From Gammaproteobacteria bacterium (GTDB taxonomy: Bacteria > Pseudomonadota > Gammaproteobacteria > Enterobacterales > Permianibacteraceae): a stretch of 64,000 nucleotides of DNA. The stretch is taken from assembly GCA_016182845.1 (NCBI GenBank), contig JACPFT010000019.1:1-64000 (forward strand), read 5' to 3'. Below, one piece after another: positions 1 through 64,000 of the stretch. The first letter of the stretch is position 1; the number at the start of each line of letters is the position of its first letter. The notes beneath the pieces were generated by a model that searched no databases, was not told the DNA's origin, and saw nothing but the letters and a program-made list of their open reading frames with translations. Both the position numbers and the translations under genes were made by a program.

Positions 1-54
1 TCGAGCTCGGTCGCCAAGAAGGACATCGAAGAACCGTCGACGCATCCGAAATAA
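1..54 (+). CDS. Possible 3' end of a gene cut by the window edge
   Basis: Frame 1 is open from the first base to a TAA at 52-54 and gives a short hydrophilic tail (SSSVAKKDIEEPSTHPK). An inverted repeat follows 11 bases later, as expected for a gene end. Nothing in 17 residues identifies a family, so this is only a plausible remnant of a plus-strand gene that would converge on cyaA. Confidence 0.3.
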   Translation, partial: SSSVAKKDIEEPSTHPK

Positions 55-65
55 CACGAAGTCCC

Positions 66-97
66 GCCGGCTTAGCGCACTTGGCGGCTAAGCCGGC
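66..97. terminator. Inverted repeat between convergent genes, terminator-like
   Basis: Perfect 10-bp stem GCCGGCTTAG (66-75) / CTAAGCCGGC (88-97) with a 12-nt loop. It lies between the possible plus-strand gene end at 54 and the cyaA stop at 154-156 on the minus strand. It has no clear T run on either side, so it may be a weak or Rho-assisted bidirectional terminator. Confidence 0.4.
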
Positions 98-153
98 GAT
101 GTTCGGTCGTCGAGAGGCAATCGGGTTACGTCGTGTAAACCCGAGCATTGAGC

Positions 154-2906
154 TCACACCCCCGCCACCGCCCGATTCAGCGCCGCTTCCAGCTGCAGTT
201 TGTGTTGCCAGTAATGCCCGGTGGACAGGAGCTGTTCGCCGTATTGAGCGCTGAGGTCCAGGTCGGTCAGGTAGACCGGATAACGTACCGGGCTGCTGCG
301 CATGGCGAGGATGTAGCGGGCCACGGCGGGGTAGAGTTCCTTGCCGAATTCCAGGGGCGAGAATTCCTGGCCGCCGCACCAGAGCGTGAAGCCGCCGTCG
401 GCCTCGGCGATGGCCTGGATCTCGTACGGGTCTGGATCAGCTCGAAATAGCGTACATCCGGGGCCGCGCCGCCGGCGGCGTTCTGGCGGTAGGCCACGGC
501 GTCCAGGAACAATCGGTAGGGATTGAGCAGGCTGTCGCGCTCGCCGCGCCGGGCCGGCATGGTGAACAGGGCGCCGCGCTCGTCGAGCAGGTGCACGGCG
601 CAGTCCTCGCCCTGGCGGGCGAGGACCACCAGGACCTGGCCCGGCTGCTGGCGTCCGGCCAGGGCGGCATAGACGCCGCGGCGCAGGGCCTGGCTGTCCA
701 CCACCAGGCGCCGGTAGCGGCTCAAGGGCTCGGCCAGGGCGGCGGCGAGGGTCGCGTCGTCGGCCAGTTCCAGGCAGGACACGGCCTTGCCGTCCACTTG
801 CACCAGGGCATAGCCCGCGCCCAGTTCCAGCAGGTAGCGCAGGGCCTCGCCGTGCAGGCGCAGGGCCTGGCCGAACTCCTCCAGCAGGATCTCCACGCGC
901 CGGGCGATGGCGGCCGAGCGGGTCGAGGAATGGCAGCGCACCGCCAGGCGCGGCGGCATGCCCGTCTGGTTGAGCAGGGTCTCGCCATAGGCCTGCAGAT
1001 AGGCGGGCACGGCGCGCGGCCCGCGCTGATGACGCAGGGTCAGCTCGCGCCAGGAGTTCTGGCTGATGCTGTCCAGGCGCAGCACCAGGTTTTCCGAGAA
1101 GCCGCCGTAGGCCAGGGAGTCGGTGCGGCTGGACACCAGGGCCAGGCCCTGCTTGCTGCGTTCGGCCATGGGATCCAGTCCCAGGTTGACGAACACGGTC
1201 TCGCTGGCGAGGCGCGCCGGATTGCGGAAGTCCTCGTCCGTGGCCTCGGGCAGCTCGCCGGGATAGAGGCCGATGAGATCGCGCACCAGGGCCTGGAACT
1301 CGCGCAAGGACAGCGGCGCATCGCGGCCCAGGACCAGGTGAGTGCCGGGGGTGAGCAGGCCGTTGAAGAAGGCCCAGGCCAGGACTTCCAAGAGCTCGCG
1401 GCCCCGGCGCAGGAGACTGCCGCTGGCCTCGGCCTCGGCATGCACTTCGCCGGAGAACACCAGCCAGCCGCTCTCGCCCGTGCTCTCGCCGGGACTGTGC
1501 ACGAAGGACAGGCATTCCTCGGAGAGATCCGGCGCCACCTGGGGATTGACGAATTCCAGCTTGCCGGCGCGGCGCTCGAAGCTGGCGTAGAGCTTGCGCC
1601 CCAGGAGGTTCAGGTCCGCCTGGCTGATGCGCGCCAGGCTGGCGTCGCGGCGCGCGAAGGCGGACAGGTAGCGGTAGCTCAGGACCAGTTCGTTGACCAG
1701 GAGCTTGCGCTCGGCCTGGGCCCATTGCACCTTCCAGCGCCGGCGGTTGTCCAGTTCGACCAGGCGCTGCTCAGGCCAGCCCCAAGACCTCACCAGTTGT
1801 TCCAGCCGGGCGCGCCGCCAGTTGGGAATGCCCGGATAGGGCAGGGACAGGCGCTCGTTGACCTTGAGGTAGAAACAGCGGCGCACCAGCTCGATGCGCT
1901 TGGGCTCGCCGTGCTCGCGCAAGTACGCCTCGACCCGTTGGAACATCATCAGATAGGGATCCAGGGCGTCCAGATCCGGTTCCTCGCTGGCATAGACCGC
2001 CTGCTTGAAGCGCAAGGACAGCGGGGTGAGCGCCGGGTAGTCGCGGGCATAGCTCTCCATGAGCAGGAGCTTGAGCACGGACTTGTAGGGCGAGTCTATG
2101 GCCTTGTAGAGCTGCCAGAGCGCCGCGCCGAAGAACTCGTTGGCGGGCAGGGTGGCCAGGCCGCCGAAATCGACGAAATCCCCGGCGCGCAGATAGCGCT
2201 GGTGCAGGAGCCGGTGGGCGTAGGCCTCGTAGTTCGTCTCCTGCTCCGGCGGAACCATCCACCACAGGGGCGGCTTGCCGGCCAGGAGGATGGCCGTGCG
2301 GTAGAACTCGTCCAGCAGCAGGTAATGCTGGGTCGTGCCGCAGTCCTCGGCATTGAGGCTGGCGCGCAAATTCTCCCGGAAGCTGTCCGGCTCCATGAGG
2401 AAGCAATGGGCCTCGACGTTCAGCTCCCGGGCCCAGAGGCTGATGGCATCCAGCTTGGCGCGCAGGGCGATCACGGTCTCTTCCGGCAGATCGGGCCGGT
2501 AGACCACCCAGATGTCCAGGTCGCTCTCCCCGGAATGGCCCAGGGTGCCCGTGGAACCGATCAGGAACAGGGACTGGATGTCGTGGCGCAGGCTGGCGCG
2601 CCGCTCGTAATGGAAGCTGCCCAGGAGGCGCTTGGCGGCCTGGACGGCGGCATTGCCCGGCGAGTAATCGGCGATGGAGCAGGGGGTGCCGAAGTCCTGG
2701 AAGCCGGGCAGGAGCGGGTGATTGATGTGCAGGAGCAGGGGCAGGGCGTCGACGAAGTCGCGCTGGCGCTCGCGCAAGGCGCCGCGCATGCGCCCGAAGC
2801 GGTCCCGGTTCAGGCCCAGGAAGCGCTTCCTGAGGGTGTTGAACTGCTTGCGATCCAGGCCTTCGGCCAGTTCGGCTTCGCTGAAACGGCTGGGGAGTCT
2901 GCTCAT
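154..2906 (-). CDS. cyaA: Class I adenylate cyclase, apparent frameshift near the 3' end
   Basis: Makes cAMP from ATP in the cytoplasm for CRP/Vfr-type regulation. The start chosen is MSRLPSRF at 2906; the frame is open further upstream but that part is low-complexity. Residues 117-133 carry the nucleotidyltransferase-like GSTG...SDLDIW motif of class I cyclases, followed by the conserved EAHCFLMEPDSFR and CGTTQHYLLLDEFYR blocks. The N-terminal catalytic half and most of the C-terminal half read in one frame down to about 431-436. The conserved-looking C-terminal end (DPYEIQAIAEADGG onward to AALNRAVAGV) lies in another minus-strand frame ending at 154. One extra base after ...FELIQ would join the two, giving about 917 residues, normal for the family. 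The single-base loss may be real or a sequencing error. Without a shift the protein ends in about 55 aberrant residues at 267. The catalytic domain is untouched either way. Confidence 0.87.
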
Positions 2907-3019
2907 GGCGGTACGTCTGGACTCAAGATCGTCGCGGTTTAGCCGACAGTATGGACTAGTGTCCCGCAGCCGGCATAACGCTGGGGAAGGAATCTCGGGT
3001 AGGGGGTAGAGGACGTGAC

Positions 3020-3676
3020 ATGCAGGCGGTACAAGCGGCGGGTATGAAAGTGGCGGAGGCCGAGCTGGCGCGGGTCCTGGCCGAGGCACCCTGGGCCCTG
3101 GCCTTCGTCGATGGCCAGGGTCGGATCGCCTATGCCAACGAGGCCATGCACTATCTGGCCGGCACGCCTCTGCTGGGACGAGCGTTCGCCGAACTGGGCC
3201 TGGCGCCCGCCAGCCGGTGTCTGCCCCTCAAGGGCGGTTGTTGGCATTATTTCAGCGTCGAGCCGGGTCTCCATGCGCTGCCCCATGCCGCTGGCGCCGG
3301 CGACTGGCGGGCCCTGCTGGAGCGAGAGCTGTCGCGCTGCCGGCGCTACGGCTCGCCCCTGTCCCTGTTGGTCTTGCAACAGGCCGAGGCCGATGCGGGG
3401 GCCGCACGCCAGCAGGAACTGGCCTTGCGCCTGCGCGACTGCCTGCGCTGGGCCGACCTCATCGCCCGCGACGGGCGCGGCGAGTTCGTGCTGGTCCTGC
3501 CGGAGACGGGCGAGGCGGCGCTGGATGCCCTGCGCGGCAAGCTCGCCGTCCAGCTGGCCGGCGAGTTCCCGGCCCTGGAACTGGGCGCCGCCGCCTGGTC
3601 ACGCGGCGATGATGCCTGGTTGCTCCTGCAGCGCGCCCGTGCCGCGCGCCGCCAGCTCCACCGCTGCCCTGCCTGA
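3020..3676 (+). CDS. PAS protein with degenerate GGDEF domain
   Basis: 218 residues, divergent from cyaA. Residues 20-65 look like a short PAS sensor segment (WALAFVDGQGRIAYANEA). Residues 95-215 look like a shortened GGDEF domain. The signature is GRGEF (152-156) instead of GGDEF, so diguanylate cyclase activity is doubtful, but RWAD (143-146) keeps the RxxD inhibitory-site pattern exactly five residues upstream. That suggests a c-di-GMP receptor or a dead enzyme rather than a synthase. There is no signal peptide or membrane helix. Methionine 9 (3044) is an alternative start. The last 78 bases overlap the convergent hydrolase gene. The fold is read from motifs only. Confidence 0.68.
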   Translation: MQAVQAAGMKVAEAELARVLAEAPWALAFVDGQGRIAYANEAMHYLAGTPLLGRAFAELGLAPASRCLPLKGGCWHYFSVEPGLHALPHAAGAGDWRALLERELSRCRRYGSPLSLLVLQQAEADAGAARQQELALRLRDCLRWADLIARDGRGEFVLVLPETGEAALDALRGKLAVQLAGEFPALELGAAAWSRGDDAWLLLQRARAARRQLHRCPA

Positions 3677-4579
3677 ACCCACGAAATCCACGGCCAGGCG
3701 CACCACGCCCGCATCCTTCAAAATCCGTCTATGACCCAAGCCCCGGGTCGTGATGAAGCGCGCCCCCGGCCAGGCGGCGGCGACCCGGCGGCCGGTCTCG
3801 GCCGGCACTTCACCATCTTCCTCGTCGTGAATCACCAGGGCGGGCTGGCGTAAGCCGCGCAGGTTTTCCGGCGATACCCTCAGCTCGGCGAAGGGCGTGG
3901 CCAGGATGGCCTCGTAGCGGGCCTGGAGATCCCGGCGCACCCGGCCGCTCAGGCCCAGAAGCCGGCACATCGTGTCCAGGTAGTCGTTCAGATCCGAGGG
4001 CGGGGCGATCAGCACGGCCTTGCCGAAGCGGGCGCCGCGCGTGGCGGCCAGGGCCGTGGCCGCGCCGCCGAAGGAATGGGCGATCACCGCCTCCACCGGC
4101 CCGGTCTCCGCCAGGGCCCGCTCCAGGGCGTTGGCGAAGTGAAACAACGAGGCCTGCTTGCCCGCCGAGAGGCCATGGCCCGGGGCATCCACGGCGACCA
4201 CCTCGTAGCCCGCCGCCACGAATTCCGGGATGAAGGCCGCCAGCTGGGTGGCGCGTCCGCCCCAGCCGTGCATCAAGAGCACGCGTCCCAGCCTGGGTTC
4301 GCCCCAGCGGTACAGGGCGAGCGGCTTGCCGTCCCAGGCCGGGATGGGCAGGCCTTGGGTGCTGAGCCAGCTCCGCCGCGCCGAGGCCAGCCAGGGCCGT
4401 TCGGAGGCAGGGTGGGCATGGCGCGGCGGCTTGAGACCCAGCCAGGCGGCTAGGCGCGCGGTCAGGCCCGGGCTGAGCCGGGACAGGCCACGGCCCAGTG
4501 CCGGAACGAGCCGGGAGAAAACTGGCGCACGAACGGACGTGCTATTTTGTGGCGCAGTCTTGGTCTTCGATGCATTCAT
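3599..4579 (-). CDS. Alpha/beta hydrolase
   Basis: 326 residues starting at MNASKTK, 22 bases after the tetR-like gene. Seen: the oxyanion-side motif LLMHGWGG, the nucleophile elbow IAHSFGGA (G-x-S-x-G-like with Ser), an acid in VIHDEEDGEVP and the catalytic His in GLGHRRI. This is a complete Ser-Asp-His triad in the order expected of the fold. No signal peptide, so probably cytoplasmic; the substrate is not predictable. It follows the TetR gene on the same strand and is probably co-transcribed with it and controlled by it. Its 3' end overlaps the convergent PAS/GGDEF gene by 78 bases. Confidence 0.85.
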   Translation of the reverse strand: MNASKTKTAPQNSTSVRAPVFSRLVPALGRGLSRLSPGLTARLAAWLGLKPPRHAHPASERPWLASARRSWLSTQGLPIPAWDGKPLALYRWGEPRLGRVLLMHGWGGRATQLAAFIPEFVAAGYEVVAVDAPGHGLSAGKQASLFHFANALERALAETGPVEAVIAHSFGGAATALAATRGARFGKAVLIAPPSDLNDYLDTMCRLLGLSGRVRRDLQARYEAILATPFAELRVSPENLRGLRQPALVIHDEEDGEVPAETGRRVAAAWPGARFITTRGLGHRRILKDAGVVRLAVDFVGSGRAAVELAARGTGALQEQPGIIAA

Positions 4580-4601
4580 CGCAAACTCCTGGGTCAGGGG
4601 A

Positions 4602-5213
4602 TCAGGCCGCGCAGGCGGCGAGCAGGCGCTCCAGGCCGCGCAGAGCGCGTGCCCGGCCTGCCTGTTCGCCGAACAAACGGACGTCGTGGTGGGCGGCCAG
4701 GGCCAACCCGAAGATCTCGAAGGCGAGCTGTTCGCAGTCGGCGTCGGCGGCCAGTTCGCCGCGTTCGACACACATCGCCACGGCCCGGCTCAGGGCCTCG
4801 CGCCACTGGCGTTGGCCGCGCACCAGGCAATCGCGGACCGCTCCCGGTTTGTCGTCGAACTCGGCCGCCGCCTGGATCAGCAGACAACCGCCGGGTTCGC
4901 CGCTGGCCGCCGAATACTCCATCCAGCGCGTGAACAGAGTCCGCAGCCGTGTCAGGCCGCGCGGCGCGCCCAGGGCCGGGCGCACCACCTGCTCGGTGAA
5001 GCGGGCTTGGGCCTCTTCCAGCACGGCGATCTGCAGCTCTTCCTTGGCGCCGAAATGGGCGAAGACCCCGCTCTTGGACATGCTTAAGCGCTCGGCCAGC
5101 ATGCCGATGGACAGGGCCTCCAGGCCGATCTGCTTCGAGAGCGCGAGGGCGCAATCGAGGATCGCGGCGCGGGTGGCTTCGCCCTTGCTCATGGGAATGG
5201 TCGCTGTGTTCAT
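4602..5213 (-). CDS. TetR/AcrR family transcriptional regulator
   Basis: 203 residues from MNTATIPMSKG; MSKGEATR (5192) is an alternative start. The N-terminal helix-turn-helix is clear (RAAILDCALALSKQIGLEALSIGMLAERLSMSKSGVFAHF, residues 14-52), with the SKSGVFAHFGAKEEL recognition-helix region typical of the family. The C-terminal helical domain (residues 80-200) would bind an unknown ligand and includes EPGGCLL. It is the first gene of a two-gene unit with the alpha/beta hydrolase. A perfect palindrome lies 16-27 bases upstream of the start, which fits autorepression relieved by a hydrolase substrate. Confidence 0.9.
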   Translation of the reverse strand: MNTATIPMSKGEATRAAILDCALALSKQIGLEALSIGMLAERLSMSKSGVFAHFGAKEELQIAVLEEAQARFTEQVVRPALGAPRGLTRLRTLFTRWMEYSAASGEPGGCLLIQAAAEFDDKPGAVRDCLVRGQRQWREALSRAVAMCVERGELAADADCEQLAFEIFGLALAAHHDVRLFGEQAGRARALRGLERLLAACAA

Positions 5214-5228
5214 GGCTAAAAAATAAAC

Positions 5229-5240
5229 GAACGGTCGTTC
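5229..5240. promoter_or_regulatory. Palindromic operator candidate for the TetR-family gene
   Basis: GAACG-GT-CGTTC: a perfect 5-bp dyad with a 2-bp centre, within the wider ACGAACGGTCGTTC, just upstream of the regulator start at 5213. Short GAACG/CGTTC dyads in this place are typical TetR-family operators. Binding is inferred from position and symmetry. Confidence 0.6.
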
Positions 5241-5297
5241 TTTGTCAATCCGCCCGCACGGGGGGCATTGGGAAGAATTCCTAAGAGGAGATGGAGG

Positions 5298-5393
5298 ATT
5301 GGCCACAAAGAACACAAAGACACAAAGGTAAGAAGGAAGGGGACGAGTCGCACGTCGAATATCCTTCCGTTCTTTGTGTTCTTTGTGGCCAAT
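5298..5393. repeat. Dispersed long-hairpin repeat, copy 1 (ACAAAGAAC type)
   Basis: A 96-bp inverted repeat. The left arm 5298-5320 (ATTGGCCACAAAGAACACAA..) is the exact reverse complement of 5371-5393. The arm is made of 9-nt degenerate units CACAAAGAA/CACAAAGAC. The loop between the arms has no coding potential. The element sits between the divergent TetR promoter and the nudC 3' end. It belongs with copies at 26729, 47798 and 50496. Confidence 0.8.
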
Positions 5394-5436
5394 TCAGGGT
5401 TTTCCGCCTTTCAGCCGGTCGCTCGGTGACTGTGCC

Positions 5437-6213
5437 CTAGGCGAGCTCCGCCAGCGCCGCGTCAATCAGCTGCCTGGCGATGCTCACCTTGGGCGGCAGG
5501 GGCGGGAGATTGTCCGCCGTGAACCAGCCGGCCTCGGCGATCTCGTCTTCCTGTAGCTTGAGTTCGCCTCCGGCGTATTCGGCGATGAAGCCCAGCATCA
5601 GCTGGTGCGGGAAGGGCCAGGGCTGGGAGCCGAAATAGCGCATCGGTCCGACTTCCAGGCCGACTTCTTCGCGAACTTCCCGGCGCACGCAGTCTTCCAG
5701 GCTCTCCCCGGCCTCGACGAAACCGGCGATGCAGGCGAAGAAGCCATTGGCGCTACGGGCGTTGCGGGCAAGCAGGATCTCCCGGCCACGGGTGATCACC
5801 GTGATGGTGGCCGGGGAGATGCGTGGGTAGGCCGTGTGGCCGCAGCCGGAGCAGACCATGGCGAATTCGCCGGATTCGTGGCGGCGCGTGGTCTTGCCGC
5901 AGGCACCGCAGAAACGGTGGGTGCGTTCCCATTCGACGAGCTGGTAGGCGCGGCCGGCTAGGGCCCAGAGCTCGGACGGCAGGCGGCCGAGCAGGGCGCG
6001 CAGGCCATGCAGCTGGTAATCGGGAGCGGGCAGGACGGCGTGGGGCCAGGCATGGGCCCAGTAGCGCCGTTCGGCGATCTCGCCCAGGGCCAGGCCTGGG
6101 CCGACCAGGTGGCGCGCCAGCTCCTCGCGGCGCGGCAGGCGCAAGGCCTCGCCCTCGGCGATCAGCAGGAGTTCGTTGCGCACGAAGGAGAAGACCGGAT
6201 CCTGGGGATTCAT
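5437..6213 (-). CDS. nudC: NAD(+) diphosphatase / NADH pyrophosphatase (NudC)
   Basis: 258 residues, normal length for NudC. It hydrolyses NAD(H) to NMN(H) and AMP, and in E. coli also removes NAD caps from RNA 5' ends. Seen: a four-Cys zinc ribbon (FCGACG and VCSGCG, about residues 98-121), the Nudix box GFVEAGESLEDCVRREVREEVG and the NudC-specific SQPWPFP motif immediately after it. All catalytic glutamates of the Nudix box are present. It is a single gene between repeat copy 1 and the downstream end of the plus-strand spacer; no operon partner is evident. Confidence 0.94.
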   Translation of the reverse strand: MNPQDPVFSFVRNELLLIAEGEALRLPRREELARHLVGPGLALGEIAERRYWAHAWPHAVLPAPDYQLHGLRALLGRLPSELWALAGRAYQLVEWERTHRFCGACGKTTRRHESGEFAMVCSGCGHTAYPRISPATITVITRGREILLARNARSANGFFACIAGFVEAGESLEDCVRREVREEVGLEVGPMRYFGSQPWPFPHQLMLGFIAEYAGGELKLQEDEIAEAGWFTADNLPPLPPKVSIARQLIDAALAELA

Positions 6214-6280
6214 GGGGCACTCGCGCTGTGGAAACCGGGCCGATGTTCGCCGATTCGGCGCGGCGGGGCAATGGGGAGGC

Positions 6281-9055
6281 TCAGGCTGTCAGCTTGTTGA
6301 TGACCACTCCGGCCAGCTCTTGAAGGGCCACGGGCTTGGCGATGCCATAGCCCTGGGCATAGTCGACGCCGACCTCGGTGAGCAGGTGCAGGGTGGTGTC
6401 GTCCTCGACGAATTCGGCGATGGTGCGCTTGCCCATCAGATGGCCGATCTCGTTGATGGACTTGACCATGGCCAGATCGATGGGGTCCTTGGCGGCGTCG
6501 CGCACGAAGGAGCCGTCGATCTTCAGGTAGTCCACCGGCAGGTGCTTCAAATAGGCGAAGGAGCTCATGCCGCTGCCGAAGTCGTCCAGGGCGAACTTGC
6601 AGCCCAGGGCGCGCAGGGAATTGATGAACAGGGTGGCCTGCTGCAGATTGGCGATGGCGGCGGTCTCGGTGACTTCCCAGCACAGCTTGCGTGCCGGGAT
6701 GTCCAGCTGGTGCAGGTTGCGGATGATGGTGTTGAGCAGGCGCTCGTTGCCTATGGACTGGCCGGACAGGTTGATGGCGCAGAGCGAGAGCCGGCCCAGT
6801 TGCTCCGGGTGTTCGGACAGCCATTTGAGGGTGTTCTCGATCACCCATTCGTCGATGAGGTGGGAGCAGTTGTAGCGCTCGGCGGCGGGCAGGAAGGCGC
6901 CGGGCGGGATGATATTGCCCTTGCCGTCGTCCATGCGCACCAGGATTTCGTAGTGGTCTCCCTGCTCGTCGCTCTTCAGGGCGCGGATGGTCTGGGCATA
7001 GAGCTTGAGGCGGTTTTCCTCCAGGGCTTCGGTGATGCGCGCGATCCATTGCATCTGGCCGTGGCGTTCGGCGAGCTCGGCGTCGTCCGGCTGGTAGATG
7101 TGGATGCGGTTGCGCCCGGCGTCCTTGGCGGCATAGCAGGAGGAGTCGGCCGAGGCCAGGATCTGGGTCTTGTCGCGGCTCTCCCGGGTGATGGGCACGA
7201 GGCCGATGGACACGCCGATGGAGAAGACCTTGTCCTGCCAGACGAAGCGGAAATCGCGGATCAGTTCCAGGACGTGATTGGCCACGCGCAGTGCCGCCGC
7301 CGGGGCGCAGTGCTCCAACAGGGCGGCGAACTCGTCGCCCCCCAGGCGCGCCACGGCGTCGCGGTCGCGGATCTTGCCGCGCAGCAGAGCGGTGATCTCG
7401 CAGAGCAGGGCGTCGCCGGCCGAGTGCCCGCAGGTGTCGTTGACGATCTTGAATTGGTCCAGGTCCATGTACAGCAGGGTGTGCTCGTAGCCGTGCTCCT
7501 GGGCGCTGCCGATCAGCCGCTCCAGGCGCTGTTCGAAGGCCCGGCGGTTGAGGAGGCCGGTCAGGGAGTCGTGTTCGGCCTGGTAGGAGATCTGGCGGGC
7601 CAGGTGGCGCTGCTCGGTGACGTCGCGGAACACCATGACCACGCCGGTGATGAGGCCGGCGCGGTTGTGGATGGGGGCGGCGGCATGCTCCAGGGCCAGT
7701 TCCACGCCGTGGCGGCTGATCAGCAGGGCGTGCTGCGTCTGGGTCACCACCTCGCCCCGGGCCAGGGACTCGCGCACCGGGTTGGCCAGCGGCACGCGCT
7801 CGTTCTCTTCCACCAGGACTAGCACGTCCTCGATGCGCCGGCCCTGGACCTCGGCCGCCGACCAGCCAGTCAGGCGCTCGCCCACCGGGTTGATGTATTC
7901 GATGCGACCCTCGGCGTCGGTACAGATCACGCCGTCGGCGATGGCCTGCAGGGTCACCAGGGCGCGTTCCTTCTCCTGGTGCAGTGCCTCCTCGACGGCC
8001 TTGCGCAGGGAGATGTCGGTGAAGGTGCCGCCCATGCGCACCGGCGCGCCGGAGCTGTCGCGCAGGGCACGGCCGCGGTGCAGGAACCACAGGTAATAGC
8101 CCTTGGCATGGCGCACGCGGTGGATGGTCTCGTAGTTCTCGCGCTCGCCGGACAGGTGCTGGTTGAAGGCCCGCAGGGTCGATTCCGAGTCGCTGGGATG
8201 GATGCGCTCCACCCAGTCGGAGAGCTTGCCCTGCCAGCTGTTGGGCTCCATGCCCAGCATCTCCAGGAAGCGCGGCGAGTAATAGACGCTGTCGGTGGCT
8301 ACGTTCCAGTCCCAGAGGCCGTCGTTGGCGCCGGTCACCACCAGCTCCAGGCGCTCCTTGGACGAGGCCAGCTCGCGGTAGGCGCTGCCCAGCTGGTCCT
8401 GCATGTCGTTGAGGGCAGTGACCACCTGGTCCAGCTCGTCGGGCACGGCGTCCTTGGCCCGGTAGCGCGCCAGGGACAGGCGCTGGCCCAGCTTGTGCAC
8501 GGTCAGCTCCCGGGCGTAGCGGGCCATCTGCTGCAGATGGCGGGTCACCACGTAGTGCACGAGGAAGAGGATGAAGGAGCCCACCAGGAAGATCTGGATG
8601 CCTTGTTGGCCCAGGGCCGTGAAGGCCTGGCGCTGGCGCTGCTTGAGTAGGGTCTCCAGGCCGGCCATGACCTTCAGGCTGCCGATGGTGCGCTGGGGCG
8701 AGCCGGGGCGGGGCAGCTTGAAGGTCCGGGTGATGAGCCGGCCCTCCGGGGGCTTGCCCACGGACAGCAACAGGCTGCCGTCCTCGCCGGACAGCTCGGC
8801 GTAGTCCAGTTCCGGGGAGCGTTCCAGGCCTTCCAGCTGGACCTTGAGCAGGTCCATGTCGTAGTTCCACAGGGCCAGGCTGACCGCCGCCAGCTGGTTC
8901 TGCTCGATGGCATCGACTTCCTTGCGCACCCGCTCCACGTCGCCCTGGTAGTCCAGGTACAGCTTGCCCGTGGCGCCCAGCAGGGTGATGGCGGCGCTGA
9001 ACAGCAAGGTCTGCACGAACAGACGATAGGCCAGACGGGAACGAAACAATGCCAA
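6281..9055 (-). CDS. Membrane PAS-PAS-GGDEF-EAL c-di-GMP turnover protein
   Basis: 924 residues. Two membrane helices (about 8-28 and 150-172) flank a periplasmic segment, followed by a HAMP-like linker (175-225), two PAS domains (about 235-350 and 365-480), a GGDEF domain (490-655) and an EAL domain (670-915). LGGDEF (571-576) is intact, with an RDRD inhibitory site (563-566). The EAL domain has EILVR, DDFGSGMSSF and LKIDGSFV, the residues expected of a working phosphodiesterase. So both synthesis and breakdown of c-di-GMP look possible, with the periplasmic part as the likely signal input. It is a single gene on the minus strand, 101 bases from argH. Confidence 0.92.
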   Translation of the reverse strand: MALFRSRLAYRLFVQTLLFSAAITLLGATGKLYLDYQGDVERVRKEVDAIEQNQLAAVSLALWNYDMDLLKVQLEGLERSPELDYAELSGEDGSLLLSVGKPPEGRLITRTFKLPRPGSPQRTIGSLKVMAGLETLLKQRQRQAFTALGQQGIQIFLVGSFILFLVHYVVTRHLQQMARYARELTVHKLGQRLSLARYRAKDAVPDELDQVVTALNDMQDQLGSAYRELASSKERLELVVTGANDGLWDWNVATDSVYYSPRFLEMLGMEPNSWQGKLSDWVERIHPSDSESTLRAFNQHLSGERENYETIHRVRHAKGYYLWFLHRGRALRDSSGAPVRMGGTFTDISLRKAVEEALHQEKERALVTLQAIADGVICTDAEGRIEYINPVGERLTGWSAAEVQGRRIEDVLVLVEENERVPLANPVRESLARGEVVTQTQHALLISRHGVELALEHAAAPIHNRAGLITGVVMVFRDVTEQRHLARQISYQAEHDSLTGLLNRRAFEQRLERLIGSAQEHGYEHTLLYMDLDQFKIVNDTCGHSAGDALLCEITALLRGKIRDRDAVARLGGDEFAALLEHCAPAAALRVANHVLELIRDFRFVWQDKVFSIGVSIGLVPITRESRDKTQILASADSSCYAAKDAGRNRIHIYQPDDAELAERHGQMQWIARITEALEENRLKLYAQTIRALKSDEQGDHYEILVRMDDGKGNIIPPGAFLPAAERYNCSHLIDEWVIENTLKWLSEHPEQLGRLSLCAINLSGQSIGNERLLNTIIRNLHQLDIPARKLCWEVTETAAIANLQQATLFINSLRALGCKFALDDFGSGMSSFAYLKHLPVDYLKIDGSFVRDAAKDPIDLAMVKSINEIGHLMGKRTIAEFVEDDTTLHLLTEVGVDYAQGYGIAKPVALQELAGVVINKLTA

Positions 9056-9156
9056 AACGACCTCGCCTGGCGGCCGCTCCGGGCCGCGCTGGATGGGCTG
9101 CGCAAGGGGCTGCGCTAAGTCCTGTTATCCCAATACTTTATAGCGCATCGGTGACA

Positions 9157-10566
9157 TTAGGTAGGGCTCGCCAGCCAGGCCCGCGCTCGGGCGGCGGCGG
9201 CACGCACCTGGGTCGGCGCCGTGCCGCCCCAGTGATCGCGGGCGGCGATGGAGTTTTCCAGGCTCAGGGCGTCATAGACGTCCTCGGCTACGAGGGTGCT
9301 CAGGGCCTGCAAGTCGGCCAGGGGCAGGGCTTCCAGGCTGATGTTTCGGCTCAGGGCCAGGGCCACGGCCTTGCCCACGACTTCATGGGCGTCGCGGAAG
9401 GGCAGGCCCTTCTTGACCAGGTAATCGGCCAGGTCGGTGGCGGTGGTGAAGCCGCGCAAGGCCGCCTCGCGCATGATCTCGCGCCGGGGCTTCAGGGCCG
9501 GGATCAGGTCGGCGAAGGCCCGCAAGCTCCCCGCCAGGGTGTCCAGGGTGTCGAACAGAGGCTCCTTGTCCTCCTGGTTGTCCTTGTTGTAGGCCAGGGG
9601 CTGGCCCTTCATCAGGGTCAGGAGGCTCATGAGATGGCCATAGACCCGGCCGGTCTTGCCGCGCACCAGCTCGGGCACGTCCGGGTTCTTCTTCTGGGGC
9701 ATGATCGAGGAGCCGGTACAGAAGCGATCCGGCAGGTCGATATAGGCGAACTGGCTGGAGTTCCACAGGATGAGCTCCTCGCACCAGCGCGACAGATGCA
9801 TCATGGTCAGCGCGGCGCAGTGCAGGAACTCGATGGCGAAGTCCCGGTCGGACACGGCGTCCAGGGAGTTCTCGCTCACCGCCTCGAAACCCAGCAGGGC
9901 GGCGGTGATGCTCCGGTCTATGGGATAGCTGGTCCCGGCCAGGGCTGCCGAGCCCAGGGGCAGGACGTTGATGCGCCGCCGGCAGTCGGCGAAGCGGGCC
10001 TCGTCGCGCTTCAACATCTCGAACCAGGCCAGGAGATGGTGGCCGAAGCTGATGGGCTGGGCATGCTGCAGATGGGTGAAGCCGGGCATGACCGTGTCCG
10101 CCTCGCGCTCGGCCAGGTCCACCAGGGCGGTCATGAGCTGGCGCAACTGCCCGCGCAGGCCGTCCACGGCATCGCGCAGGTAGAGGCGGATGTCGGTGGC
10201 GACTTGATCATTGCGCGAGCGGCCGGTGTGCAGCTTCTTGCCGGCGGCGCCGATGTCCTCGGTCAGTTCCGCCTCGATGTTCATATGCACATCCTCGCGA
10301 TCGATCCGCCAGTCGAACTGGCCGGCCTCGATGCGCTGGGCGATGCGCTTCAGGCCGGCGTGGATGGCATCGCGCTCTTCGGCGCTAAGCACGCCGACCC
10401 GGCACAGCATCTCGGAATGGGCGAGGGAGCCCTGGATATCGTGGCGCCACAAGCGCCGATCGAAACTTACCGAGGCGGTGAATTCGGCGACGAAGGCATC
10501 GGTCGCCTCGGCGAAACGGCCGCCCCATAGGGCGTTATGGGAAGCGGAAGACGGACTGCGGGACAT
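9157..10566 (-). CDS. argH: Argininosuccinate lyase
   Basis: 469 residues from MSRSPSS; the frame extends upstream but this start matches the family length. It splits argininosuccinate into arginine and fumarate, the last step of arginine synthesis. Seen: WGGRF near the N-terminus, [26 protein letters not shown] and the fumarase/aspartase superfamily signature [12 protein letters not shown] with its catalytic Ser. It is divergent from algZ across 171 bases, the same arrangement as in Pseudomonas. Confidence 0.96.
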
Positions 10567-10713
10567 GGGAGATCTCGTAAGCAAGTTTCCGGGGGCCGGA
10601 TACAGTATACGGTAGGCGAGGGGGCTTGACCTGGATTGTGCATTCGTCGGCATTTCCGCTGCCGCCATCGCGCCGCGCTTGCATTGCCCAGTCGCTCACC
10701 TACTATCGGAAGC

Positions 10714-10753
10714 CATGAAGCGCAAACAACCGACAACATGAAGCGCAAACAAC
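10714..10753 (+). repeat. 23-bp tandem duplication over the algZ start codon
   Basis: CATGAAGCGCAAACAAC occurs at 10714-10730 and again at 10737-10753, a period of 23 bases. The first ATG (10715) opens an 8-codon frame, MKRKQPTT, whose TGA (10739-10741) overlaps the second ATG (10738), the true algZ start. Because 23 is not a multiple of 3, the first copy cannot extend the protein. Confidence 0.85.
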
Positions 10754-11790
10754 AATGGCTGGCCTTCACGCCGCCCAAGGACGCATTCTTCCTGCCGGAT
10801 CTCTGTTCGGTGGGCGCGGTCTTTCTCGTGGTCCTGGGCGGCGAGCTCCTGGCTTTCCTCTTCACCCTGATGGGCAGCGATCTGCGCCAACCTTGGAGCG
10901 AGCTGGGCCTGACCTCGCTGTTCATCCAATGGGTGGCCCTGGGCTCGGCGGCCCTGCTCTGCCTGGGTCGGCGCTGGCTGCGACGGATGGCGCCGGCGCG
11001 GGCCAGCCTGGTCATGCTGGCCCTGGTGTCGGCGGTGTGCCTGCTGTCCAGCCTCGTGGCCCTGCGCCTGCAGGTCCTGACCCTGCCCGCCGGTTGGCAG
11101 GGCCAGGGTCTGTTCCTGGTGCGCAATCTGCTGGTCTCGGTCCTGCTCGCCGGCCTGGCCTTCCGCTATTTCTATCTGCAGCACGAGATGCGCCAGCGCC
11201 TGGTGACCGAGTCCCAGGCGCGCATCGCCGCCCTGCAGGCGCGCATCCAGCCCCATTTCCTGTTCAATAGCATGAACATCATCGCCAGCCTGACCCGGGT
11301 CGATCCCATCAAGGCCGAGCGCGTGGTCGAGGACTTGGCCAGCCTGTTCCGGGCCAGCCTGGAGCAGCCGGGCACGACGGTTTCCCTCAAGCGCGAACTC
11401 AGCCTCTGCCGCCATTACCTGGACATCGAGCAACTGCGCCTGGGCGAGCGCCTGAGCGTCGACTGGCAGGTGGACGACAATGCCCTGGTCGCTTCCTTGC
11501 CCCTGCTGTCCTTGCAGCCCCTCCTGGAAAATGCCATTTATCATGGGATCTCGCGCATCACCGAGGGCGGCCTGTTAAGCCTCAGCGTGCGCGCCCGGGA
11601 GCGGGGCGTGGAGATCCACATCACCAACCCCGTGCCGCGCCTCGTCCCCCGGGCCGAGCCTGGCAACCAGATCGCTCTCGGCAATCTGCGCGAGCGCCTG
11701 GCTCTGCTCTATGGCACGGCCGCCAAGCTCAATCTGCGCGAGGAAGACGGGCAGTTCTGCGTGAGCCTGTGGATACCCTTGAGCGAGTAA
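10738..11790 (+). CDS. algZ: LytS/AlgZ-type membrane sensor histidine kinase
   Basis: 350 residues from MKRKQQW. About four membrane helices (24-46, 58-77, 88-110, 126-145) precede a LytS-family kinase core: phosphoacceptor His173 in IQPHFLFNSMN, and an ATP-binding N-box in LQPLLENAIYHG. This kinase type has no classical HisKA dimerisation motif. It pairs with algR downstream, which in Pseudomonas controls twitching motility, alginate and biofilm traits. The neighbours argH and hemCDXY support the algZ assignment over other LytS proteins. The start lies in a 23-bp duplication with an overlapping upstream mini-frame. The stop is one base before a 270-bp inserted element. Confidence 0.88.
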   Translation: MKRKQQWLAFTPPKDAFFLPDLCSVGAVFLVVLGGELLAFLFTLMGSDLRQPWSELGLTSLFIQWVALGSAALLCLGRRWLRRMAPARASLVMLALVSAVCLLSSLVALRLQVLTLPAGWQGQGLFLVRNLLVSVLLAGLAFRYFYLQHEMRQRLVTESQARIAALQARIQPHFLFNSMNIIASLTRVDPIKAERVVEDLASLFRASLEQPGTTVSLKRELSLCRHYLDIEQLRLGERLSVDWQVDDNALVASLPLLSLQPLLENAIYHGISRITEGGLLSLSVRARERGVEIHITNPVPRLVPRAEPGNQIALGNLRERLALLYGTAAKLNLREEDGQFCVSLWIPLSE

Positions 11791-11791
11791 A

Positions 11792-12061
11792 TAGGGCCTG
11801 TTTACCTTTACCCCGCCATCGCGTTGCCGCCCCAAAAGGCGCCAGGCGAGGCGCGAAACATGAGGTTTAGTCATTCTAAATGAATGTTGAGCAACGAAGC
11901 CTGGCGCCTTTTGGGGCGCAACCCGGAGGGACGGACTGCCTTTGGGCACATTCCGGCGTTACTCGTCGCTCATGTGCAATGAGCACACCACGCTCCTCGT
12001 GCCTTGGACTGTGCCCAAAGGCAGTCCGTCGCGAAGGTGTGGTAAAGGTAAACAGGCCCTA
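11792..12061. mobile_element. 270-bp MITE-like element with 21-bp terminal inverted repeats
   Basis: The ends are perfect 21-bp inverted repeats (11792-11812 and 12041-12061; TA followed by GGGCCTGTTTACCTTTACC). Inside are two long hairpins. Hairpin A has arms 11823-11847 and 11899-11922, about 23 bp with one bulge. Hairpin B has arms 11930-11950 and 12010-12030, 21 bp perfect. No open frame of interest lies inside. Counting the terminal TA as a target duplication, removal leaves TAA-AT-AACC-ATG, a compact algZ/algR junction, which supports insertion. A TA duplication would fit mobilisation by an IS630/mariner-type transposase, but no such gene is in the window. The algR start lies only three bases after the element, so its ribosome-binding region is now element sequence. 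Confidence 0.75.
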
Positions 12062-12064
12062 ACC

Positions 12065-12796
12065 ATGCGCCTATTTATCGTCGACGACGAACCCCTGGCC
12101 CGCGAGCGTCTCAAGCGCCTGGTGGCGGAACTGCCGGATACCGAGGTGGTCGGCGAGGCCGGCAATGGCCTGGCCGCCCTCGGACATCTGCCCGAGGCGC
12201 AGGCCGACGTGGTGCTCCTGGATATCCGCATGCCGGGCATGGACGGCCTGGAATGCGCACGCCATCTGAGCCTACTGCCCGAACCGCCGGCGGTCATCTT
12301 CACCACGGCCTATGGCGAATACGCCCTGGAAGCGTTTCGCGTGCATGCCGCCGGCTATCTGGTGAAGCCGGTGCGCGTCGAGGAGCTGGCCGAGGCCTTG
12401 CGCCATTGCAAGCGGCTCACCCGCCCGCAGCTGGCCCAGCTTGCCGCCGATCAGGGCTCGCCCCGGCGCAGCCATATCAGCGCCCGGGTGCGCGGCCAGA
12501 TCGTGCTGGTGCCCATGTCCGAAATCTATTATTTCCAGGCCGATCAGAAATACGTCACCGTGCGCCATGCCGGCGGCGAGCTCTTGATCGAGGAGGCGCT
12601 CAAAGGCCTGGAGGATGAATTCGGCGATCTCTTGGTGCGCATCCACCGCAACGCCCTGATCATGCGCGAGCAGATCGCCGGCCTCACGCGCGACGCAGAG
12701 GGCAAGCAATACATTCGCCTGCGTCATACCGACGAGCTCCTGGAAGTCAGCCGCCGCCATTCGGCGGAACTGCGGCATTTGCTGAAAGAGCTGTAA
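12065..12796 (+). CDS. algR: LytTR-family response regulator AlgR
   Basis: 243 residues. The receiver domain (1-115) has acidic pocket residues Asp7 and Asp8, phosphoacceptor Asp53 (LLDIRMPGMDG) and Lys101. The C-terminal LytTR DNA-binding domain (about 140-240) contains ISARVRGQIVLVPMSEIYYFQADQKYVTV-type sequence. It is the partner of AlgZ. The start MRLFIVDDEP at 12065 is the only one consistent with a receiver domain; the open frame upstream runs through the inserted element. The ribosome site is poor (AGG about 10 bases upstream, inside the element end), so translation may be altered compared with the ancestral operon. Confidence 0.93.
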   Translation: MRLFIVDDEPLARERLKRLVAELPDTEVVGEAGNGLAALGHLPEAQADVVLLDIRMPGMDGLECARHLSLLPEPPAVIFTTAYGEYALEAFRVHAAGYLVKPVRVEELAEALRHCKRLTRPQLAQLAADQGSPRRSHISARVRGQIVLVPMSEIYYFQADQKYVTVRHAGGELLIEEALKGLEDEFGDLLVRIHRNALIMREQIAGLTRDAEGKQYIRLRHTDELLEVSRRHSAELRHLLKEL

Positions 12797-12830
12797 GCCC
12801 AGGCCAGTACGTCTCGCCACGCTCGCAAAG

Positions 12831-12839
12831 CCGTTCGTC
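12831..12839 (+). promoter_or_regulatory. Exact AlgR-box nonamer downstream of algR
   Basis: CCGTTCGTC, identical to the AlgR recognition core described in Pseudomonas aeruginosa, followed directly by a related CCGTGCTTGTC. It lies 35 bases after the algR stop and about 195 bases before the TonB-dependent receptor start. A 9-mer can occur by chance in a window of this size, so the position is the main argument. Confidence 0.4.
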
Positions 12840-13034
12840 CCGTGCTTGTCGATGGATGAGCGGTTTCATCGATATTGTTCTCTTCAAAATTGATACCTCC
12901 GAAAATTGTCGGATAGCCATTCTTTGGCAAGCCGATCGCGCAAGAAATCCCAGGCTATTCCCCCGTACTGTGAGCAGGCTCGCAGAAGCACCATCGCAGC
13001 CTCGCTGTGTCATTATATTTTTGGGAATCCGACC

Positions 13035-16013
13035 ATGAAGAGAGAGAGCACCGGCCGGCTCAGGCCGCGCCATTCCATTTTGGCTGCCGCCATCGCCTGC
13101 GGTCTTGGGATTTTTCAGCCCGAGGCCGTATTTGCCAATGCCGATCCGACAGGGCAGTTGCGCGGCCAGTTGCTAGGCGCCGAGCAGGCGCAGTATGACG
13201 AAGTGCTTATCGAACTGACCCATGCCAGCCAGGGCTTCGTGCGCACGGCCAAGGTGGCCGCCGATGGTTCCTATGTGCTCAAATCCCTGCCGGTCGGGGT
13301 TTATCATGTCACGCTCAAGGCGCCGGGCCGCGAGTCGCGCAAACTGGACGATGTGGAAGTCAAGCTGGGTTCCGCCACTCAGTTGGATATCGAAGTGTCG
13401 GCGACCGCTGGCGCGGATATCGAGCGCATGGAGGTCCTGGGTAGCCGGATCTCCCGCATCGATCATGCCGACACCAGCTCCGGACTGGTGATGAGTAGCC
13501 GTGAATTGCAGAAGCTCCCGGTCGCGCAGAATATCACGGCGGTTTCCCTCCTGGCGCCGGGCGCCATCCAGGCCGACGGCGATTTCGGCAATCTGGCCTC
13601 GTTTTCCGGCGCTTCCGGCGCGGAGAATGCGTATTACCTGAACGGCCTCAATATCACCGATGTGCGCAAGGGCATGGGCTGGGTGGCCTTTCCCTGGGAG
13701 GCGGTGAACCAGACCGAGGTGATTACCGGCGGGGTGGGGGCTCAGTACGGCCGTTTCATTGGCGGCGTCACCAACCTGGTGTCGAAGTCCGGCGACAATG
13801 AATTCCATGCCACGGCACGCGCCTATTACGAGCCGGATTCCCTGCGCGAGGATGCCCCCGATCTGAATGCCGTCGGCATCGATGGCGTTTACCAGCGCCA
13901 TGTCAATAATTCCGGCGACGAGCGGGACAAGCGGACGTATACGCTTGCCGCCAGTGGTCCCATCGTCCAGGACAAGGCGTTTTTCTATGTGGCCTACGAG
14001 CCGGAAACCGACAAGGACGGCTGGGGCTCCCCGGGGGCGACGCCGGTCACGACCCGGCGCAGCCGCGAGCGCGATCGGCTGTTCACCAACCTGGATTGGT
14101 ATGTGTTGGAAAACCATGCCATCAATGTCCTCTACGCCAAGGAGGACGAGGACACGGCGCGCCACGATTCCTCGGCGCCGGGAAGCTTCGGTGGGGACCA
14201 GCAGAGCGAGTTTTTTGCCGCCAGCTATCGCGGTCAGCTGACGGATGATCTATCCCTGACTGTGACCCGAGGCCGCACGACCGTGGAAAGCGAATTCGGC
14301 GGTGGAACGCCCAACCTGGCGCCAAGCTGGGACAGCCGCTCCGGCAGCGATGTGCGCGTCGGTAGCTGGGCGGGGCAATCCGAGGACCTGAATCTCGACC
14401 GGCGCGACATGCTGCGCGTGGATTTCTCCTGGACGCTTGGCGATCACACCCTGAATTTCGGTTATGACCAAGACGAGCAGAACAGCCGGCGCGATCTCGT
14501 GCCCCACGGCGCGCAGCGCAGCTACATCAATTACTACCGCAACGGTTCCCGCGTGACGACGATCCGCGACCGCCATGGCAATGTCGTGGTGATCCCCGCC
14601 AGCGCCGACTATATCCGCGCCCGCGAATTCACCGTGGAGGCCGATATCGACAGCGAATCCCGCGCCTTCTATGTCGAGGACCAGTGGCAGCTAAGCGATA
14701 CCCTGATGCTGAACCTGGGACTGCGCAACGACGAGTTCGCCAATTACACGGCGAGCGGCGACAAATACACCGACATGCAGGAGCAGTGGGCGCCGCGCTT
14801 AGGATTGAGCTGGGACGTGCTCGGCGACGGCAATCACAAGTTCCAAGCCAATCTCGGCCGTTACTACCAGCCCATCGCCCAGAATACCGGCGTGCGCATG
14901 ACCGCCCACGAGGTGGATATCCGCCGCTATTACCTGCTGGGCGCCGCTGTGGGCGATGGGACTTACCAGCAGGGTGATTCACTCGGTATCCGAGTCGTCA
15001 ATGACGGCCAGATCGCCGAGGGCTATAAATACGCCGACGTGGATCTGAAACCCATGTACGAGGACGAGGCGCTGCTTGGCTACAGCATGGCCGTGGGGGA
15101 TGATTGGATGCTGGGCGTGAACCTGCGCTTCCGCAAGCTGCAAAGCTCCATCGAGGACGGCGTGATGGATTACGCGGTGGAAGCCTGGTGCGAGAGCACG
15201 CAGCGCGATTGCTCCGGCTTCGGCGGCTTCCCCGGCGGCGGTTTCGTGCTGCGCAATCCGGGCGAGGATTTCCATGGCCGCTGGGATCTGGACGGCGACG
15301 GCGCCCTGGAGGATTTCACCGTGCCGGCAGCTTTCCTGGGCTATCCGGAGGCCAAGCGCAGCTACAAGGCCGTGGAACTCCTGGTCGAGGGCAGGCCCAC
15401 GGAGGCCCTGGAACTCAAGGCGTCCTATGTCTGGAGCAAGTCCTACGGCAATACCGAGGGCCTGCTCAATTCCGACAACGATCAGGCCGATCCGGGCTGG
15501 ACCCGCTCCTTCGACTCGCCGGAACTGACCGATCACGCCACCGGCTATTTGCCCAACGACCGCCGCCATGCCTTCAAGCTCTGGGGTAACTACGCCCTGG
15601 CGGACGACTGGGGCCTGGGCTTCGTCTACTCGGCCTTCTCGGGCCGACCGGTCAATGCCTTCGGCTACCATCCCCTGGATGCAGGTGCCTGCGCCGGGGT
15701 GCGCCAGGGGCATTGCGACGATGCGCTGGATAACCTGAATTTCTACCACGACGGTCGGCCGGCGCCGCGCGGCAGCGGCGGGCGCACGCCCTGGGTTCAT
15801 GCCTTGGACTTAAGCGCCTACTACGATCTGGACCTGGGCGAGGCGGGCAGGTTGAACCTGAACCTGGCGGTCTACAATCTGTTCAACTTCGACCACGCGA
15901 CCCAGTTGAACGAGTACGCCGAGGCGCAGAACCAGGGCAACCCCCTGTACAAGACGCCGACCAGCTGGCAGACGCCGCGCTATGTGGCGTTGACCGCGCG
16001 CTACGACTTCTAG
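13035..16013 (+). CDS. Oar-like TonB-dependent outer-membrane receptor
   Basis: 992 residues from [11 protein letters not shown] signal peptide (about 1-33, ending ..AVFANA) is followed by a carboxypeptidase-regulatory-like beta domain (about 38-118), a plug domain ([21 protein letters not shown] to [14 protein letters not shown]) and a long beta-barrel ending in Tyr-Asp-Phe, a normal outer-membrane C-terminus. This architecture is that of Oar-type receptors, often used for large substrates or surface functions; the ligand is unknown. It sits between algR and hemC, which are adjacent in Pseudomonas, so it is probably an insertion into a conserved block. A strong terminator follows. Confidence 0.88.
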
Positions 16014-16030
16014 TTCCTGCGCTAAACAAG

Positions 16031-16067
16031 AGCGGGCATGTCCTTGAGGGCATGCCCGTTTTCTTTT
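16031..16067 (+). terminator. Rho-independent terminator after the TonB-dependent receptor
   Basis: Stem CGGGCATG (16033-16040) / CATGCCCG (16051-16058), loop TCCTTGAGGG, followed by TTTTCTTTT (16059-16067). It ends 54 bases before the hemC start and insulates hemC from the receptor gene. Confidence 0.88.
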
Positions 16068-16120
16068 GGGCGTCCGCCGGCTTGCGCTATCATGAGCTCC
16101 CTTTCAAGCAGGATCGCCCG

Positions 16121-17044
16121 ATGGCCGTTCTACGCATCGCCACCCGGAAAAGCCCGCTCGCCCTCTGGCAGGCGGAATTCGTCAAATCGGCACTCATGCG
16201 GGCCCATCCAGGCCTCGTCGTCGAGCTGGTGCCCATGAGCACCCAGGGCGACAAGATCCTCGATGTGCCGCTGGCCAAGGTGGGCGGCAAGGGCTTGTTC
16301 GTCAAGGAGCTGGAGGCCGCGCTCCTGGAAGGACGGGCCGATCTGGCCGTGCATTCCATGAAGGACGTGCCGGTGGACTTCCCGGCGGGCTTGGGCATCG
16401 CCGTGATCTGCGAGCGCGAGGATCCCCTGGACGCCTTCGTGTCCAATCATTATCCCAGCCTAGACGCCCTGCCGCCCGGCGCGGTGGTGGGCACCTCCTC
16501 CCTGCGCCGCCAGCTGCAGCTGCAGGCGCGCCGCCCGGATCTCGTGCTCAAGGATCTGCGCGGCAATGTGGGGACCCGCCTCGCCAAGCTCGATGCCGGC
16601 GAATACGCGGCCATCGTCCTGGCCTGCGCCGGCCTGAAGCGCCTGGGGCTGGAGTCGCGCATCGCCGAGCGCATAGCCCCGGAGCTGTCCCTGCCGGCCG
16701 TGGGTCAAGGCGCCGTGGGCATCGAATGCCGGTTGGACGATGCCCGTACCCTGGACTTCCTGAAACCCCTGGAGCATGCCGAGACTCGCATCCGCGTCAC
16801 GGCCGAACGCGCCCTGAACGCGCGCCTGGCCGGCGGCTGCCAGGTCCCCATCGCCAGCTATGCCGTACTGGAACACGGCGAGCTCTGGCTGCGCGGCCTG
16901 GTGGGCAAGCCCGACGGCAGCCGCGTGCTGCGCGCCGAGGGTCGGGCCCGGCCCGAGGAGGCCGAGGCCTTGGGGAGCGCCGTGGCCGAGCGGCTCCTGG
17001 CGGACGGCGCCGGGGAGATCCTGCAAGCGGTCTATGGCCACTGA
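16121..17044 (+). CDS. hemC: Hydroxymethylbilane synthase (porphobilinogen deaminase)
   Basis: 307 residues, usual length. It joins four porphobilinogen molecules into hydroxymethylbilane for heme and siroheme. Seen: [13 protein letters not shown] at the N-terminus, [26 protein letters not shown] and the dipyrromethane-cofactor Cys240 in [10 protein letters not shown]. The start is [10 protein letters not shown]; the frame extends upstream into the terminator and is not coding there. It overlaps hemD by 11 bases, so the two are translationally coupled, as in many proteobacteria. Confidence 0.96.
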
Positions 17045-17804
17045 GCCCCTGGCGGGCCGGGTGGTCCTGGTCACCCGCCCGGAGCCCCAGAACGGCATCC
17101 TGGCGGCGCGCCTGGAAGCCCAGGGAGCACGCGCCCTGCGTACGCCCCTGCTGGACATCGCGCCCCTGCCCCTGGGCGAGGCTGAGCGCAGCCTGTTGGC
17201 GCAAGCCGTCGACGGCCTGGTCTTCGTCAGCGGCACGGCCGTGCAGCATTATCTTGCCGCCCTGGCGGCCTGCGGCCTGGCCCAGCCCATTGATTGCCCG
17301 GTCTTCGCCGTGGGCCAGGCGACGGCCGCGGCCCTGCGCCAGGCCGGCTTCGCCCGCGTCGAGGCGGCGCCCGAGGGCGCCGAGAGCAGCGAGGGCTTGC
17401 TGGCCCTGCCGGCCCTGAAGGACTTGCTCGCGGGCCGCCTCTGCCTGGTGCGCGGCCGGGGCGGGCGCGAGGCCCTGGCCGAGGCCGTGGCGGCGGTGGG
17501 CGGCGAGCTGGCCCTGCTGGAGCTCTACGAACGCCGCCCCCTGGCTTACGAGGCATCGGCATTGCTGGCGCACTGGCGCGCCGCCGGTTTGCGGGAAATA
17601 CTCGTCACCAGCGGCGAAAGCCTGGATACTCTGCACGAACTGGCCGGACCTGATTGGGCCTGGCTGAAAACCCTGAACTGGTATGTGCCGGGGCCGCGTC
17701 TGGCGGCCCGGGCGGCGGCCCTGGGCTGCGGGCGCGTCATCGAGGCCGGCGGCGCCGGCGATGAGGTCATGCTCCAGGCGCTGCGACGAAGCGACGAAGG
17801 ATGA
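17034..17804 (+). CDS. hemD: Uroporphyrinogen-III synthase
   Basis: 256 residues. It cyclises hydroxymethylbilane with inversion of ring D. The sequence is divergent, as is normal for this family, but shows [35 protein letters not shown] and [14 protein letters not shown] in the expected order of the two-lobed fold. The ATG at 17034 lies inside the hemC end (11-base overlap). Position between hemC and hemX confirms the call. Three bases separate it from hemX. Confidence 0.93.
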
Positions 17805-17807
17805 GCA

Positions 17808-19019
17808 ATGGGTGACAACAGCATAGAACGCCTGGAGGCGCGCGAGCCCGAGCTCGACGCCGAGGCCCAGGATGTCGAGCCGGCGCAAACCGGAGACCGC
17901 GCCCCTGCGCCGGCGGTGGCCGAGCCCGAGCCGGCGACCAAGATCCCGGGGCGGGGCCCGGCCTGGGCCGCGTTGATTCTCGCTCTCACGGCCGGCGCCG
18001 GCGCCGGCGGCCTGTATTGGCAACAGCAGGCGCTACGCGGCGAGCTGGCGGCCCTGCACAGCGCCGCGGCCGGCGTGCAGCCCGCCCTGGAGGCGAGCCG
18101 GGGCGAGGCGCAACGCGGCCTGGCCGCCGAGTCCGAGGCCCGCGCCGCCCTGGCCGCGCGGGTGGAGGAGGCCGTCGCCGAGCGCCGCGCCCTGCAGGCC
18201 TCGGTCCAGGAGGTCGCCGACAAGCTCTTGAAGTCGCCGGAGAGCTGGAAGGCCGCCGAGGCCGAGTACCTGGTGCGCCTGGCGGCACTGCGCCTCGCCG
18301 AGCGGGATAGCGCCACGGCCCTGCGCTTCCTGGCCGATGCCGATGCGCGGGCCAGCGAACTGGCCTCGGCGACGCCCCTGCGCGCTGCCCTGGCCCAGGA
18401 CATGGCGACCCTGCGCACTTCGCCGTCGGTGGATCTGGCCGGCCTGAACCTGCGCATCGAGGCACTGCTGCCGCGCATCGCCGCCCTGCCGCTGCCCCTG
18501 CCCCTGGCGGAAGCCCAGGCGCCGGTCAGCGCCCAGGCGCGTGCCGAGGCCGAGCTGCAGAGCGACTGGCGGAAAGCCTGGGATCGGGTCTGGAGCACGC
18601 TCAAGCGCGACTGGATCGAGGTCAGGCATTATCAGGGCACCAGCCCCGAGCTGGAGCTGCCGGAGCTGCGCCAATACCTGGATCAGAACCTGGCCTTGGC
18701 CCTGGGTCAGGCCCAATGGGCCGCCAACCGGGGCGATGCCGCGGCCTTCCAGGGCGCGCTCGGGCGTGCCGACACCTGGGTCCGACGCTACTTCCGCGCC
18801 GAAGCCCCGGAGACCACCGGCTTCCTCGCCGCCCTGGCCGAGCTCAAGGCCATGGACGTGGCGCCGCGCCTACCCGGCGTCGAGGCCTCCCTCAAGGCCG
18901 CCGAGGAGCTGCGCATCGGCCTCGCGGCGGCGGCCGAGCGGGTCGGCGCAAGCTCCGAGGCCCAACCGGTCGAGGCTACACCGGCCGAGACCGCGCCGAC
19001 CGAGGAGCCCCAGCCATGA
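17808..19019 (+). CDS. hemX: HemX, membrane protein of the heme operon
   Basis: 403 residues. An acidic, proline/alanine-rich cytoplasmic segment (1-48) is followed by one membrane helix (about 50-68) and an Ala/Glu-rich coiled-coil periplasmic region (70-145). The conserved HemX part contains LVRLAALRLAERDSATALRFLADAD and WDRVWSTLKRDWIEVRHY. The protein is often annotated as a uroporphyrinogen methyltransferase, but no SAM-binding motif is visible; a structural or organising role is more likely. The stop overlaps the hemY start (ATGA). Confidence 0.88.
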   Translation: MGDNSIERLEAREPELDAEAQDVEPAQTGDRAPAPAVAEPEPATKIPGRGPAWAALILALTAGAGAGGLYWQQQALRGELAALHSAAAGVQPALEASRGEAQRGLAAESEARAALAARVEEAVAERRALQASVQEVADKLLKSPESWKAAEAEYLVRLAALRLAERDSATALRFLADADARASELASATPLRAALAQDMATLRTSPSVDLAGLNLRIEALLPRIAALPLPLPLAEAQAPVSAQARAEAELQSDWRKAWDRVWSTLKRDWIEVRHYQGTSPELELPELRQYLDQNLALALGQAQWAANRGDAAAFQGALGRADTWVRRYFRAEAPETTGFLAALAELKAMDVAPRLPGVEASLKAAEELRIGLAAAAERVGASSEAQPVEATPAETAPTEEPQP

Positions 19020-20227
19020 AGCGGGCGCTCGTCCTCGTCGCCATCGCCCTGGGGCTGGGTTTGCTGCTGGGCCCCTGGCTCAAGACCAGCACCGGCACCC
19101 TGATCCTGGTGCTGGGCGATGCCGCCGCCGAACACACGACGGTGCGCATGCGCCTGTGGGTCGCCCTGGCGGCCCTGGCGGGAGCCGTGCTGCTGGGCTT
19201 CCTGCTCTGGCGCGGCCTGATCCTGGGGCTGAACCTGATGAGCGGCGGCATGCTCTCGCCGCGGGTTCGCCACCGCCGCGCCCGCCGCCAGACCGTGGCC
19301 GGCATGATCGCCCTGGCCGAGGGCTATTGGGACAAGGCGGAGAAGCAGCTCCTGGCCGGCCTGAAGCACAGCGACGTGCCCCTGCTCAACCAGCTCATGG
19401 CCGCCCAGGCGGCGCAGATGCAGAAGGCCGATGCGCGCCGCGACGAGTATCTGCGGGACGCCGCCCTGGCCGAACCCGAGGCCCAGGTGGCCGTGGGCCT
19501 GACCCAGGCCCAGCTGCAGCTCAGCCAGGGCCAGAAGGAACAGGCCCTGGCGACCCTGGCGCATGTGCGCGAGCTGGCGCCCAAGCATCCTTACGTGCTC
19601 AAGCTGCTCTATCGGCTGCATCTGCAATTCGAGGACTGGCCGGCCCTGCAGGCCCTGCTGCCGGCCCTGGACAAGCAGGGCCTCGTGCCCGAGGACGAGC
19701 TGGCCGGCCTGCGCCTGCGCGTGCACGGCTCGACCTTGCGGCGCGAGGCCGGCCTGGGCGCCGCGGCCCTGCACAGCGCCTGGCTGGCCTTGAGCAAGGC
19801 CGAACAGCAACTGCCGGACCTCCTGGTCTGTTACTGCGAACTCCTGGCCCGTGCCGGTCAGGCGGCGGAGGCCGAGCGCCTGCTGCGCGCCGCCCTCAAG
19901 AAGCGTTTCCAGCTGCCCCTGGCCCTGGCCTTCTGCGCCTTGGACTGCGCCGAGCCTGGCGCCCAGCTCGACACCGCCGAGTCCTGGCTCAAGGCCGCCC
20001 GCCAGGGCGAGAAGAGCCTGGACCTGCTCATGGCCCTGGCGCGCCTGGCCATGCGCGCCGCGCTTTGGGGCAAGGCCCGTGCCTACCTGGAGGAAGTGCT
20101 GCGCCTGAGGCCCAGCGCCGAGGCCTGGTGGCGCCTGGCCCAGGTCCAGGAGAAGACCGGCGAGCAAGTTGCCGCCCAGCAGTCCTATCGACAGGGTCTG
20201 GCCCTGAGCGTCGGCGCCAGGGCTTGA
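19016..20227 (+). CDS. hemY: HemY, TPR membrane protein of the heme operon
   Basis: 403 residues from MKRALVLVAI, overlapping hemX by four bases. Two N-terminal membrane helices (about 3-20 and 40-63) are followed by a cytoplasmic or inner-face domain of TPR-like helical hairpins (100-400), including ARRQTVAGMIALAEGYWDKAEKQLLAG, typical of the proteobacterial HemY N-terminal domain. It is not the protoporphyrinogen oxidase of the same name in Bacillus. Its role is thought to be support of late heme synthesis. A terminator follows. Confidence 0.9.
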   Translation: MKRALVLVAIALGLGLLLGPWLKTSTGTLILVLGDAAAEHTTVRMRLWVALAALAGAVLLGFLLWRGLILGLNLMSGGMLSPRVRHRRARRQTVAGMIALAEGYWDKAEKQLLAGLKHSDVPLLNQLMAAQAAQMQKADARRDEYLRDAALAEPEAQVAVGLTQAQLQLSQGQKEQALATLAHVRELAPKHPYVLKLLYRLHLQFEDWPALQALLPALDKQGLVPEDELAGLRLRVHGSTLRREAGLGAAALHSAWLALSKAEQQLPDLLVCYCELLARAGQAAEAERLLRAALKKRFQLPLALAFCALDCAEPGAQLDTAESWLKAARQGEKSLDLLMALARLAMRAALWGKARAYLEEVLRLRPSAEAWWRLAQVQEKTGEQVAAQQSYRQGLALSVGARA

Positions 20228-20283
20228 AGCAGACCCTGAGCCGGCCTCCCGGAATTTCTTCCACGATTTCCTATACTCAGGAA

Positions 20284-20307
20284 GGCCCGCTCGGGCGGGC
20301 CAATTTT
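20284..20307 (+). terminator. Terminator after the hemCDXY operon
   Basis: Stem GGCCCGC (20284-20290) / GCGGGCC (20295-20301) with a TCGG tetraloop, followed by AATTTT. It lies 57 bases after the hemY stop and 62 bases before the next gene start. Confidence 0.75.
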
Positions 20308-20368
20308 ACGCCGCGCTGCCCGGACCCCATTGTCCTGGGCGGCCAACAGCCAGTCGGGGTATGCGCCG

Positions 20369-21436
20369 ATGTCTACTACGGGCCTGATCCTCATCGTCGA
20401 TGACAATCCGACCAATCTGTCGGTACTTGGCGAGTTGCTGGAGGCCCAGGGCTTTTCCATCATGGCGGCCCTGTCCGGCGAGGCGGGCCTGGCGATCGCC
20501 GAGCGCAAGCGCCCCGATCTGGTGCTCATGGATGTGCAGATGCCTGGCGGCTGGAATGGCTATGAGACCTGTCAGCACCTACGTCAGGACCCTCGCCTGG
20601 CGCGGGTGCCCGTGCTCTTCCTGTCCGCCCAGTCCGGGACCGAGAGCAAGGTTACCGGCTTCGCCGCCGGGGGCATGGACTATGTCAGCAAGCCCTTCCA
20701 GGCCGAGGAGCTCCTTGCGCGCATCCGCACCCACCTGGAGCTTTACCGGCTGCGCGAGCACCTGGAAGACGAGGTGGCGCTCAAGACCGAGGCCCTGCGC
20801 CAGGTCCTGGATCAGCTGGAGCAGTCCTATACCGAATGCCTGGAGCTCCTGTCCCTGGCCGGCGAGTATCGGGACCTGGAGACCGGCGCCCACACCCGGC
20901 GCATTGGCGCCTATTCGGCGGCCATCGCCCGCATCCTGGGCTGGAGCGAGGCCGAGTGCCGGCATATCGAGCAGGCCGCGCCCCTGCATGACATCGGCAA
21001 GATCAGCATCCCCGATCGCATCTTGCTCAAGGAAGGTCCCCTGGACGCCGCGGAATGGACGATCATGCAGACCCACGCCGCCGCCGGCGCGCGGCTCTTG
21101 CGCAGCCATTCCAGTTCGCCGGTGTTCGAGATGGCGGCCGAGATCGCCGAATGCCATCACGAGCGTTTCGACGGCACGGGCTATCCCCGGGGCCTGAGGG
21201 GTGAAGAAATCCCCCTGGCGGCGCGCATCACCACCCTGGTCGATGTGTATGATGCCCTACGCTCGCGCCGCCCTTACAAGGATGGCATGGCCCACGAGGC
21301 GGCCTTGCGCATCCTGCGCGAAGGCGATCACCGCTTCCATCCCCGCCATCTGGACCCGGCCCTGCTGGCGCTCCTGGATGAACACCATGGCCTATTGGCG
21401 CGAATTTTCGAGGAACAGCCGGAAGGACCTGAGTAA
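20369..21436 (+). CDS. RpfG-type response regulator with HD-GYP phosphodiesterase domain
   Basis: 355 residues from MSTTGLILIV, with a GGGG-type ribosome site about 8 bases upstream. The receiver domain (5-120) has Asp11, Asp12, phosphoacceptor Asp55 and Lys108. A short coiled linker (125-160) leads to an HD-GYP domain with HDIGK (207-211), HHERFDGTGYP (263-273) and a complete metal-ligand pattern, so it probably hydrolyses c-di-GMP when phosphorylated. Its stop TAA overlaps the start of the hybrid histidine kinase by one base, making the kinase its likely partner. Confidence 0.93.
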   Translation: MSTTGLILIVDDNPTNLSVLGELLEAQGFSIMAALSGEAGLAIAERKRPDLVLMDVQMPGGWNGYETCQHLRQDPRLARVPVLFLSAQSGTESKVTGFAAGGMDYVSKPFQAEELLARIRTHLELYRLREHLEDEVALKTEALRQVLDQLEQSYTECLELLSLAGEYRDLETGAHTRRIGAYSAAIARILGWSEAECRHIEQAAPLHDIGKISIPDRILLKEGPLDAAEWTIMQTHAAAGARLLRSHSSSPVFEMAAEIAECHHERFDGTGYPRGLRGEEIPLAARITTLVDVYDALRSRRPYKDGMAHEAALRILREGDHRFHPRHLDPALLALLDEHHGLLARIFEEQPEGPE

Positions 21437-23646
21437 TGCCAACCCGTACCGGGCGCCGCGGCGCCCTGTTGTTGCAATTCTTGTCGCGGGTGTTCGTGCT
21501 GCTCCTGCTCTTGTTGCCGGCCATAGGTCTGTTCCGCTATTTCCAGCTGGAGGCGGCCGCCAAGGTCCAGGCCAATAATGACCGGCAGAGCGTCAAGAAC
21601 ATCTTGGCGGTGGCTTTGCGCGAACCGATCTGGAGCCTGGACTACGACCAGATCAACAGCGTGGTCATGGCCTTGAGTCATGTGGAGAGCCTGGTCAGCG
21701 TCGAGCTGACCGGCATCGAGCTGACCGGCCTGGAACTGGCCAGCACCGTGCGCCGCTATTCCCGCGATGCCTCGGGGCGGCTGACCCATGGGCTGCACGA
21801 CACCGGCACCCGCGAGGCCGTGCTCAGCCAGCTCACCTTCGAAGTGGAGCGCGAGGGTCAGGCCATCAGTCACGCCACCTTGAGCTTCACCGACGAGCCC
21901 TATGCCCAGGCCACGCGCAAGGCCCTGGTGGAGCTGATGCTGGCCCTGGTGGTGACCGCGGTGTTCCTGGGCCTGCTGCTCTACTACCTGGTGAATGCTT
22001 ACGTGGGCAAGCCCATCGCGCGTTTGCGCAAGGCCGTGATCGGCTTGTCCGAGGGGCAGGGCTTCGAGATCGCCGAGGATCTGCCGGACAACGAGATCCG
22101 CCAGTTCGCCGAGGGCTATCTGGAGCTCTACAACCAGCTGCGTCAGCACCAGAGCCATCTGCAGACCTTGGTAGAGCAGCGTACCCGCGATCTGAATCAC
22201 TCCAACCAGAAGCTGCAGGAGGAGATCACCCAACGCATCGCCATCGAGGAAGACCTGGTGCGCGCACGCATCCACGCCGAGCAGGCCAGTCAGGCCAAGA
22301 GCCAGTTCCTGGCCCATATCAGCCACGAGCTGCGCACACCTCTGAACGGCATCATCGGCTATGCCCAGCTCCTGGTGGCCAAGCCCGATCTGCCCGAGGA
22401 CCTGCGCGAATACGCCGACTCCATCCACCGCTGCGGCGACCACCTCCTGCGTCTCATCAACAACATCCTGGATCTGTCCAAGATCGAGGCCAACCAGGTG
22501 GAGCGCAAGGACGAGGCTCTGTCCCTGCGCCTCCTGGTGCACGACATCCGCGCCATCGTCAGCCCGCGCGCCCAGGCCAAGTCCCTGTCCTTAAGCTTCG
22601 ACATCGCCGAGGACGTGCCCGACTGGGTGCTGCTGGACGGCGAGAAACTGCGCCAGGTCCTGGTGAACCTGCTGGGCAATGCCATCAAGTTCACTCCGGC
22701 CGGTGCGGTGAGCCTGAAGCTGGAGCGGGCCGAGCAGGGGCGGGTGCGCTTCTCGGTCATCGACACCGGCCGGGGCATCCCCGAGGCCGATCAGGCGCGC
22801 ATCTTCGATGCCTTTCAGCAATCCGAACAGGTCAATCGCAGCGTCGGCGAGGGCGGCACGGGCCTCGGCCTCGCCATCTCGCGCAAGCTGGTGGCTCAGC
22901 TGGGCGGCGAGCTGCGCCTGACCAGCCGGGTGGGGGAGGGCTCCTGCTTCTATTTCGATCTGCGCCTGCCGGAAACCCAGCAGCGCAGCGTGCCGGTGGC
23001 GCGCGGCCAAGTGCGCTGCCTGAGCCCGGGCCAGCATGCCAAGATCCTGGTGGTGGATGACGTCTTCGAGAACCGCCACGTCCTGTCCCTGCAGCTGGAG
23101 CGGGTCGGCTATGCCACGGCCCTGGCGGAGTCCGGCGAGGATGCCCTGCGCCAGCTTTACGGTTTCGAGCCCGATCTGGTGATGATGGACATCCAGATGC
23201 CGGGCATGGACGGCATCGAGGCCTCGCGGCGCATCCACAAGCTCAAGCCCGAGCTGCCCATCATCGCCTTCACCGCCAGCGTCTTCGATCGGCAGCTGGA
23301 TCAGGGCACCCGCGCCGAGTTCCATGGCATATTGTTCAAGCCCGTGGTGGCCGAGGACGCCTATGCCCTCATCGCCCAGACCTTGGGCCTTAGCTACCAA
23401 TACGGCGACGAGCATGCCCCGGGCCCGGTCTCCGATTCCCTGCAGGGCGCCCGCCGCGACTTCGAGCGCCTGCCCGAGGCCATGCGCACCGAGCTGCGCG
23501 CCTGGCTGGCCGATGGCAACATCGCCCATATCCGCGATTACGGCAAGAAGCTGGAAGGCGAGAGCGAGTTCGCCGCCCTGGGTGTCCAACTCTACAAGCT
23601 GGGCAAGGGTTACCAGTTGGAGGCCTTGGGCCGCTTGCTGGAGTGA
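21436..23646 (+). CDS. Membrane hybrid histidine kinase
   Basis: 736 residues. Membrane helices at about 11-34 and 163-188 enclose a periplasmic sensor region (40-160). Then come HAMP (190-240), a coiled coil (240-290), HisKA with His297 in ISHELRTPLNG, an ATPase domain (VNLLGNAIKFT, DTGRGIPEADQ, GTGLGLAIS), a receiver domain (about 535-655; KILVVDD, MMDIQMPGMDG, LFKPV) and a short helical tail. No Hpt domain is evident, so phosphotransfer to the adjacent HD-GYP regulator may use an external Hpt or go directly. Translationally coupled to that regulator. Confidence 0.93.
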   Translation: MPTRTGRRGALLLQFLSRVFVLLLLLLPAIGLFRYFQLEAAAKVQANNDRQSVKNILAVALREPIWSLDYDQINSVVMALSHVESLVSVELTGIELTGLELASTVRRYSRDASGRLTHGLHDTGTREAVLSQLTFEVEREGQAISHATLSFTDEPYAQATRKALVELMLALVVTAVFLGLLLYYLVNAYVGKPIARLRKAVIGLSEGQGFEIAEDLPDNEIRQFAEGYLELYNQLRQHQSHLQTLVEQRTRDLNHSNQKLQEEITQRIAIEEDLVRARIHAEQASQAKSQFLAHISHELRTPLNGIIGYAQLLVAKPDLPEDLREYADSIHRCGDHLLRLINNILDLSKIEANQVERKDEALSLRLLVHDIRAIVSPRAQAKSLSLSFDIAEDVPDWVLLDGEKLRQVLVNLLGNAIKFTPAGAVSLKLERAEQGRVRFSVIDTGRGIPEADQARIFDAFQQSEQVNRSVGEGGTGLGLAISRKLVAQLGGELRLTSRVGEGSCFYFDLRLPETQQRSVPVARGQVRCLSPGQHAKILVVDDVFENRHVLSLQLERVGYATALAESGEDALRQLYGFEPDLVMMDIQMPGMDGIEASRRIHKLKPELPIIAFTASVFDRQLDQGTRAEFHGILFKPVVAEDAYALIAQTLGLSYQYGDEHAPGPVSDSLQGARRDFERLPEAMRTELRAWLADGNIAHIRDYGKKLEGESEFAALGVQLYKLGKGYQLEALGRLLE

Positions 23647-23777
23647 GGGTCGGCTTGATAAACCTCAAAAATATTTATCAGCTCATGAGGGAAATTTTTG
23701 CACCGCAGCTTGCATGCGACCGAATGTCGCGGTAAACAGTAAGCGTGTGTTCAAAATTCGATCAGGATGCGCCCATC

Positions 23778-24209
23778 ATGTCTCGCGTACTGCAGCACGG
23801 ACCGATGCATTTCCGCAAAGCCGGCGGTCTGAGCCAGCGTTTCAAGAACAGCTTCGGCCAGGGCAAACTGGCCCATGGCCTGGGCATGCTGTCCATGTTC
23901 CTGGGCATGAGCGCCCTGCCGGTGACCCTGCTGGAGCCCATGCTGGGCGGCGGCATGGCCCTGTCGGCCATGCTCCTGGCCGGCTTCGCGGCCCTGCAAG
24001 GCGAGCTGCGCTACACCATGATCGCGGCGGCCATGGCCACCATGGAGCTGTTCTGGCTGTCCAGCGAGCTCTCCCTGGAAGAGAGCAGCAACCTGATGGT
24101 CCTGGCCATCGCCCTTCCGTATCTATGGTCCATGGTTTGCCTGAAGCTGGGCCTTAAGCGCATCCAGGCCCGCGAGCACTACCGCCACCGCAGCCACATC
24201 GTGATGTAA
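23778..24209 (+). CDS. Hypothetical small membrane protein
   Basis: 143 residues from MSRVLQHGPM, with an AGGATG ribosome-like site about 10 bases upstream. A basic N-terminal segment (1-33) precedes three or four hydrophobic stretches (about 38-55, 62-80, 85-105 and 113-130) and a basic, His/Arg-rich tail (RIQAREHYRHRSH). I recognise no family. It is a single gene between the two-component pair and the EPS operon. Upstream is a 7-bp inverted repeat TGATAAA/TTTATCA (23656-23662 and 23674-23680) in AT-rich DNA, which could be an operator. Codon use is like the neighbours, so the gene is probably real. Confidence 0.7.
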   Translation: MSRVLQHGPMHFRKAGGLSQRFKNSFGQGKLAHGLGMLSMFLGMSALPVTLLEPMLGGGMALSAMLLAGFAALQGELRYTMIAAAMATMELFWLSSELSLEESSNLMVLAIALPYLWSMVCLKLGLKRIQAREHYRHRSHIVM

Positions 24210-24227
24210 ACCATTGTCGTTATAAAG

Positions 24228-24254
24228 AAAACGGCCGGTTGACCCGGCCGTTTT
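24228..24254. terminator. Bidirectional terminator between convergent units
   Basis: Perfect 11-bp stem AAAACGGCCGG (24228-24238) / CCGGCCGTTTT (24244-24254) with a TTGAC loop. It gives a U run in transcripts from both strands, so it ends both the plus-strand small membrane protein and the minus-strand EPS operon. Confidence 0.9.
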
Positions 24255-24276
24255 CATTGGCGTCCCCGCTGGGCAC

Positions 24277-25512
24277 TCAACCGGCGGAGGCCAGGGGCAG
24301 CCCGTTGCGCACGGCGCTCAAGCCGCGATAGACCTTCTCGTAGTTGGCCACCGACACCGCCCAGTTGCGCTCCGTCTCGACGAACTGGCGGCCGGCGCGG
24401 GCGTAGTCGGGCCAGCGTTCCGGCTGAGCTAGGAGGCCTAAGGCGGCGCGGGCCAGATCGGCGGCATCGTCGGCGCGGAACAGGGCGCCGGTCTTCCCTT
24501 CCTGGATCAGCTCTCTGTGGCCGCCGACGTCGGAAGCCAGGACCAGCTTGCCCTGGGCCATGGATTCCAGGGGTTTGAGCGGGGTCACCAGCTCGGTGAG
24601 GCGCATGGACCGGCGCGGGAACACGAAGATGTCCACCAGGGAGGCATAGCGCGGCACTTCGCGATGGGGCACGCGGCCGGTGAACACCAGCTTGTCCGCC
24701 AGGCCCATGGCCTCGGCCTTGGCTTTCAGCGCCGATTCGCGCGGACCGCCGCCCACCAGCAAGAGCCGAAGGTCCGGCGCCTGCTCCAGGATGGCCGGCA
24801 GGGCATCCAGCAAGCCTTCCAGGCCCTCGTAGCCGTAGAACGAACCGATGAAGCCCAGGACGCGCTTGCCGGCCAGCCCCAGGCTCGCCTCCAGCTCGGC
24901 ATCGCGGGCGCCGGCCAGGGGGAAGTGGTCGATGTCCACGGCATTGGAGATCACGGTGATCTTCTCCGCCGGAATGCCGCGCGCCACGATGTCCTGGCGC
25001 AGGCCCTCGCAGATGCAGGTGATGCGATCCGCCTGGCGCAGCACCCGGGTCTCCAGGGCCCGGGTCAGGCGGTAGCGCCAATCGCCCTCTCGGCAGGTCC
25101 CGTGATCCACCGCGGCATCCTCCCAGAAGGCGCGCACCTCGTAGACCACGGGCAGCCCCAAGCGCCGCCCGGCGCGCAGGGCGGCCAGGCCGTTCAAGCA
25201 GGGCGAATGGGCATGGAGGATGTCGATATGCTCGCGGCGCGCGATGTCCTCGATGCGCCGTGCCAGGCCTTGCACGATATCCCATTGATTAAGAACGGGA
25301 ATATTGGCAAGCCAGCCGGCCTTCGTGCGATGGAAGCGCAGGCCGTCCACCTCTTCTTCCGCCGCCCTGGCGCCGAAGTGCTTGGCCCCGGTGACATGCA
25401 GGGTGTCCCAGCCCCGGGCGCGCTGCTCGCGCAGGATGGCCCGGGAGCGGAAGGTATAGCCGCTGTGCAGGGGGATGGAGTGGTCGAAGATATGCAGGAT
25501 ACGGTAGGTCAT
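24277..25512 (-). CDS. Exosortase A-associated GT-B glycosyltransferase (Daro_2409-like)
   Basis: 411 residues from MTYRILHIFDHSIPLHSGYTFRS, a start typical of this XrtA-locus glycosyltransferase family. A glycosyltransferase-4 N-terminal domain (HSGYTFRSRAIL, DILHAHSPCLNG) is followed by a GT1-type nucleotide-sugar domain with GFIGSFYGYEG, GGGPRES and the acceptor/donor loop LTELVTPLKPLESMAQGK, where the ExxxxPxKxxE pattern is kept. It probably adds a sugar to the lipid-linked exopolysaccharide unit on the cytoplasmic face. Last gene of the EPS operon, two bases after the previous glycosyltransferase gene. Confidence 0.9.
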   Translation of the reverse strand: MTYRILHIFDHSIPLHSGYTFRSRAILREQRARGWDTLHVTGAKHFGARAAEEEVDGLRFHRTKAGWLANIPVLNQWDIVQGLARRIEDIARREHIDILHAHSPCLNGLAALRAGRRLGLPVVYEVRAFWEDAAVDHGTCREGDWRYRLTRALETRVLRQADRITCICEGLRQDIVARGIPAEKITVISNAVDIDHFPLAGARDAELEASLGLAGKRVLGFIGSFYGYEGLEGLLDALPAILEQAPDLRLLLVGGGPRESALKAKAEAMGLADKLVFTGRVPHREVPRYASLVDIFVFPRRSMRLTELVTPLKPLESMAQGKLVLASDVGGHRELIQEGKTGALFRADDAADLARAALGLLAQPERWPDYARAGRQFVETERNWAVSVANYEKVYRGLSAVRNGLPLASAG

Positions 25513-25514
25513 GG

Positions 25515-26699
25515 TTAGGCAAGCAAGTGATCGACGCGGGCCAGGTGGGAGTCCCAGCTGTAATGACGTAGCACATAGTCGCGGCCGGCCGGATTGTCCC
25601 GGCCATCGAGCCGCGCCAGGGCGGCGGCGGCCAGGGCCTCGGCATCCTCGTGCACGCAGTCGGCCAGCCAGCTTTCCGCTTGCAGGCCCTCGGCGGCGGC
25701 GGGGGTGCACAAGACCGTCCGGGCCATGGCCAGGGCTTCCAGGACCTTGTTCTGGATGCCACGGGCGATGCGCAGGGGCGCGATCGCCAGGGCGGCGTGC
25801 CGCACATAGGGGCGCACGTCCTCGACGCGGCCGGTGACCGTGATGCCCGGCTGCTGACCCAGGGCGCGCACGGCTTCCGTGGGCTTGCTGCCGACGATGT
25901 AGAAGCGGGCATCGGGTCGCGCGGCGCGGATGCGCGGGAAGACGTTCTCGGCGAACCAGGACACGGCCTCGACATTGGCCCAGTAGTCCATGGCGCCGGT
26001 GAACACCAGGACCGGGCCGCCGGGGCCGTAGGGGTTGTCGAAACTCAGGGCCGGGTCGAAGTAGGCGGTGTCCACGCCGTTGTCGTAATGGCTGACCTTG
26101 CCGTCGACCTCGGGGGCCAGTTCGCGGAACAGGGCCGCTTCGGCGGCGCTGACGAACAGGCTGGCGTCGAAGCGGGCGGCGATGCCCCGCTCGTATTTCA
26201 ATAGGGCACGGGATTCGCGGCCGTAGACCCAGGCCATGGGGCCGGACTGCTTTTCCGCATACTGGCGCCACTTGTCCGAGTCCACGTCCACCAGATCCAG
26301 GACGCGCTTGCAGCCCGCGAAGGCCGGGCCGTCCACGTACTGGGCCATGCTGGAGCAATACACGACGATGCGGTCCATGCCCTCGCGTTTGAGCGTCTCG
26401 GCCACCCAGTGCCTGAGGGCCGCGTCCCGGTAATAGGGTAGAGACAGGGCCTCGCCGGTGAGCAGGCCCAGGGCGCTCTTCAGCTTGGCCAGTCGCGGAT
26501 TGAGCGGGCGCAGGAAGACCTGGGCGCAGAGCTTCTCCACCTCGCCCCGGTACTGCCAGTCGTGCTCGTCGTCGACGAAGCTGCCCAGGTAGACCCGGTG
26601 GCGCGCCGCCAGGTGCTTGAGCAGATGGTAGGAGCGGATCTTGTCGCCCTTGTTGGGCGGGTAGGGGATGCGGTGGGCCAGGAACAGCAGCTTGCTCAT
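25515..26699 (-). CDS. PEP-CTERM/XrtA-system glycosyltransferase (TIGR03087-like)
   Basis: 394 residues. The N-terminus LFLAHRIPYPPNKGDKIRSYH is a hallmark of this sugar transferase family of XrtA loci. The GT-B fold is seen in VYCSSMAQYV, LDLVDVDSDKWRQYA, LVFTGAMDYWANVEAV and the C-terminal RIARGIQNKVLEALAMAR motif. It acts in exopolysaccharide repeat-unit assembly. It is separated from the upstream amidotransferase gene by 151 bases holding a long-hairpin repeat, the largest gap within the operon apart from those near its head. Confidence 0.92.
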   Translation of the reverse strand: MSKLLFLAHRIPYPPNKGDKIRSYHLLKHLAARHRVYLGSFVDDEHDWQYRGEVEKLCAQVFLRPLNPRLAKLKSALGLLTGEALSLPYYRDAALRHWVAETLKREGMDRIVVYCSSMAQYVDGPAFAGCKRVLDLVDVDSDKWRQYAEKQSGPMAWVYGRESRALLKYERGIAARFDASLFVSAAEAALFRELAPEVDGKVSHYDNGVDTAYFDPALSFDNPYGPGGPVLVFTGAMDYWANVEAVSWFAENVFPRIRAARPDARFYIVGSKPTEAVRALGQQPGITVTGRVEDVRPYVRHAALAIAPLRIARGIQNKVLEALAMARTVLCTPAAAEGLQAESWLADCVHEDAEALAAAALARLDGRDNPAGRDYVLRHYSWDSHLARVDHLLA

Positions 26700-26728
26700 G
26701 CGGGGGTTCCGCCCGGGAAAGCGGGATT

Positions 26729-26824
26729 AACCGCCAAGGCGCCAAGGCGCGAAGGGGGAGAAGCACAAAAGCCGGCCATGAGGCATGCCCAGTAAAGGCT
26801 TGGCGCCTTGGCGTCTTGGCGGTT
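26729..26824. repeat. Dispersed long-hairpin repeat, copy 2 (CGCCAAGG type), inside the EPS operon
   Basis: A 96-bp imperfect inverted repeat. Arms 26729-26756 and 26797-26824 start AACCGCCAAG and match at roughly 24 of 28 positions. The arm consists of 8-nt units CGCCAAGG/CGCCAAGG/CGCGAAGG. It lies between the amidotransferase gene (start side 28761, stop 26851) and the glycosyltransferase start at 26699, so it is transcribed within the operon and would form a stable RNA hairpin. Confidence 0.8.
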
Positions 26825-26850
26825 CATCTTCTCCTTTTGCGCCCGCGTGT

Positions 26851-28761
26851 TCATGCCGCCAGCTCCAGGCTGCCGCTCTGCTGGCGCAGGAAGCCGGCGA
26901 ACATCATCAGGGACCAGAGCGGGGCACTGTAGTCCTTGAGGCCGGACTGGTGGTGCTCCACCAGGTGGTGCAGGAATTCCGGGTTGAACAGGCCGCTGTC
27001 CATCAGCTCGCCGCCCAGGACCTGCTCCCGGAGTTTCTCCTTGAGCGGGCCACGGAACCAGGCGGCCACGGGGATGGCGAAGCCCATCTTCTTGCGGTAC
27101 AGCAGGTCGTTGGGCAGCTTGTCCTCCATGGCCTTCTTGAACAGGTACTTGCCCTCGCCGTTGCGCAGCTTCCAGTCCGGGGGCAGGGCCGAGGCCCATT
27201 CCACGAACTGGTGATCCAGCAGGGGCACGCGCACTTCCAGGGAATGAGCCATGCTGGCCCGGTCCACCTTGGTTAGGATGTCGCCCACCAGGTAGGTCTT
27301 CATGTCCAGGTACTGGATCAGGGACAGGGGATGGTGAGTCGGCGCCATGCCCGCATGGCGGCGTAGCACTTCCACCGCGTTGTAGCCGTCCAGCTTGTTC
27401 TTCAGGCTGGGGCTGAACAGGGCGCGGCGCTGGGCATTGGTCATCAGGGAGACGCTGTGGAAATAGCCCTCCACCGAGTCCCGGGCCAGGGCCTCGAAGG
27501 TGCTCTTGGCGCGCAGGAACTTCGGCGCCCAATCGGCCTTGGGATAGACATGGCCCAGGGTGCCGAACACGGGTTTGCGCAGGGCCAGGGGCAGCATGGC
27601 GCGCAGCTGCTCTTCCAGCATGTGGTAGCGATAGCGGCGGTAGCCGGCGAAATTCTCGTCGCCGCCGTCCCCGGACAGGGCCACGGTCACCCGCGAACGT
27701 GCCAGCTCGCAGACCCGGTAGGTGGGCAGGGCCGAGGAGTCGGCATAGGGCTCGTCGTAGAGATAGGCCAGCTTGTCGATGAGGGCGAAGTCGTCGGCCT
27801 CCACCTGGCGCACGAAGTGATCGGTGTGATAACGCGTCGCGACTTGTTGGGCGTATTCGGCCTCGTTGAACTTGGGGTCCCCGAAGCTGATGGAGCAGGT
27901 CTTCACCGGCTCGCTGACGATCCCGGCCATGGTGGCCACCACGGCGCTGGAGTCCACGCCGCCGGACAGGAAGGCTCCCAGGGGCACATCCGATTCCAGG
28001 TGGCAGCTCACCGCGTCGCGCAGCTGCTCCCGCAGCTGTTCCCCCGCATCGGCCTCGCTACGGAAGCTCTTCAGTTCGAAGGGCACGTCCCAGTATTGGC
28101 GCGGCTGGGGCAGGGGCATGCCCCGACGTATGGTCAGGGTATGGGCCGGGGCCAGCTTGAAGGCCGCGGTGTAAATCGTCTTCGGCTCCGGCACATAGCC
28201 GTAGGCGAAATAGTCCTCCACCGCCAAGGGGTCGATCTCGCGGCGGAACAGCGGGTGCATGGTCAGGGACTTGAGCTCGGAGGCGAAGACCAGCTCGCCG
28301 TTCGGCATGAAACCGTAAAACATGGGCTTGATGCCCATGCGGTCGCGGGCCAGGAAGAACAGGTCCCGGCGGGCATCGGCGATGGCGAAGGCGAACATGC
28401 CGCGCAAATGGTGCACGCAGTCCTCGCCCCAGTGTTCCCAGGCGCGCAGCAGGACTTCCGAGTCCGAGCGGGTGTGGAAGACATGGCCATGGCCCTTGAG
28501 CTCCTCGCGCAGGGGCTTGAAGTTGTAGATCTCGCCGTTGAAGACCATGGCGACCTTCTTGTCGTCGCTGAACATGGGCTGCTGGCCGGCGGCGATGTCG
28601 ATGATGGACAGGCGGCGGTGACCGAAACCCATGCCCGGGGCGCGGTGGAAGCCGGCTTCATCGGGTCCGCGATGGGTCAGGGCATGAGTGATGCGCGCCA
28701 GCAGGTCGGCATTGACCTCGGCCGCTTCGCGGAAGTTGTAGATGCCGGCGATACCGCACAT
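26851..28761 (-). CDS. XrtA/PEP-CTERM-system amidotransferase (asparagine synthase-like)
   Basis: 636 residues. The N-terminal glutaminase domain starts MCGIAGIYNF, with catalytic Cys2 exposed after Met removal, followed by HRGPDEAGF and NGEIYNF. The synthetase domain has the PP-loop SGGVDSSAV (about 258) and LSGDGGDENFAGY. The family in XrtA loci is thought to amidate a uronic-acid or similar sugar carboxylate of the exopolysaccharide rather than make asparagine. It follows the glycosyltransferase gene by three bases. Confidence 0.93.
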   Translation of the reverse strand: MCGIAGIYNFREAAEVNADLLARITHALTHRGPDEAGFHRAPGMGFGHRRLSIIDIAAGQQPMFSDDKKVAMVFNGEIYNFKPLREELKGHGHVFHTRSDSEVLLRAWEHWGEDCVHHLRGMFAFAIADARRDLFFLARDRMGIKPMFYGFMPNGELVFASELKSLTMHPLFRREIDPLAVEDYFAYGYVPEPKTIYTAAFKLAPAHTLTIRRGMPLPQPRQYWDVPFELKSFRSEADAGEQLREQLRDAVSCHLESDVPLGAFLSGGVDSSAVVATMAGIVSEPVKTCSISFGDPKFNEAEYAQQVATRYHTDHFVRQVEADDFALIDKLAYLYDEPYADSSALPTYRVCELARSRVTVALSGDGGDENFAGYRRYRYHMLEEQLRAMLPLALRKPVFGTLGHVYPKADWAPKFLRAKSTFEALARDSVEGYFHSVSLMTNAQRRALFSPSLKNKLDGYNAVEVLRRHAGMAPTHHPLSLIQYLDMKTYLVGDILTKVDRASMAHSLEVRVPLLDHQFVEWASALPPDWKLRNGEGKYLFKKAMEDKLPNDLLYRKKMGFAIPVAAWFRGPLKEKLREQVLGGELMDSGLFNPEFLHHLVEHHQSGLKDYSAPLWSLMMFAGFLRQQSGSLELAA

Positions 28762-28764
28762 GGT

Positions 28765-29934
28765 TTAGTCCTTTCTCAACAGCGCCTGATAGACGCGATC
28801 ATAAGCGTTCAGCATGCTGTCTAGGCTGAAGCGCTCCTCAATACGTTCCCTGCCGCGCAGGCCCTGGCGCTTGGCCAGGGCGGTGTCGTCCAAGTATACG
28901 GCCATGGCCCTCGCCAGGGCATCCGCATCGCGCGCCGGCACCAGGCTGCCGCTCACCCCGTCCTGCACCAGCTCGGCATTGCCGCCCACCGCCGTGGCCA
29001 GGACCGGCAGGCCGCAGGCCATGGCCTCCAGGATGGTGTTGGAGATGCCCTCGGCCCGGGAGGGCAGGACGAAGAGATCCAGGCTGCGCATCAGCTCGGG
29101 CACGTCGCCGCGCTCGCCGGCGAAGCATGCGGCGTCCGCGAGGCCGGCCTCGGCGATGCGCGCCTCGCAGCCGGCGCGCAGCGGTCCGTCGCCGGCCAGA
29201 ACCAGGCCCAGCCGTCCGCGCCAGTCTGGGCGAAGCGCATGCAGGCGGATAAAGGCCTCGACCAAGAGGCCCGTGTCCTTGATGGCCTGCATGCGCCCCA
29301 CCGTGCCCATGAGGAAGGCGTTCTCGGGTAAGGCGGGCAGCAGGCCGGCGCGTGGCAGGCGTTCGCCCTCGGGGTGGAAACGTGTCGCGTCCACGCCGTT
29401 GTAGAGCTGGACGAGCTTACGGCGCGGCACGCCCACGCGCTCGGCGAGATAGCGTTCCAGATCCTGGGACAGGGGGATGATGCGCTGGGCCAGGAGGCTC
29501 AAGAGGCGGCGCAGGCGCCGATAGGTCTTGTTGCTGCCGTCCGGATCCGAGAGATCGTAACCGTGCTCGCTATGCACCCGTGCCGGCACCCCGGCCAGGA
29601 AGGCGGGCAGTAGGGCCTCCATGGCCGAGAGATTGCGAGTGTGCACCAGGTCCGGCTTCAAGCGCCGCAAGAGTTTGAACAGCCGCCACCACACCGCCGG
29701 ATCCTGGCCGGGCTTCTTGTGCAATTCGTGGATGGCCACATCGGCACGCTGGATGCGCCGGGCGAAGCTCGGATCGTGGTCGGTGACGCAGATCACCGCA
29801 TGCCGGTAGTTTCCCGCCGGCAGGCGGTTGATCAGATTGACCACGCCGTTCTCCAGGCCGCCCACCGCGAAGCGATACAGGATATGGGCCACCAGGGCCG
29901 GTCGGTCCTGGGCCTGCTCGTGCGCCGGGTTCAT
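28765..29934 (-). CDS. PEP-CTERM/XrtA-system glycosyltransferase (TIGR03088-like)
   Basis: 389 residues. The N-terminus has VAHILYRFAVGGLENGVVNLINRLP, characteristic of this XrtA-locus sugar transferase family. The GT-B C-terminal domain has GTVGRMQAIKD, LAGDGPLR and the SRAEGISNTILEAMACGLPV motif, in which the E...E pair binding the nucleotide sugar is intact. It overlaps the XrtA gene by four bases (ATGA). Confidence 0.92.
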   Translation of the reverse strand: MNPAHEQAQDRPALVAHILYRFAVGGLENGVVNLINRLPAGNYRHAVICVTDHDPSFARRIQRADVAIHELHKKPGQDPAVWWRLFKLLRRLKPDLVHTRNLSAMEALLPAFLAGVPARVHSEHGYDLSDPDGSNKTYRRLRRLLSLLAQRIIPLSQDLERYLAERVGVPRRKLVQLYNGVDATRFHPEGERLPRAGLLPALPENAFLMGTVGRMQAIKDTGLLVEAFIRLHALRPDWRGRLGLVLAGDGPLRAGCEARIAEAGLADAACFAGERGDVPELMRSLDLFVLPSRAEGISNTILEAMACGLPVLATAVGGNAELVQDGVSGSLVPARDADALARAMAVYLDDTALAKRQGLRGRERIEERFSLDSMLNAYDRVYQALLRKD

Positions 29935-31475
29935 GGCTGGCGGGTCAGCTGGGACAAGGGCGGGTCCAGGCTCAGCAGGAAATCGTCCAGGAGGCGTTCG
30001 CTGTCCCGGCGGCGGTTGGGTATCGCCGCGGCGATGCTGAACCGGGCTTGACCGCCGGCCTGGCGGCTTATCCGACCCCAGAGCTGCAGGAGCTTGGTCT
30101 CGGCGGCGCTGGCGCTACGCCGGCCGGCCACGTCGTACCAGGAATAGACCAGGAACTCGGTGCCGGCATAGGGGCCCCCCAGGGCGCGCAGGCGAAGGAC
30201 CTGGACCTCTAAACCATGGGTTCCGATCTGGCGCCGGCTTTCGCCGATGCGGTGCCAGCGTTCGGCGTCGAACACGCGGTTGCGCGAGCTGACCAGCTCC
30301 TGGCCCTGGGTTTCGCGGGCGTAATAGGCCAGATCCAGGTGCACCACGCCGGCGGCGCTCTCATAGACGCCCTGCAGGCGCTGGGCGCCGGGATGGGCGC
30401 CGGCCAGGAGATCCTCGCTCAGGCTGGGGCCCTGCCACTCGCCGGCGGCGGCCGGCAGCCGGACCTGGGCCGGCGACTGGACCGGGGCGCCGGTCACCCA
30501 TGCCGCCAGGAGCCAGCCGCTGCTCAGGCTCAGCAGGCTGGCCAGCAGGAGGGCGGCGCTGCGCCTAGGCGGGCTGGGCGGCGCCAGGCTGGCGGGCGGG
30601 CGTAGATCCAGGGGCGCCGATTCGCGGAAGAAGCTGCCCAGCCAGAACATCAGGGCCAGGACCAGGCCGAAGAACAGCCAGCCGTAGATCAAGTGATCCA
30701 CGCCCACGGCCAACTGCATGTTGGAGACATGAGCGAGCAGGATGATGCCGTAGGCGCGCACGCCGTTGGCGGCCAGGGGCACGATCAGGGCCAGGAGCAT
30801 GAAGCCCAGACGCCGCCAGGGGCTCTTGTACTGCATATAGGCGTAGAGCGCGCCCAGGGCCAGGGAGGCGATCAGATAGCTGATGCCGCTGCAGGCCTCG
30901 GCGACCACGAAGTCGCCGCTGGGAATGGTGATGTAGCGGCCCTCCAGGAGGACCGGGATGCCGCTCCATTGCAACAGGGTGACGGCGGCGTTGGCGGTGA
31001 GATCCTGCAGGTCGGGCACCAGGCCCTCGCCCACCGGCACGGCGAACAGCAAATAGGCGAAGGGGAAGGCCATGCGCCGGGCCAGGGCATCGCCGAGCAC
31101 GGCCCAGGCGCAGAGCGGCCAGAGGGCGACGGCGGCGAAATGCTGCACGCTCATGACGTCGGCGGCCAGACCCAGGCCGCCCAGCAGGGAGGCCAGGAGC
31201 AAGGGTGGCAGGGCCAGCAGGCTGGGCCTGGGGCGCATCAGGCGCAGTGCCGGGTAGAGCTCGTGGATCAGGTACAGGCTGATGGGCAGGATCAGGAAGC
31301 AGTGGTTGAAGGTGCGCGAGCGCCACCAGGTGGCCACCAGGTCGGCATAACTCGAATAATACAGGCCCAGGCTGGCGCCCAGGAGCAGGGCCAGGACCAG
31401 GAGGGCCTGGCGCCACTCGCCGGGGACTGTAGGGACTCGGGTGTCGGCATCCGCTGCCGTGAAGGGAAGGGTCAT
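29931..31475 (-). CDS. xrtA: Exosortase A fused to an EpsI domain
   Basis: 514 residues. Residues 20-290 form a polytopic membrane protein with about eight helices and the exosortase catalytic set: Cys195 in VAEACSGISY, Arg240 in ANGVRAYG and His261 in VDHLIYGW. It processes PEP-CTERM proteins at the periplasmic face of the inner membrane. A further helix (about 305-325) leads into an EpsI-like periplasmic domain (330-510), a known fusion in this family. No protein with a PEP-CTERM tail was found in the window, so its substrates must be elsewhere. It sits six bases after the FemAB gene. Confidence 0.95.
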   Translation of the reverse strand: MTLPFTAADADTRVPTVPGEWRQALLVLALLLGASLGLYYSSYADLVATWWRSRTFNHCFLILPISLYLIHELYPALRLMRPRPSLLALPPLLLASLLGGLGLAADVMSVQHFAAVALWPLCAWAVLGDALARRMAFPFAYLLFAVPVGEGLVPDLQDLTANAAVTLLQWSGIPVLLEGRYITIPSGDFVVAEACSGISYLIASLALGALYAYMQYKSPWRRLGFMLLALIVPLAANGVRAYGIILLAHVSNMQLAVGVDHLIYGWLFFGLVLALMFWLGSFFRESAPLDLRPPASLAPPSPPRRSAALLLASLLSLSSGWLLAAWVTGAPVQSPAQVRLPAAAGEWQGPSLSEDLLAGAHPGAQRLQGVYESAAGVVHLDLAYYARETQGQELVSSRNRVFDAERWHRIGESRRQIGTHGLEVQVLRLRALGGPYAGTEFLVYSWYDVAGRRSASAAETKLLQLWGRISRQAGGQARFSIAAAIPNRRRDSERLLDDFLLSLDPPLSQLTRQP

Positions 31476-31481
31476 GGCATC

Positions 31482-32549
31482 CTAGCCTAGATAACGGGAA
31501 AAATACGGGCCGACCAGGCGCGCCAGCCACAGGGGCATGCGCTGCCAGGCGGCGATGAACAGCCGGTACTTGGGGTTCAGGGGATTGAGATCGGGCATTT
31601 CCTTCGCCTTCACCAGGTAGAACTCGTGGTAGAGCGGCTGGGGGTCGAAGCCCCAGTTCTTCTTGAAGCTGAAGGCGCCGGTGCCGGCCTTGCTGCGCCC
31701 GTAATCGAACAGGCGCACGCCCTTGATGCCGGCATGGCGCATCAGCGCCCAGTACAGGAAGTCGTTGCCCTTGAGCTCGCGCGCCGCCTCGGTGCCACCG
31801 CCGTAATAGGGCAGGACCTCGTCGCGGAAGTAGAAGCTCATCACCCCGGCCACGGTCTGGCCTTCGTGGGTGATGGCCATCAGTTCGCAGTCCTCGCCGA
31901 ACTCCTGCTTGAGGATTTCGAAATAGCGGCGCGGGAAGATGGGCGTGCCCAGGTTGCGCACGCTGGACTCATAGGCGTGCAGGAAACGGGCGATGCCGCC
32001 GTCGATCTCGGCCTTCAGGCCGGCGTCGATGCCCTTGCGCACCATGGCGCGCTGCTTGCGCGGTATGGCCTTCATGTCGGCGTCTTCGTCGCCGCTGATG
32101 GGTTTGCGGAAGGTGTAGTACAAGTCCTTGCAGGGCCAGTCCGGGTGCTGACGCCTCAGGCTGCGCAACTCCAGGTAGTCCACGCCCAGTTCCTCGGCCA
32201 GGGTCGTGCCCGCCCGATCCAGGGCCTGGTGGGCTTCGGGGGTGATGGCGGCGATGCCGCCGTAGACGCAGAAGGGCGTGGACACCAGGCGGTGCCCGAA
32301 CAGCCGGCTCTTGACCTCGGCCAGGGGGTAGACGCCGGTGATGGCGCCGTCCTGTTCGGCATAGAGATAATGGGTCTTGTGACCCAGGCCCTCGCTCAAG
32401 GCCCGCTGCCAACCGGCGCGATGGAAGAAGCTGGCCTCCGGGCAGGTGTGCACGAAGGCGTCCCAGCGACCTTCCTCCGCCAGACTCAGTCGATGAACCT
32501 GGACCTGGTGCATGCTTTGAGCCGGCTGAGTGTCCATATGGGTCATCAT
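31482..32549 (-). CDS. XrtA-system FemAB-like (GNAT-fold) protein
   Basis: 355 residues. Two FemAB/GNAT-like halves are visible: PEASFFHRAGWQRALSEGLG near the N-terminus and VAGVMSFYFRDEVLPYYGGGTEAARELKGNDFLYWALMRHA in the second half, with the closing LFDYGRSKAGTGAFSFKKNWGF. Relatives transfer aminoacyl groups; in XrtA loci the protein is assumed to modify the exopolysaccharide or its precursor. It overlaps the deacetylase gene by four bases, so the two are translationally coupled. Confidence 0.93.
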   Translation of the reverse strand: MMTHMDTQPAQSMHQVQVHRLSLAEEGRWDAFVHTCPEASFFHRAGWQRALSEGLGHKTHYLYAEQDGAITGVYPLAEVKSRLFGHRLVSTPFCVYGGIAAITPEAHQALDRAGTTLAEELGVDYLELRSLRRQHPDWPCKDLYYTFRKPISGDEDADMKAIPRKQRAMVRKGIDAGLKAEIDGGIARFLHAYESSVRNLGTPIFPRRYFEILKQEFGEDCELMAITHEGQTVAGVMSFYFRDEVLPYYGGGTEAARELKGNDFLYWALMRHAGIKGVRLFDYGRSKAGTGAFSFKKNWGFDPQPLYHEFYLVKAKEMPDLNPLNPKYRLFIAAWQRMPLWLARLVGPYFSRYLG

Positions 32550-33433
32550 CGCATCGCTCCCGAGGTCGGCAGGGGCTTGGCGAGGAACACCTCGTCCATG
32601 CGGCCCCAGCGAAAATCCTTCAACAGCCGGCGCAGGCGCGACTCCATGCGTCCCTGGTTCAGGTAGTGGCGCACGCGGGTCTTGAGGGGCAGACCCAGGG
32701 GGCGGGGCTGCGCGGTGTCGATTTCCCAGGGGTGGAAATAAAACACGGTGGCTTGGTCTTCCTGTTCGTTGATGCGGCGTATGAAATGGCGCGACAGGGC
32801 ATAGGGCAGGAAGCGGAAGTAGCCGCCGCCGCCCGCCGGCCAGTTGCGCGCCGCCAGGCGCGCCGTGGAAATGGGGATCTCAAGCAGCTCCGGGGCATTG
32901 TCCGGCCGGAAGGGAAAGCGCGAGGCCTCGGGCATGCCGTAGAGATCGTGGGCGATGGGGTAGATGCTGGAGCTGTAGAGGAAGCCGGCATCGGCCAGCT
33001 CGCGCAGGGCCCAGAGATTGTCGCGGCCTATGGAATAGCTGGCGGCGCGGTAGCCGGTGACCGCCACGCCGCCCACGTCCTCCAGCAGGGACTTGGCGGC
33101 GCGGATATCGGCGCCGAAGGTGGCCGGATCCTGTTCGGTGACGCGCACATGGCTCATGCCGTGACAGGCCAGTTCGTGCCCGGAATCGACGATGCGGCGG
33201 ACCAGCTGGGGAAAGCGTTCGGCGACCCAGCCCAGGGTGAAGAAGGTGGCGTGCACGCCGGCCTCGGCGAACAGGGCCAGGATGCGATCGGTGTTGCGCT
33301 CCACGTGTATGGGCCAGCGCCCCCAGTCCTCGCGGGCGATATGGCCTTCGAAGGCGGAAACCTGGAAGTAATCCTCCACGTCCACCGACATGGCGTTGAC
33401 GATGGTTTTCGGTGCATTCGTGGGGTACATCAC
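32546..33433 (-). CDS. XrtA-system polysaccharide deacetylase
   Basis: 295 residues. A NodB-type carbohydrate esterase domain with MSVDVEDYFQ (Asp18 to Asp21, catalytic/metal Asp) and the metal-binding CHGMSH (His91, His95). It also has YRAASYSI and the late YFHPWE block typical of the XrtA-locus subfamily. There is no signal peptide, as is usual for this subfamily, so it may act on a lipid-linked intermediate in the cytoplasm. It lies 10 bases after the outer-membrane protein gene. Confidence 0.94.
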   Translation of the reverse strand: MMYPTNAPKTIVNAMSVDVEDYFQVSAFEGHIAREDWGRWPIHVERNTDRILALFAEAGVHATFFTLGWVAERFPQLVRRIVDSGHELACHGMSHVRVTEQDPATFGADIRAAKSLLEDVGGVAVTGYRAASYSIGRDNLWALRELADAGFLYSSSIYPIAHDLYGMPEASRFPFRPDNAPELLEIPISTARLAARNWPAGGGGYFRFLPYALSRHFIRRINEQEDQATVFYFHPWEIDTAQPRPLGLPLKTRVRHYLNQGRMESRLRRLLKDFRWGRMDEVFLAKPLPTSGAMR

Positions 33434-33443
33434 AGGCTCGCCG

Positions 33444-35030
33444 TCAAAAATCTTTGGAAAGACGGGCCATCACACGATTTTCCACGTATTCCAGGGACTC
33501 GCCGAGGAAGATGGCGGCGTCGTCGCCGTTGTCTTCGCGGACCGTGTGCGCCAGGCTCAGCTCGAACTTGCTCTTGGGCGAGAGGGTATAGGTCCAGCGG
33601 CTGCGCAGGGTGTAGAAGTCTTCGTCGCGGTCCAGGTTGAGGAATTCGCGCTGATCCCAGTCCAGTTCCACGGCCAGCACGGAGTGGGCGGCCAGGCCGA
33701 AATCCACGCCGAAGTTGGTGCCCAGGACTTTCTCGTCGTGCTCGGGATTCAGCTCGTAGTTGCGCTTCTCGTGATAGATGCGGGTGTTGAGCTTGTTGCG
33801 ACCCAAGGTGTAGCTGACGTTGAAGGCGCCATATTCGCGCAGGAAGGTCTCGTTATCGAGACCGTAGATGGGCGCGTTGATGATGCGCGGGCGGCCCGTC
33901 TGGGGATCGATGATGATGCGTGGCTCCCGGCCCTGGAGGATCAGCTGCTGCTGGCTGACCAGGGATTTCTCGTAGCTCGCCTTCCAGTCCGTGTTGCGGG
34001 TCTTGTGGGCGGCCTTCACGTTCCAGGTCGGTCCGGCCACGGTGCCCACATCCAGATCGCGCCAGCTCAATTCGGCGTTGGTGCGCTCGGTGGGGGTGAG
34101 CGTGAACATGACTTCCCGGTCGGTGGACCCGCTCAGCACGCGCATGCTGAATTTGCGGCTGGGGCTCCAGCCGACGCCGGCGGCCGAGAAGCTGCCGTTA
34201 TTGGAGCGCTCGATACCGCCGATCTCGTTGTTCTGTTCGCCGCCGCGCACGATGGCCGACCAGGCCGGGCTGAAAGAATAGGTGACCATGGCCATGGACG
34301 ATTCGCGCACATCCTTGCCGACCTGGGCCGTGTTGTTGGCCGCCAGGCCCTGGACGCTGTCCTGGGTGTAGCGTTCGAAATTCAGATTCCATTGCAGGCG
34401 CGTGAACTCCTCGCCGCTGCCGATCAGGGCCCGAATGGAGTTGCCGTCGCCGCCGGTGTCGAAATTGCTGAGATCGTCCCCGGACTCCTGGAAGCTGTCG
34501 TCGTAGCGGAACGCGCTGTAGCGCAGATCCGTCACCACCCAGCCGCCGAAGTTATGGGCGAAATAGGGGGTCAGGTTGAAATACTCGTAATCGACCCGGT
34601 TGTTGGTGATATTGAGGTTATCCAGATAGCGCACATTGTCCAGGGACACGGCACGCTGCCCAATGTCCGCGCTGCCGTCGAAGAAGAAATACTCGGGGAC
34701 GATCACCAGCTTGCTCTTGGCGGCGAGTTGGTGATTGGTCTGGTTGAATTCCTCGTGGTTGGCGTAGGCCAGGTTCTCCATCGTGTAATCCAGGCTGGCC
34801 TCGAACTGGCGCCCCTCGCCCCTGATGTTGATGCCCGGGTTGACGGCGGTGACGAAGTCGTCCTCCTTGTCCTTGTCGCGCAGCAGGATGTTGTCGGAAT
34901 AGGTCTGCTCGATCTCCACGCGCGGGGTGATGGTCCACTCTCCCGCCTCGGCCAGGCCGGACCAGGCGCTGGCCAGGCCCAGCAGCAGCAGGGAGCGGTG
35001 AAAGGGCGGGCGTTCAACCATAGTAGCCAT
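33444..35030 (-). CDS. XrtA-system outer-membrane beta-barrel protein (TIGR03016-like)
   Basis: 528 residues; MVERPPF (35021) is an equally likely start. A signal peptide (about 1-29, ..GLAEAGEW) precedes many alternating aromatic/polar strands (e.g. PRVEIEQTYSDNILL, FDLRYSAFRYDDS-like stretches) ending in Lys-Asp-Phe, an outer-membrane C-terminus. The TYSDNI motif close to the mature N-terminus is common in this PEP-CTERM-locus family. It is thought to be an outer-membrane component of exopolysaccharide export. It overlaps the tyrosine kinase gene by 8-17 bases. The XrtA-associated AAA ATPase often encoded next to it is absent here. Confidence 0.9.
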   Translation of the reverse strand: MATMVERPPFHRSLLLLGLASAWSGLAEAGEWTITPRVEIEQTYSDNILLRDKDKEDDFVTAVNPGINIRGEGRQFEASLDYTMENLAYANHEEFNQTNHQLAAKSKLVIVPEYFFFDGSADIGQRAVSLDNVRYLDNLNITNNRVDYEYFNLTPYFAHNFGGWVVTDLRYSAFRYDDSFQESGDDLSNFDTGGDGNSIRALIGSGEEFTRLQWNLNFERYTQDSVQGLAANNTAQVGKDVRESSMAMVTYSFSPAWSAIVRGGEQNNEIGGIERSNNGSFSAAGVGWSPSRKFSMRVLSGSTDREVMFTLTPTERTNAELSWRDLDVGTVAGPTWNVKAAHKTRNTDWKASYEKSLVSQQQLILQGREPRIIIDPQTGRPRIINAPIYGLDNETFLREYGAFNVSYTLGRNKLNTRIYHEKRNYELNPEHDEKVLGTNFGVDFGLAAHSVLAVELDWDQREFLNLDRDEDFYTLRSRWTYTLSPKSKFELSLAHTVREDNGDDAAIFLGESLEYVENRVMARLSKDF

Positions 35031-35985
35031 ATCCGTATCCGTAATAGGAGCTGTCAGCCGCCCGCAGGGACTTGTTGAGGATGAGACCCACAGCGATTTC
35101 GGGATTGGGTTGCAGCCGATCCAGGGCTTCGCGAATATCGGCTCGGGTCGTCTTTTCCGCTTCGACCACCAGGACGATCTGGCCCATCATGCTTGCCAGC
35201 ACGCAGGCTTCCGTGGTCACCAAGAGCGGTGGGGCATCGAAGATCACGATGCGATCGGAATAGCGCGTGGACAGCTCTTCCATCAGATGGTGCATGCCCT
35301 CGCTGGCCAGGAGTTCCGTGGACAGGTGATGGGGATTACCCGCCGGCAGGATGGACAGGGTGGGCAAATCGGTCTTGACCAGGATATCCGACAGCTCGAT
35401 GTTGCCCTCGACCAGATAGTCAACCAGGCCGGTGTCGGCCTTGATGCCCAGGAAGCCGGCCACCGAGGGGCGCACCACGTCGGCGTCCACCAGGAGCACG
35501 GTCTTGTCGCGCTCGGCGGCGATGGACAGGGCCAGGTTGATGGCGCTGAAGGTCTTGCCCTCATTGGGATGGGCGCTGGACACCATGATCAGATTGGCGT
35601 GCTTGATCACGGCGGCGCCCTTGCCCGCGGCGTTCATCAGCAGCGGGCGCTTGATGTGGCGGTATTCTTCCTTGATCTTGCTGCGGCTGGAATCGGGCAC
35701 GACCATGCCGGCCTGTTGCAGGTAATTCAGATCCAGGCGAGTGAAGTTCTTGGTGCGAGCGTCCTGCAGATAGGCGGTATCGTCCAGTTCGGCGGACTCC
35801 AGCTGGCTGATGCGCTCCTCCAGGCTGGGGGCTTCGTGGCCATGGCCGGGCCTGACCTGGGGCGCCTGGATTTCCGGCTGTGCGCGTGTTTCCTTTGGCG
35901 CCGAGGCCGCCTGGGCCTCGCTGCCTTCGTCCTTGAGCTTGCCATCCTCGGCAAGGCGGGCGGCGGCTTTCTCAATCAGATCCAT
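35014..35985 (-). CDS. XrtA-associated tyrosine autokinase (BY-kinase)
   Basis: 323 residues. A variable charged N-terminal part (1-110) is followed by a Walker-type kinase domain with P-loop AHPNEGKT (138-145), the A' motif VLLVDADVVRP and Walker B VIFDAPPLL. It ends in a Tyr/Gly cluster (SSYYGYGYGYYG) that would be autophosphorylated. It lacks its own membrane part and would pair with the chain-length protein encoded just upstream to control polymer length. It lies 13 bases after that gene. Confidence 0.95.
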   Translation of the reverse strand: MDLIEKAAARLAEDGKLKDEGSEAQAASAPKETRAQPEIQAPQVRPGHGHEAPSLEERISQLESAELDDTAYLQDARTKNFTRLDLNYLQQAGMVVPDSSRSKIKEEYRHIKRPLLMNAAGKGAAVIKHANLIMVSSAHPNEGKTFSAINLALSIAAERDKTVLLVDADVVRPSVAGFLGIKADTGLVDYLVEGNIELSDILVKTDLPTLSILPAGNPHHLSTELLASEGMHHLMEELSTRYSDRIVIFDAPPLLVTTEACVLASMMGQIVLVVEAEKTTRADIREALDRLQPNPEIAVGLILNKSLRAADSSYYGYGYGYYG

Positions 35986-35998
35986 CTTGGCACACCTC

Positions 35999-37558
35999 TT
36001 ACTTCAGCATCGGGATACCTGCATGCTGCAGGTAGATCAGCGCGCCATAAACCGGGAGCAGGAAGACGCACAACGCGGCGAAGGCCAGATTTTTGAGCCG
36101 GCGCCGGCGCAGGGCCGGCGGCGACAGGATATAGGACACGGTGCCCAGGACCGGCAGCTGCAGGGCGCTCATGAGGTCCTTGGGATTGTCGAAGGTCGAC
36201 AAGACCTGCGACAGCACCAGGGCGATGAACAGGCCGGCGCCCAAGCTGCCCACCAGGACCAGGGACATGAACAGGATTCGGTTCGGCCCGGTGGGCTCCG
36301 GTGGCACACGCGGCGGATCCACGACCCGGAACTGCGCGTCATTGGAGCTGACCTCGCGTTCCTGGGAGATACGCGTGGCCTCGCGTTTTTCGGTCAGCTG
36401 GTCGTATTTCTGCTTGTTGACTTCGTAGTCGCGGTTCAGGGCGGCTAGTTCGGCCTCCACCTGGGGCAGGACGAAGACCATGCCCTGCAGCTCCTTGGCG
36501 CGGGCCTTGTATTCATCGACCTTGACCTTGAGGGCGGCGACGCGGGCATCGGCCTCGCCCAGGGAGATGCGCAGCTGCTGGTAAACCGGATTGTTGTCCA
36601 GTCCGGCGGCGGCCATGCCGCCATCGCCCTGGCCGGCCATGGACTTGAGGGTTTCTTCCTTCTGCTTCTGCAGATCGGCGATCATGCCCTTGGTGTTCAC
36701 CACGTCCGGGTGTTTCTCGGTGTAGTGCAGCAGCAGCTCGTCGAGTTTTTCCTGCATGGACTGGATGCGGTTGTCCAGGGCCGGCACCGAGGTCACTTGC
36801 ACCGGAGGCGCCACCATGCCGAAGGTCGGCTCCTCGCCGGTCACCTGGCGGCGTAGCTCGCTGGCCTGGTTTTCGGCTTGACGCAGTTCCAGTTCGGCCT
36901 CGCGCAGGGCGTTGTTGCCCTCCTGCAGGCGCATGTAGTAATCCTTGCCCTGCTCAGGCATGCGGCCGACGTTCTTGCGCTTGAATTCCTTGAGGGCGTT
37001 CTCCGCCTCGTTGAGACGTTGCTCGTAATCGCCGATCTGCTTGTCGAGGAATTTCTGGGCCGCATCGGTCTCCTCGCGGGATTCGCCCAGGGTGTTTTCA
37101 ACGAACAAGGTCAGGATGGCCTGGACGATCTTCTTGGAGAGCAGGGGGTCGGCGTCGGAATAGCTGATGTTGAAGATGTCCTCGCGGCCGGCGCGGGCGA
37201 TCTTGATCTTTTTCTCCAGGGACTTCATGGCGCTCTCCTGGGCGCTTTCGTCCTGGAGCCGGATGTCCATGTCGGTCATGCGCACGATCTTTTCCAGGTT
37301 CGGGCGCGAGAGCAGGGTCTGAGTGATGACGCGCACCCGGTCCGAGGTGTCCTCCCCGGCGTCGATATCGCGCACCAGGCGCTGCAGCAGGGTGTCGGTG
37401 TTGATGTGGACACGGGCATTGGCTTCGTATTGATCGGGCAGCTGCAGCACGGCGGCCCAGCCGACGATGCAGAAAGTCCAGGCCACAAGCAGGGCGTACC
37501 AGCGCTGGCGCCACATGCCGCGCAGATAACTGGCAATCTGTTCGATGATGTCTTGCAT
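35999..37558 (-). CDS. XrtA-system polysaccharide chain-length determinant (Wzz-like)
   Basis: 519 residues. Wzz-like layout: a first membrane helix (about 20-38) after a short basic start, a long periplasmic region with coiled coils (about 165-235 and 335-405), then a second membrane helix near RILFMSLVLVGSLGAGLFIALVL and a third hydrophobic segment close to the C-terminus. The PPRVPPEPTGPNR stretch before the helix is the Pro-rich motif of Wzz proteins. It regulates polymer length together with the tyrosine kinase. Confidence 0.94.
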   Translation of the reverse strand: MQDIIEQIASYLRGMWRQRWYALLVAWTFCIVGWAAVLQLPDQYEANARVHINTDTLLQRLVRDIDAGEDTSDRVRVITQTLLSRPNLEKIVRMTDMDIRLQDESAQESAMKSLEKKIKIARAGREDIFNISYSDADPLLSKKIVQAILTLFVENTLGESREETDAAQKFLDKQIGDYEQRLNEAENALKEFKRKNVGRMPEQGKDYYMRLQEGNNALREAELELRQAENQASELRRQVTGEEPTFGMVAPPVQVTSVPALDNRIQSMQEKLDELLLHYTEKHPDVVNTKGMIADLQKQKEETLKSMAGQGDGGMAAAGLDNNPVYQQLRISLGEADARVAALKVKVDEYKARAKELQGMVFVLPQVEAELAALNRDYEVNKQKYDQLTEKREATRISQEREVSSNDAQFRVVDPPRVPPEPTGPNRILFMSLVLVGSLGAGLFIALVLSQVLSTFDNPKDLMSALQLPVLGTVSYILSPPALRRRRLKNLAFAALCVFLLPVYGALIYLQHAGIPMLK

Positions 37559-37609
37559 AACCTTCCCTAGTGGAAAACCGCCGGATTGCTCGGGCGGTCA
37601 AACGGCTAG

Positions 37610-37632
37610 GGCCGATCCTGTCCGGATCGGCC
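37610..37632 (-). promoter_or_regulatory. Intercistronic hairpin in the EPS operon
   Basis: Perfect 9-bp stem GGCCGATCC (37610-37618) / GGATCGGCC (37624-37632) in the 115-base gap between the export-protein and chain-length genes. No T run follows in the direction of transcription. It could be an RNA-processing or stability element that sets different levels for the first gene and the rest. Confidence 0.45.
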
Positions 37633-37673
37633 CGGGGCGCGCGGCGATGCCCGTGCCCAGTATTCTCGCTGGC

Positions 37674-38342
37674 TTAGAACCAGGATTCCGGAATGATGAT
37701 GATATCGCCCGGCAGCAGCTGTGCGTTGGCGCTGATGTCGCCGTCCTTGACCAGGTCCTCCAGGCGGGCGGTGTACTGTTTCTGTTCGCCGTCCACGACG
37801 CGGACGATACTGGCGTCATTGCCATCGGCGAAGGGGGTCAGGCCGCCCACGGCGATCATGACGTCGAGCAGGGTCATGTTCTGGCGGTAGGACAGGGTCT
37901 GGGGCTTGGTGGCCTCGCCGATGACGCGGATCTGCTCGCTATAGGGGCCGACGAAGCCGGAGATGGTCACGGTGACGATGGGATCCTTGATATACGCGCC
38001 CAGGACTTTCTCGATTTCGCGGGCCAGCTCGGTGGGCGTCCGGCCGGCGGCCGGCAGATCTTCGACCAGGGGCGTGGTGATCTTGCCATCGGGACGCACC
38101 AGCACCGAGGAGCTGACGTCCGGATTGCGCCAGACGAAGACATTGACGCTATCGCCGGGGCCGATGAGGTAGTTGTACTTGGCCGGGTCGGAGGTGGCCG
38201 GCTTGATCGTGGGGGCGGGGTCGAGGGTGCCGACGTCGTCGGCGCAGCCCGCCATCAGGCCGGCGAGCAGGGCCACCAGGCCCAGTGAGACGAAACGGGA
38301 AAATGCGAAACCCGAGAACATGTTCCTTGATTCCTTGGCCAT
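37674..38342 (-). CDS. XrtA-system exopolysaccharide export lipoprotein (Wza-like)
   Basis: 222 residues; MFSGFAF (38321) is an alternative start that gives a more usual signal peptide. A lipobox LMAGC (Cys about residue 33) marks a lipoprotein. The polysaccharide export domain has YLIGPGDSVNVFVWRNPDVSSSVLVRPDGKITTPLVEDL, followed by SLBB-like beta-grasp repeats (IRVIGEATKPQTLSYRQNMTLLDVMIAVGGL) and the closing LLPGDIIIIPES. First gene of the EPS operon, directly behind a sigma-54 promoter match. Confidence 0.94.
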   Translation of the reverse strand: MAKESRNMFSGFAFSRFVSLGLVALLAGLMAGCADDVGTLDPAPTIKPATSDPAKYNYLIGPGDSVNVFVWRNPDVSSSVLVRPDGKITTPLVEDLPAAGRTPTELAREIEKVLGAYIKDPIVTVTISGFVGPYSEQIRVIGEATKPQTLSYRQNMTLLDVMIAVGGLTPFADGNDASIVRVVDGEQKQYTARLEDLVKDGDISANAQLLPGDIIIIPESWF

Positions 38343-38404
38343 GACGAAATCCCTCCGGAGCCTAAAGTTTCAGTGCGGTATTGTGCGGAAGCCCTGTCTA
38401 AATA

Positions 38405-38419
38405 GCAACCATAGTGCCT
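38405..38419 (-). promoter_or_regulatory. Sigma-54 (-24/-12) promoter of the EPS operon
   Basis: On the minus strand the sequence reads AGGCAC-TATGG-TTGC followed by T, against the sigma-54 consensus TGGCAC-N5-TTGCW. Only the first base of the -24 box differs; GG and GC are correctly spaced. Initiation would fall near 38393, about 50 bases before the export-protein start. XrtA loci are known to be controlled by PrsK/PrsR, a sensor kinase with a sigma-54-dependent regulator, which fits; neither gene is in the window. Confidence 0.75.
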
Positions 38420-38605
38420 GGGCGGGCGCGCTTCCACCCAGGGTTGGCGCCTCCATGATTAAAAGTTATAGCACGATAACGGGAAGCATCAGGATTTGTG
38501 ACGATTGGGTGCATACCCTGGCTGAATACGTATGAAATCCTAGCCCAAAAGACCTGGGCCGGTTTATGCTGCACTGCTCCATTCCCTAGCCTGTGGCCCC
38601 ATGTC

Positions 38606-39835
38606 ATGAAGAACATCTCCCTGCCCAAAGACAAGATCAAGATCCTGCTGCTGGAGGGCGTGCACGCCCGGGCCGTGGAGGCCTTCAAGGCCGACGGCTA
38701 CAGCAATATCGAGTACCACAAGAAGGCCCTGCCCGAGGACCAGTTGCTGACCGCCGTGGCTTCCGCCCATTTCATCGGCATCCGCTCGCGCAGCCAGCTC
38801 ACCGAAGCGGTGTTCGAGGCGGCGACCAAGCTGGCGGCGGTGGGCTGTTTCTGTATCGGTACCAACCAGGTGGATCTGGCGGCGGCCCAGAAGCGCGGCA
38901 TCCCGGTGTTCAACGCGCCCTTCTCGAACACCCGCTCCGTGGCCGAGCTGGTCCTGGCCGAGATGATCATGCTGCTGCGGCGCATCCCCGAAAAGAACAT
39001 GCTCTGCCATCGCGGCGGCTGGACCAAGAGCGCGGAAGGCTCTTACGAGGCGCGCGGCAAGAAGCTGGGCATCATCGGTTACGGCCATATCGGCACCCAG
39101 CTGGGCATCCTGGCCGAGAACCTGGGCATGCAGGTCCTGTTCTACGACATCGAGAACAAGCTTTCCCTAGGCAATGCGCAAGCCGTGGCCAGCCTTGACG
39201 AGCTCCTGGCCCAGGCCGACGTGGTGACCCTGCACGTGCCCGAGACCCCGGAAACCAAGGACATGATCGGCGAGCGCGAGCTCCAGCGCATGAAGCCGGG
39301 CGGCCTCCTGATCAACGCCTCGCGCGGCACGGTCGTGGTCATCGAGGCCCTGGCGGCGGCGCTGAAGTCCGGGCACCTGGCCGGTGCCGCCATCGACGTC
39401 TTCCCGGCGGAGCCCAAGGGCAATGACGACGAGTTCATCACCCCCCTGCGCGGCCTGGACAATGTCATCCTGACCCCGCACGTGGGCGGCTCCACCGAGG
39501 AGGCCCAGGCCAATATCGGCGTGGAAGTGGCCGACAAGCTCATCAAGTACAGCAATGTGGGCTCGACGCTGTCGGCGGTGAATTTCCCCGAGGTGTCCCT
39601 GCCTCTGCTGCGCGACAAGCATCGGCTGCTGCATATCCATAAGAACGAGCCGGGCGTCTTGTCACGCATCAACGGCATCTTCTCGGCCAATGACATCAAC
39701 ATCTCCGGCCAGTACCTGCAGACCAACGAGAACATCGGCTACGTCGTGATCGACATCGATTCCGAGTCCAGCGACAAGGCCTTGGAGATGCTCAAGCAGG
39801 TGCCCGGCACCATCCGCTGCCGCGTGCTCTACTGA
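38606..39835 (+). CDS. serA: D-3-phosphoglycerate dehydrogenase
   Basis: 409 residues from MKNISLPKDKIKILLLEGVHARAVE, nearly the length of E. coli SerA, with which this long, ACT-containing type agrees. It oxidises 3-phosphoglycerate, the first step of serine synthesis. Seen: the Rossmann motif GIIGYGHIGTQLG, NAPFSNTRSVAELVLAEM, the catalytic region LINASRGTVV, HVGGSTEEAQ and a C-terminal ACT domain (about 335-409; HIHKNEPGVLSRING) that probably binds serine for feedback inhibition. It is divergent from the EPS operon. Its 3' end overlaps a convergent gene by seven bases. Confidence 0.97.
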   Translation: MKNISLPKDKIKILLLEGVHARAVEAFKADGYSNIEYHKKALPEDQLLTAVASAHFIGIRSRSQLTEAVFEAATKLAAVGCFCIGTNQVDLAAAQKRGIPVFNAPFSNTRSVAELVLAEMIMLLRRIPEKNMLCHRGGWTKSAEGSYEARGKKLGIIGYGHIGTQLGILAENLGMQVLFYDIENKLSLGNAQAVASLDELLAQADVVTLHVPETPETKDMIGERELQRMKPGGLLINASRGTVVVIEALAAALKSGHLAGAAIDVFPAEPKGNDDEFITPLRGLDNVILTPHVGGSTEEAQANIGVEVADKLIKYSNVGSTLSAVNFPEVSLPLLRDKHRLLHIHKNEPGVLSRINGIFSANDINISGQYLQTNENIGYVVIDIDSESSDKALEMLKQVPGTIRCRVLY

Positions 39836-40704
39836 GCCAGGCGAGCCTCCGGGTTAGCCGGCGGCAGGATGGCGTAACGCTGCTGAATGGCGCGTAGACG
39901 GCCGTCGCGCGCCATCCGTTCCAGGGCCTGGTCGAAACGGCGGAACAGGGCCTCGGGCACGGACTTACGGCTGAACATGAAGGCGCCGTCGGGCGTACCC
40001 TGGAAGGCGCGGGCGCAGGCGTAGTGCCCGCGCGTCCGGGCCTCGCGCATCCGCTGCCGGATCACGGTCCAGTCGCCCAGCAGCGCGTCGATCTTGCCGT
40101 CGGCCAGCTTGGCGAGGTTCTGTTCGTCCCTACGCACCGTCTCCACCAGGCCGCGGGCCTGGTATACCTCCAGCCAGCGATCCAGCGTCTCGCCATAGGA
40201 ATACCCCTGGGTGACGCCCAGCCGCCAATGGGCCTGTACCAGGGCTTCCAGGGACGGCGGCACGGCCTGGCGGCGCACGGCCAGGGTCCACAGGCAGATC
40301 CGCGTCGGGCTGTAGCCCTGGCTGAAGCGGGCATAAGCCTGGCGCGTGGCGATGGGCAAGGCCTCCATCACCACGTCGACATCGCCCCGGGCCAGGTCGT
40401 CCAGGGCGCGGCTCCAGGGGATCTCCTGGAACTCCAGGCGGCAGCCCGTGTCCTCGGCCAGGGTCTTCAAGACCTCGACGCCCGAGCCGACCAGGTTTGG
40501 TCCGTCCCGGTAATGGTAGGGATGCCATTCATGCCAGGCGGCGCGCAGGGGTTTCGGGCAGGCGCCCGGCGCTTCGCCGGCCTGGACGGCGTACGCGCTC
40601 AGCCAGAGCCCCAGGCCCAGCAGGGCCCGGGCCGTCAGCGTCCGGCCAGAGCGGACCGGCCCTGGCGGGCGAGGCGCGAGCGGATGCGGCCCGGGCCGGT
40701 CCAT
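39829..40704 (-). CDS. Periplasmic solute-binding protein, SBP family 3-like (copy B)
   Basis: 291 residues from MDRPGPH. An unusually long, Pro/Arg-rich N-terminal segment precedes a hydrophobic signal region (TARALLGLGLWLSAYAVQAGEA). The mature part has WHEWHPYHYRD, SGVEVLKTLAEDTGCRLEFQEIPWSRALDDLARGDVDVVMEA, typical of the extracellular family-3 binding fold, and a closing helical part. Two cysteines (near ACPKPL and DTGCRL) are shared with copy A. No permease or ATPase gene is adjacent. The third gene of a rlmJ-led unit; ligand unknown. Confidence 0.8.
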   Translation of the reverse strand: MDRPGPHPLAPRPPGPVRSGRTLTARALLGLGLWLSAYAVQAGEAPGACPKPLRAAWHEWHPYHYRDGPNLVGSGVEVLKTLAEDTGCRLEFQEIPWSRALDDLARGDVDVVMEALPIATRQAYARFSQGYSPTRICLWTLAVRRQAVPPSLEALVQAHWRLGVTQGYSYGETLDRWLEVYQARGLVETVRRDEQNLAKLADGKIDALLGDWTVIRQRMREARTRGHYACARAFQGTPDGAFMFSRKSVPEALFRRFDQALERMARDGRLRAIQQRYAILPPANPEARLAQ

Positions 40705-40709
40705 GGGTT

Positions 40710-41510
40710 TCAGGATCCCGGTTCGCTGGCCAGGAAGGCACCTTCCGGGTGGAAGCGCGCGAGCAGGGCCGCCAGGCTGCCATCGGCGCTCATCTGCTCC
40801 AGGGCCGCATCGAACTGCTCGACCAGGGCGCGCGGCACGCCTTCCTGACTGAACATCAGGCGCACATCCTGGCTGAGCCGCAGGCGGGGATGGGACACCA
40901 GGTGCAGGGGGCTGTCCGGCGGCAGGCTCAGCTGCCGGGAGGAGGCGGTGTCGGCCAGGAAGCCGTCCACGCGCTGGGCGATGAGCTTGCGCAGGTTCAG
41001 CTCGTTGCTGCGCACATACTGGACTTGACCGCTGAGGCTGGCTTTTTCCAGGGCCTTGTCGGCGCTCTCCCCATAGGCATAGCCGGCGAGCGCGCCTATG
41101 CGCACTTTGGCCTTCAGCAAGGCGTCCAGGGTGTCGGCCTGAGGCTCGGGGATGGCCGTGGACAGGACCCAGAGCTGCACGTCGATGCGCCGGTAGGGCC
41201 GGCTGAACAGGGCGAAGCCGCGACGCTCCGGGGTGAGCTGGGCTTCCATGGCCACGTCCAGACGGCCGACCTGGATGTCGGTGACGGTGCGCGCCCAGGT
41301 GTTTTCCACGAAGCGCAGTTCGCAGCCGACGCGCCGCGCCGCCTCGCGCAGGATCTCGGTGGCCGAGCCGGTGATCCGGCCATGGCCATCCTTGTAGTGA
41401 TAAGGTTCCCAGGGATCCCAGCCGGCTTGCAGGGCTTGAGGGCACAGCAGGTTGCGCGCCTGGGCACCGCCCAGGCACATGAGCCCGAACAGCGCGGCGA
41501 GCAACCGCAT
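40710..41510 (-). CDS. Periplasmic solute-binding protein, SBP family 3-like (copy A)
   Basis: 266 residues. A clear signal peptide (MRLLAALFGLMCLGGAQA) precedes a family-3 binding-protein fold: WDPWEPYHYKDGHGRITGSATEILREAARRVGC and VTDIQVGRLDVAMEAQLTPERR. It is a paralogue of the next gene, 5 bases downstream, and shares the W-x-P-Y-H-Y block and paired cysteines. Its start overlaps the rlmJ stop by one base (TGATG), so translation is probably coupled. No transporter partner genes are nearby, so a sensing or soluble binding role is possible. Confidence 0.82.
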   Translation of the reverse strand: MRLLAALFGLMCLGGAQARNLLCPQALQAGWDPWEPYHYKDGHGRITGSATEILREAARRVGCELRFVENTWARTVTDIQVGRLDVAMEAQLTPERRGFALFSRPYRRIDVQLWVLSTAIPEPQADTLDALLKAKVRIGALAGYAYGESADKALEKASLSGQVQYVRSNELNLRKLIAQRVDGFLADTASSRQLSLPPDSPLHLVSHPRLRLSQDVRLMFSQEGVPRALVEQFDAALEQMSADGSLAALLARFHPEGAFLASEPGS

Positions 41511-42367
41511 CAGGCCGTTTCTCCCACCAGCCAGTGGATACGCGCACCGCCTTCGCCTTCCGGCGCCAGGCGCTCGTGCACCCAGGGCAGGCAGCGGCGC
41601 AGCTTCTCGTCCAGCTGCCAGGGCGGGTTGACCAGGATCATGCCCGAGCCGTTCAGGCGCTGGCCCACGTCGTCGGGATGGATCAGCAGCTCGGCGCAGA
41701 GGATGCGCGGGATGCCCAGCTTCTTGAGATTCTCGTGGAAGCGCTTGATCTCCGGGCGCGCCTTGATGGGATACCAGAGCGCGTACACGCCTGTGGCGAA
41801 GCGGCGGTAACCTTCCTGCAGCGCATCCAGCATCGCCTGGAACTCCTGTTTGTCCTCGAAGGGCGGATCGATGTGCACGAGGCCGCGCTTCTCCCGGGGC
41901 GGCAGCTCGCTCCTCAGAAGATGATAGCCGTCGCCTTCGATGATGCGTACCCGGCGATCCTCCTCGAAGCCATGGCGCAGCTTGCGCACGGCGTCCGGAT
42001 GCAGCTCGCCCAGGGTCAGGCGGTCGCTGTCGCGCATCAGATCCGCCATGAGGCGCGGCGAGCCGGGGTAGAGGCGCAGATGCCCGCCATGGGCCAGCTG
42101 CGGGTTGACGCGCATCAGGGCCTCCTTGTAGGGGCGCATGGCCTCCGGCCATTCCTGGACCGGCAGCAGGGCGCCGATGCCGGCCTGCCATTCGCCGGTC
42201 TTCTCGGCGGCGGTGGCCGCCAGATCGTAGAGCCCGGCGCCGGCATGGCTGTCCACGACGGCGAAGGGTTTGTCCTTGGCCTTGAGGGCGTCGATGACCA
42301 GGGCCAGGGTCAGGTGCTTGAGCACGTCGGCATGGTTGCCGGCGTGAAAATGATGGCGGTAGTTCAT
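41510..42367 (-). CDS. rlmJ: 23S rRNA (adenine-2030-N6)-methyltransferase
   Basis: 285 residues from MNYRHHFHAGNHADVLKH, the typical RlmJ start. It methylates A2030 of 23S rRNA. Seen: FHAGNHADVLKHLTL, VDSHAGAGLYDL (SAM-binding region), the catalytic IDPPFEDKQEF with the N6-adenine methyltransferase DPPF tetrad, and VNPPWQLDEKL. The frame is open further upstream but that part is not RlmJ-like. It leads a unit with two solute-binding protein genes. Confidence 0.95.
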   Translation of the reverse strand: MNYRHHFHAGNHADVLKHLTLALVIDALKAKDKPFAVVDSHAGAGLYDLAATAAEKTGEWQAGIGALLPVQEWPEAMRPYKEALMRVNPQLAHGGHLRLYPGSPRLMADLMRDSDRLTLGELHPDAVRKLRHGFEEDRRVRIIEGDGYHLLRSELPPREKRGLVHIDPPFEDKQEFQAMLDALQEGYRRFATGVYALWYPIKARPEIKRFHENLKKLGIPRILCAELLIHPDDVGQRLNGSGMILVNPPWQLDEKLRRCLPWVHERLAPEGEGGARIHWLVGETA

Positions 42368-42428
42368 GGGGATCCCGGAGATGAGGGCAGTGCGCAAGGC
42401 GCCAGGCCGCCAGTGTAGCCGATCCGGG

Positions 42429-42878
42429 TCAGGCCTTCCTGCGCACGTACAGGGTCTTCTCCACTTCCGCCACCACCTCGCCGTCCCGGTCCAGGACATC
42501 CACGTGCAGGACCGGCTCGCACTTGCCCTTGCCGTCCGCCTCGGCCTTGATCTCGGCCAGTACCGACTCCGGCAAGCGGAACACGGCATGCACCGTGCCG
42601 CGCCCGGGTTTCACGAAGCGGATGCGACTGTCCTTGTCCCAGACGATGTAGTCCCGGCCCAGGCATTGGAGCAGCAGCAACATATAGAAGGGATCGGTCA
42701 TGGCGAACAGCGAGCCGCCGAAGTGGGTGCCCACGTAGTTGCGGTTCAGCCAGCCCTGGCGCAGTTCCACATGGGCCTCGCGGAAGTCTTCGCTGATGCG
42801 GCGCACGCGGATGCCGGCGCCCAGGAAGGGCGGCCAGATGTTCATCAGCCAGCGCATGCGGTTGGGGGTGATCTTCAT
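42429..42878 (-). CDS. DUF4442 hotdog-fold (thioesterase-like) protein
   Basis: 149 residues. The layout is that of DUF4442 proteins, relatives of PaaI-type acyl-CoA thioesterases: MRWLMNIWPPFLGAGIRVRRIS, WLNRNYVGTHFGGSLFAMTDPFYMLLLL and the WDKDSRIRFVKPGRGTV strand. The hotdog central helix contains the GGSLFAM motif. Substrate unknown. A single gene 61 bases from rlmJ on the same strand, so partial co-transcription is possible. Confidence 0.88.
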   Translation of the reverse strand: MKITPNRMRWLMNIWPPFLGAGIRVRRISEDFREAHVELRQGWLNRNYVGTHFGGSLFAMTDPFYMLLLLQCLGRDYIVWDKDSRIRFVKPGRGTVHAVFRLPESVLAEIKAEADGKGKCEPVLHVDVLDRDGEVVAEVEKTLYVRRKA

Positions 42879-42994
42879 GGGAATGCTCGCGATTGAGGTC
42901 CGACCAGATTAGCCGGAATTGACACGGATCAGAAGAGGCCAGGCCCTACGGGCTATGCTGAGGCCATCGGATCAAAACCTTAAGGAAATGCCTC

Positions 42995-44275
42995 ATGCCC
43001 CGTATCGCCGCCACCCCCTCCGACGCCCTGGCCTCCTTGCGCGATGGCGAGGCGCTCTGGTGCCATTCCATGGCGGCGACGCCGGTGCGGCTCCTGGCCG
43101 GCTTGAAGGAGCGGGCATTTAGCTTGCGCGAGCTGACGCTTATGCAGCTGCATACCGAGGGCTCGGCCCTGCTGGCCGATCCGGCCCTGGAGGGGCATCT
43201 GCGCCAGCGTTGCTTCTTCGTCGCCGCCGAGACGCGGGCCCTGGTGCAATCCGGGCGCGCCGACTACGTACCCATCTTCCTGTCCGAGCTGCCCAAGCTG
43301 TTCCGACGCGGCGAGCAGCGCGTCGATGCCGCCCTGATCCAGGTCTCGCCGCCGGACAAGCACGGCCTCTGCACCCTAGGCGTCTCCGTGGAGGCCACCA
43401 AGGCGGCCTGCGCCGTGGCCGGGCGCATCATCGCCCATGTCAATCCGCGCATGCCGCGCAGCCATGGCGATGCCTTCATCCCCTACGATAGCCTGCACAC
43501 GGTCTACGAGGAGGCGGTGGAGCTGCCGGCCCATGCCCCGGCCGTCATCGACCCGGTCACCGGGGCCATAGGCAGGCACGTGGCCGCGTTGATCACGAAC
43601 GGCGCCTGCCTGCAGATGGGCATAGGCGCCATCCCCGACGCGGTCTTGGCCTGTTTGCGCGGCCATCGCGACCTGGGCGTGCACACCGAGATGTTCTCCG
43701 ACGGCCTCCTGCCCCTCGTCGAGTCCGGCGTGGTCACCGGCGCGCGCAAGAAAGTGCACCCGGGCAAGCTGGTCACCAGCTTCGTCCTGGGTTCGCGGGC
43801 GGTCTACGACTTCGTGGACGACAATCCGGAGGTGGTGTTCCTGGACGCCGAGTATGTCAACGACACCAGCAATATCCGCCGCAACCCCGGCGTGGTCGCC
43901 ATCAACAGCGCCCTGGAGGTGGACCTGACCGGCCAGATCTGCGCCGATTCCATGGGGACGCGCATCTACTCCGGCGTGGGCGGCCAGATGGATTTCATGC
44001 GCGGCGCGGCCCTGTCCGAGGGCGGCAAGGCCGTCATCGCCCTGCCGTCCACCGCCTGCGGCGGGAAAGTCTCGCGCATCGCGCCCATGCTCAGCCTAGG
44101 CGCCGGCGTGGTCACCACCCGGGCCCATGCCCAGTACATCGTCACCGAATACGGGATCGCCAACCTGCGCGGACGCTCGCTACGCGAACGAGCGGAAGCC
44201 CTGATCGCTATCGCTCATCCGGACTTCCGCGAGGAGCTCGCCCGGTCGGCGCGGGAGCTCTATCACCTCGGGTGA
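42995..44275 (+). CDS. Acetyl-CoA hydrolase/transferase family CoA-transferase
   Basis: 426 residues from MPRIAATPSDALASLRDG. Two-domain CoA-transferase with the catalytic Glu in VHTEMFSDGLLPL and the C-terminal GVGGQMDFMRGAALSEGGKAVIAL and VTEYGIANLRGRSLRERAEALI blocks. The pattern is closest to 4-hydroxybutyrate/acetate-type CoA-transferases. It swaps CoA between an acyl-CoA and a free acid such as acetate; the exact substrate cannot be read from the sequence. A single gene with its own ribosome site (AAGGAA). Confidence 0.9.
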   Translation: MPRIAATPSDALASLRDGEALWCHSMAATPVRLLAGLKERAFSLRELTLMQLHTEGSALLADPALEGHLRQRCFFVAAETRALVQSGRADYVPIFLSELPKLFRRGEQRVDAALIQVSPPDKHGLCTLGVSVEATKAACAVAGRIIAHVNPRMPRSHGDAFIPYDSLHTVYEEAVELPAHAPAVIDPVTGAIGRHVAALITNGACLQMGIGAIPDAVLACLRGHRDLGVHTEMFSDGLLPLVESGVVTGARKKVHPGKLVTSFVLGSRAVYDFVDDNPEVVFLDAEYVNDTSNIRRNPGVVAINSALEVDLTGQICADSMGTRIYSGVGGQMDFMRGAALSEGGKAVIALPSTACGGKVSRIAPMLSLGAGVVTTRAHAQYIVTEYGIANLRGRSLRERAEALIAIAHPDFREELARSARELYHLG

Positions 44276-44283
44276 GGGCGAAC

Positions 44284-44301
44284 GTCCGACTGAAGTCGGA
44301 C
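44284..44301 (+). terminator. Hairpin after the CoA-transferase gene
   Basis: Perfect 7-bp stem GTCCGAC (44284-44290) / GTCGGAC (44295-44301) with a TGAA tetraloop, eight bases after the stop codon at 44275, followed by AATTCGCTTT. The T run is broken, so it is a moderate terminator. Confidence 0.55.
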
Positions 44302-44566
44302 AATTCGCTTTACGTTAACGTTAAGTAAGCGCGCCGCGACTTTGCATAAATCCCCGGCCCGGCCTCGCGCATCGGTCAAATGCCTAAACCCGCCCCGGAT
44401 ATGCGCATTGACGCGGCCGGCACCGCGCGCAAAAAGTTTTAAAAATTCTCCTTGCCGATGAAAAAATCCTGTGTTACTTCTTAAAAACACCGCTGCGATG
44501 CAGCAGACGAAATCCGAATATTCCGGCCAAGGCCACTAGGCCCGCCAAAAATAACGAAACCGAAAA
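44302..44566 (+). other. Non-coding leader/promoter region of the ilv operon
   Basis: No supported gene. This stretch is clearly more AT-rich than its neighbours, with runs such as AAAAAGTTTTAAAAATT near 44431-44447, as expected of a strong promoter upstream region. The best sigma-70-like pair I can offer is TTGCCG (44452-44457), 16-base spacer, TTACTT (44474-44479), about 90 bases before the leader peptide; it is a weak match. A CGTTAACG palindrome lies near 44313. Confidence 0.35.
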
Positions 44567-44662
44567 ATGACCCTGAACAGCCTCGTCATTATTAGCGTAA
44601 CCCTCCTCGTAGTACTTATTCACTACGCGGCGGGTCGCTTTGTGCGCGGGGAGAGCAGGTAG
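44567..44662 (+). CDS. ilvL: Branched-chain amino-acid leader peptide (ilvL-like)
   Basis: 31 codons, MTLNSLVIISVTLLVVLI then HYAAGRFVRGESR and TAG. Thirteen residues are Leu, Val or Ile, twelve of them within residues 3-18. E. coli IlvL has the same length (32 residues), the same MT start, a similar Ile/Val/Leu run and a Gly/Arg-rich tail. The gene lies just upstream of an attenuator-like hairpin and of ilvC, the first structural gene of the ilv operon. Ribosome stalling at Ile/Val/Leu codons when charged tRNAs are scarce would free the antiterminator. No strong Shine-Dalgarno is seen before the ATG, which is the main weakness of the call. An antisense 49-codon frame overlaps it and is judged less likely. 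Confidence 0.7.
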   Translation: MTLNSLVIISVTLLVVLIHYAAGRFVRGESR

Positions 44663-44686
44663 AAAAACCTAAACCCCCGAAAAACA

Positions 44687-44723
44687 CGAAGCCCCCGCAC
44701 CGAAAGGTCCGGGGGCTTCGGCG
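44687..44723 (+). terminator. Attenuator terminator upstream of ilvC
   Basis: Perfect 11-bp stem CGAAGCCCCCG (44687-44697) / CGGGGGCTTCG (44710-44720), loop CACCGAAAGGTC, then GCGTTTC. It begins 25 bases after the leader-peptide stop and ends 58 bases before ilvC. An upstream GCGGGG (44646-44651, within the leader-peptide end) can pair with CCCCGC (44693-44698) in the left arm, giving a mutually exclusive antiterminator. The T run is short, so termination may be incomplete. Confidence 0.68.
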
Positions 44724-44780
44724 TTTCAGGGTCCATGAAAATCGAAAACCCGAGCAATACCACTCGACAAGGAGCCGACC

Positions 44781-45863
44781 ATGACCGCGATGTACTGGAA
44801 CGAACATGCCAATCCCGAAGCCCTGAAACACCAGCGCATCGCCGTACTCGGCTACGGCAGCCAAGGCCGTGCCCAGGCCATGAATCTGCGCGATTCCGGC
44901 TTCAATGTGCGCGTCGGCCTGCGCGCCGGCGGCGCTTCCTGGGCCGAGGCCGAGGCCGATGGCTGGCAGCCCCAGGATTTCGCCACGGCGACGCGCGAGG
45001 CCGAGGTGGTCATGATCCTGGTGCCGGATCTGGCGCAGAAGGAACTCTACGAAACCCACGTGGCGCCCCATCTGAAGGCCGGCGCGATGCTGATGTTTTC
45101 CCATGGCTTCAATATTCATTTCGGCCTGATCAAGCCGGCGGCGAATATCGACATCGCCATGATCGCGCCGAAATCTCCGGGCAAGCTGGTGCGCCGCCAG
45201 TACGAGGCCGGCGCCGGCGTGCCCTGCTTGATCGCCGTGCACCAAGACGCCACGGGCTCGGCCTTCCATCGCGCCCTGGCCTATGCCCACGGCATCGGCG
45301 GAACCCGCGCCGGCGTCATCGAAACCTCCTTCAAGGAAGAAACAGAAACCGATCTGTTCGGCGAACAGGCCGTGCTTTGCGGCGGCGCCACCGAGCTGGT
45401 CACCGCCGGTTTCGACACCCTGGTCAAGGCCGGTTATCAACCGGAAGTGGCTTATTTCGAATGCCTGCACGAGCTCAAGCTGATCGTCGACCTGCTGTAC
45501 GAGGGCGGCTTGAAGCGCATGCACCAATTTGTCTCGGATACCGCCAAATACGGCGATTTGACCCGTGGCCCCCGCATCATCGACGACAGAGCGAGAGAAA
45601 CCATGCAGAAAATTCTGACTGAAATCCAAGACGGAACCTTTGCCCGCGAGTGGATCGCGGAGAACGAAGCCGGCGGCAAGAACTACCGCGCCCTGATGGA
45701 GGCCGATTGCGCCCATCCCATCGAAGCCGTCGGCGCCCGCCTGCGCGCCCATATGTCCTGGCTGCCCCAGGACGAGGCCAATAAGCCCTCGCCGGTGGCC
45801 TTCGCCTTCGGCTCGGAATACGCGCCCCGGGCGGAAGCCCAGCGCGAATTCGAATCCCTGTAA
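44781..45863 (+). CDS. ilvC: Ketol-acid reductoisomerase
   Basis: 360 residues with an AAGGAG ribosome site. It converts acetolactate and acetohydroxybutyrate to dihydroxy acids with NADPH in valine, leucine and isoleucine synthesis. Seen: the Rossmann [17 protein letters not shown], the catalytic [42 protein letters not shown] and [14 protein letters not shown] with the metal-binding acids. It is about 20 residues longer than most class I enzymes because of a C-terminal tail ([24 protein letters not shown]). First structural gene after the leader; 16 bases before ilvG. Confidence 0.96.
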
Positions 45864-45879
45864 GCGGAGTAGGGCATCG

Positions 45880-47529
45880 ATGCGTGCTGCGGACTTCATT
45901 ATCCAGGCCCTGATTAACGAGGGCGTGGACTGTCTGTTCGGTTACCCGGGCGGGGCGATCATGCCGGTGTACGACGCCCTGGTGGGCGCGCCGCTCAAGC
46001 ACGTGCTCTGCCGTCACGAACAGGGGGCGGCCCTGGCCGCCGACGGCTATGCCCGGGCCTCGGGCCGGGTCGGCGTGTGCCTGGCCACCTCCGGGCCGGG
46101 CGCCACCAACCTGGTGACCGGCATCGCCAATGCCTATATGGATTCGGTGCCGGTGGTGGCCATCACCGGCCAGGTCGCCAAGCCGCTGATCGGCACCGAC
46201 GCCTTCCAGGAAGTGGATGTGTTCGGCATCACCCTGCCGGTGGTGAAGCATTCCTTCCTGGTGCGCAAGGCGGAGGACCTGCCCCGGGTGTTCGCCGAGG
46301 CGTTCCGCATCGCCCGCGAGGGCCGGCCCGGGCCGGTCCTGATCGACATCCCCAAGGACGTGCAGCTGGCGGAGTTTTCTCCGACCCCCTTTCTGACGCC
46401 GGTTGAGGTCTGCGAGCCCCTGCCGGAGCTGGATATCGAGCGGGCCAGGGCCATGATTGCATCGGCGCGCCAGCCGTTGATCTGCGCCGGCGGCGGCGTG
46501 GTCATCGCCCAGGCGGTGGCGGAATTCCGCGTCCTCGCCGAGGCGACGGGCATCCCCGTGGTGTCGACGCTGAAGGGCCTGGGCTGCCTGCCGGCCGAGC
46601 ACCCGCAGCACCTGGGCATGCTGGGCATGCACGGCACCCGCGCGGCGAATTACGCCGTGCAGTCCTGCGACCTGCTGCTGGTGATCGGCGCCCGCTTCGA
46701 CGACCGGGCCACCGGGAAATTGGCGGAATTCGCGCCTCACGCACGGGTGATACATCTGGATGCCGACCGGGCGGAGATCGGCAAGCTGCGTGCCGTGGAA
46801 ATCGGTATCAGCGCGCCGCTCAAGCGCGTGCTGCCGCGCCTTGGCATGGCCTTGGACATCGCGGCCTGGCGGGAAAAATGCGCGGCCGACAAGCGGGAAC
46901 ACGGCTTCCGCTACGATGCGCCCATGCCGGGTATTTATGCCCCGCATTTTCTCCAGGAATTATCGGCGCGCGCCGCCAAGCAGACCGTCATCGCCTGCGA
47001 CGTGGGCCAGCACCAGATGTGGGTGGCCCAGCATTATGGTTTCGACCACCCAAGCCGGCATCTGACCAGCGGCGGCCTGGGCACCATGGGCTACGGCCTG
47101 CCGGCGGCCATAGGCGCACAGTTCGCCGAGCCGAACACGCCGGTGATCCTGGTGTCCGGCGACGGCTCCTTCATGATGAATGTCCAGGAGCTGGGCACCA
47201 TCCGACGCTACGGGCTGCCGATCAAGATCGTGCTCTTCGACAACCAGATGCTGGGCATGGTCAAGCAATGGCAGGAACTGTTTTTTTCTGAGCGCTACAG
47301 CGAAGTGGATCTGTCCGATAACCCGGATTTTTGCCAGATGGCGAGCGCCTTCGAGATCCCGGCGCGCAGCATTGCCCTGCGCGCCGAGCAGGCCGAGGCC
47401 ATCGCCGAGCTGCTGGCGGCGCCGGGGCCCATGCTATTGCATGTGCGTATCGACCCGAAAGCCAATGTCTGGCCCCTGGTTCCGCCGGGCGCCAATAATG
47501 CCACCATGATGGAAGGGGTTGAATCATGA
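45880..47529 (+). CDS. ilvG: Acetolactate synthase large subunit, isozyme II-like
   Basis: 549 residues, almost exactly the length of E. coli IlvG. A ThDP enzyme that joins pyruvate to pyruvate or 2-oxobutyrate. Seen: the catalytic Glu in CRHEQGAALAADGYARASG, SGPGATNLVTG, a FAD-linked central domain (VIGARFDDRATGK) and the ThDP/Mg motif GDGSFMMNVQELGTIRRYGLPIKIVLFDN. It overlaps the small ACT subunit gene ilvM (ATGA), the IlvGM arrangement. Confidence 0.94.
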   Translation: MRAADFIIQALINEGVDCLFGYPGGAIMPVYDALVGAPLKHVLCRHEQGAALAADGYARASGRVGVCLATSGPGATNLVTGIANAYMDSVPVVAITGQVAKPLIGTDAFQEVDVFGITLPVVKHSFLVRKAEDLPRVFAEAFRIAREGRPGPVLIDIPKDVQLAEFSPTPFLTPVEVCEPLPELDIERARAMIASARQPLICAGGGVVIAQAVAEFRVLAEATGIPVVSTLKGLGCLPAEHPQHLGMLGMHGTRAANYAVQSCDLLLVIGARFDDRATGKLAEFAPHARVIHLDADRAEIGKLRAVEIGISAPLKRVLPRLGMALDIAAWREKCAADKREHGFRYDAPMPGIYAPHFLQELSARAAKQTVIACDVGQHQMWVAQHYGFDHPSRHLTSGGLGTMGYGLPAAIGAQFAEPNTPVILVSGDGSFMMNVQELGTIRRYGLPIKIVLFDNQMLGMVKQWQELFFSERYSEVDLSDNPDFCQMASAFEIPARSIALRAEQAEAIAELLAAPGPMLLHVRIDPKANVWPLVPPGANNATMMEGVES

Positions 47530-47780
47530 GCGATTTATTGTATCTGCAGATCCGCAACGACGAGGGCGCCCTGGAGCGCGTGCTGCGCACGACGCGGCAT
47601 CGCGGTTTCCAGCTGGAGACCTTCACCGTGACCACGGCCAGGGATCCCCAGTTTTTCGACGTGACCTTGCGGGTCAGCAGCGAGCGGCCCGTGGATTTTC
47701 TGTCGCGCCAGTTCGGCAAGCTGTTGGACGTGGTGGCGGTTTCCGAGCTGCGCGACGCCAGCCTGGCGCGTTCGGCGTGA
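47526..47780 (+). CDS. ilvM: Acetolactate synthase small (ACT) subunit, IlvM-like
   Basis: 84 residues, close to E. coli IlvM (87). A single ACT domain (LLYLQIRNDEGALERVLRTTRHRGFQLETFTVTT) that supports the large subunit's activity; type II holoenzymes are usually weakly feedback-inhibited by valine. The ATG overlaps the ilvG stop by four bases. A long-hairpin repeat starts 18 bases after the stop. Confidence 0.9.
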   Translation: MSDLLYLQIRNDEGALERVLRTTRHRGFQLETFTVTTARDPQFFDVTLRVSSERPVDFLSRQFGKLLDVVAVSELRDASLARSA

Positions 47781-47797
47781 AGATGGGAGAGAAGAGG

Positions 47798-47938
47798 ATT
47801 AACCACCAAGGCGCAAAGGCGCCAAGATAAAACCAGGCGTCCTGGTTTGTCGCGAGCTGCTTCTTGGGTGCGCACAGAACACCAGGCTTGGTGTGGCGTC
47901 TGGGCATTCTTTGTGTTCTTGGCGCCTTGGTGGTTAAT
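47798..47938. repeat. Dispersed long-hairpin repeat, copy 3, inside the ilv operon
   Basis: A 141-bp imperfect inverted repeat between ilvM and cimA. The outer 17 bases (ATTAACCACCAAGGCGC) are exactly inverted at 47922-47938. Deeper in, the arms differ: the left arm (to about 47827) uses 8-nt CGCCAAGG units, while the right arm reads AACACAAAGAA on the opposite strand, as in copy 1. So this copy looks mosaic. It ends seven bases before the cimA start. Confidence 0.78.
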
Positions 47939-47945
47939 ACTCTGA

Positions 47946-49538
47946 ATGAAAATGAACGAGCGAATCTTCCTCTACGACACCACCTTGCGCGACGGCGCTC
48001 AGCGGCGGGACTTGAGCTTTTCCTTGGAGGACAAGCTGAAAATCACGCGCCTGCTGGACGAGTTTGGCATTCCCTATATCGAGGGCGGCTGGCCGGGTTC
48101 CAATCCCAAGGATGCCGAGTATTTTCGGCGGGTGCGCGAGCTGGATCTGGTTCAGGCGAAAATCGCCGCCTTCGGCAGCACGCGCCGGGTGGGCAGCCTG
48201 GCCGAGCACGATCCCCAAGTGGTCCGGCTGTTGGAAGCCGGGACGCCGGTGGTGACCCTGGTGGGAAAAACCTGGGACCTGCATGTGTCCGAGGTCTTGC
48301 GCACCACGCGCGAGGAGAATCTGCGCCTGATCGCCGATACGGTGCGCCTGATCAAGGCCGAAGGCCGGGAAGTCGTCTTCGACGCCGAGCATTTTTTCGA
48401 CGGCTACCGGGCCGATGCGGTCTATGCCCTGGAATGCCTGCGGGCCGCCCAGGAGGCGGGCGCCGATTGGCTGGTGCTCTGTGACACCAATGGCGGCAGC
48501 CTGCCGGATTGCGTCGCCCAGGCCGTCCGCGAGGTTTCCGAGCAGTTCGCGACGCCCCTGGGGATTCATAGCCATAACGATGCCGAGCTGGCCGTGGCCA
48601 ATGCCTTGGCGGCCGTGGGTGCCGGCGCTCGCCAGGTTCAGGGCACCATCAACGGCTATGGCGAGCGCTGCGGCAATGCCAATCTGGTCTCGCTGCTGCC
48701 CAGCCTGGAGCTGAAACTGGGCAAGCGCTGTTTGCCGGCCGGAAACTTGGCCGGCCTGTGCGCCCTGTCGGGAAAAGTCGCCGAGATTGCCAATATCAAT
48801 GCCGATGCCTTTGCGCCCTACGTGGGCGGCGCGGCCTTCGCCCACAAGGGCGGCATCCACGTGGCGGCGGTGGAGCGCCTGGCGGCCAGCTACGAGCACA
48901 TCGACCCGGCGCGTATCGGCAATGCCCGCAGCGTGGTGGTCTCGGAGCTAGCTGGGCGCGGCAACCTGCGACTGCGTGCCCTGGAGCTGGGCCTGGATCT
49001 GCAGGGCCGCGAGGCGGAACTCCTGGAGCAGATCAAGTGTAGTGAAGCGAATGGCATGCAGCTGGACGGCGCCGATGGCAGTTTCGAGCTACGGGCGCGC
49101 CGCTGCGCCGGGCAGGATGCACCGCCTTTTGCCATTATGGAGATGGTGGTGCAGACCGCGTGGCGCGAGGCGATGAGCCAGCCGGCCCAGGCTACGGTGA
49201 AGCTCAAGGTCGGGCACGAGCTCGTGCATACCGTGGCCGAGGCTTGCGGCCCGGTGGCGGCCATGGATTCGGCCCTGCGCAAGGCCTTGCTGCCCTATTT
49301 TCCGGAGCTGAAGGCCTTGCGGCTGACCGATTACAAGGTGCGCATCCTCGATCCGGAATCCGCCACGGCGGCCACGACCCGCGTCTGGCTGGAGGCCGAG
49401 GACGGGCAGGCGCGCTGGTGCACGGTGGGCTGCTCCGACAATATCATCGATGCTAGCCGTACCGCCCTGGCCGAGAGTTTTGAATTGTTTTTGTTGAGAA
49501 CATCCCTAGGAGAACACCATGGCCATCACGCCGCCTGA
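47946..49538 (+). CDS. cimA: (R)-citramalate synthase (CimA)
   Basis: 530 residues; MNERIF (47952) is an alternative start. It condenses pyruvate with acetyl-CoA to citramalate, feeding 2-oxobutyrate for isoleucine without threonine deaminase. Seen: LYDTTLRDGAQ (HMGL-like catalytic/metal motif), YIEGGWPGSNPKDAEYF (the WPGSNPKD block separates CimA from 2-isopropylmalate synthase), GIHSHNDAELAVANAL and a C-terminal regulatory LeuA-like domain (about 390-515) for isoleucine feedback. The call is more likely than leuA because of that block. It overlaps ilvE by 20 bases. Confidence 0.92.
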   Translation: MKMNERIFLYDTTLRDGAQRRDLSFSLEDKLKITRLLDEFGIPYIEGGWPGSNPKDAEYFRRVRELDLVQAKIAAFGSTRRVGSLAEHDPQVVRLLEAGTPVVTLVGKTWDLHVSEVLRTTREENLRLIADTVRLIKAEGREVVFDAEHFFDGYRADAVYALECLRAAQEAGADWLVLCDTNGGSLPDCVAQAVREVSEQFATPLGIHSHNDAELAVANALAAVGAGARQVQGTINGYGERCGNANLVSLLPSLELKLGKRCLPAGNLAGLCALSGKVAEIANINADAFAPYVGGAAFAHKGGIHVAAVERLAASYEHIDPARIGNARSVVVSELAGRGNLRLRALELGLDLQGREAELLEQIKCSEANGMQLDGADGSFELRARRCAGQDAPPFAIMEMVVQTAWREAMSQPAQATVKLKVGHELVHTVAEACGPVAAMDSALRKALLPYFPELKALRLTDYKVRILDPESATAATTRVWLEAEDGQARWCTVGCSDNIIDASRTALAESFELFLLRTSLGEHHGHHAA

Positions 49539-50481
49539 TTTGATTTGGCATAACGGAAAATTGCAGCCCTGGGCCGATGCCAAGGTGCATGTCCTGACCC
49601 ATGCCATCCATTACGGCTCCTCGGTCTTCGAGGGCATACGCGCCTACCACACGCCCCAGGGTACGGCGATTTTTCGCCTGAGCGATCATATCCGCCGGCT
49701 CTACGACTCGGCGAAGATCTACCGCATGGATATCCCCTTCGATTTCGCCGCCATCGTCCAGGGCTGCAAGGACGTGGTCCGGGAAAATCATCTGAATCAG
49801 GCCTATCTTCGCCCCATCGCCTTCATGGGCTATGGCGGCATCGGCATCATTCCCAGCAATGACACGCCCGTGGAAGTGTCCATCGCCGCTTTCGAATGGG
49901 GCGCCTATCTGGGCGAGGGCACGCTGGAATCCGGCGTCGATGTCGGGGTTTCCTCCTGGCAGCGCCTGGCGCCCAATACCATGCCCACGGCGGCCAAGGC
50001 CGGTGGCAATTACCTGTCCGGAGCGCTGATCGCCCGCGAGGCGCGCCGCCACGGCTATGCCGAGGGAATCGCCCTGGATGCCAACCACCATGTTTCCGAG
50101 GGCGCCGGGCAGAATATCTTCCTGGTGAAAAATCGCGTGCTCTACACGCCGCCGCCCACCGCTTCGATCCTGACCGGCCTGACCCGCGACACGGTCATGG
50201 TCCTGGCCGGGGAACTCGGCTACGAGGTGCGCGAGCAAGCCATCGCTCGCGAGGCTCTGTATCTCGCCGACGAGATCTTCCTGTGCGGCACGGCCTCGGA
50301 AATCGTGCCGGTGCGCTCGGTGGATGGTATCCAGGTCGGTACCGGTAAGCGCGGCCCCATCACCAAGGAGCTGCAGGATATTTTCTTCGGCCTTTTCAAC
50401 GGCAAGACCGAGGATAAATGGGGTTGGCTGGAACCGGTGGAAGCCCCGGCGCGCCAGTTTATCGATGCCTGTTACGCGTGA
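49519..50481 (+). CDS. ilvE: Branched-chain amino-acid aminotransferase
   Basis: 320 residues. A fold-type IV PLP enzyme giving valine, leucine and isoleucine from their keto acids. Seen: HYGSSVFEGIRAYHTPQG, the PLP-Lys in TAAKAGGNYL, ALDANHHVSEGAGQNIF and GTASEIVPVRSVDG. Start MAITPPDLIW follows an AGGAG site at the end of cimA, which it overlaps by 20 bases. A long-hairpin repeat starts 15 bases after its stop. Confidence 0.95.
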   Translation: MAITPPDLIWHNGKLQPWADAKVHVLTHAIHYGSSVFEGIRAYHTPQGTAIFRLSDHIRRLYDSAKIYRMDIPFDFAAIVQGCKDVVRENHLNQAYLRPIAFMGYGGIGIIPSNDTPVEVSIAAFEWGAYLGEGTLESGVDVGVSSWQRLAPNTMPTAAKAGGNYLSGALIAREARRHGYAEGIALDANHHVSEGAGQNIFLVKNRVLYTPPPTASILTGLTRDTVMVLAGELGYEVREQAIAREALYLADEIFLCGTASEIVPVRSVDGIQVGTGKRGPITKELQDIFFGLFNGKTEDKWGWLEPVEAPARQFIDACYA

Positions 50482-50495
50482 TTTGAAGTAAGAGA

Positions 50496-50650
50496 ATTAA
50501 CCGCCAAGAACACCAAGAACGCCAAGGCAAGAACATGATTTTTCGGAAACTGGCCGCCCTCTCTTTACTGCGAGAACCGCCTTCATAACCCGGTTGTTGC
50601 CGTAGGCAGCTAATTCTTACTTGGCGTTCTTGGTGTTCTTGGCGGTTAAT
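50496..50650. repeat. Dispersed long-hairpin repeat, copy 4, inside the ilv operon
   Basis: A 155-bp element between ilvE and ilvD with perfect 31-bp inverted arms, 50496-50526 and 50620-50650, beginning ATTAACCGCCAAGAACACC. The arm is three 9-nt units CGCCAAGAA/CACCAAGAA/CGCCAAGG. This is the cleanest member of the family; its RNA would form a very stable hairpin. It ends 19 bases before ilvD, close enough to influence its translation start. Confidence 0.85.
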
Positions 50651-50669
50651 CAAATCCAGGATTTAGCAA

Positions 50670-52529
50670 ATGCCCGTCTACCGTTCCCGTACCACCACCC
50701 ATGGCCGCAACATGGCCGGCGCCCGCGCCCTGTGGCGCGCCACGGGCCTGACCGACAGCGATTTTGGCAAGCCCATCATCGCCATCGCCAATTCCTATAC
50801 CCAGTTCGTTCCCGGTCATGTGCATTTGAAAGACTTGGGCGAGCTGGTGGCCGGTGCTATCCGCGAGGCGGGCGGGGTGGCGCGGGAGTTTCACACCATC
50901 GCGGTGGACGACGGCATCGCCATGGGCCATGGCGGCATGTTGTATTCCCTGCCGTCCCGGGAATTGATCGCCGATTCCGTGGAATACATGGTCAATGCCC
51001 ATTGCGCCGATGCCCTGGTGTGCATTTCCAATTGCGACAAGATCACCCCGGGCATGCTGATGGCGGCCCTGCGCCTGAATATTCCGGTCGTCTTCGTGTC
51101 GGGTGGGCCCATGGAGGCGGGCAAGACGACGCTGTCCGGGAAGCTCATCAAGCTGGACCTGGTGGATGCCATGGTCAGCGCGGCGGATCCGGGCAAGGGC
51201 GATGAGGAAGTGCGCGAGCATGAGCTCAACGCCTGCCCGACCTGCGGTTCCTGCTCGGGTATGTTCACCGCCAATTCCATGAACTGCCTCGTTGAGGCTT
51301 TAGGATTGGCCTTGCCCGGGAATGGTTCGCTGTTGGCGACCCATGCCGATCGCCGGGAATTGTTCCTGGAGGCGGGACGCCGAATCGTCGCGCTGACCAA
51401 ACGCTATTACGAAGGCGAGGATGTCTCGGTCCTGCCCCGGGCCATCGCCGACAAGCGCGCCTTCGAGAACGCCATGGCCCTGGACATCGCCATGGGCGGC
51501 TCCACCAATACCATTTTGCACCTGCTCGCCGCCGCCCAGGAGGCGGAGGTGGATTTCACCATGGCCGACATCGACGCCCTGTCGCGGCGGGTGCCGCATC
51601 TGTGCAAGGTGGCGCCCTCCAGCCAGCAATATCACATGGAGGACGTGCACCGCTCCGGCGGGGTCATGGCCATCCTGGGGGAGTTGGGGCGCGCCGGTTT
51701 GTTGCACGAGGATGCCGGCAGCGTGCATGCCGAACATCTGGGCGCGGCCTTGGCGCGCTGGGATATCGCCCGGACCGAGGAGGAGGCGGTGCTTCGCTTT
51801 TATCGCGCCGGGCCGGCGGGCTTGCGCACGACGAAGGCCTTTTCCCAGGACTGCCGCTACCCGGAACTGGACCTGGACAGGCGGGCGGGCTGCATACGCG
51901 ACGCAGCCCATGCCTATAGCGCCGAGGGTGGTCTCGCCGTCCTGTTCGGCAACCTGGCGCCCCAGGGCGCCATCGTCAAGACGGCCGGCGTGCCCGAGGC
52001 CTGCTGGCGCTTCGAGGGCCGGGCGCGGGTCTTCGAGTCCCAGGACGAGGCGGTGGCGGCGATCCTGGGGGATGAGATCCTCCCGGGCGATTGGGTGGTG
52101 ATCCGCTACGAGGGGCCGCGCGGCGGGCCAGGCATGCAGGAGATGCTCTACCCGACCAGCTATCTGAAATCCAAGGGCCTGGGCCAGGCCTGCGCCCTGC
52201 TTACCGATGGGCGCTTCTCCGGCGGCACTTCCGGCCTGTCCATAGGCCATGTCTCGCCGGAGGCGGCCTCGGGCGGTCTCATCGCCCTGGTGGAGGAAGG
52301 GGATGCCATCCTCGTCGATATCCCGGCACGGCGCCTGGAGCTCCTGGTCGGCGCGGCGGAGCTGGCCGAGCGGCGCGTGGCCATGCTGGCCCGGGGCGCG
52401 CGGGCCTGGCAGCCGGCGGCTCGGGAGCGCCTAGTGTCCAAGGCGCTGCAGGCCTATGCCTGTATGGCGACCAGCGCGGATCGCGGCGCCGTGCGCGTTT
52501 TGCCGAACACGGTGGCTTCGGGCTCTTGA
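50670..52529 (+). CDS. ilvD: Dihydroxy-acid dehydratase
   Basis: 619 residues, normal length. It dehydrates dihydroxy-isovalerate and dihydroxy-methylvalerate. An iron-sulfur enzyme with cysteines in [10 protein letters not shown] and [20 protein letters not shown], the [4Fe-4S] ligand set of the bacterial type, and [25 protein letters not shown] near the C-terminus. Last gene of the ilv unit; there is no clear terminator before the next gene. Confidence 0.97.
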
Positions 52530-52585
52530 TCTTGGCGTATCCGCCCCTACACTGGATGCCGTTTCGGTTAGTACGGGAATAAGCC

Positions 52586-53323
52586 ATGTCGCGCTGGAAG
52601 GCCGCGGGTATCCATCTGCTTCTCAGTCTGGGCGTGTTCCTGCTCGCCCTGCTGCTGATTCTGAAACTCTGGTATCCGCATCCCTATTGGGAGGCTGCCG
52701 GGGGGCAAGGCTTGTTGGTGATCCTGTCGGGGGTCGATATCACCCTGGGGCCGCTGATCACCCTGATCATCTTCAAGGCGGGCAAGAAGGGCCTCAAACT
52801 GGACCTGACCCTCATCGGCCTGGCCCAGCTGGCGGCCCTGAGCTATGGCATGTATGTCGTGGCCCAGGCGCGGCCAGCCTTCGTGGTCTTCGCCCTGGAT
52901 CGCTTCCAGGTGGTGCAGGCCAGCGAGGTGGTTTTCGAGGGCGCCACCAACGAGCGCTACGCCGGTGCGCCCTGGACGGGGCCGGTTGTGACGGCGGCGC
53001 GGAGGCCTAGCGATCCCAAGGAGCGGGAGAAGATCCTGTTCAGCGCGCTGGGCGGCGGCCCGGATCTGGATCGCCTGGCGCGCTTGTACCAGGACTACGA
53101 GAGCCTCGCCGAGCGTGCCGTGGCCAAGGCCAAGCCGCTAGCGGTGTTGGCGGCACGTTTTCCCGAGCAGAAGGGCATGATTGGCGACTTCTTGGAGAGG
53201 CACGGGCTGCGCGAGAACGAAGCGGTTTACCTGCCCCTGGTCGCGCTCAAGCAGGACATGGCCATGGTGCTGCACAAGTCCGATGGCAGGATCGTGGGCG
53301 CCTTGCCGCTGGATCCCTGGTGA
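52586..53323 (+). CDS. TfpX/TfpZ-type type IV pilin accessory protein
   Basis: 245 residues. An N-terminal hydrophobic region has about three helices (9-28, 40-62, 78-95), with SGVDITLGPLITLIIFKAGKKGLKLDLTLIGLAQLAALSYGMYV. This G-V-D-x-x-L-G-P-L block is the family hallmark of TfpX/TfpZ proteins, known in Acinetobacter and Moraxella as pilin assembly helpers. The rest is a periplasmic or cytoplasmic domain of unknown function. No pilin gene is adjacent, so the partner is elsewhere. Confidence 0.82.
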   Translation: MSRWKAAGIHLLLSLGVFLLALLLILKLWYPHPYWEAAGGQGLLVILSGVDITLGPLITLIIFKAGKKGLKLDLTLIGLAQLAALSYGMYVVAQARPAFVVFALDRFQVVQASEVVFEGATNERYAGAPWTGPVVTAARRPSDPKEREKILFSALGGGPDLDRLARLYQDYESLAERAVAKAKPLAVLAARFPEQKGMIGDFLERHGLRENEAVYLPLVALKQDMAMVLHKSDGRIVGALPLDPW

Positions 53324-53335
53324 GGGGGATCCAGC
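53308..53335. terminator. Hairpin across the stop codon, between convergent genes
   Basis: Perfect 10-bp stem GCTGGATCCC (53308-53317) / GGGATCCAGC (53326-53335), loop TGGTGAGG, which includes the TGA stop of the pilin accessory gene. It lies between that gene and the convergent DUF4870 gene. There is no T run, so a terminator role is tentative. Confidence 0.4.
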
Positions 53336-53348
53336 TAGCTTCCCGGCC

Positions 53349-53693
53349 TCAGGAGATAAGGCGCAGGGTGAAGGGGTAGCGGTAGCTCTTGCCCTCGTTG
53401 GCCTTGATGGTGCCGATGATCAGCATCACCACGTTGTAGATGGCCAGCACGGGCATCAGCAGCATGCCGATGAGCACGAAGGACAGGATGAAGCAGCCGA
53501 CGAAGCCGATGAACACGGTGATCTGGAAGTTCAGGGCTTCCTTGGCCTGTTCGGCGACATAGGTGGATTCGTCCTTCTTCACGATCCAGATGATCAGCGG
53601 CGCCAGGAAGCCGAAAAAGATGGCCAGTAGGTGGCTGAGCATGCCCAGGGTCTTTTCTTCCTGAGTGGGGGCGGCGGTTTCCAGGTTATCCAT
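53349..53693 (-). CDS. DUF4870 membrane protein
   Basis: 114 residues from MDNLETAAPTQEEKTLGMLSHLLAIFFGFLAPLIIWIVKKDESTYVAEQAKEALNFQ: the LSHL...FLAPLIIWIVKKDES and EQAKEALNFQ blocks are the signature of DUF4870 (Tic20-like) proteins. Two to three membrane helices (about 20-38, 60-80, 85-103). The function is not known. A single minus-strand gene whose upstream region faces exeA. Confidence 0.9.
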   Translation of the reverse strand: MDNLETAAPTQEEKTLGMLSHLLAIFFGFLAPLIIWIVKKDESTYVAEQAKEALNFQITVFIGFVGCFILSFVLIGMLLMPVLAIYNVVMLIIGTIKANEGKSYRYPFTLRLIS

Positions 53694-53804
53694 GGTTAAG
53701 TCCCTCTCTTGGTTATTGTTTATGCAAGTTAGCACGGCCTTCCGGGCGCTTGCCAGCACCCTGGCACTGGTCTGATCAGAGTTTAGAACGGTTTGCGGCC
53801 GTGC

Positions 53805-53832
53805 TTGCCCGGGGCTGGCCAGGCCCTATAAT
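53805..53832 (+). promoter_or_regulatory. Sigma-70 promoter candidate for exeA-gspB
   Basis: TTGCCC (53805-53810), 16-base spacer, TATAAT (53827-53832), the last a perfect -10 box, 31 bases before the exeA start codon. Confidence 0.6.
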
Positions 53833-53863
53833 GCCCCTTCGTTCAGCGTAGCCCGGTCTGGTC

Positions 53864-55513
53864 ATGTACAACGCCTATTTCGGCTTTTCCGAGAGCCCCT
53901 TCTCCATCGCCCCCGATCCCCGCTACCTCTATATGAGCGAGCGCCATCGCGAGGCCTTGGCGCATCTGCTTTATGGCGTGGGCGGCGGCGGTGGCTTCGT
54001 GCTGCTGACCGGCGAGGTGGGCACCGGCAAGACCACGGTCTGCCGCTGCCTGCTGGAGCAGATGCCCGCCCAGGTGGATCTGGCCCTGATCCTCAATCCC
54101 AAGCTGAGCCCGACGGAACTGGTGGCGGCCATCTGCGACGAGCTGCACGTGGCCTATGACAAGGATAGCGGTAGCCTGAAGACCCTGGTGGATGCCCTGA
54201 ACCAGCGCCTCCTGGCCGCCCATGCCGAGGCGCGCAGCACGGTGGTCATCATCGACGAGGCCCAACAGCTCTCGGTGGAGACCCTGGAGCAGCTGCGCCT
54301 GCTCACCAATTTGGAAACCAATACCAAGAAGCTCTTGCAGGTGATCCTGATCGGCCAGCCCGAGCTGCAGAGCATCCTGACCCGCCAGGAGCTGCGCCAG
54401 CTGGCCCAGCGCGTCATCGCCCGCTACCATTTGCTGCCCCTGTCGGTGCCGGAGATCGCCCATTACATCGGCCATCGCCTGGCCGTGGCCGGCTCACGCC
54501 AAAGCCTGTTCCCGAACCGGGTGATCAAGCGCCTGCACCAGCTCACCGGCGGCGTGCCCCGCCTCATCAACACCCTCTGCGACCGCTCGCTGCTCGGCGC
54601 CTATGCCCGGGGCAAGCGCGTCGTCGACGTGAGCCTGATCAATGAGGCTGCCCGCGAGGTGCTGGGCTTGTCCCGGCGCCTGGCGGACGAGGATGCCGCC
54701 TCGGCGCGCGGCAAGCCGGTGGCGCTGGCCCTGCGCTGGAGCCTGGGCCTCGCAGCCCTCGCGGGCCTGGCCATCGCCGGCCATCAATTCTGGCCCGCGC
54801 CGGGCCTGGTGGCCCAGACCGTCAGCCCGCCGGCCGCGAGCCCGGCCGCCGAGCCGGCCAAGCCGGCGCTCGCCACCGGCCTGGAGGCACGCCTGGATCC
54901 GGCCAAGCTGGACCGTTCGGGTTATGGCGCCTACGGCCAGGTCTTCGCCCGCTGGGGTCGCCCCTACGACGCGCGCAGCCAGGGCCTGCCTTGCGCCTAC
55001 GCCATCAGCCAGGGCCTGCGCTGCCATAGCCGCAGCGGCGACTGGGTGGCCCTGCGCCAGCTCAACCTGCCGGCCGTGCTCAAGCTCTACAGCCCGTCCC
55101 AGGGCTTCTTCTACGCCGCCCTCCTGGGCATGAGCGACAGCGAGGCGAGCGTCGAACTGGCCGGTCAGAAGATGACCGTGCCGGTGCACGAGCTCGCGCC
55201 CTATTGGCAGGGCGACTTCACCCTGCTTTGGCAGGCGCCGCCGGCCTTCTCCGGCAGCCTGAACAAAGGCAGCCGCGGCCCGGCGGTGAGCTGGCTACGT
55301 GCCCGCCTGGATAGCCAGGCCGGCCGGGCGGAGAACCCGGCGCCGCCGGATGTCTATGACGAGGCGGTGGCCGGCGAGCTGCGCCAGTTCCAGGCCACGC
55401 AAGGCCTGCGCGCCGACGGCATCGCCGGCGAGCAGACCCTGGTCCTGCTCAGCCAGCAGGTCAACGGCACGCCGCGCTTGGACGAACCGTCCGCCGGCGG
55501 GGAGCCGCACTGA
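53864..55513 (+). CDS. exeA: ExeA/GspA-type AAA ATPase with peptidoglycan-binding domain
   Basis: 549 residues. A AAA ATPase domain (1-270; Walker A GEVGTGKTT at 50-58, Walker B VVIIDEAQ at 127-134) starts MYNAYFGFSESPFSIAPDPRYLY, as in ExeA and the related XrtA-locus ATPases. A membrane helix follows (about 287-305), then a periplasmic part with a Cys-containing SPOR/C39-like segment and a C-terminal PG_binding_1 domain (about 470-540; GSRGPAVSWLRARLDSQ). ExeA helps the type II secretion secretin pass the peptidoglycan. The start of gspB overlaps its stop by one base, which identifies this as ExeA rather than the XrtA-locus ATPase. Confidence 0.9.
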   Translation: MYNAYFGFSESPFSIAPDPRYLYMSERHREALAHLLYGVGGGGGFVLLTGEVGTGKTTVCRCLLEQMPAQVDLALILNPKLSPTELVAAICDELHVAYDKDSGSLKTLVDALNQRLLAAHAEARSTVVIIDEAQQLSVETLEQLRLLTNLETNTKKLLQVILIGQPELQSILTRQELRQLAQRVIARYHLLPLSVPEIAHYIGHRLAVAGSRQSLFPNRVIKRLHQLTGGVPRLINTLCDRSLLGAYARGKRVVDVSLINEAAREVLGLSRRLADEDAASARGKPVALALRWSLGLAALAGLAIAGHQFWPAPGLVAQTVSPPAASPAAEPAKPALATGLEARLDPAKLDRSGYGAYGQVFARWGRPYDARSQGLPCAYAISQGLRCHSRSGDWVALRQLNLPAVLKLYSPSQGFFYAALLGMSDSEASVELAGQKMTVPVHELAPYWQGDFTLLWQAPPAFSGSLNKGSRGPAVSWLRARLDSQAGRAENPAPPDVYDEAVAGELRQFQATQGLRADGIAGEQTLVLLSQQVNGTPRLDEPSAGGEPH

Positions 55514-56475
55514 TGTCTTATATCCTCGAAGCCCTGCGCAAGTCCGAGGGCGAGCGCGATACCGGCCGGGTGCCGGATCTGGCCAGCCGGCATGATTTCC
55601 CCGACGAGGAGCAGGAAGCCCGCCGGCCGCTCTGGCCCTATGCCCTGGCCGGGGTGTTCAGCCTGAACGTAGCGGTGCTGGCCTATGTGTTCTGGCCCAA
55701 GGCCCAGCCGGCACCCCTGGCCCCGGCCGCCGAGACCCAGCTCGCCGAGACCCCGCCGAAAGCCCCGGCCAATGCGCCTGTCGCCGAGCCGATGAAGTCG
55801 GAGACGCCGAAGCCGGCCGAGCGTCCGGTTCAGCCCGGTGCACAAGCGATGCAGGCCGTCCAGCCTGTCCAGGCCTACCCGAACCCCGCGCCGGCCTACG
55901 GCCAACAGCCGGCACCGGCCTATGCCGCCTATCCGGCGCCCGGCTATGGCCAGGTCCCGGTGCAGCCGGCGCCGGGCTATGCCCAGGGCGCTTACCCGCC
56001 GCCGGCCTATCCGGTGCAGCAAGCTTACCCCGTTCAGGGCGGCTATCCCCTGCAGGGGGGTTATGCCCAAGCCGGGGCCTATCCGGCGCAGGCCATGCCC
56101 CAGGCCGCCTATCCGCCGGCACAGCCCGCCTATGGGCAGGCGCAGATGCCCAACCAACCGCTGCCGGAGCTGGCGGACGGCGAGACCCTGGTGACGCCCG
56201 AGGGCGTGCAGAGCCAAGACGCCGACAGCATCGCCGAGCTGCGCCAGCTGCCCCAGGAGCTGCAGGCTCAGGTTCCGCCCATGGCCTTCTCCACCCATGT
56301 CTATTCCAGCAATCCGGCCAAGAGCTTCGTGGTGATCAATGGCCAGAGCTATGGCGCCGGCGCCCAGGTCTTCCCGGGCATCGTGCTGGAGGCCATCGTG
56401 GAGGATGCGGTGGTGTTCAACCGGATGGGGCAGCGGTTTCGGCTGGAGGCCATGAAGAATTGGCCGAACGGCTGA
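55513..56475 (+). CDS. gspB: GspB/ExeB-type secretion protein with Tyr/Pro-rich linker
   Basis: 320 residues. The N-terminal cytoplasmic motif MSYILEALRKSEGERDTG is diagnostic of GspB/ExeB. A membrane helix (about 44-60) is followed by a Pro/Ala-rich stretch and then an irregular repeat of Tyr-Pro-Ala/Gly-Gln-type units (about 115-225), a long flexible periplasmic linker. The C-terminal GspB domain (about 240-318; VYSSNPAKSFVVINGQ, GIVLEAIVEDAVVFNRMGQRFRL) would bind the secretin. It pairs with ExeA; the rest of the type II secretion genes are not in the window. Confidence 0.92.
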   Translation: MSYILEALRKSEGERDTGRVPDLASRHDFPDEEQEARRPLWPYALAGVFSLNVAVLAYVFWPKAQPAPLAPAAETQLAETPPKAPANAPVAEPMKSETPKPAERPVQPGAQAMQAVQPVQAYPNPAPAYGQQPAPAYAAYPAPGYGQVPVQPAPGYAQGAYPPPAYPVQQAYPVQGGYPLQGGYAQAGAYPAQAMPQAAYPPAQPAYGQAQMPNQPLPELADGETLVTPEGVQSQDADSIAELRQLPQELQAQVPPMAFSTHVYSSNPAKSFVVINGQSYGAGAQVFPGIVLEAIVEDAVVFNRMGQRFRLEAMKNWPNG

Positions 56476-56492
56476 GACGGATGCCGGAAATG

Positions 56493-56522
56493 AAACAGGG
56501 CCGCGATGCGGCCCTGTTTGTT
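56493..56522. terminator. Terminator after exeA-gspB, bidirectional
   Basis: Perfect 12-bp stem AAACAGGGCCGC (56493-56504) / GCGGCCCTGTTT (56508-56519) with a GAT loop, then GTTT. It lies between gspB and the convergent small-protein gene at 56531, and can serve both strands. Confidence 0.85.
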
Positions 56523-56530
56523 TAAGGGGC

Positions 56531-56791
56531 TTAGTTGCCCGAATGGTCTTGCGGCGGTTCGCTGAATAGGCTGTCCATGCCCGGGTAGGCGCCTTCCATC
56601 GGCGGCAGGCTATCGGCTTCCATCTGCTCGCGGCAGCGGCGCAGATAGGATTCCCGTTCCTCGCCCTTGAGACCTTCCTCGTCCGCCCATTGCTGGCAGG
56701 TCGTTTCCTGCTGCGGGCTGATGGCCCAGCTGGCGGTGACCGGCGACAGGCCCAGGATCAGGCCGGGCAGCAGGAAGCGGTAGGCTCGCAT
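56531..56791 (-). CDS. Small secreted or periplasmic protein
   Basis: 86 residues. A signal peptide (about 1-23, RAYRFLLPGLILGLSPVTASWA) precedes an acidic mature part with two cysteines (TTCQQWADEEGLKGEERESYLRRCREQ), a small CX-helix-C motif that could form a disulfide, ending in a Pro/Asp-rich tail. I do not recognise a family. It lies downstream of the next gene on the same strand (23-base gap). Confidence 0.75.
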   Translation of the reverse strand: MRAYRFLLPGLILGLSPVTASWAISPQQETTCQQWADEEGLKGEERESYLRRCREQMEADSLPPMEGAYPGMDSLFSEPPQDHSGN

Positions 56792-56814
56792 GGAGAGTCC
56801 TTGAGGCTGTGGGC

Positions 56815-57048
56815 TTATTCTTCGTCCAGATCGAGCTTGTCCAGATCGTCCAGATCTTCCAACTCGTCTTCCAGGCGCTTGCGATCGCGGTAGTCCTCGA
56901 TCAACCGCCAGGTGGGCGTGCCCTTGCCGGCCGGGGCGTGTTTCTTGCCCGTGTCGGGAACGCGCTCTTCCTCGCCGCCCCCGTTGTTGAATTCTTCTTC
57001 CTGACCGAGTTCTTCGTGGAACTCGCCGTCCGATTCCTGAATTGCCAT
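56815..57048 (-). CDS. Small acidic protein, PA3496-like
   Basis: 77 residues, no signal peptide. A Glu/Gly-rich N-terminal half precedes WRLIEDYRDRKRLEDELEDLDDLDKLDL, which resembles the conserved end of PA3496-type putative envelope-integrity proteins; the resemblance is by eye. It is likely co-transcribed with the small secreted protein. Confidence 0.65.
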   Translation of the reverse strand: MAIQESDGEFHEELGQEEEFNNGGGEEERVPDTGKKHAPAGKGTPTWRLIEDYRDRKRLEDELEDLDDLDKLDLDEE

Positions 57049-57165
57049 TTGTCCCAGCCTCCGAAGCTTACTGGCCTATGCAAATGGGCACTGCTTATAG
57101 CGGCTTGGACCGCCGCTGTAAAGATCAATTCAAAAAAATGCGGCCTAAGGCACGCTGGACGCGGC

Positions 57166-60039
57166 TTAGGGCCGCGTCTTGGCGTGTTCCGGGCTTAGGC
57201 CGACGGCCGCCGTTCCGGTCGGCGAGACGGCCGGGCTGAGTTGGGCCAGCAGGCTGTTCTCCAGACCGAAATAGTCCTGGGCGACGCGCTTGAGCGCCTG
57301 CGGATCCAGCTTGGGGCTCAGGCGTTCGAAGTCCAGCAGGAGCATGCCCCGTTCGTCCCAGCCGGCTTCCCGGTAGAACTTGAGGGTATTTAGCCAGGCG
57401 CTGTTGTCGCGCCGCCGGGCCTGGAATTCCTGGGTCTGGGCGGCGCGCACCGTGGCGATCTCCTCGGGGCGCACGCCCTCGCGGCGCAGGGTGGCGATGA
57501 CCCGGCGTACCGCCTCGGTCAGTTCGGCGGCTCGGGCCGGATCGCAGACGAAGCTGATCTGGGCCTCGTGGTGGGCCTGCGGGTAGGGGCTCAGCTCGCC
57601 GCTCAGGCTGATGTCGTAGACCCCGGACAGGTTCTCGCGGATTTCCTGGCGCAGCCGGGTTTCCAGGATGCGGCGCAGGGAGCCGTAGAGGTAGAGCTCA
57701 TCGCGGTCCCAGCGCGCCGGACCGGTGAACAAGAGCCGAACCAGGGTGCGCGGTTCGGCGGCCTCGGCGAGGACGAGCCGATGCTGGCCGCGCAGGGGGC
57801 GTGCGCCCAGGTCCTTGGCGGTCTCGCGCCGGCCCCGGTCGGGCAGGCTGCCCAGGTAGCGGTCCAGCAGCGGTTGAATGGCGTCCACTTCGAAGCGGCC
57901 CACCAGGATGAACTGGAAGTCGCCGGCATCGGCGAAACGCTCGCGATAGGCCGCCAGGGCCCGGTCCTGGCTCAGGGCGGCGATGCTGTCCGGGGCCCAG
58001 GGCCGGTAGCGGGGGTGATCCTGGGTATAGGCCAGGCGCACCGCGTCCTCGAAACGCTGGGCGCTATTGGCCGTACGGGTCTTGGCATAGTCTTCCAGCC
58101 GGCCGCGCAGGGCGGCGAAGGCGGCGGGATCGCGGCGCGGCGTGGTGAAAGCCAGATGGGTCAGCTGCAGCAGGGTCTCCAGCTCCTCGGGTTGGCTGGA
58201 GCCGGTCACTCCCTCCTCGGTCTCGCTGACATAGGGCGAGAGGCTGAGCAACTGGCCGGCGGTCAGCTTCTTGAGATCCGGTAGGCTCCAGGCGCCGAAA
58301 CCGCTCTGGGCCACCAGGTCGGCGCTGATGGCGGCGTCGCGGAACTGGGCGTCGCCCACCTGCGACAAGCCGCCCCGGCTCCAGCCCTGCATGAGGATCT
58401 CGGTCTGCTGGAAGTCGGTGGGTTTGAGCAGGACGGACAGGCCATTGGCATAGCGCAGCTCGGTGAGGCCCAGCTCGGGCACCTCCCGGCGCTGAGCCAG
58501 CCGGCCCGGTTCGGGCAGGGATTCAAGCAGGCCCTGGGCGGTCTTGGCCTCGGCCAGGGCGCGGGGCGGCTCGGCGGCGGCCTGGCGCAGGGCTTGGGCC
58601 ACGGCCTCGGCCCCGGGGTAGGCGATGCCCTTGGCCTCTTGGCCGCTCACCAGGGCCAGGCGGTCCGGACCGGCGAAGAGTCGGCGGTAGACCGCCTGGA
58701 TGTCGGCGGGGGCGAGCCGCGCCAGGGCGGCCTGGCTCTGGGCCAGCTCCTCCTCGACGCTGAGGTAGTGCTCGCCGCTCAGGAAGTGTTCCACATAGTC
58801 GCCGGCATAGGCCTCGGACTCGATGCGCTCCTTGTCCTTGTGGCTCTGGGTGAGGCCCGCCAGGTAGTCGGCCTTGTGGCGGGCCAGTTCGTCGGCGCTG
58901 ACGCCCAGGGCCAGGGCGCGGCTCAGGGCGCGCTGCAATCGGGCGAAGGCGGGCAGCACTTGAGCGGGCGTGGTGCGCGCCGCCAGGGTGTAGAGGCTCA
59001 TCTGGCGATCCAGGGGGCTCATGCTGACCCCGGCGGCCAGCCAGGGTCCCTGGTCCTCGGCCAGCTCGTCTTCCAGGCGCTCGTTGAGGATGGACAGGGC
59101 CAGCTCCCGGCTGAGCAGGTAGCGGTAATCGGCGCCGCGCTTCAGGCGCGGTTCCGGGTGGACATAGGACAGCTCCACCGTGGTGGCGGGATTCTCGGCA
59201 TCCAGGACCGTGGCATGGCGCAGGCCGGGGACGGCGCGCAGGGCCGGCTCGGCCGCTTCCGGCGTGGCCCGGGCGGGCAGATCGGCGAAATGCCGGCCCA
59301 TGGCTTCCCGCAACTGGACCGGGTCGATGTCGCCCACGGCCACCAGGGCCATGCGCTCCGGCTGATACCAGCGCCGGTAGAAGGCTTGCAGGGCCTCGGC
59401 GCTGGCGTTCTGGAGGATGGCCGGCTCACCGATGGGCTTGCGGCTCAGGTAGGGCGTACCGGCATAGAGTAGGGGCAGGATCTGATCCTGCAGGCGTTCG
59501 CCGACGCCCTTGCGGGAGCGCCATTCCTCCAGCACCACGCCGCGCTCCTTGACGACTTCCGCCTCGCTGAAGCGGATGCCGTCGGCCCAGTCGCGCAGGA
59601 TGGTCAGGGCCTTGTCCAGGTTTTCCGGCTTGTCGGTGGGCACGGTGAGCTGGTAGAGGGTCTCGCCGTAGCTGGTGAAGGCATTGACATGGGAGCCGAA
59701 TTCCACGCCCATGGCCTCCAGCTCCGCCACCAGGGCGTTCTTGGGGAAATGGCGGGTGCCGTTGAAGGCCATGTGCTCGACGAAATGGGCCAAGCCCCGC
59801 TCGCTCTCGGTTTCCATGAGGGAGCCGGCCTTGACCACCAGCTGCAGGCTGACGCGCTTTTCCGGGAAGGCGTTGCGGCGCAGATAGACGGTCAGGCCGC
59901 TGTCCAGGCGTTCCTGGAGCACGGCGCCGTCCAGGGGCAGGGCGTCGGCGGGGGCATCGACGGGCAAGGGCTTCTGCGCGCAGGCCGTCAGGGCGGCGAG
60001 CAGGGCCAGGTTCAGGAGGGCGCGGGTGTACAGCTTCAT
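57166..60039 (-). CDS. M16 family zinc metallopeptidase, lipoprotein
   Basis: 957 residues from MKLYTRALLN. A lipobox LTAC (Cys20) predicts a lipid-anchored periplasmic or outer-membrane protein. The N-terminal M16 domain has the inverted zinc motif HFVEH (85-89) and a downstream Glu; three further M16-like domains follow in one chain, as in PqqL/pitrilysin-type enzymes. It probably degrades short peptides in the periplasm. Open reading extends upstream but not as protein; the start fits a signal peptide. It sits 46 bases after the patatin gene on the same strand. Confidence 0.92.
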   Translation of the reverse strand: MKLYTRALLNLALLAALTACAQKPLPVDAPADALPLDGAVLQERLDSGLTVYLRRNAFPEKRVSLQLVVKAGSLMETESERGLAHFVEHMAFNGTRHFPKNALVAELEAMGVEFGSHVNAFTSYGETLYQLTVPTDKPENLDKALTILRDWADGIRFSEAEVVKERGVVLEEWRSRKGVGERLQDQILPLLYAGTPYLSRKPIGEPAILQNASAEALQAFYRRWYQPERMALVAVGDIDPVQLREAMGRHFADLPARATPEAAEPALRAVPGLRHATVLDAENPATTVELSYVHPEPRLKRGADYRYLLSRELALSILNERLEDELAEDQGPWLAAGVSMSPLDRQMSLYTLAARTTPAQVLPAFARLQRALSRALALGVSADELARHKADYLAGLTQSHKDKERIESEAYAGDYVEHFLSGEHYLSVEEELAQSQAALARLAPADIQAVYRRLFAGPDRLALVSGQEAKGIAYPGAEAVAQALRQAAAEPPRALAEAKTAQGLLESLPEPGRLAQRREVPELGLTELRYANGLSVLLKPTDFQQTEILMQGWSRGGLSQVGDAQFRDAAISADLVAQSGFGAWSLPDLKKLTAGQLLSLSPYVSETEEGVTGSSQPEELETLLQLTHLAFTTPRRDPAAFAALRGRLEDYAKTRTANSAQRFEDAVRLAYTQDHPRYRPWAPDSIAALSQDRALAAYRERFADAGDFQFILVGRFEVDAIQPLLDRYLGSLPDRGRRETAKDLGARPLRGQHRLVLAEAAEPRTLVRLLFTGPARWDRDELYLYGSLRRILETRLRQEIRENLSGVYDISLSGELSPYPQAHHEAQISFVCDPARAAELTEAVRRVIATLRREGVRPEEIATVRAAQTQEFQARRRDNSAWLNTLKFYREAGWDERGMLLLDFERLSPKLDPQALKRVAQDYFGLENSLLAQLSPAVSPTGTAAVGLSPEHAKTRP

Positions 60040-60085
60040 ACGGCCAGCCGTGGTGTGGAGAGAGAAAGCGCTCAGTGTATCACCG

Positions 60086-60865
60086 TCAGGCGGGCTGCCC
60101 CGTGGCCGGCAGGCGTATGACGCCGCCGGCGGCCGGAAGTTCCAGGGCGCGGCGGGTCGTGTCCAGGGCCAGGGCATAGGCCTCGCGGCCCGCGTCCAGG
60201 CGGTTGGGGCCGCTGCGCGGCAGGCCGTCGATGGCAAGGCCGACGAGATTGGGGCGCTGCGGCAGGGCCAGGGCCGGGCTGTTGCGGCGGCGCCAGGGCG
60301 AGCGGCTGGCGATGTGGTGGTAGAACACGCGCTCCCCGGGGATCGTGCCGGCCAGGGCCGGGCGATCCCGGATCCCGCCGTCCATGAGCAGCATGCCCTC
60401 GTGGCGCAAGGGCTGGAACAGGAAGGGCAGGGCTGAGGAGGCATAGATGGCCGCCACCAGGGAGCCCTCGCGCAGGACTCGGGTGTTCCGGCTCTTGGCG
60501 TCATAGACCGATAGCGCCAAGGGGATGGCGCACTGGGCGAAGTCCTGGACCGGCAGGGTCTCGGCCAGATGGCGGCGGAATTTTTCGCCCTTGAGCAGGC
60601 CTAGGCCTAGGCCCGGATCCCAGAAGCGTTCCCGGGTCAGGCCGAACAGGATGTCCTTGAGCGCGGCGCTGTCCAGGCCGGCGGCATGGCAGCCGGCGAT
60701 CAGGGCGCCGGCGCTGGCGCCGGTCAGGCGGGCGGGCTTGAGGCCTCGCTCTTCCAGGGCGGCGAGCATGCCGGCATGGGCGAAGAAGCCGAAGAAGCCC
60801 GAGGACAGGCTTAAAGTGAAGGGCCGGGCGGAAAGCCAGGCGTGCAGGGTCGGTGTCGCGGTCAT
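60086..60865 (-). CDS. Patatin-like phospholipase family protein
   Basis: 259 residues from MTATPTLHAWL. Nucleophile elbow GASAGALIAG (catalytic Ser) and the Asp-Gly dyad partner MDGGIRDRP give the Ser-Asp dyad of patatins. The oxyanion-hole segment, usually GGGxRG, reads SSGFFGFFAHAG here, a clear departure. A lipolytic acyl hydrolase acting on membrane lipids is the best guess; no signal peptide. Co-oriented with the M16 lipoprotein gene 46 bases downstream. Confidence 0.87.
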   Translation of the reverse strand: MTATPTLHAWLSARPFTLSLSSGFFGFFAHAGMLAALEERGLKPARLTGASAGALIAGCHAAGLDSAALKDILFGLTRERFWDPGLGLGLLKGEKFRRHLAETLPVQDFAQCAIPLALSVYDAKSRNTRVLREGSLVAAIYASSALPFLFQPLRHEGMLLMDGGIRDRPALAGTIPGERVFYHHIASRSPWRRRNSPALALPQRPNLVGLAIDGLPRSGPNRLDAGREAYALALDTTRRALELPAAGGVIRLPATGQPA

Positions 60866-60923
60866 GGGAGGGCCGGGGTGGGTAGACCCCGGCATTATAC
60901 GGCTTGGGCGTCGCCTTGGACGC

Positions 60924-62009
60924 CTACTTCCCGCGTGCCTTCATCGCCGCATCGGACATGGCGCGCATCAAATTATCCGCCTGGCGTTCATAGGGTGGCC
61001 AGAAGCGCGCCTCGCTGAAAAAGTCCGGATTGCTTTCCAGCAAGGGGTTTTTCACCGTGCCGACCACGGCCACCATGGACAAGCCATTGACCACTCGATC
61101 CTGCACGGCCGGCGTCAGGAAGTAATCCATGAACACATAAGCGGCATCGAGCCTGGCGCCGCTCACGTCCTTGGCGATGTTCATGGTGTCCATCCACACG
61201 GTATTGCCTTCGGCGAAGGGCACCAGCTGCCAGTCCTCGCCCTTGGCGCGCAGTCCGGCGATCTCGATGCCGTAGCTGGCGACAATTTGGTGCTCGGGCT
61301 TGAATGCCGGCGCGGCGTCCCAGAATTCGCCGACCTGGCCGTACAGCGTATTCAGGAAGGCTTGCGCCGGGGCATCGGCGCCGCTCGTCTGCACGGCCTC
61401 CTGTCGCTGTCCGGCCTTGACCATGCTGTTCAATTTGAAGGGTTCCTCGCCCTGGGCCATGAAGGCCAGGGCGACATTGGGTTGGACCTGGCCGCTGGTC
61501 AGGGACAGCTTGCCCTTCCAGCGAGGCTCCAAGAGTTGGCTGAGTTTGGTCGGCAGCTCCTCGGCCTTGAGTTGTTTCATATTGGCCCACAGACCGTAGG
61601 CGCCGCCGCCATAGGGCACGTAGAGCGGCTTGTCGCCGGCCATGCCCATGCCCACCCGACCGAGCTTGGGATTGACGTCCCCGTAGTTTTTCAGGCGCGC
61701 GGTGTCTATGGGCTGCAGCAGGTTGGCGATGCGTCCCTCCTGCATGCCGATGTAGTTCAGGGTCAGGAAGCTCAAATCGGCCTTCTTGGCGCGCAGGATG
61801 TCGAACATCTGCTCGGGTCCGGTCGCGAAAGGCTGGATGACCTCGACCTTCACGTCCAGCTTGCGTTCGGCCAGCTGCTTGTTGACGGCCTCCAGGTCCG
61901 CTGGAGTGACATAGCCCTCCCAGGTGAAGACCCGCAGCGTTTCCGTGGCCAGGGCGAGGGGACTGCTTAAGCAGGACAACGCAAGCGCGATGCTCCAGAC
62001 AGACTTCAT
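60924..62009 (-). CDS. PotD-like periplasmic substrate-binding protein (copy A)
   Basis: 361 residues. Signal peptide (about 1-21) then TLRVFTWEGYVTPADLEAVNKQL, the start typical of spermidine/putrescine-type (PotD/PotF) binding proteins. Later blocks include VPYGGGAYGLWAN, GNTVWMDTMNIAKD and the terminal FWPPYERQADNLMRAM. It shares long identical blocks with the next upstream gene and is clearly a tandem duplicate. No PotA/B/C genes are adjacent, so the transporter is elsewhere or the proteins serve sensing. Confidence 0.87.
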   Translation of the reverse strand: MKSVWSIALALSCLSSPLALATETLRVFTWEGYVTPADLEAVNKQLAERKLDVKVEVIQPFATGPEQMFDILRAKKADLSFLTLNYIGMQEGRIANLLQPIDTARLKNYGDVNPKLGRVGMGMAGDKPLYVPYGGGAYGLWANMKQLKAEELPTKLSQLLEPRWKGKLSLTSGQVQPNVALAFMAQGEEPFKLNSMVKAGQRQEAVQTSGADAPAQAFLNTLYGQVGEFWDAAPAFKPEHQIVASYGIEIAGLRAKGEDWQLVPFAEGNTVWMDTMNIAKDVSGARLDAAYVFMDYFLTPAVQDRVVNGLSMVAVVGTVKNPLLESNPDFFSEARFWPPYERQADNLMRAMSDAAMKARGK

Positions 62010-62104
62010 GGTTTTCTCCTTAGGCGGTTGGCGCGTGTAGCGGACTCAGGGAAGTATAGAAGCTGTGGGCGAAATGGCTTTTCCGGTCACGGGCAGGCCG
62101 CCCA

Positions 62105-63193
62105 CTACGGTTCGCGGGCCCGCATGGCGGCCTCCGACATGGCGCGCATCAGGTTGTCGGCCTGGCGTTCATAGGGCGGCCAGAAGTGGCTTTCCGCGAA
62201 GAAGCCGGGGTTGTCGTCGAGCAGGGGATTGCGCACCGTGGATACCACGGCGACCATGGACAGGCCGTTGACGACGCGGTTTTGCACGGTCTCGGACAGG
62301 AAGTAGTCCATGAACACATAAGCGGCCTCGCGCTTGGCGCCGCCGACGGTCTTGGCCAGGTTCATGGTGTCCATCCACACCGTGTTGCCCTCGGCGAAGT
62401 TGACCAGCTGCCAATCCTCTCCCAGGGCACGCCGTCCGGCGATCTCCACGCCATAGCTGGCCACCAGCTCAAGACCGGGCTTGAAGCTGGGCGCCGTGCT
62501 CCAGAATTCACCCACTTGGGCATACAGCGCGTTGAGGAACTGCTGGGGCTGACCGCTGCCCGCGCTTTCCCGGATGGCTTCGCGGCGCAAGCCGGCGCGC
62601 ACCATGGCATTGAGCTTGAACGGCTCCTCGCCCTGGGCCATGAAGGCCAGGGCGACATTGGGCTGGACCTGGCCATCGGTCAGGGCCAGCTTACCCTTCC
62701 AGCGCGGCGCCAGCAGGTCGTCGAGACGGGTGGGCAGTTCCTTGGGGCCGAGCACGCGCCTATTGGCCCAGATGCCATAGGCGCCGCCGCCGAAGGGCAG
62801 GTACAGGGGGCGCCCGTCCTGGCCCAAGCCCATGGGAATGCGGCGGAGCATGGGGATCAGGGGGCCGTAGCGGCTGAGCTTGGCGGTTTCGATGGGCTGC
62901 AGCAGCGAGGCGATGCGCCCGTCCTGCATCTGGATGTAGTTGAGGGTCAGGAAGCTCAGATCGACCTTGCCGGCCCGCAAGATATCGAACATCTGCTCGG
63001 GACCTTCGGCGTAGGGCTGGATCACCTCGGCCCTGACGTCGATCTGGCGTTCGTCCAGCAGGCGGTTCACGGCCGCCAAATCCTCCGCCGTGACATAGCC
63101 GTCCCAGGTGAAGATGCGCAGGATTTGCTGACCATGGGCCGGCGCCAGACCCAGCAGGCCGCTGAGCAGGACCGGGAGCGATTTCCAGTGCAT
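62105..63193 (-). CDS. PotD-like periplasmic substrate-binding protein (copy B)
   Basis: 362 residues. Signal peptide (MHWKSLPVLLSGLLGLAPAHG), then ILRIFTWDGYVTAEDL. Blocks shared with copy A include GQVQPNVALAFMAQGEEPF and FWPPYERQADNLMRAMS. Differences are spread over the N-terminal half and the region around 205-225. It is separated from copy A by 95 bases and is probably the first gene of the pair. Divergent from mgtE across 173 bases. Ligand unknown. Confidence 0.87.
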   Translation of the reverse strand: MHWKSLPVLLSGLLGLAPAHGQQILRIFTWDGYVTAEDLAAVNRLLDERQIDVRAEVIQPYAEGPEQMFDILRAGKVDLSFLTLNYIQMQDGRIASLLQPIETAKLSRYGPLIPMLRRIPMGLGQDGRPLYLPFGGGAYGIWANRRVLGPKELPTRLDDLLAPRWKGKLALTDGQVQPNVALAFMAQGEEPFKLNAMVRAGLRREAIRESAGSGQPQQFLNALYAQVGEFWSTAPSFKPGLELVASYGVEIAGRRALGEDWQLVNFAEGNTVWMDTMNLAKTVGGAKREAAYVFMDYFLSETVQNRVVNGLSMVAVVSTVRNPLLDDNPGFFAESHFWPPYERQADNLMRAMSEAAMRAREP

Positions 63194-63366
63194 GGCATCC
63201 TCCAGGCGCGGAGCGGACCGGACGCGCGAACGCGGAATACTGGAGAAAAGTATAGGCGCTGTCGGTAAAACAGCCCCTTGGTCTTGCGCCCGGCGCGCGC
63301 GCCTGACAAGCTTGCCGCGCTCCGGGAGGAATGGCCGGTCCGGGCGATACTGGAGGCGACACCACG

Positions 63367-64000
63367 ATGAGCGAACCGGCGCGCAAGCCCCCCGAATCCC
63401 TGCAGGACAGCCTGCGCCAGGTCGAGCGGCTGCTGACCAAGCACCGCCTGGTGGACGCCGCGCTGAATCTCGCCGGCCAGGCCGACGCCGAGGCGGTGCC
63501 GGTGGACCCGGTGGACAGCCTGGTGCACGAGCAGAGCCTGACCGAGTTGCGCAAGAAGCTGGATCGCCTGCATCCGGTGGACATCGCCCATATCCTCGAG
63601 GCCCTGCCGCCCGCCGAGCGCCATATCGTCTGGGAGCAGGTCAGCGGCGACGAGCGCAATGCCGACATCCTCCTGGAAGTCTCCGATGCGGTGCGCGAGA
63701 CCCTGATCGCCGACATGGACCGGGAGGAGTTGCTGGCCGCGACCGAGCACCTGGACACCGACGAGCTGGCCGATCTGGCGCCGGACCTGCCCTCCGAAGT
63801 GGTGCAGGAGGTCATCGGCAGCCTGGACGCCGAGGAGCGCGAGGATCTCAAGGCCGCCCTGTCCTATGCCGATGACGAAGTGGGCTCGCTGATGAGCTTC
63901 GAGATGGCCACGATCCGCGAGGACGTGACCCTGGAGGTGGTGCTGCGCTACCTGCGCCGCTTCGACGAACTGCCCGACCATACCGACAAGCTGTTCGTGA
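63367..64000 (+). CDS. mgtE: Magnesium transporter MgtE, N-terminal part (runs off the window)
   Basis: About 211 residues visible from MSEPARKPPESLQDSLRQVERLL, with a GGAGG ribosome site seven to eleven bases upstream. The MgtE N-terminal cytoplasmic domain (about 50-165; LHPVDIAHILEALPPAERHIVWEQV, LDTDELADLAPDLPSEVV) is followed by the start of the first CBS domain (YADDEVGSLMSFEMATIREDVTLEVVLRYLRR). The CBS pair and the membrane domain lie beyond the end. The CBS and N domains act as a Mg2+ gate. Confidence 0.93.
   Translation, partial: MSEPARKPPESLQDSLRQVERLLTKHRLVDAALNLAGQADAEAVPVDPVDSLVHEQSLTELRKKLDRLHPVDIAHILEALPPAERHIVWEQVSGDERNADILLEVSDAVRETLIADMDREELLAATEHLDTDELADLAPDLPSEVVQEVIGSLDAEEREDLKAALSYADDEVGSLMSFEMATIREDVTLEVVLRYLRRFDELPDHTDKLFV

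Follow-up and report, generated by a model that had tools for sequence, protein, structure and literature searches.

In the window analysed here, a 64,000-nt stretch at the start of contig JACPFT010000019.1 from a gammaproteobacterium of the Permianibacteraceae, a PF06580 kinase gene and a LytTR regulator gene are neighbours and constitute an AlgZ/AlgR-type pair (Table 1). The algZ stop and the algR start are 274 nt apart, compared to a distance that is for the most part -26 to +25 nt, and in some cases longer (up to 239), in AlgR-containing loci of other genomes. What fills this junction, how did it arrive there and what might it do to the output of the two genes?

A mobile element between algZ and algR

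The initial annotation had described the junction as filled by a MITE-like element, apparently inserted at a TA target, with perfect 21-bp terminal repeats, two internal hairpins and no coding sequence. This architecture was borne out: the terminal arms (11792-11823 and 12030-12061) are 91% complementary over 32 nt, the outer 21 without mismatch, the arms of hairpin 1 (11828-11847 and 11899-11918) are 100% complementary over 20 nt and those of hairpin 2 (11930-11954 and 12006-12030) 96% over 25 nt, and the 270 bp contain chance ORFs only and encode no transposase. The terminal 19-mer has two matches in the window, only at the two element ends (0.01 expected by chance). Folded as RNA, the element reaches -179.2 kcal/mol (z = -15.6 compared to shuffles) and as DNA a z of -15.3; the outer stem still forms when ~90-100 nt of flanking mRNA are included. 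On the opposite (-) strand, hairpin 2 is matched by the covariance model built on hairpin 1 (model R1, 114 positions; 65.6 bits in the window copy, L001); it is thus a distant copy of hairpin 1, and the element a pair of inverted, diverged hairpin units.

Table 1. Features of the algZ-algR junction, in positions of the window
Feature	Position	Strand	Remark
algZ/LytS-type sensor kinase gene (PF06580)	10738..11790	+	stop one base before element
Whole MITE (270 bp, terminal TA dinucleotides included)	11792..12061	+	full-length copies elsewhere in genome, 94-96% identity
Left terminal inverted repeat (TIR) TAGGGCCTGTTTACCTTTACC	11792..11812	+	
Outer stem inner part, left arm	11813..11822	+	imperfect in young copies, near random between distant elements
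Hairpin 1	11828..11918	+	20-bp perfect stem and 51-nt structured conserved loop
Conserved junction GCAACCCGGAGGGACGG between hairpins 1 and 2	11918..11934	+	overlaps stem bases
Hairpin 2	11930..12030	+	25-bp stem (96%) and 51-nt loop
Outer stem inner part, right arm	12031..12040	+	
Right terminal inverted repeat	12041..12061	-	perfect match to left one
algR-type response regulator gene (PF00072 and PF04397 LytTR)	12065..12796	+	ATG three bases after element

Copies were searched with BLAST in the genome of origin (G000), a draft assembly of 26 contigs and 3.82 Mb. Besides the window element, four further full copies were found at 94-96% identity (i.e., five at 94-100%), together with three divergent copies, one of 76% identity that shares the ends and two (L006 and L008) that share the core and have different outer arms. 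TIR-only remnants of ~50 bp, comprising little beyond the two ends, lie at C6:94225 and C10:316432. All six intact TAGGG-type copies carry TA at both ends, beginning TAGGG and ending CCCTA, and copies occur in both orientations, adjoining unrelated genes. Short, bounded by TIRs, devoid of transposase and dispersed in copies with the same ends, the 270-bp element is a MITE. An autonomous copy was sought in this genome by its end pattern: the additional ends proved to be either single and decayed or part of remnants consisting of TIRs only, and a search for an IS5 transposase (E <= 1e-10) found none. A start codon lies 2-3 nt beyond the end of four of the copies or remnants: L001, L005 (C3:24495), L006 (C18:130505) and L159 (C19:189971). 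The genes that follow are algR, and what we take from their N termini to be cca, a RIO-kinase gene and bpt, respectively. Our impression, formed without a statistic, is that such proximity at four sites is more than random intergenic insertion would lead one to expect.

At the junction itself, the element had been placed two bases after the algZ stop and four before the algR ATG; these figures are differences between positions, and the actual intervening bases are one (A, after the TAA at 11788-11790) and three (ACC, before the ATG at 12065). The companion claim, that excising the element with one TA restores a six-base junction, agrees with the sequence, which gives TAA-ATAACC-ATG, a spacing within the -26 to +25 nt range of the relatives. 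Model R1 matched none of the 69 algZ-algR junctions scanned in other genomes, and the short junctions of relatives suggest a TA empty site here. A base-precise empty site was also sought on plasmids: the Azotobacter flanks were found only filled or beside an IS630 transposase, and on plasmid p2014S05-249-1 the element is absent at a homologous site, the Pseudomonas flank pair being too diverged for a base-precise join. The copies in the genome, the TA at copy ends and the short junctions of relatives together support insertion of a MITE at a TA target.

A probable IS5-family partner and a widespread family

Plasmids were searched with a 30-base Halomonas version of the element end, and IS5-family transposases proved to be annotated under matches in Halomonas, Azotobacter and Aeromonas plasmids. 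The corresponding ISs are ~860 bp long, are bounded on either side by TAGGGNCTGTTGACGTTT-type ends and have TA as their common flank; the Halomonas transposase scored 281.6 bits against NCBIfam NF033580 (IS5, transpos_IS5_3; cut-off 110), and the IS transposase also matches Pfam DUF4096/DDE_Tnp_1. Three similar IS copies read in genome G023 have the ends TAGGGCCTGTTGAGGTTTC. In genome G057, TAGGGTCTGTTGATCTTT is at once the left end of the IS and the sequence of several MITE ends, among them both ends of L249, and IS5 transposase and MITEs occur together in genomes G057, G207 and G018. The genome of origin yielded no IS5 transposase at E <= 1e-10 in a 26-contig draft from which multicopy ISs could be lost, and its own version of the end, GTTTACCTTT, shows no more than near-identity to the ends of the ISs found; its copies could be relics, or the draft assembly could lack the IS. 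These comparisons of ends point to an IS5-family IS that has TAGGGYCTGTTKAYSTTT-type ends and targets TA as the partner of the MITE family.

Two other origins were weighed. The strong hairpins might belong to an ordinary intergenic region or a bidirectional terminator of the operon, and the initial annotation would have given way to this reading had the ends been unique and the region an ordinary, conserved one. Instead, other copies of the element lie elsewhere in the genome, which refutes an ordinary intergenic region, the junctions of relatives are short and there is no terminator-like T tract, so that we assign this reading a negligible probability. The annotation had also proposed an IS630/Tc1-mariner-type MITE, a proposal with which the TA target and TA ends agree, as in the IS630-linked MITE RUP (PMC2229807). 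However, ends of this kind flank IS5-family transposases in several genera, and the plasmid end search gave IS5 transposases wherever a transposase was annotated under a match; an IS630/mariner partner was rejected as very improbable.

An element in genome G207 (L227, span 1145) was considered as a transposon with ERIC-type ends, and turned out to be an IS5-family IS with TAGGGCGTGTTGATCTTT ends inserted into a TATACCC-ended MITE. Genome G504 contains ~40 near-identical copies (L231-L259) with the ends TAGGGCCTGTTAACACAAATT, and no IS5 transposase was recovered from it with the Halomonas query (E <= 1e-20); these copies probably reflect a recent spread.

Of 296 genomes of the order, 71 gave a match to model R1 and represented 32 of 99 genera; in a sample of 274 genomes from the class there were 45, in 41 of 222 genera. 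The family elements extracted span ~265-271 bp and have TAGGG-like ends in most cases. Genome G001 bears variants with hairpin 1 only (L044), with hairpin 2 only (L049) or with extra palindromes nested in the loops; in four of its elements (L037, L039, L041 and L043), palindromic modules of ~50 and 66 nt are inserted in the loops at fixed places. Plasmid copies were found in Azotobacter, Halomonas and a clinical Pseudomonas aeruginosa. The copy L141 (P. aeruginosa PA83 plasmid NZ_CP017294.1, 8545-8716) has TAGGGTCTGTTGACG-type ends and is flanked by acyl-CoA dehydrogenase and CaiB genes; its conjugative plasmid is a possible route for spread between species. A literature search with MITE/IS5 terms and core sequence words found no earlier description of the family, which is weak evidence as it covered open-licence papers only; the family is apparently undescribed. 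It is a MITE family of known type, but new and broadly distributed.

Replaceable stems and conserved loops

Covariation was tested in a ten-copy alignment (A1) with 500 shuffles. Standard pairs occupied 97.4% of cells compared to 86.8% in shuffled and 38-42% in slid controls, and both sides had changed in 44 of 97 pairs compared to 20.5 after shuffling; neither value was reached by any of the 500 shuffles, and it is the effect size that counts, as the structure was derived from the same alignment, which favours it over the slid control, and related copies inflate the shuffle comparison. Among 18 elements from different genomes, mean pairwise identity was only 0.35-0.37 within the inner part of the outer stem, compared to ~0.7 for the tips and 0.66-0.73 for loop 1 and the junction, part of this contrast between stem and loop being ascertainment, since model R1 was built on loops. 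Loops and junction are conserved across orders, and all three stems vary with compensation.

Among the five young copies, substitutions were rarer at paired (1.9% per site) than at unpaired sites (6.2%), and five symmetric double changes were found, four of them Watson-Crick, compared to 0.17 expected (maximum of three in 20,000 random placements). In the window copy TAGGGTCTG became TAGGGCCTG at both ends, and in L004 TTTACC became TTTAGC at both ends. Mismatches in the outer stem comprised 24 G-T and 22 A-C, with no G-T or strand preference, a near-equality that maintenance of pairing in DNA, on either strand, would predict. In the hairpin-1-type stems of the covariance-model alignment, which was chosen with pairing in mind, G-T exceeded A-C by ~3:1, as would fit pairing at the RNA level. 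Loop 1 of L001-L005 (window 11857-11888) has AACAT...ATGTT where the class-wide loop has GGAGA...ACGAC; this change, from an imperfect to a perfect inner stem, looks like another sign of palindrome correction. Template switching has been described as a means by which hairpins arise and are maintained (PMC8794818), and the correction of quasipalindromes by template switches is a published process (PMC8794818, PMC8604942). Given the symmetric double changes in young copies and the near-equal G-T and A-C counts of the outer stem, the stems are most likely kept complementary by arm-to-arm template-switch (quasipalindrome) correction of the DNA.

Strong covariation and loops conserved across orders are also what a functional structured RNA would display, be it a regulatory leader of algR or an sRNA, the compensatory changes then recording selection on RNA pairing, and the G-T excess in hairpin-1-type stems goes in the same direction. 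We nevertheless consider such an RNA improbable: the copies lie in both orientations beside unrelated genes, hairpins 1 and 2 are of opposite polarity, the stem sequences are almost entirely replaceable, the outer-stem mismatches have no G-T preference and a search of Rfam with the element gave only sub-threshold microRNA/snoRNA matches, with no family above its gathering score.

Starting from what was observed directly (the family, its copies and ends, the IS partner in relatives and the covariation), we infer transposition in trans and template switching. A non-autonomous MITE of ~270 bp would have been moved by an IS5-family transposase recognising TAGGGYCTGTTKAYSTTT-type ends and inserting at TA, and would have come to lie between algZ and algR, where the junction was short; its partner IS is not found in this genome today. 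As ssDNA or RNA, the element can fold into an outer stem carrying the two hairpins; the stems would be kept complementary at the DNA level by template switches from arm to arm, and loops and junction would be similar by descent or constraint. Taken as a whole, we hold this explanation to be highly probable.

Relation to known elements and consequences for algZ-algR

ERIC/IRU/RU-1 elements of Enterobacterales and Vibrionaceae are likewise intergenic MITEs with TA termini and a long stem-loop (PMC10969869, PMC2229807). However, ERIC is ~127 bp long with one hairpin and TATACCC ends, whereas the window element has 270 bp, two hairpins and TAGGG ends; with ends, size and hairpin number that are not those of ERIC and only marginal R1 similarity, it was rejected as an ERIC. 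A more distant kinship, with ERIC and the family of the window element as branches of one superfamily of loop-conserved MITEs, is compatible with the IS5-MITE explanation. It is suggested by R1 matches in genome G057 that combine ERIC-type ends TATACCCAAGTTACCTCAAGATGC with the two-hairpin build, and by an E. coli ERIC locus, where ERIC itself gives the best R1 match (12.3 bits; E = 0.025 over 900 bases); as this match is a weak one, confined to the base of the loop, and as the ends and size of ERIC differ, we regard the kinship as possible and rather doubtful. The G057 elements (L233, L237, L241 and L252) have the two-hairpin build and TATACCCAAGTTACCTCAAGATGC ends alongside TAGGG-ended elements in the same genome, and may be a link to ERIC. 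When plasmids were searched with the ERIC-type end, none of the matches coincided with a transposase.

With IS5-family ISs (NF033580), the element shares terminal repeats and a TA target, IS and MITE with the same end occurring in one genome; it differs from them in having no transposase and an interior of two hairpins. RUP of Streptococcus pneumoniae is shorter than the 270-bp element and has an IS630 partner. It is likewise a MITE, for which mobilisation in trans by a resident IS with similar ends has been proposed (PMC2229807). The Correia/NEMIS elements of Neisseria are also TA-ended MITEs, with TIRs of ~24 bp (PMC10969869, PMC2229807), but measure 107-155 bp and contain promoters, the longer form also an IHF site, whereas the promoter scan of the window element was negative. 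Correia/NEMIS would be the closest model for an effect on the algZ-algR mRNA.

That the element now supplies the ribosome-binding region of algR and a hairpin within the operon, as first annotated, follows from the sequence: the algR leader is the right TIR, and AAAGG and CAGG, ~15 and ~8 nt from the ATG, both lie within the outer stem. No terminator- or promoter-like site was found within the element, the scan for a terminator or an outward promoter being negative and no terminator-like T tract being present. Insertions of ERIC/IRU/RU-1 in transcribed regions change mRNA levels (PMC10969869, PMC2229807), those of ERIC alter mRNA decay (PMC10969869), and Correia transcripts folded at their TIRs are cut by RNase III (PMC10969869, PMC2229807). 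If the operon is read through, the algZ-algR mRNA would carry the 20-25 bp stems of the element, which would be RNase III substrates as in Correia elements, separating the algZ and algR messages, and a TIR would form the algR leader. A regulatory effect on algR is plausible, and the AlgZ:AlgR ratio might change, as the initial annotation suggested; these particular mRNA effects, RNase III processing and a TIR leader, we put forward tentatively, at somewhat under an even chance. It may be speculated that a ribosome terminating at the algZ stop, which precedes the stem by one base, opens the base of the stem and frees the algR start.

On a wider scale, the family of the window element, its ERIC-ended relatives and perhaps ERIC could form a class-wide superfamily in which conserved loops sit on replaceable, self-correcting stems, outlast the transposon ends and are recognised, in the form of folded ssDNA, by a factor of the host or of transposition; the outer stem, when closed, would place the algZ stop beside the algR start and preserve translational coupling over the 274-nt insert. 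We consider this larger picture unlikely as it stands. A partner transposase is rarely assigned to bacterial MITEs, and here one family, shown to be widespread in Gammaproteobacteria, is tied to IS5 ends in several genera. Its stems provide a natural record of how sequence is corrected from arm to arm, a mutational process for which reporters have otherwise been used; they also warn that covariation alone is no proof of RNA function. How such an element changes the output of two genes transcribed together could readily be tested on the algZ-algR insertion.
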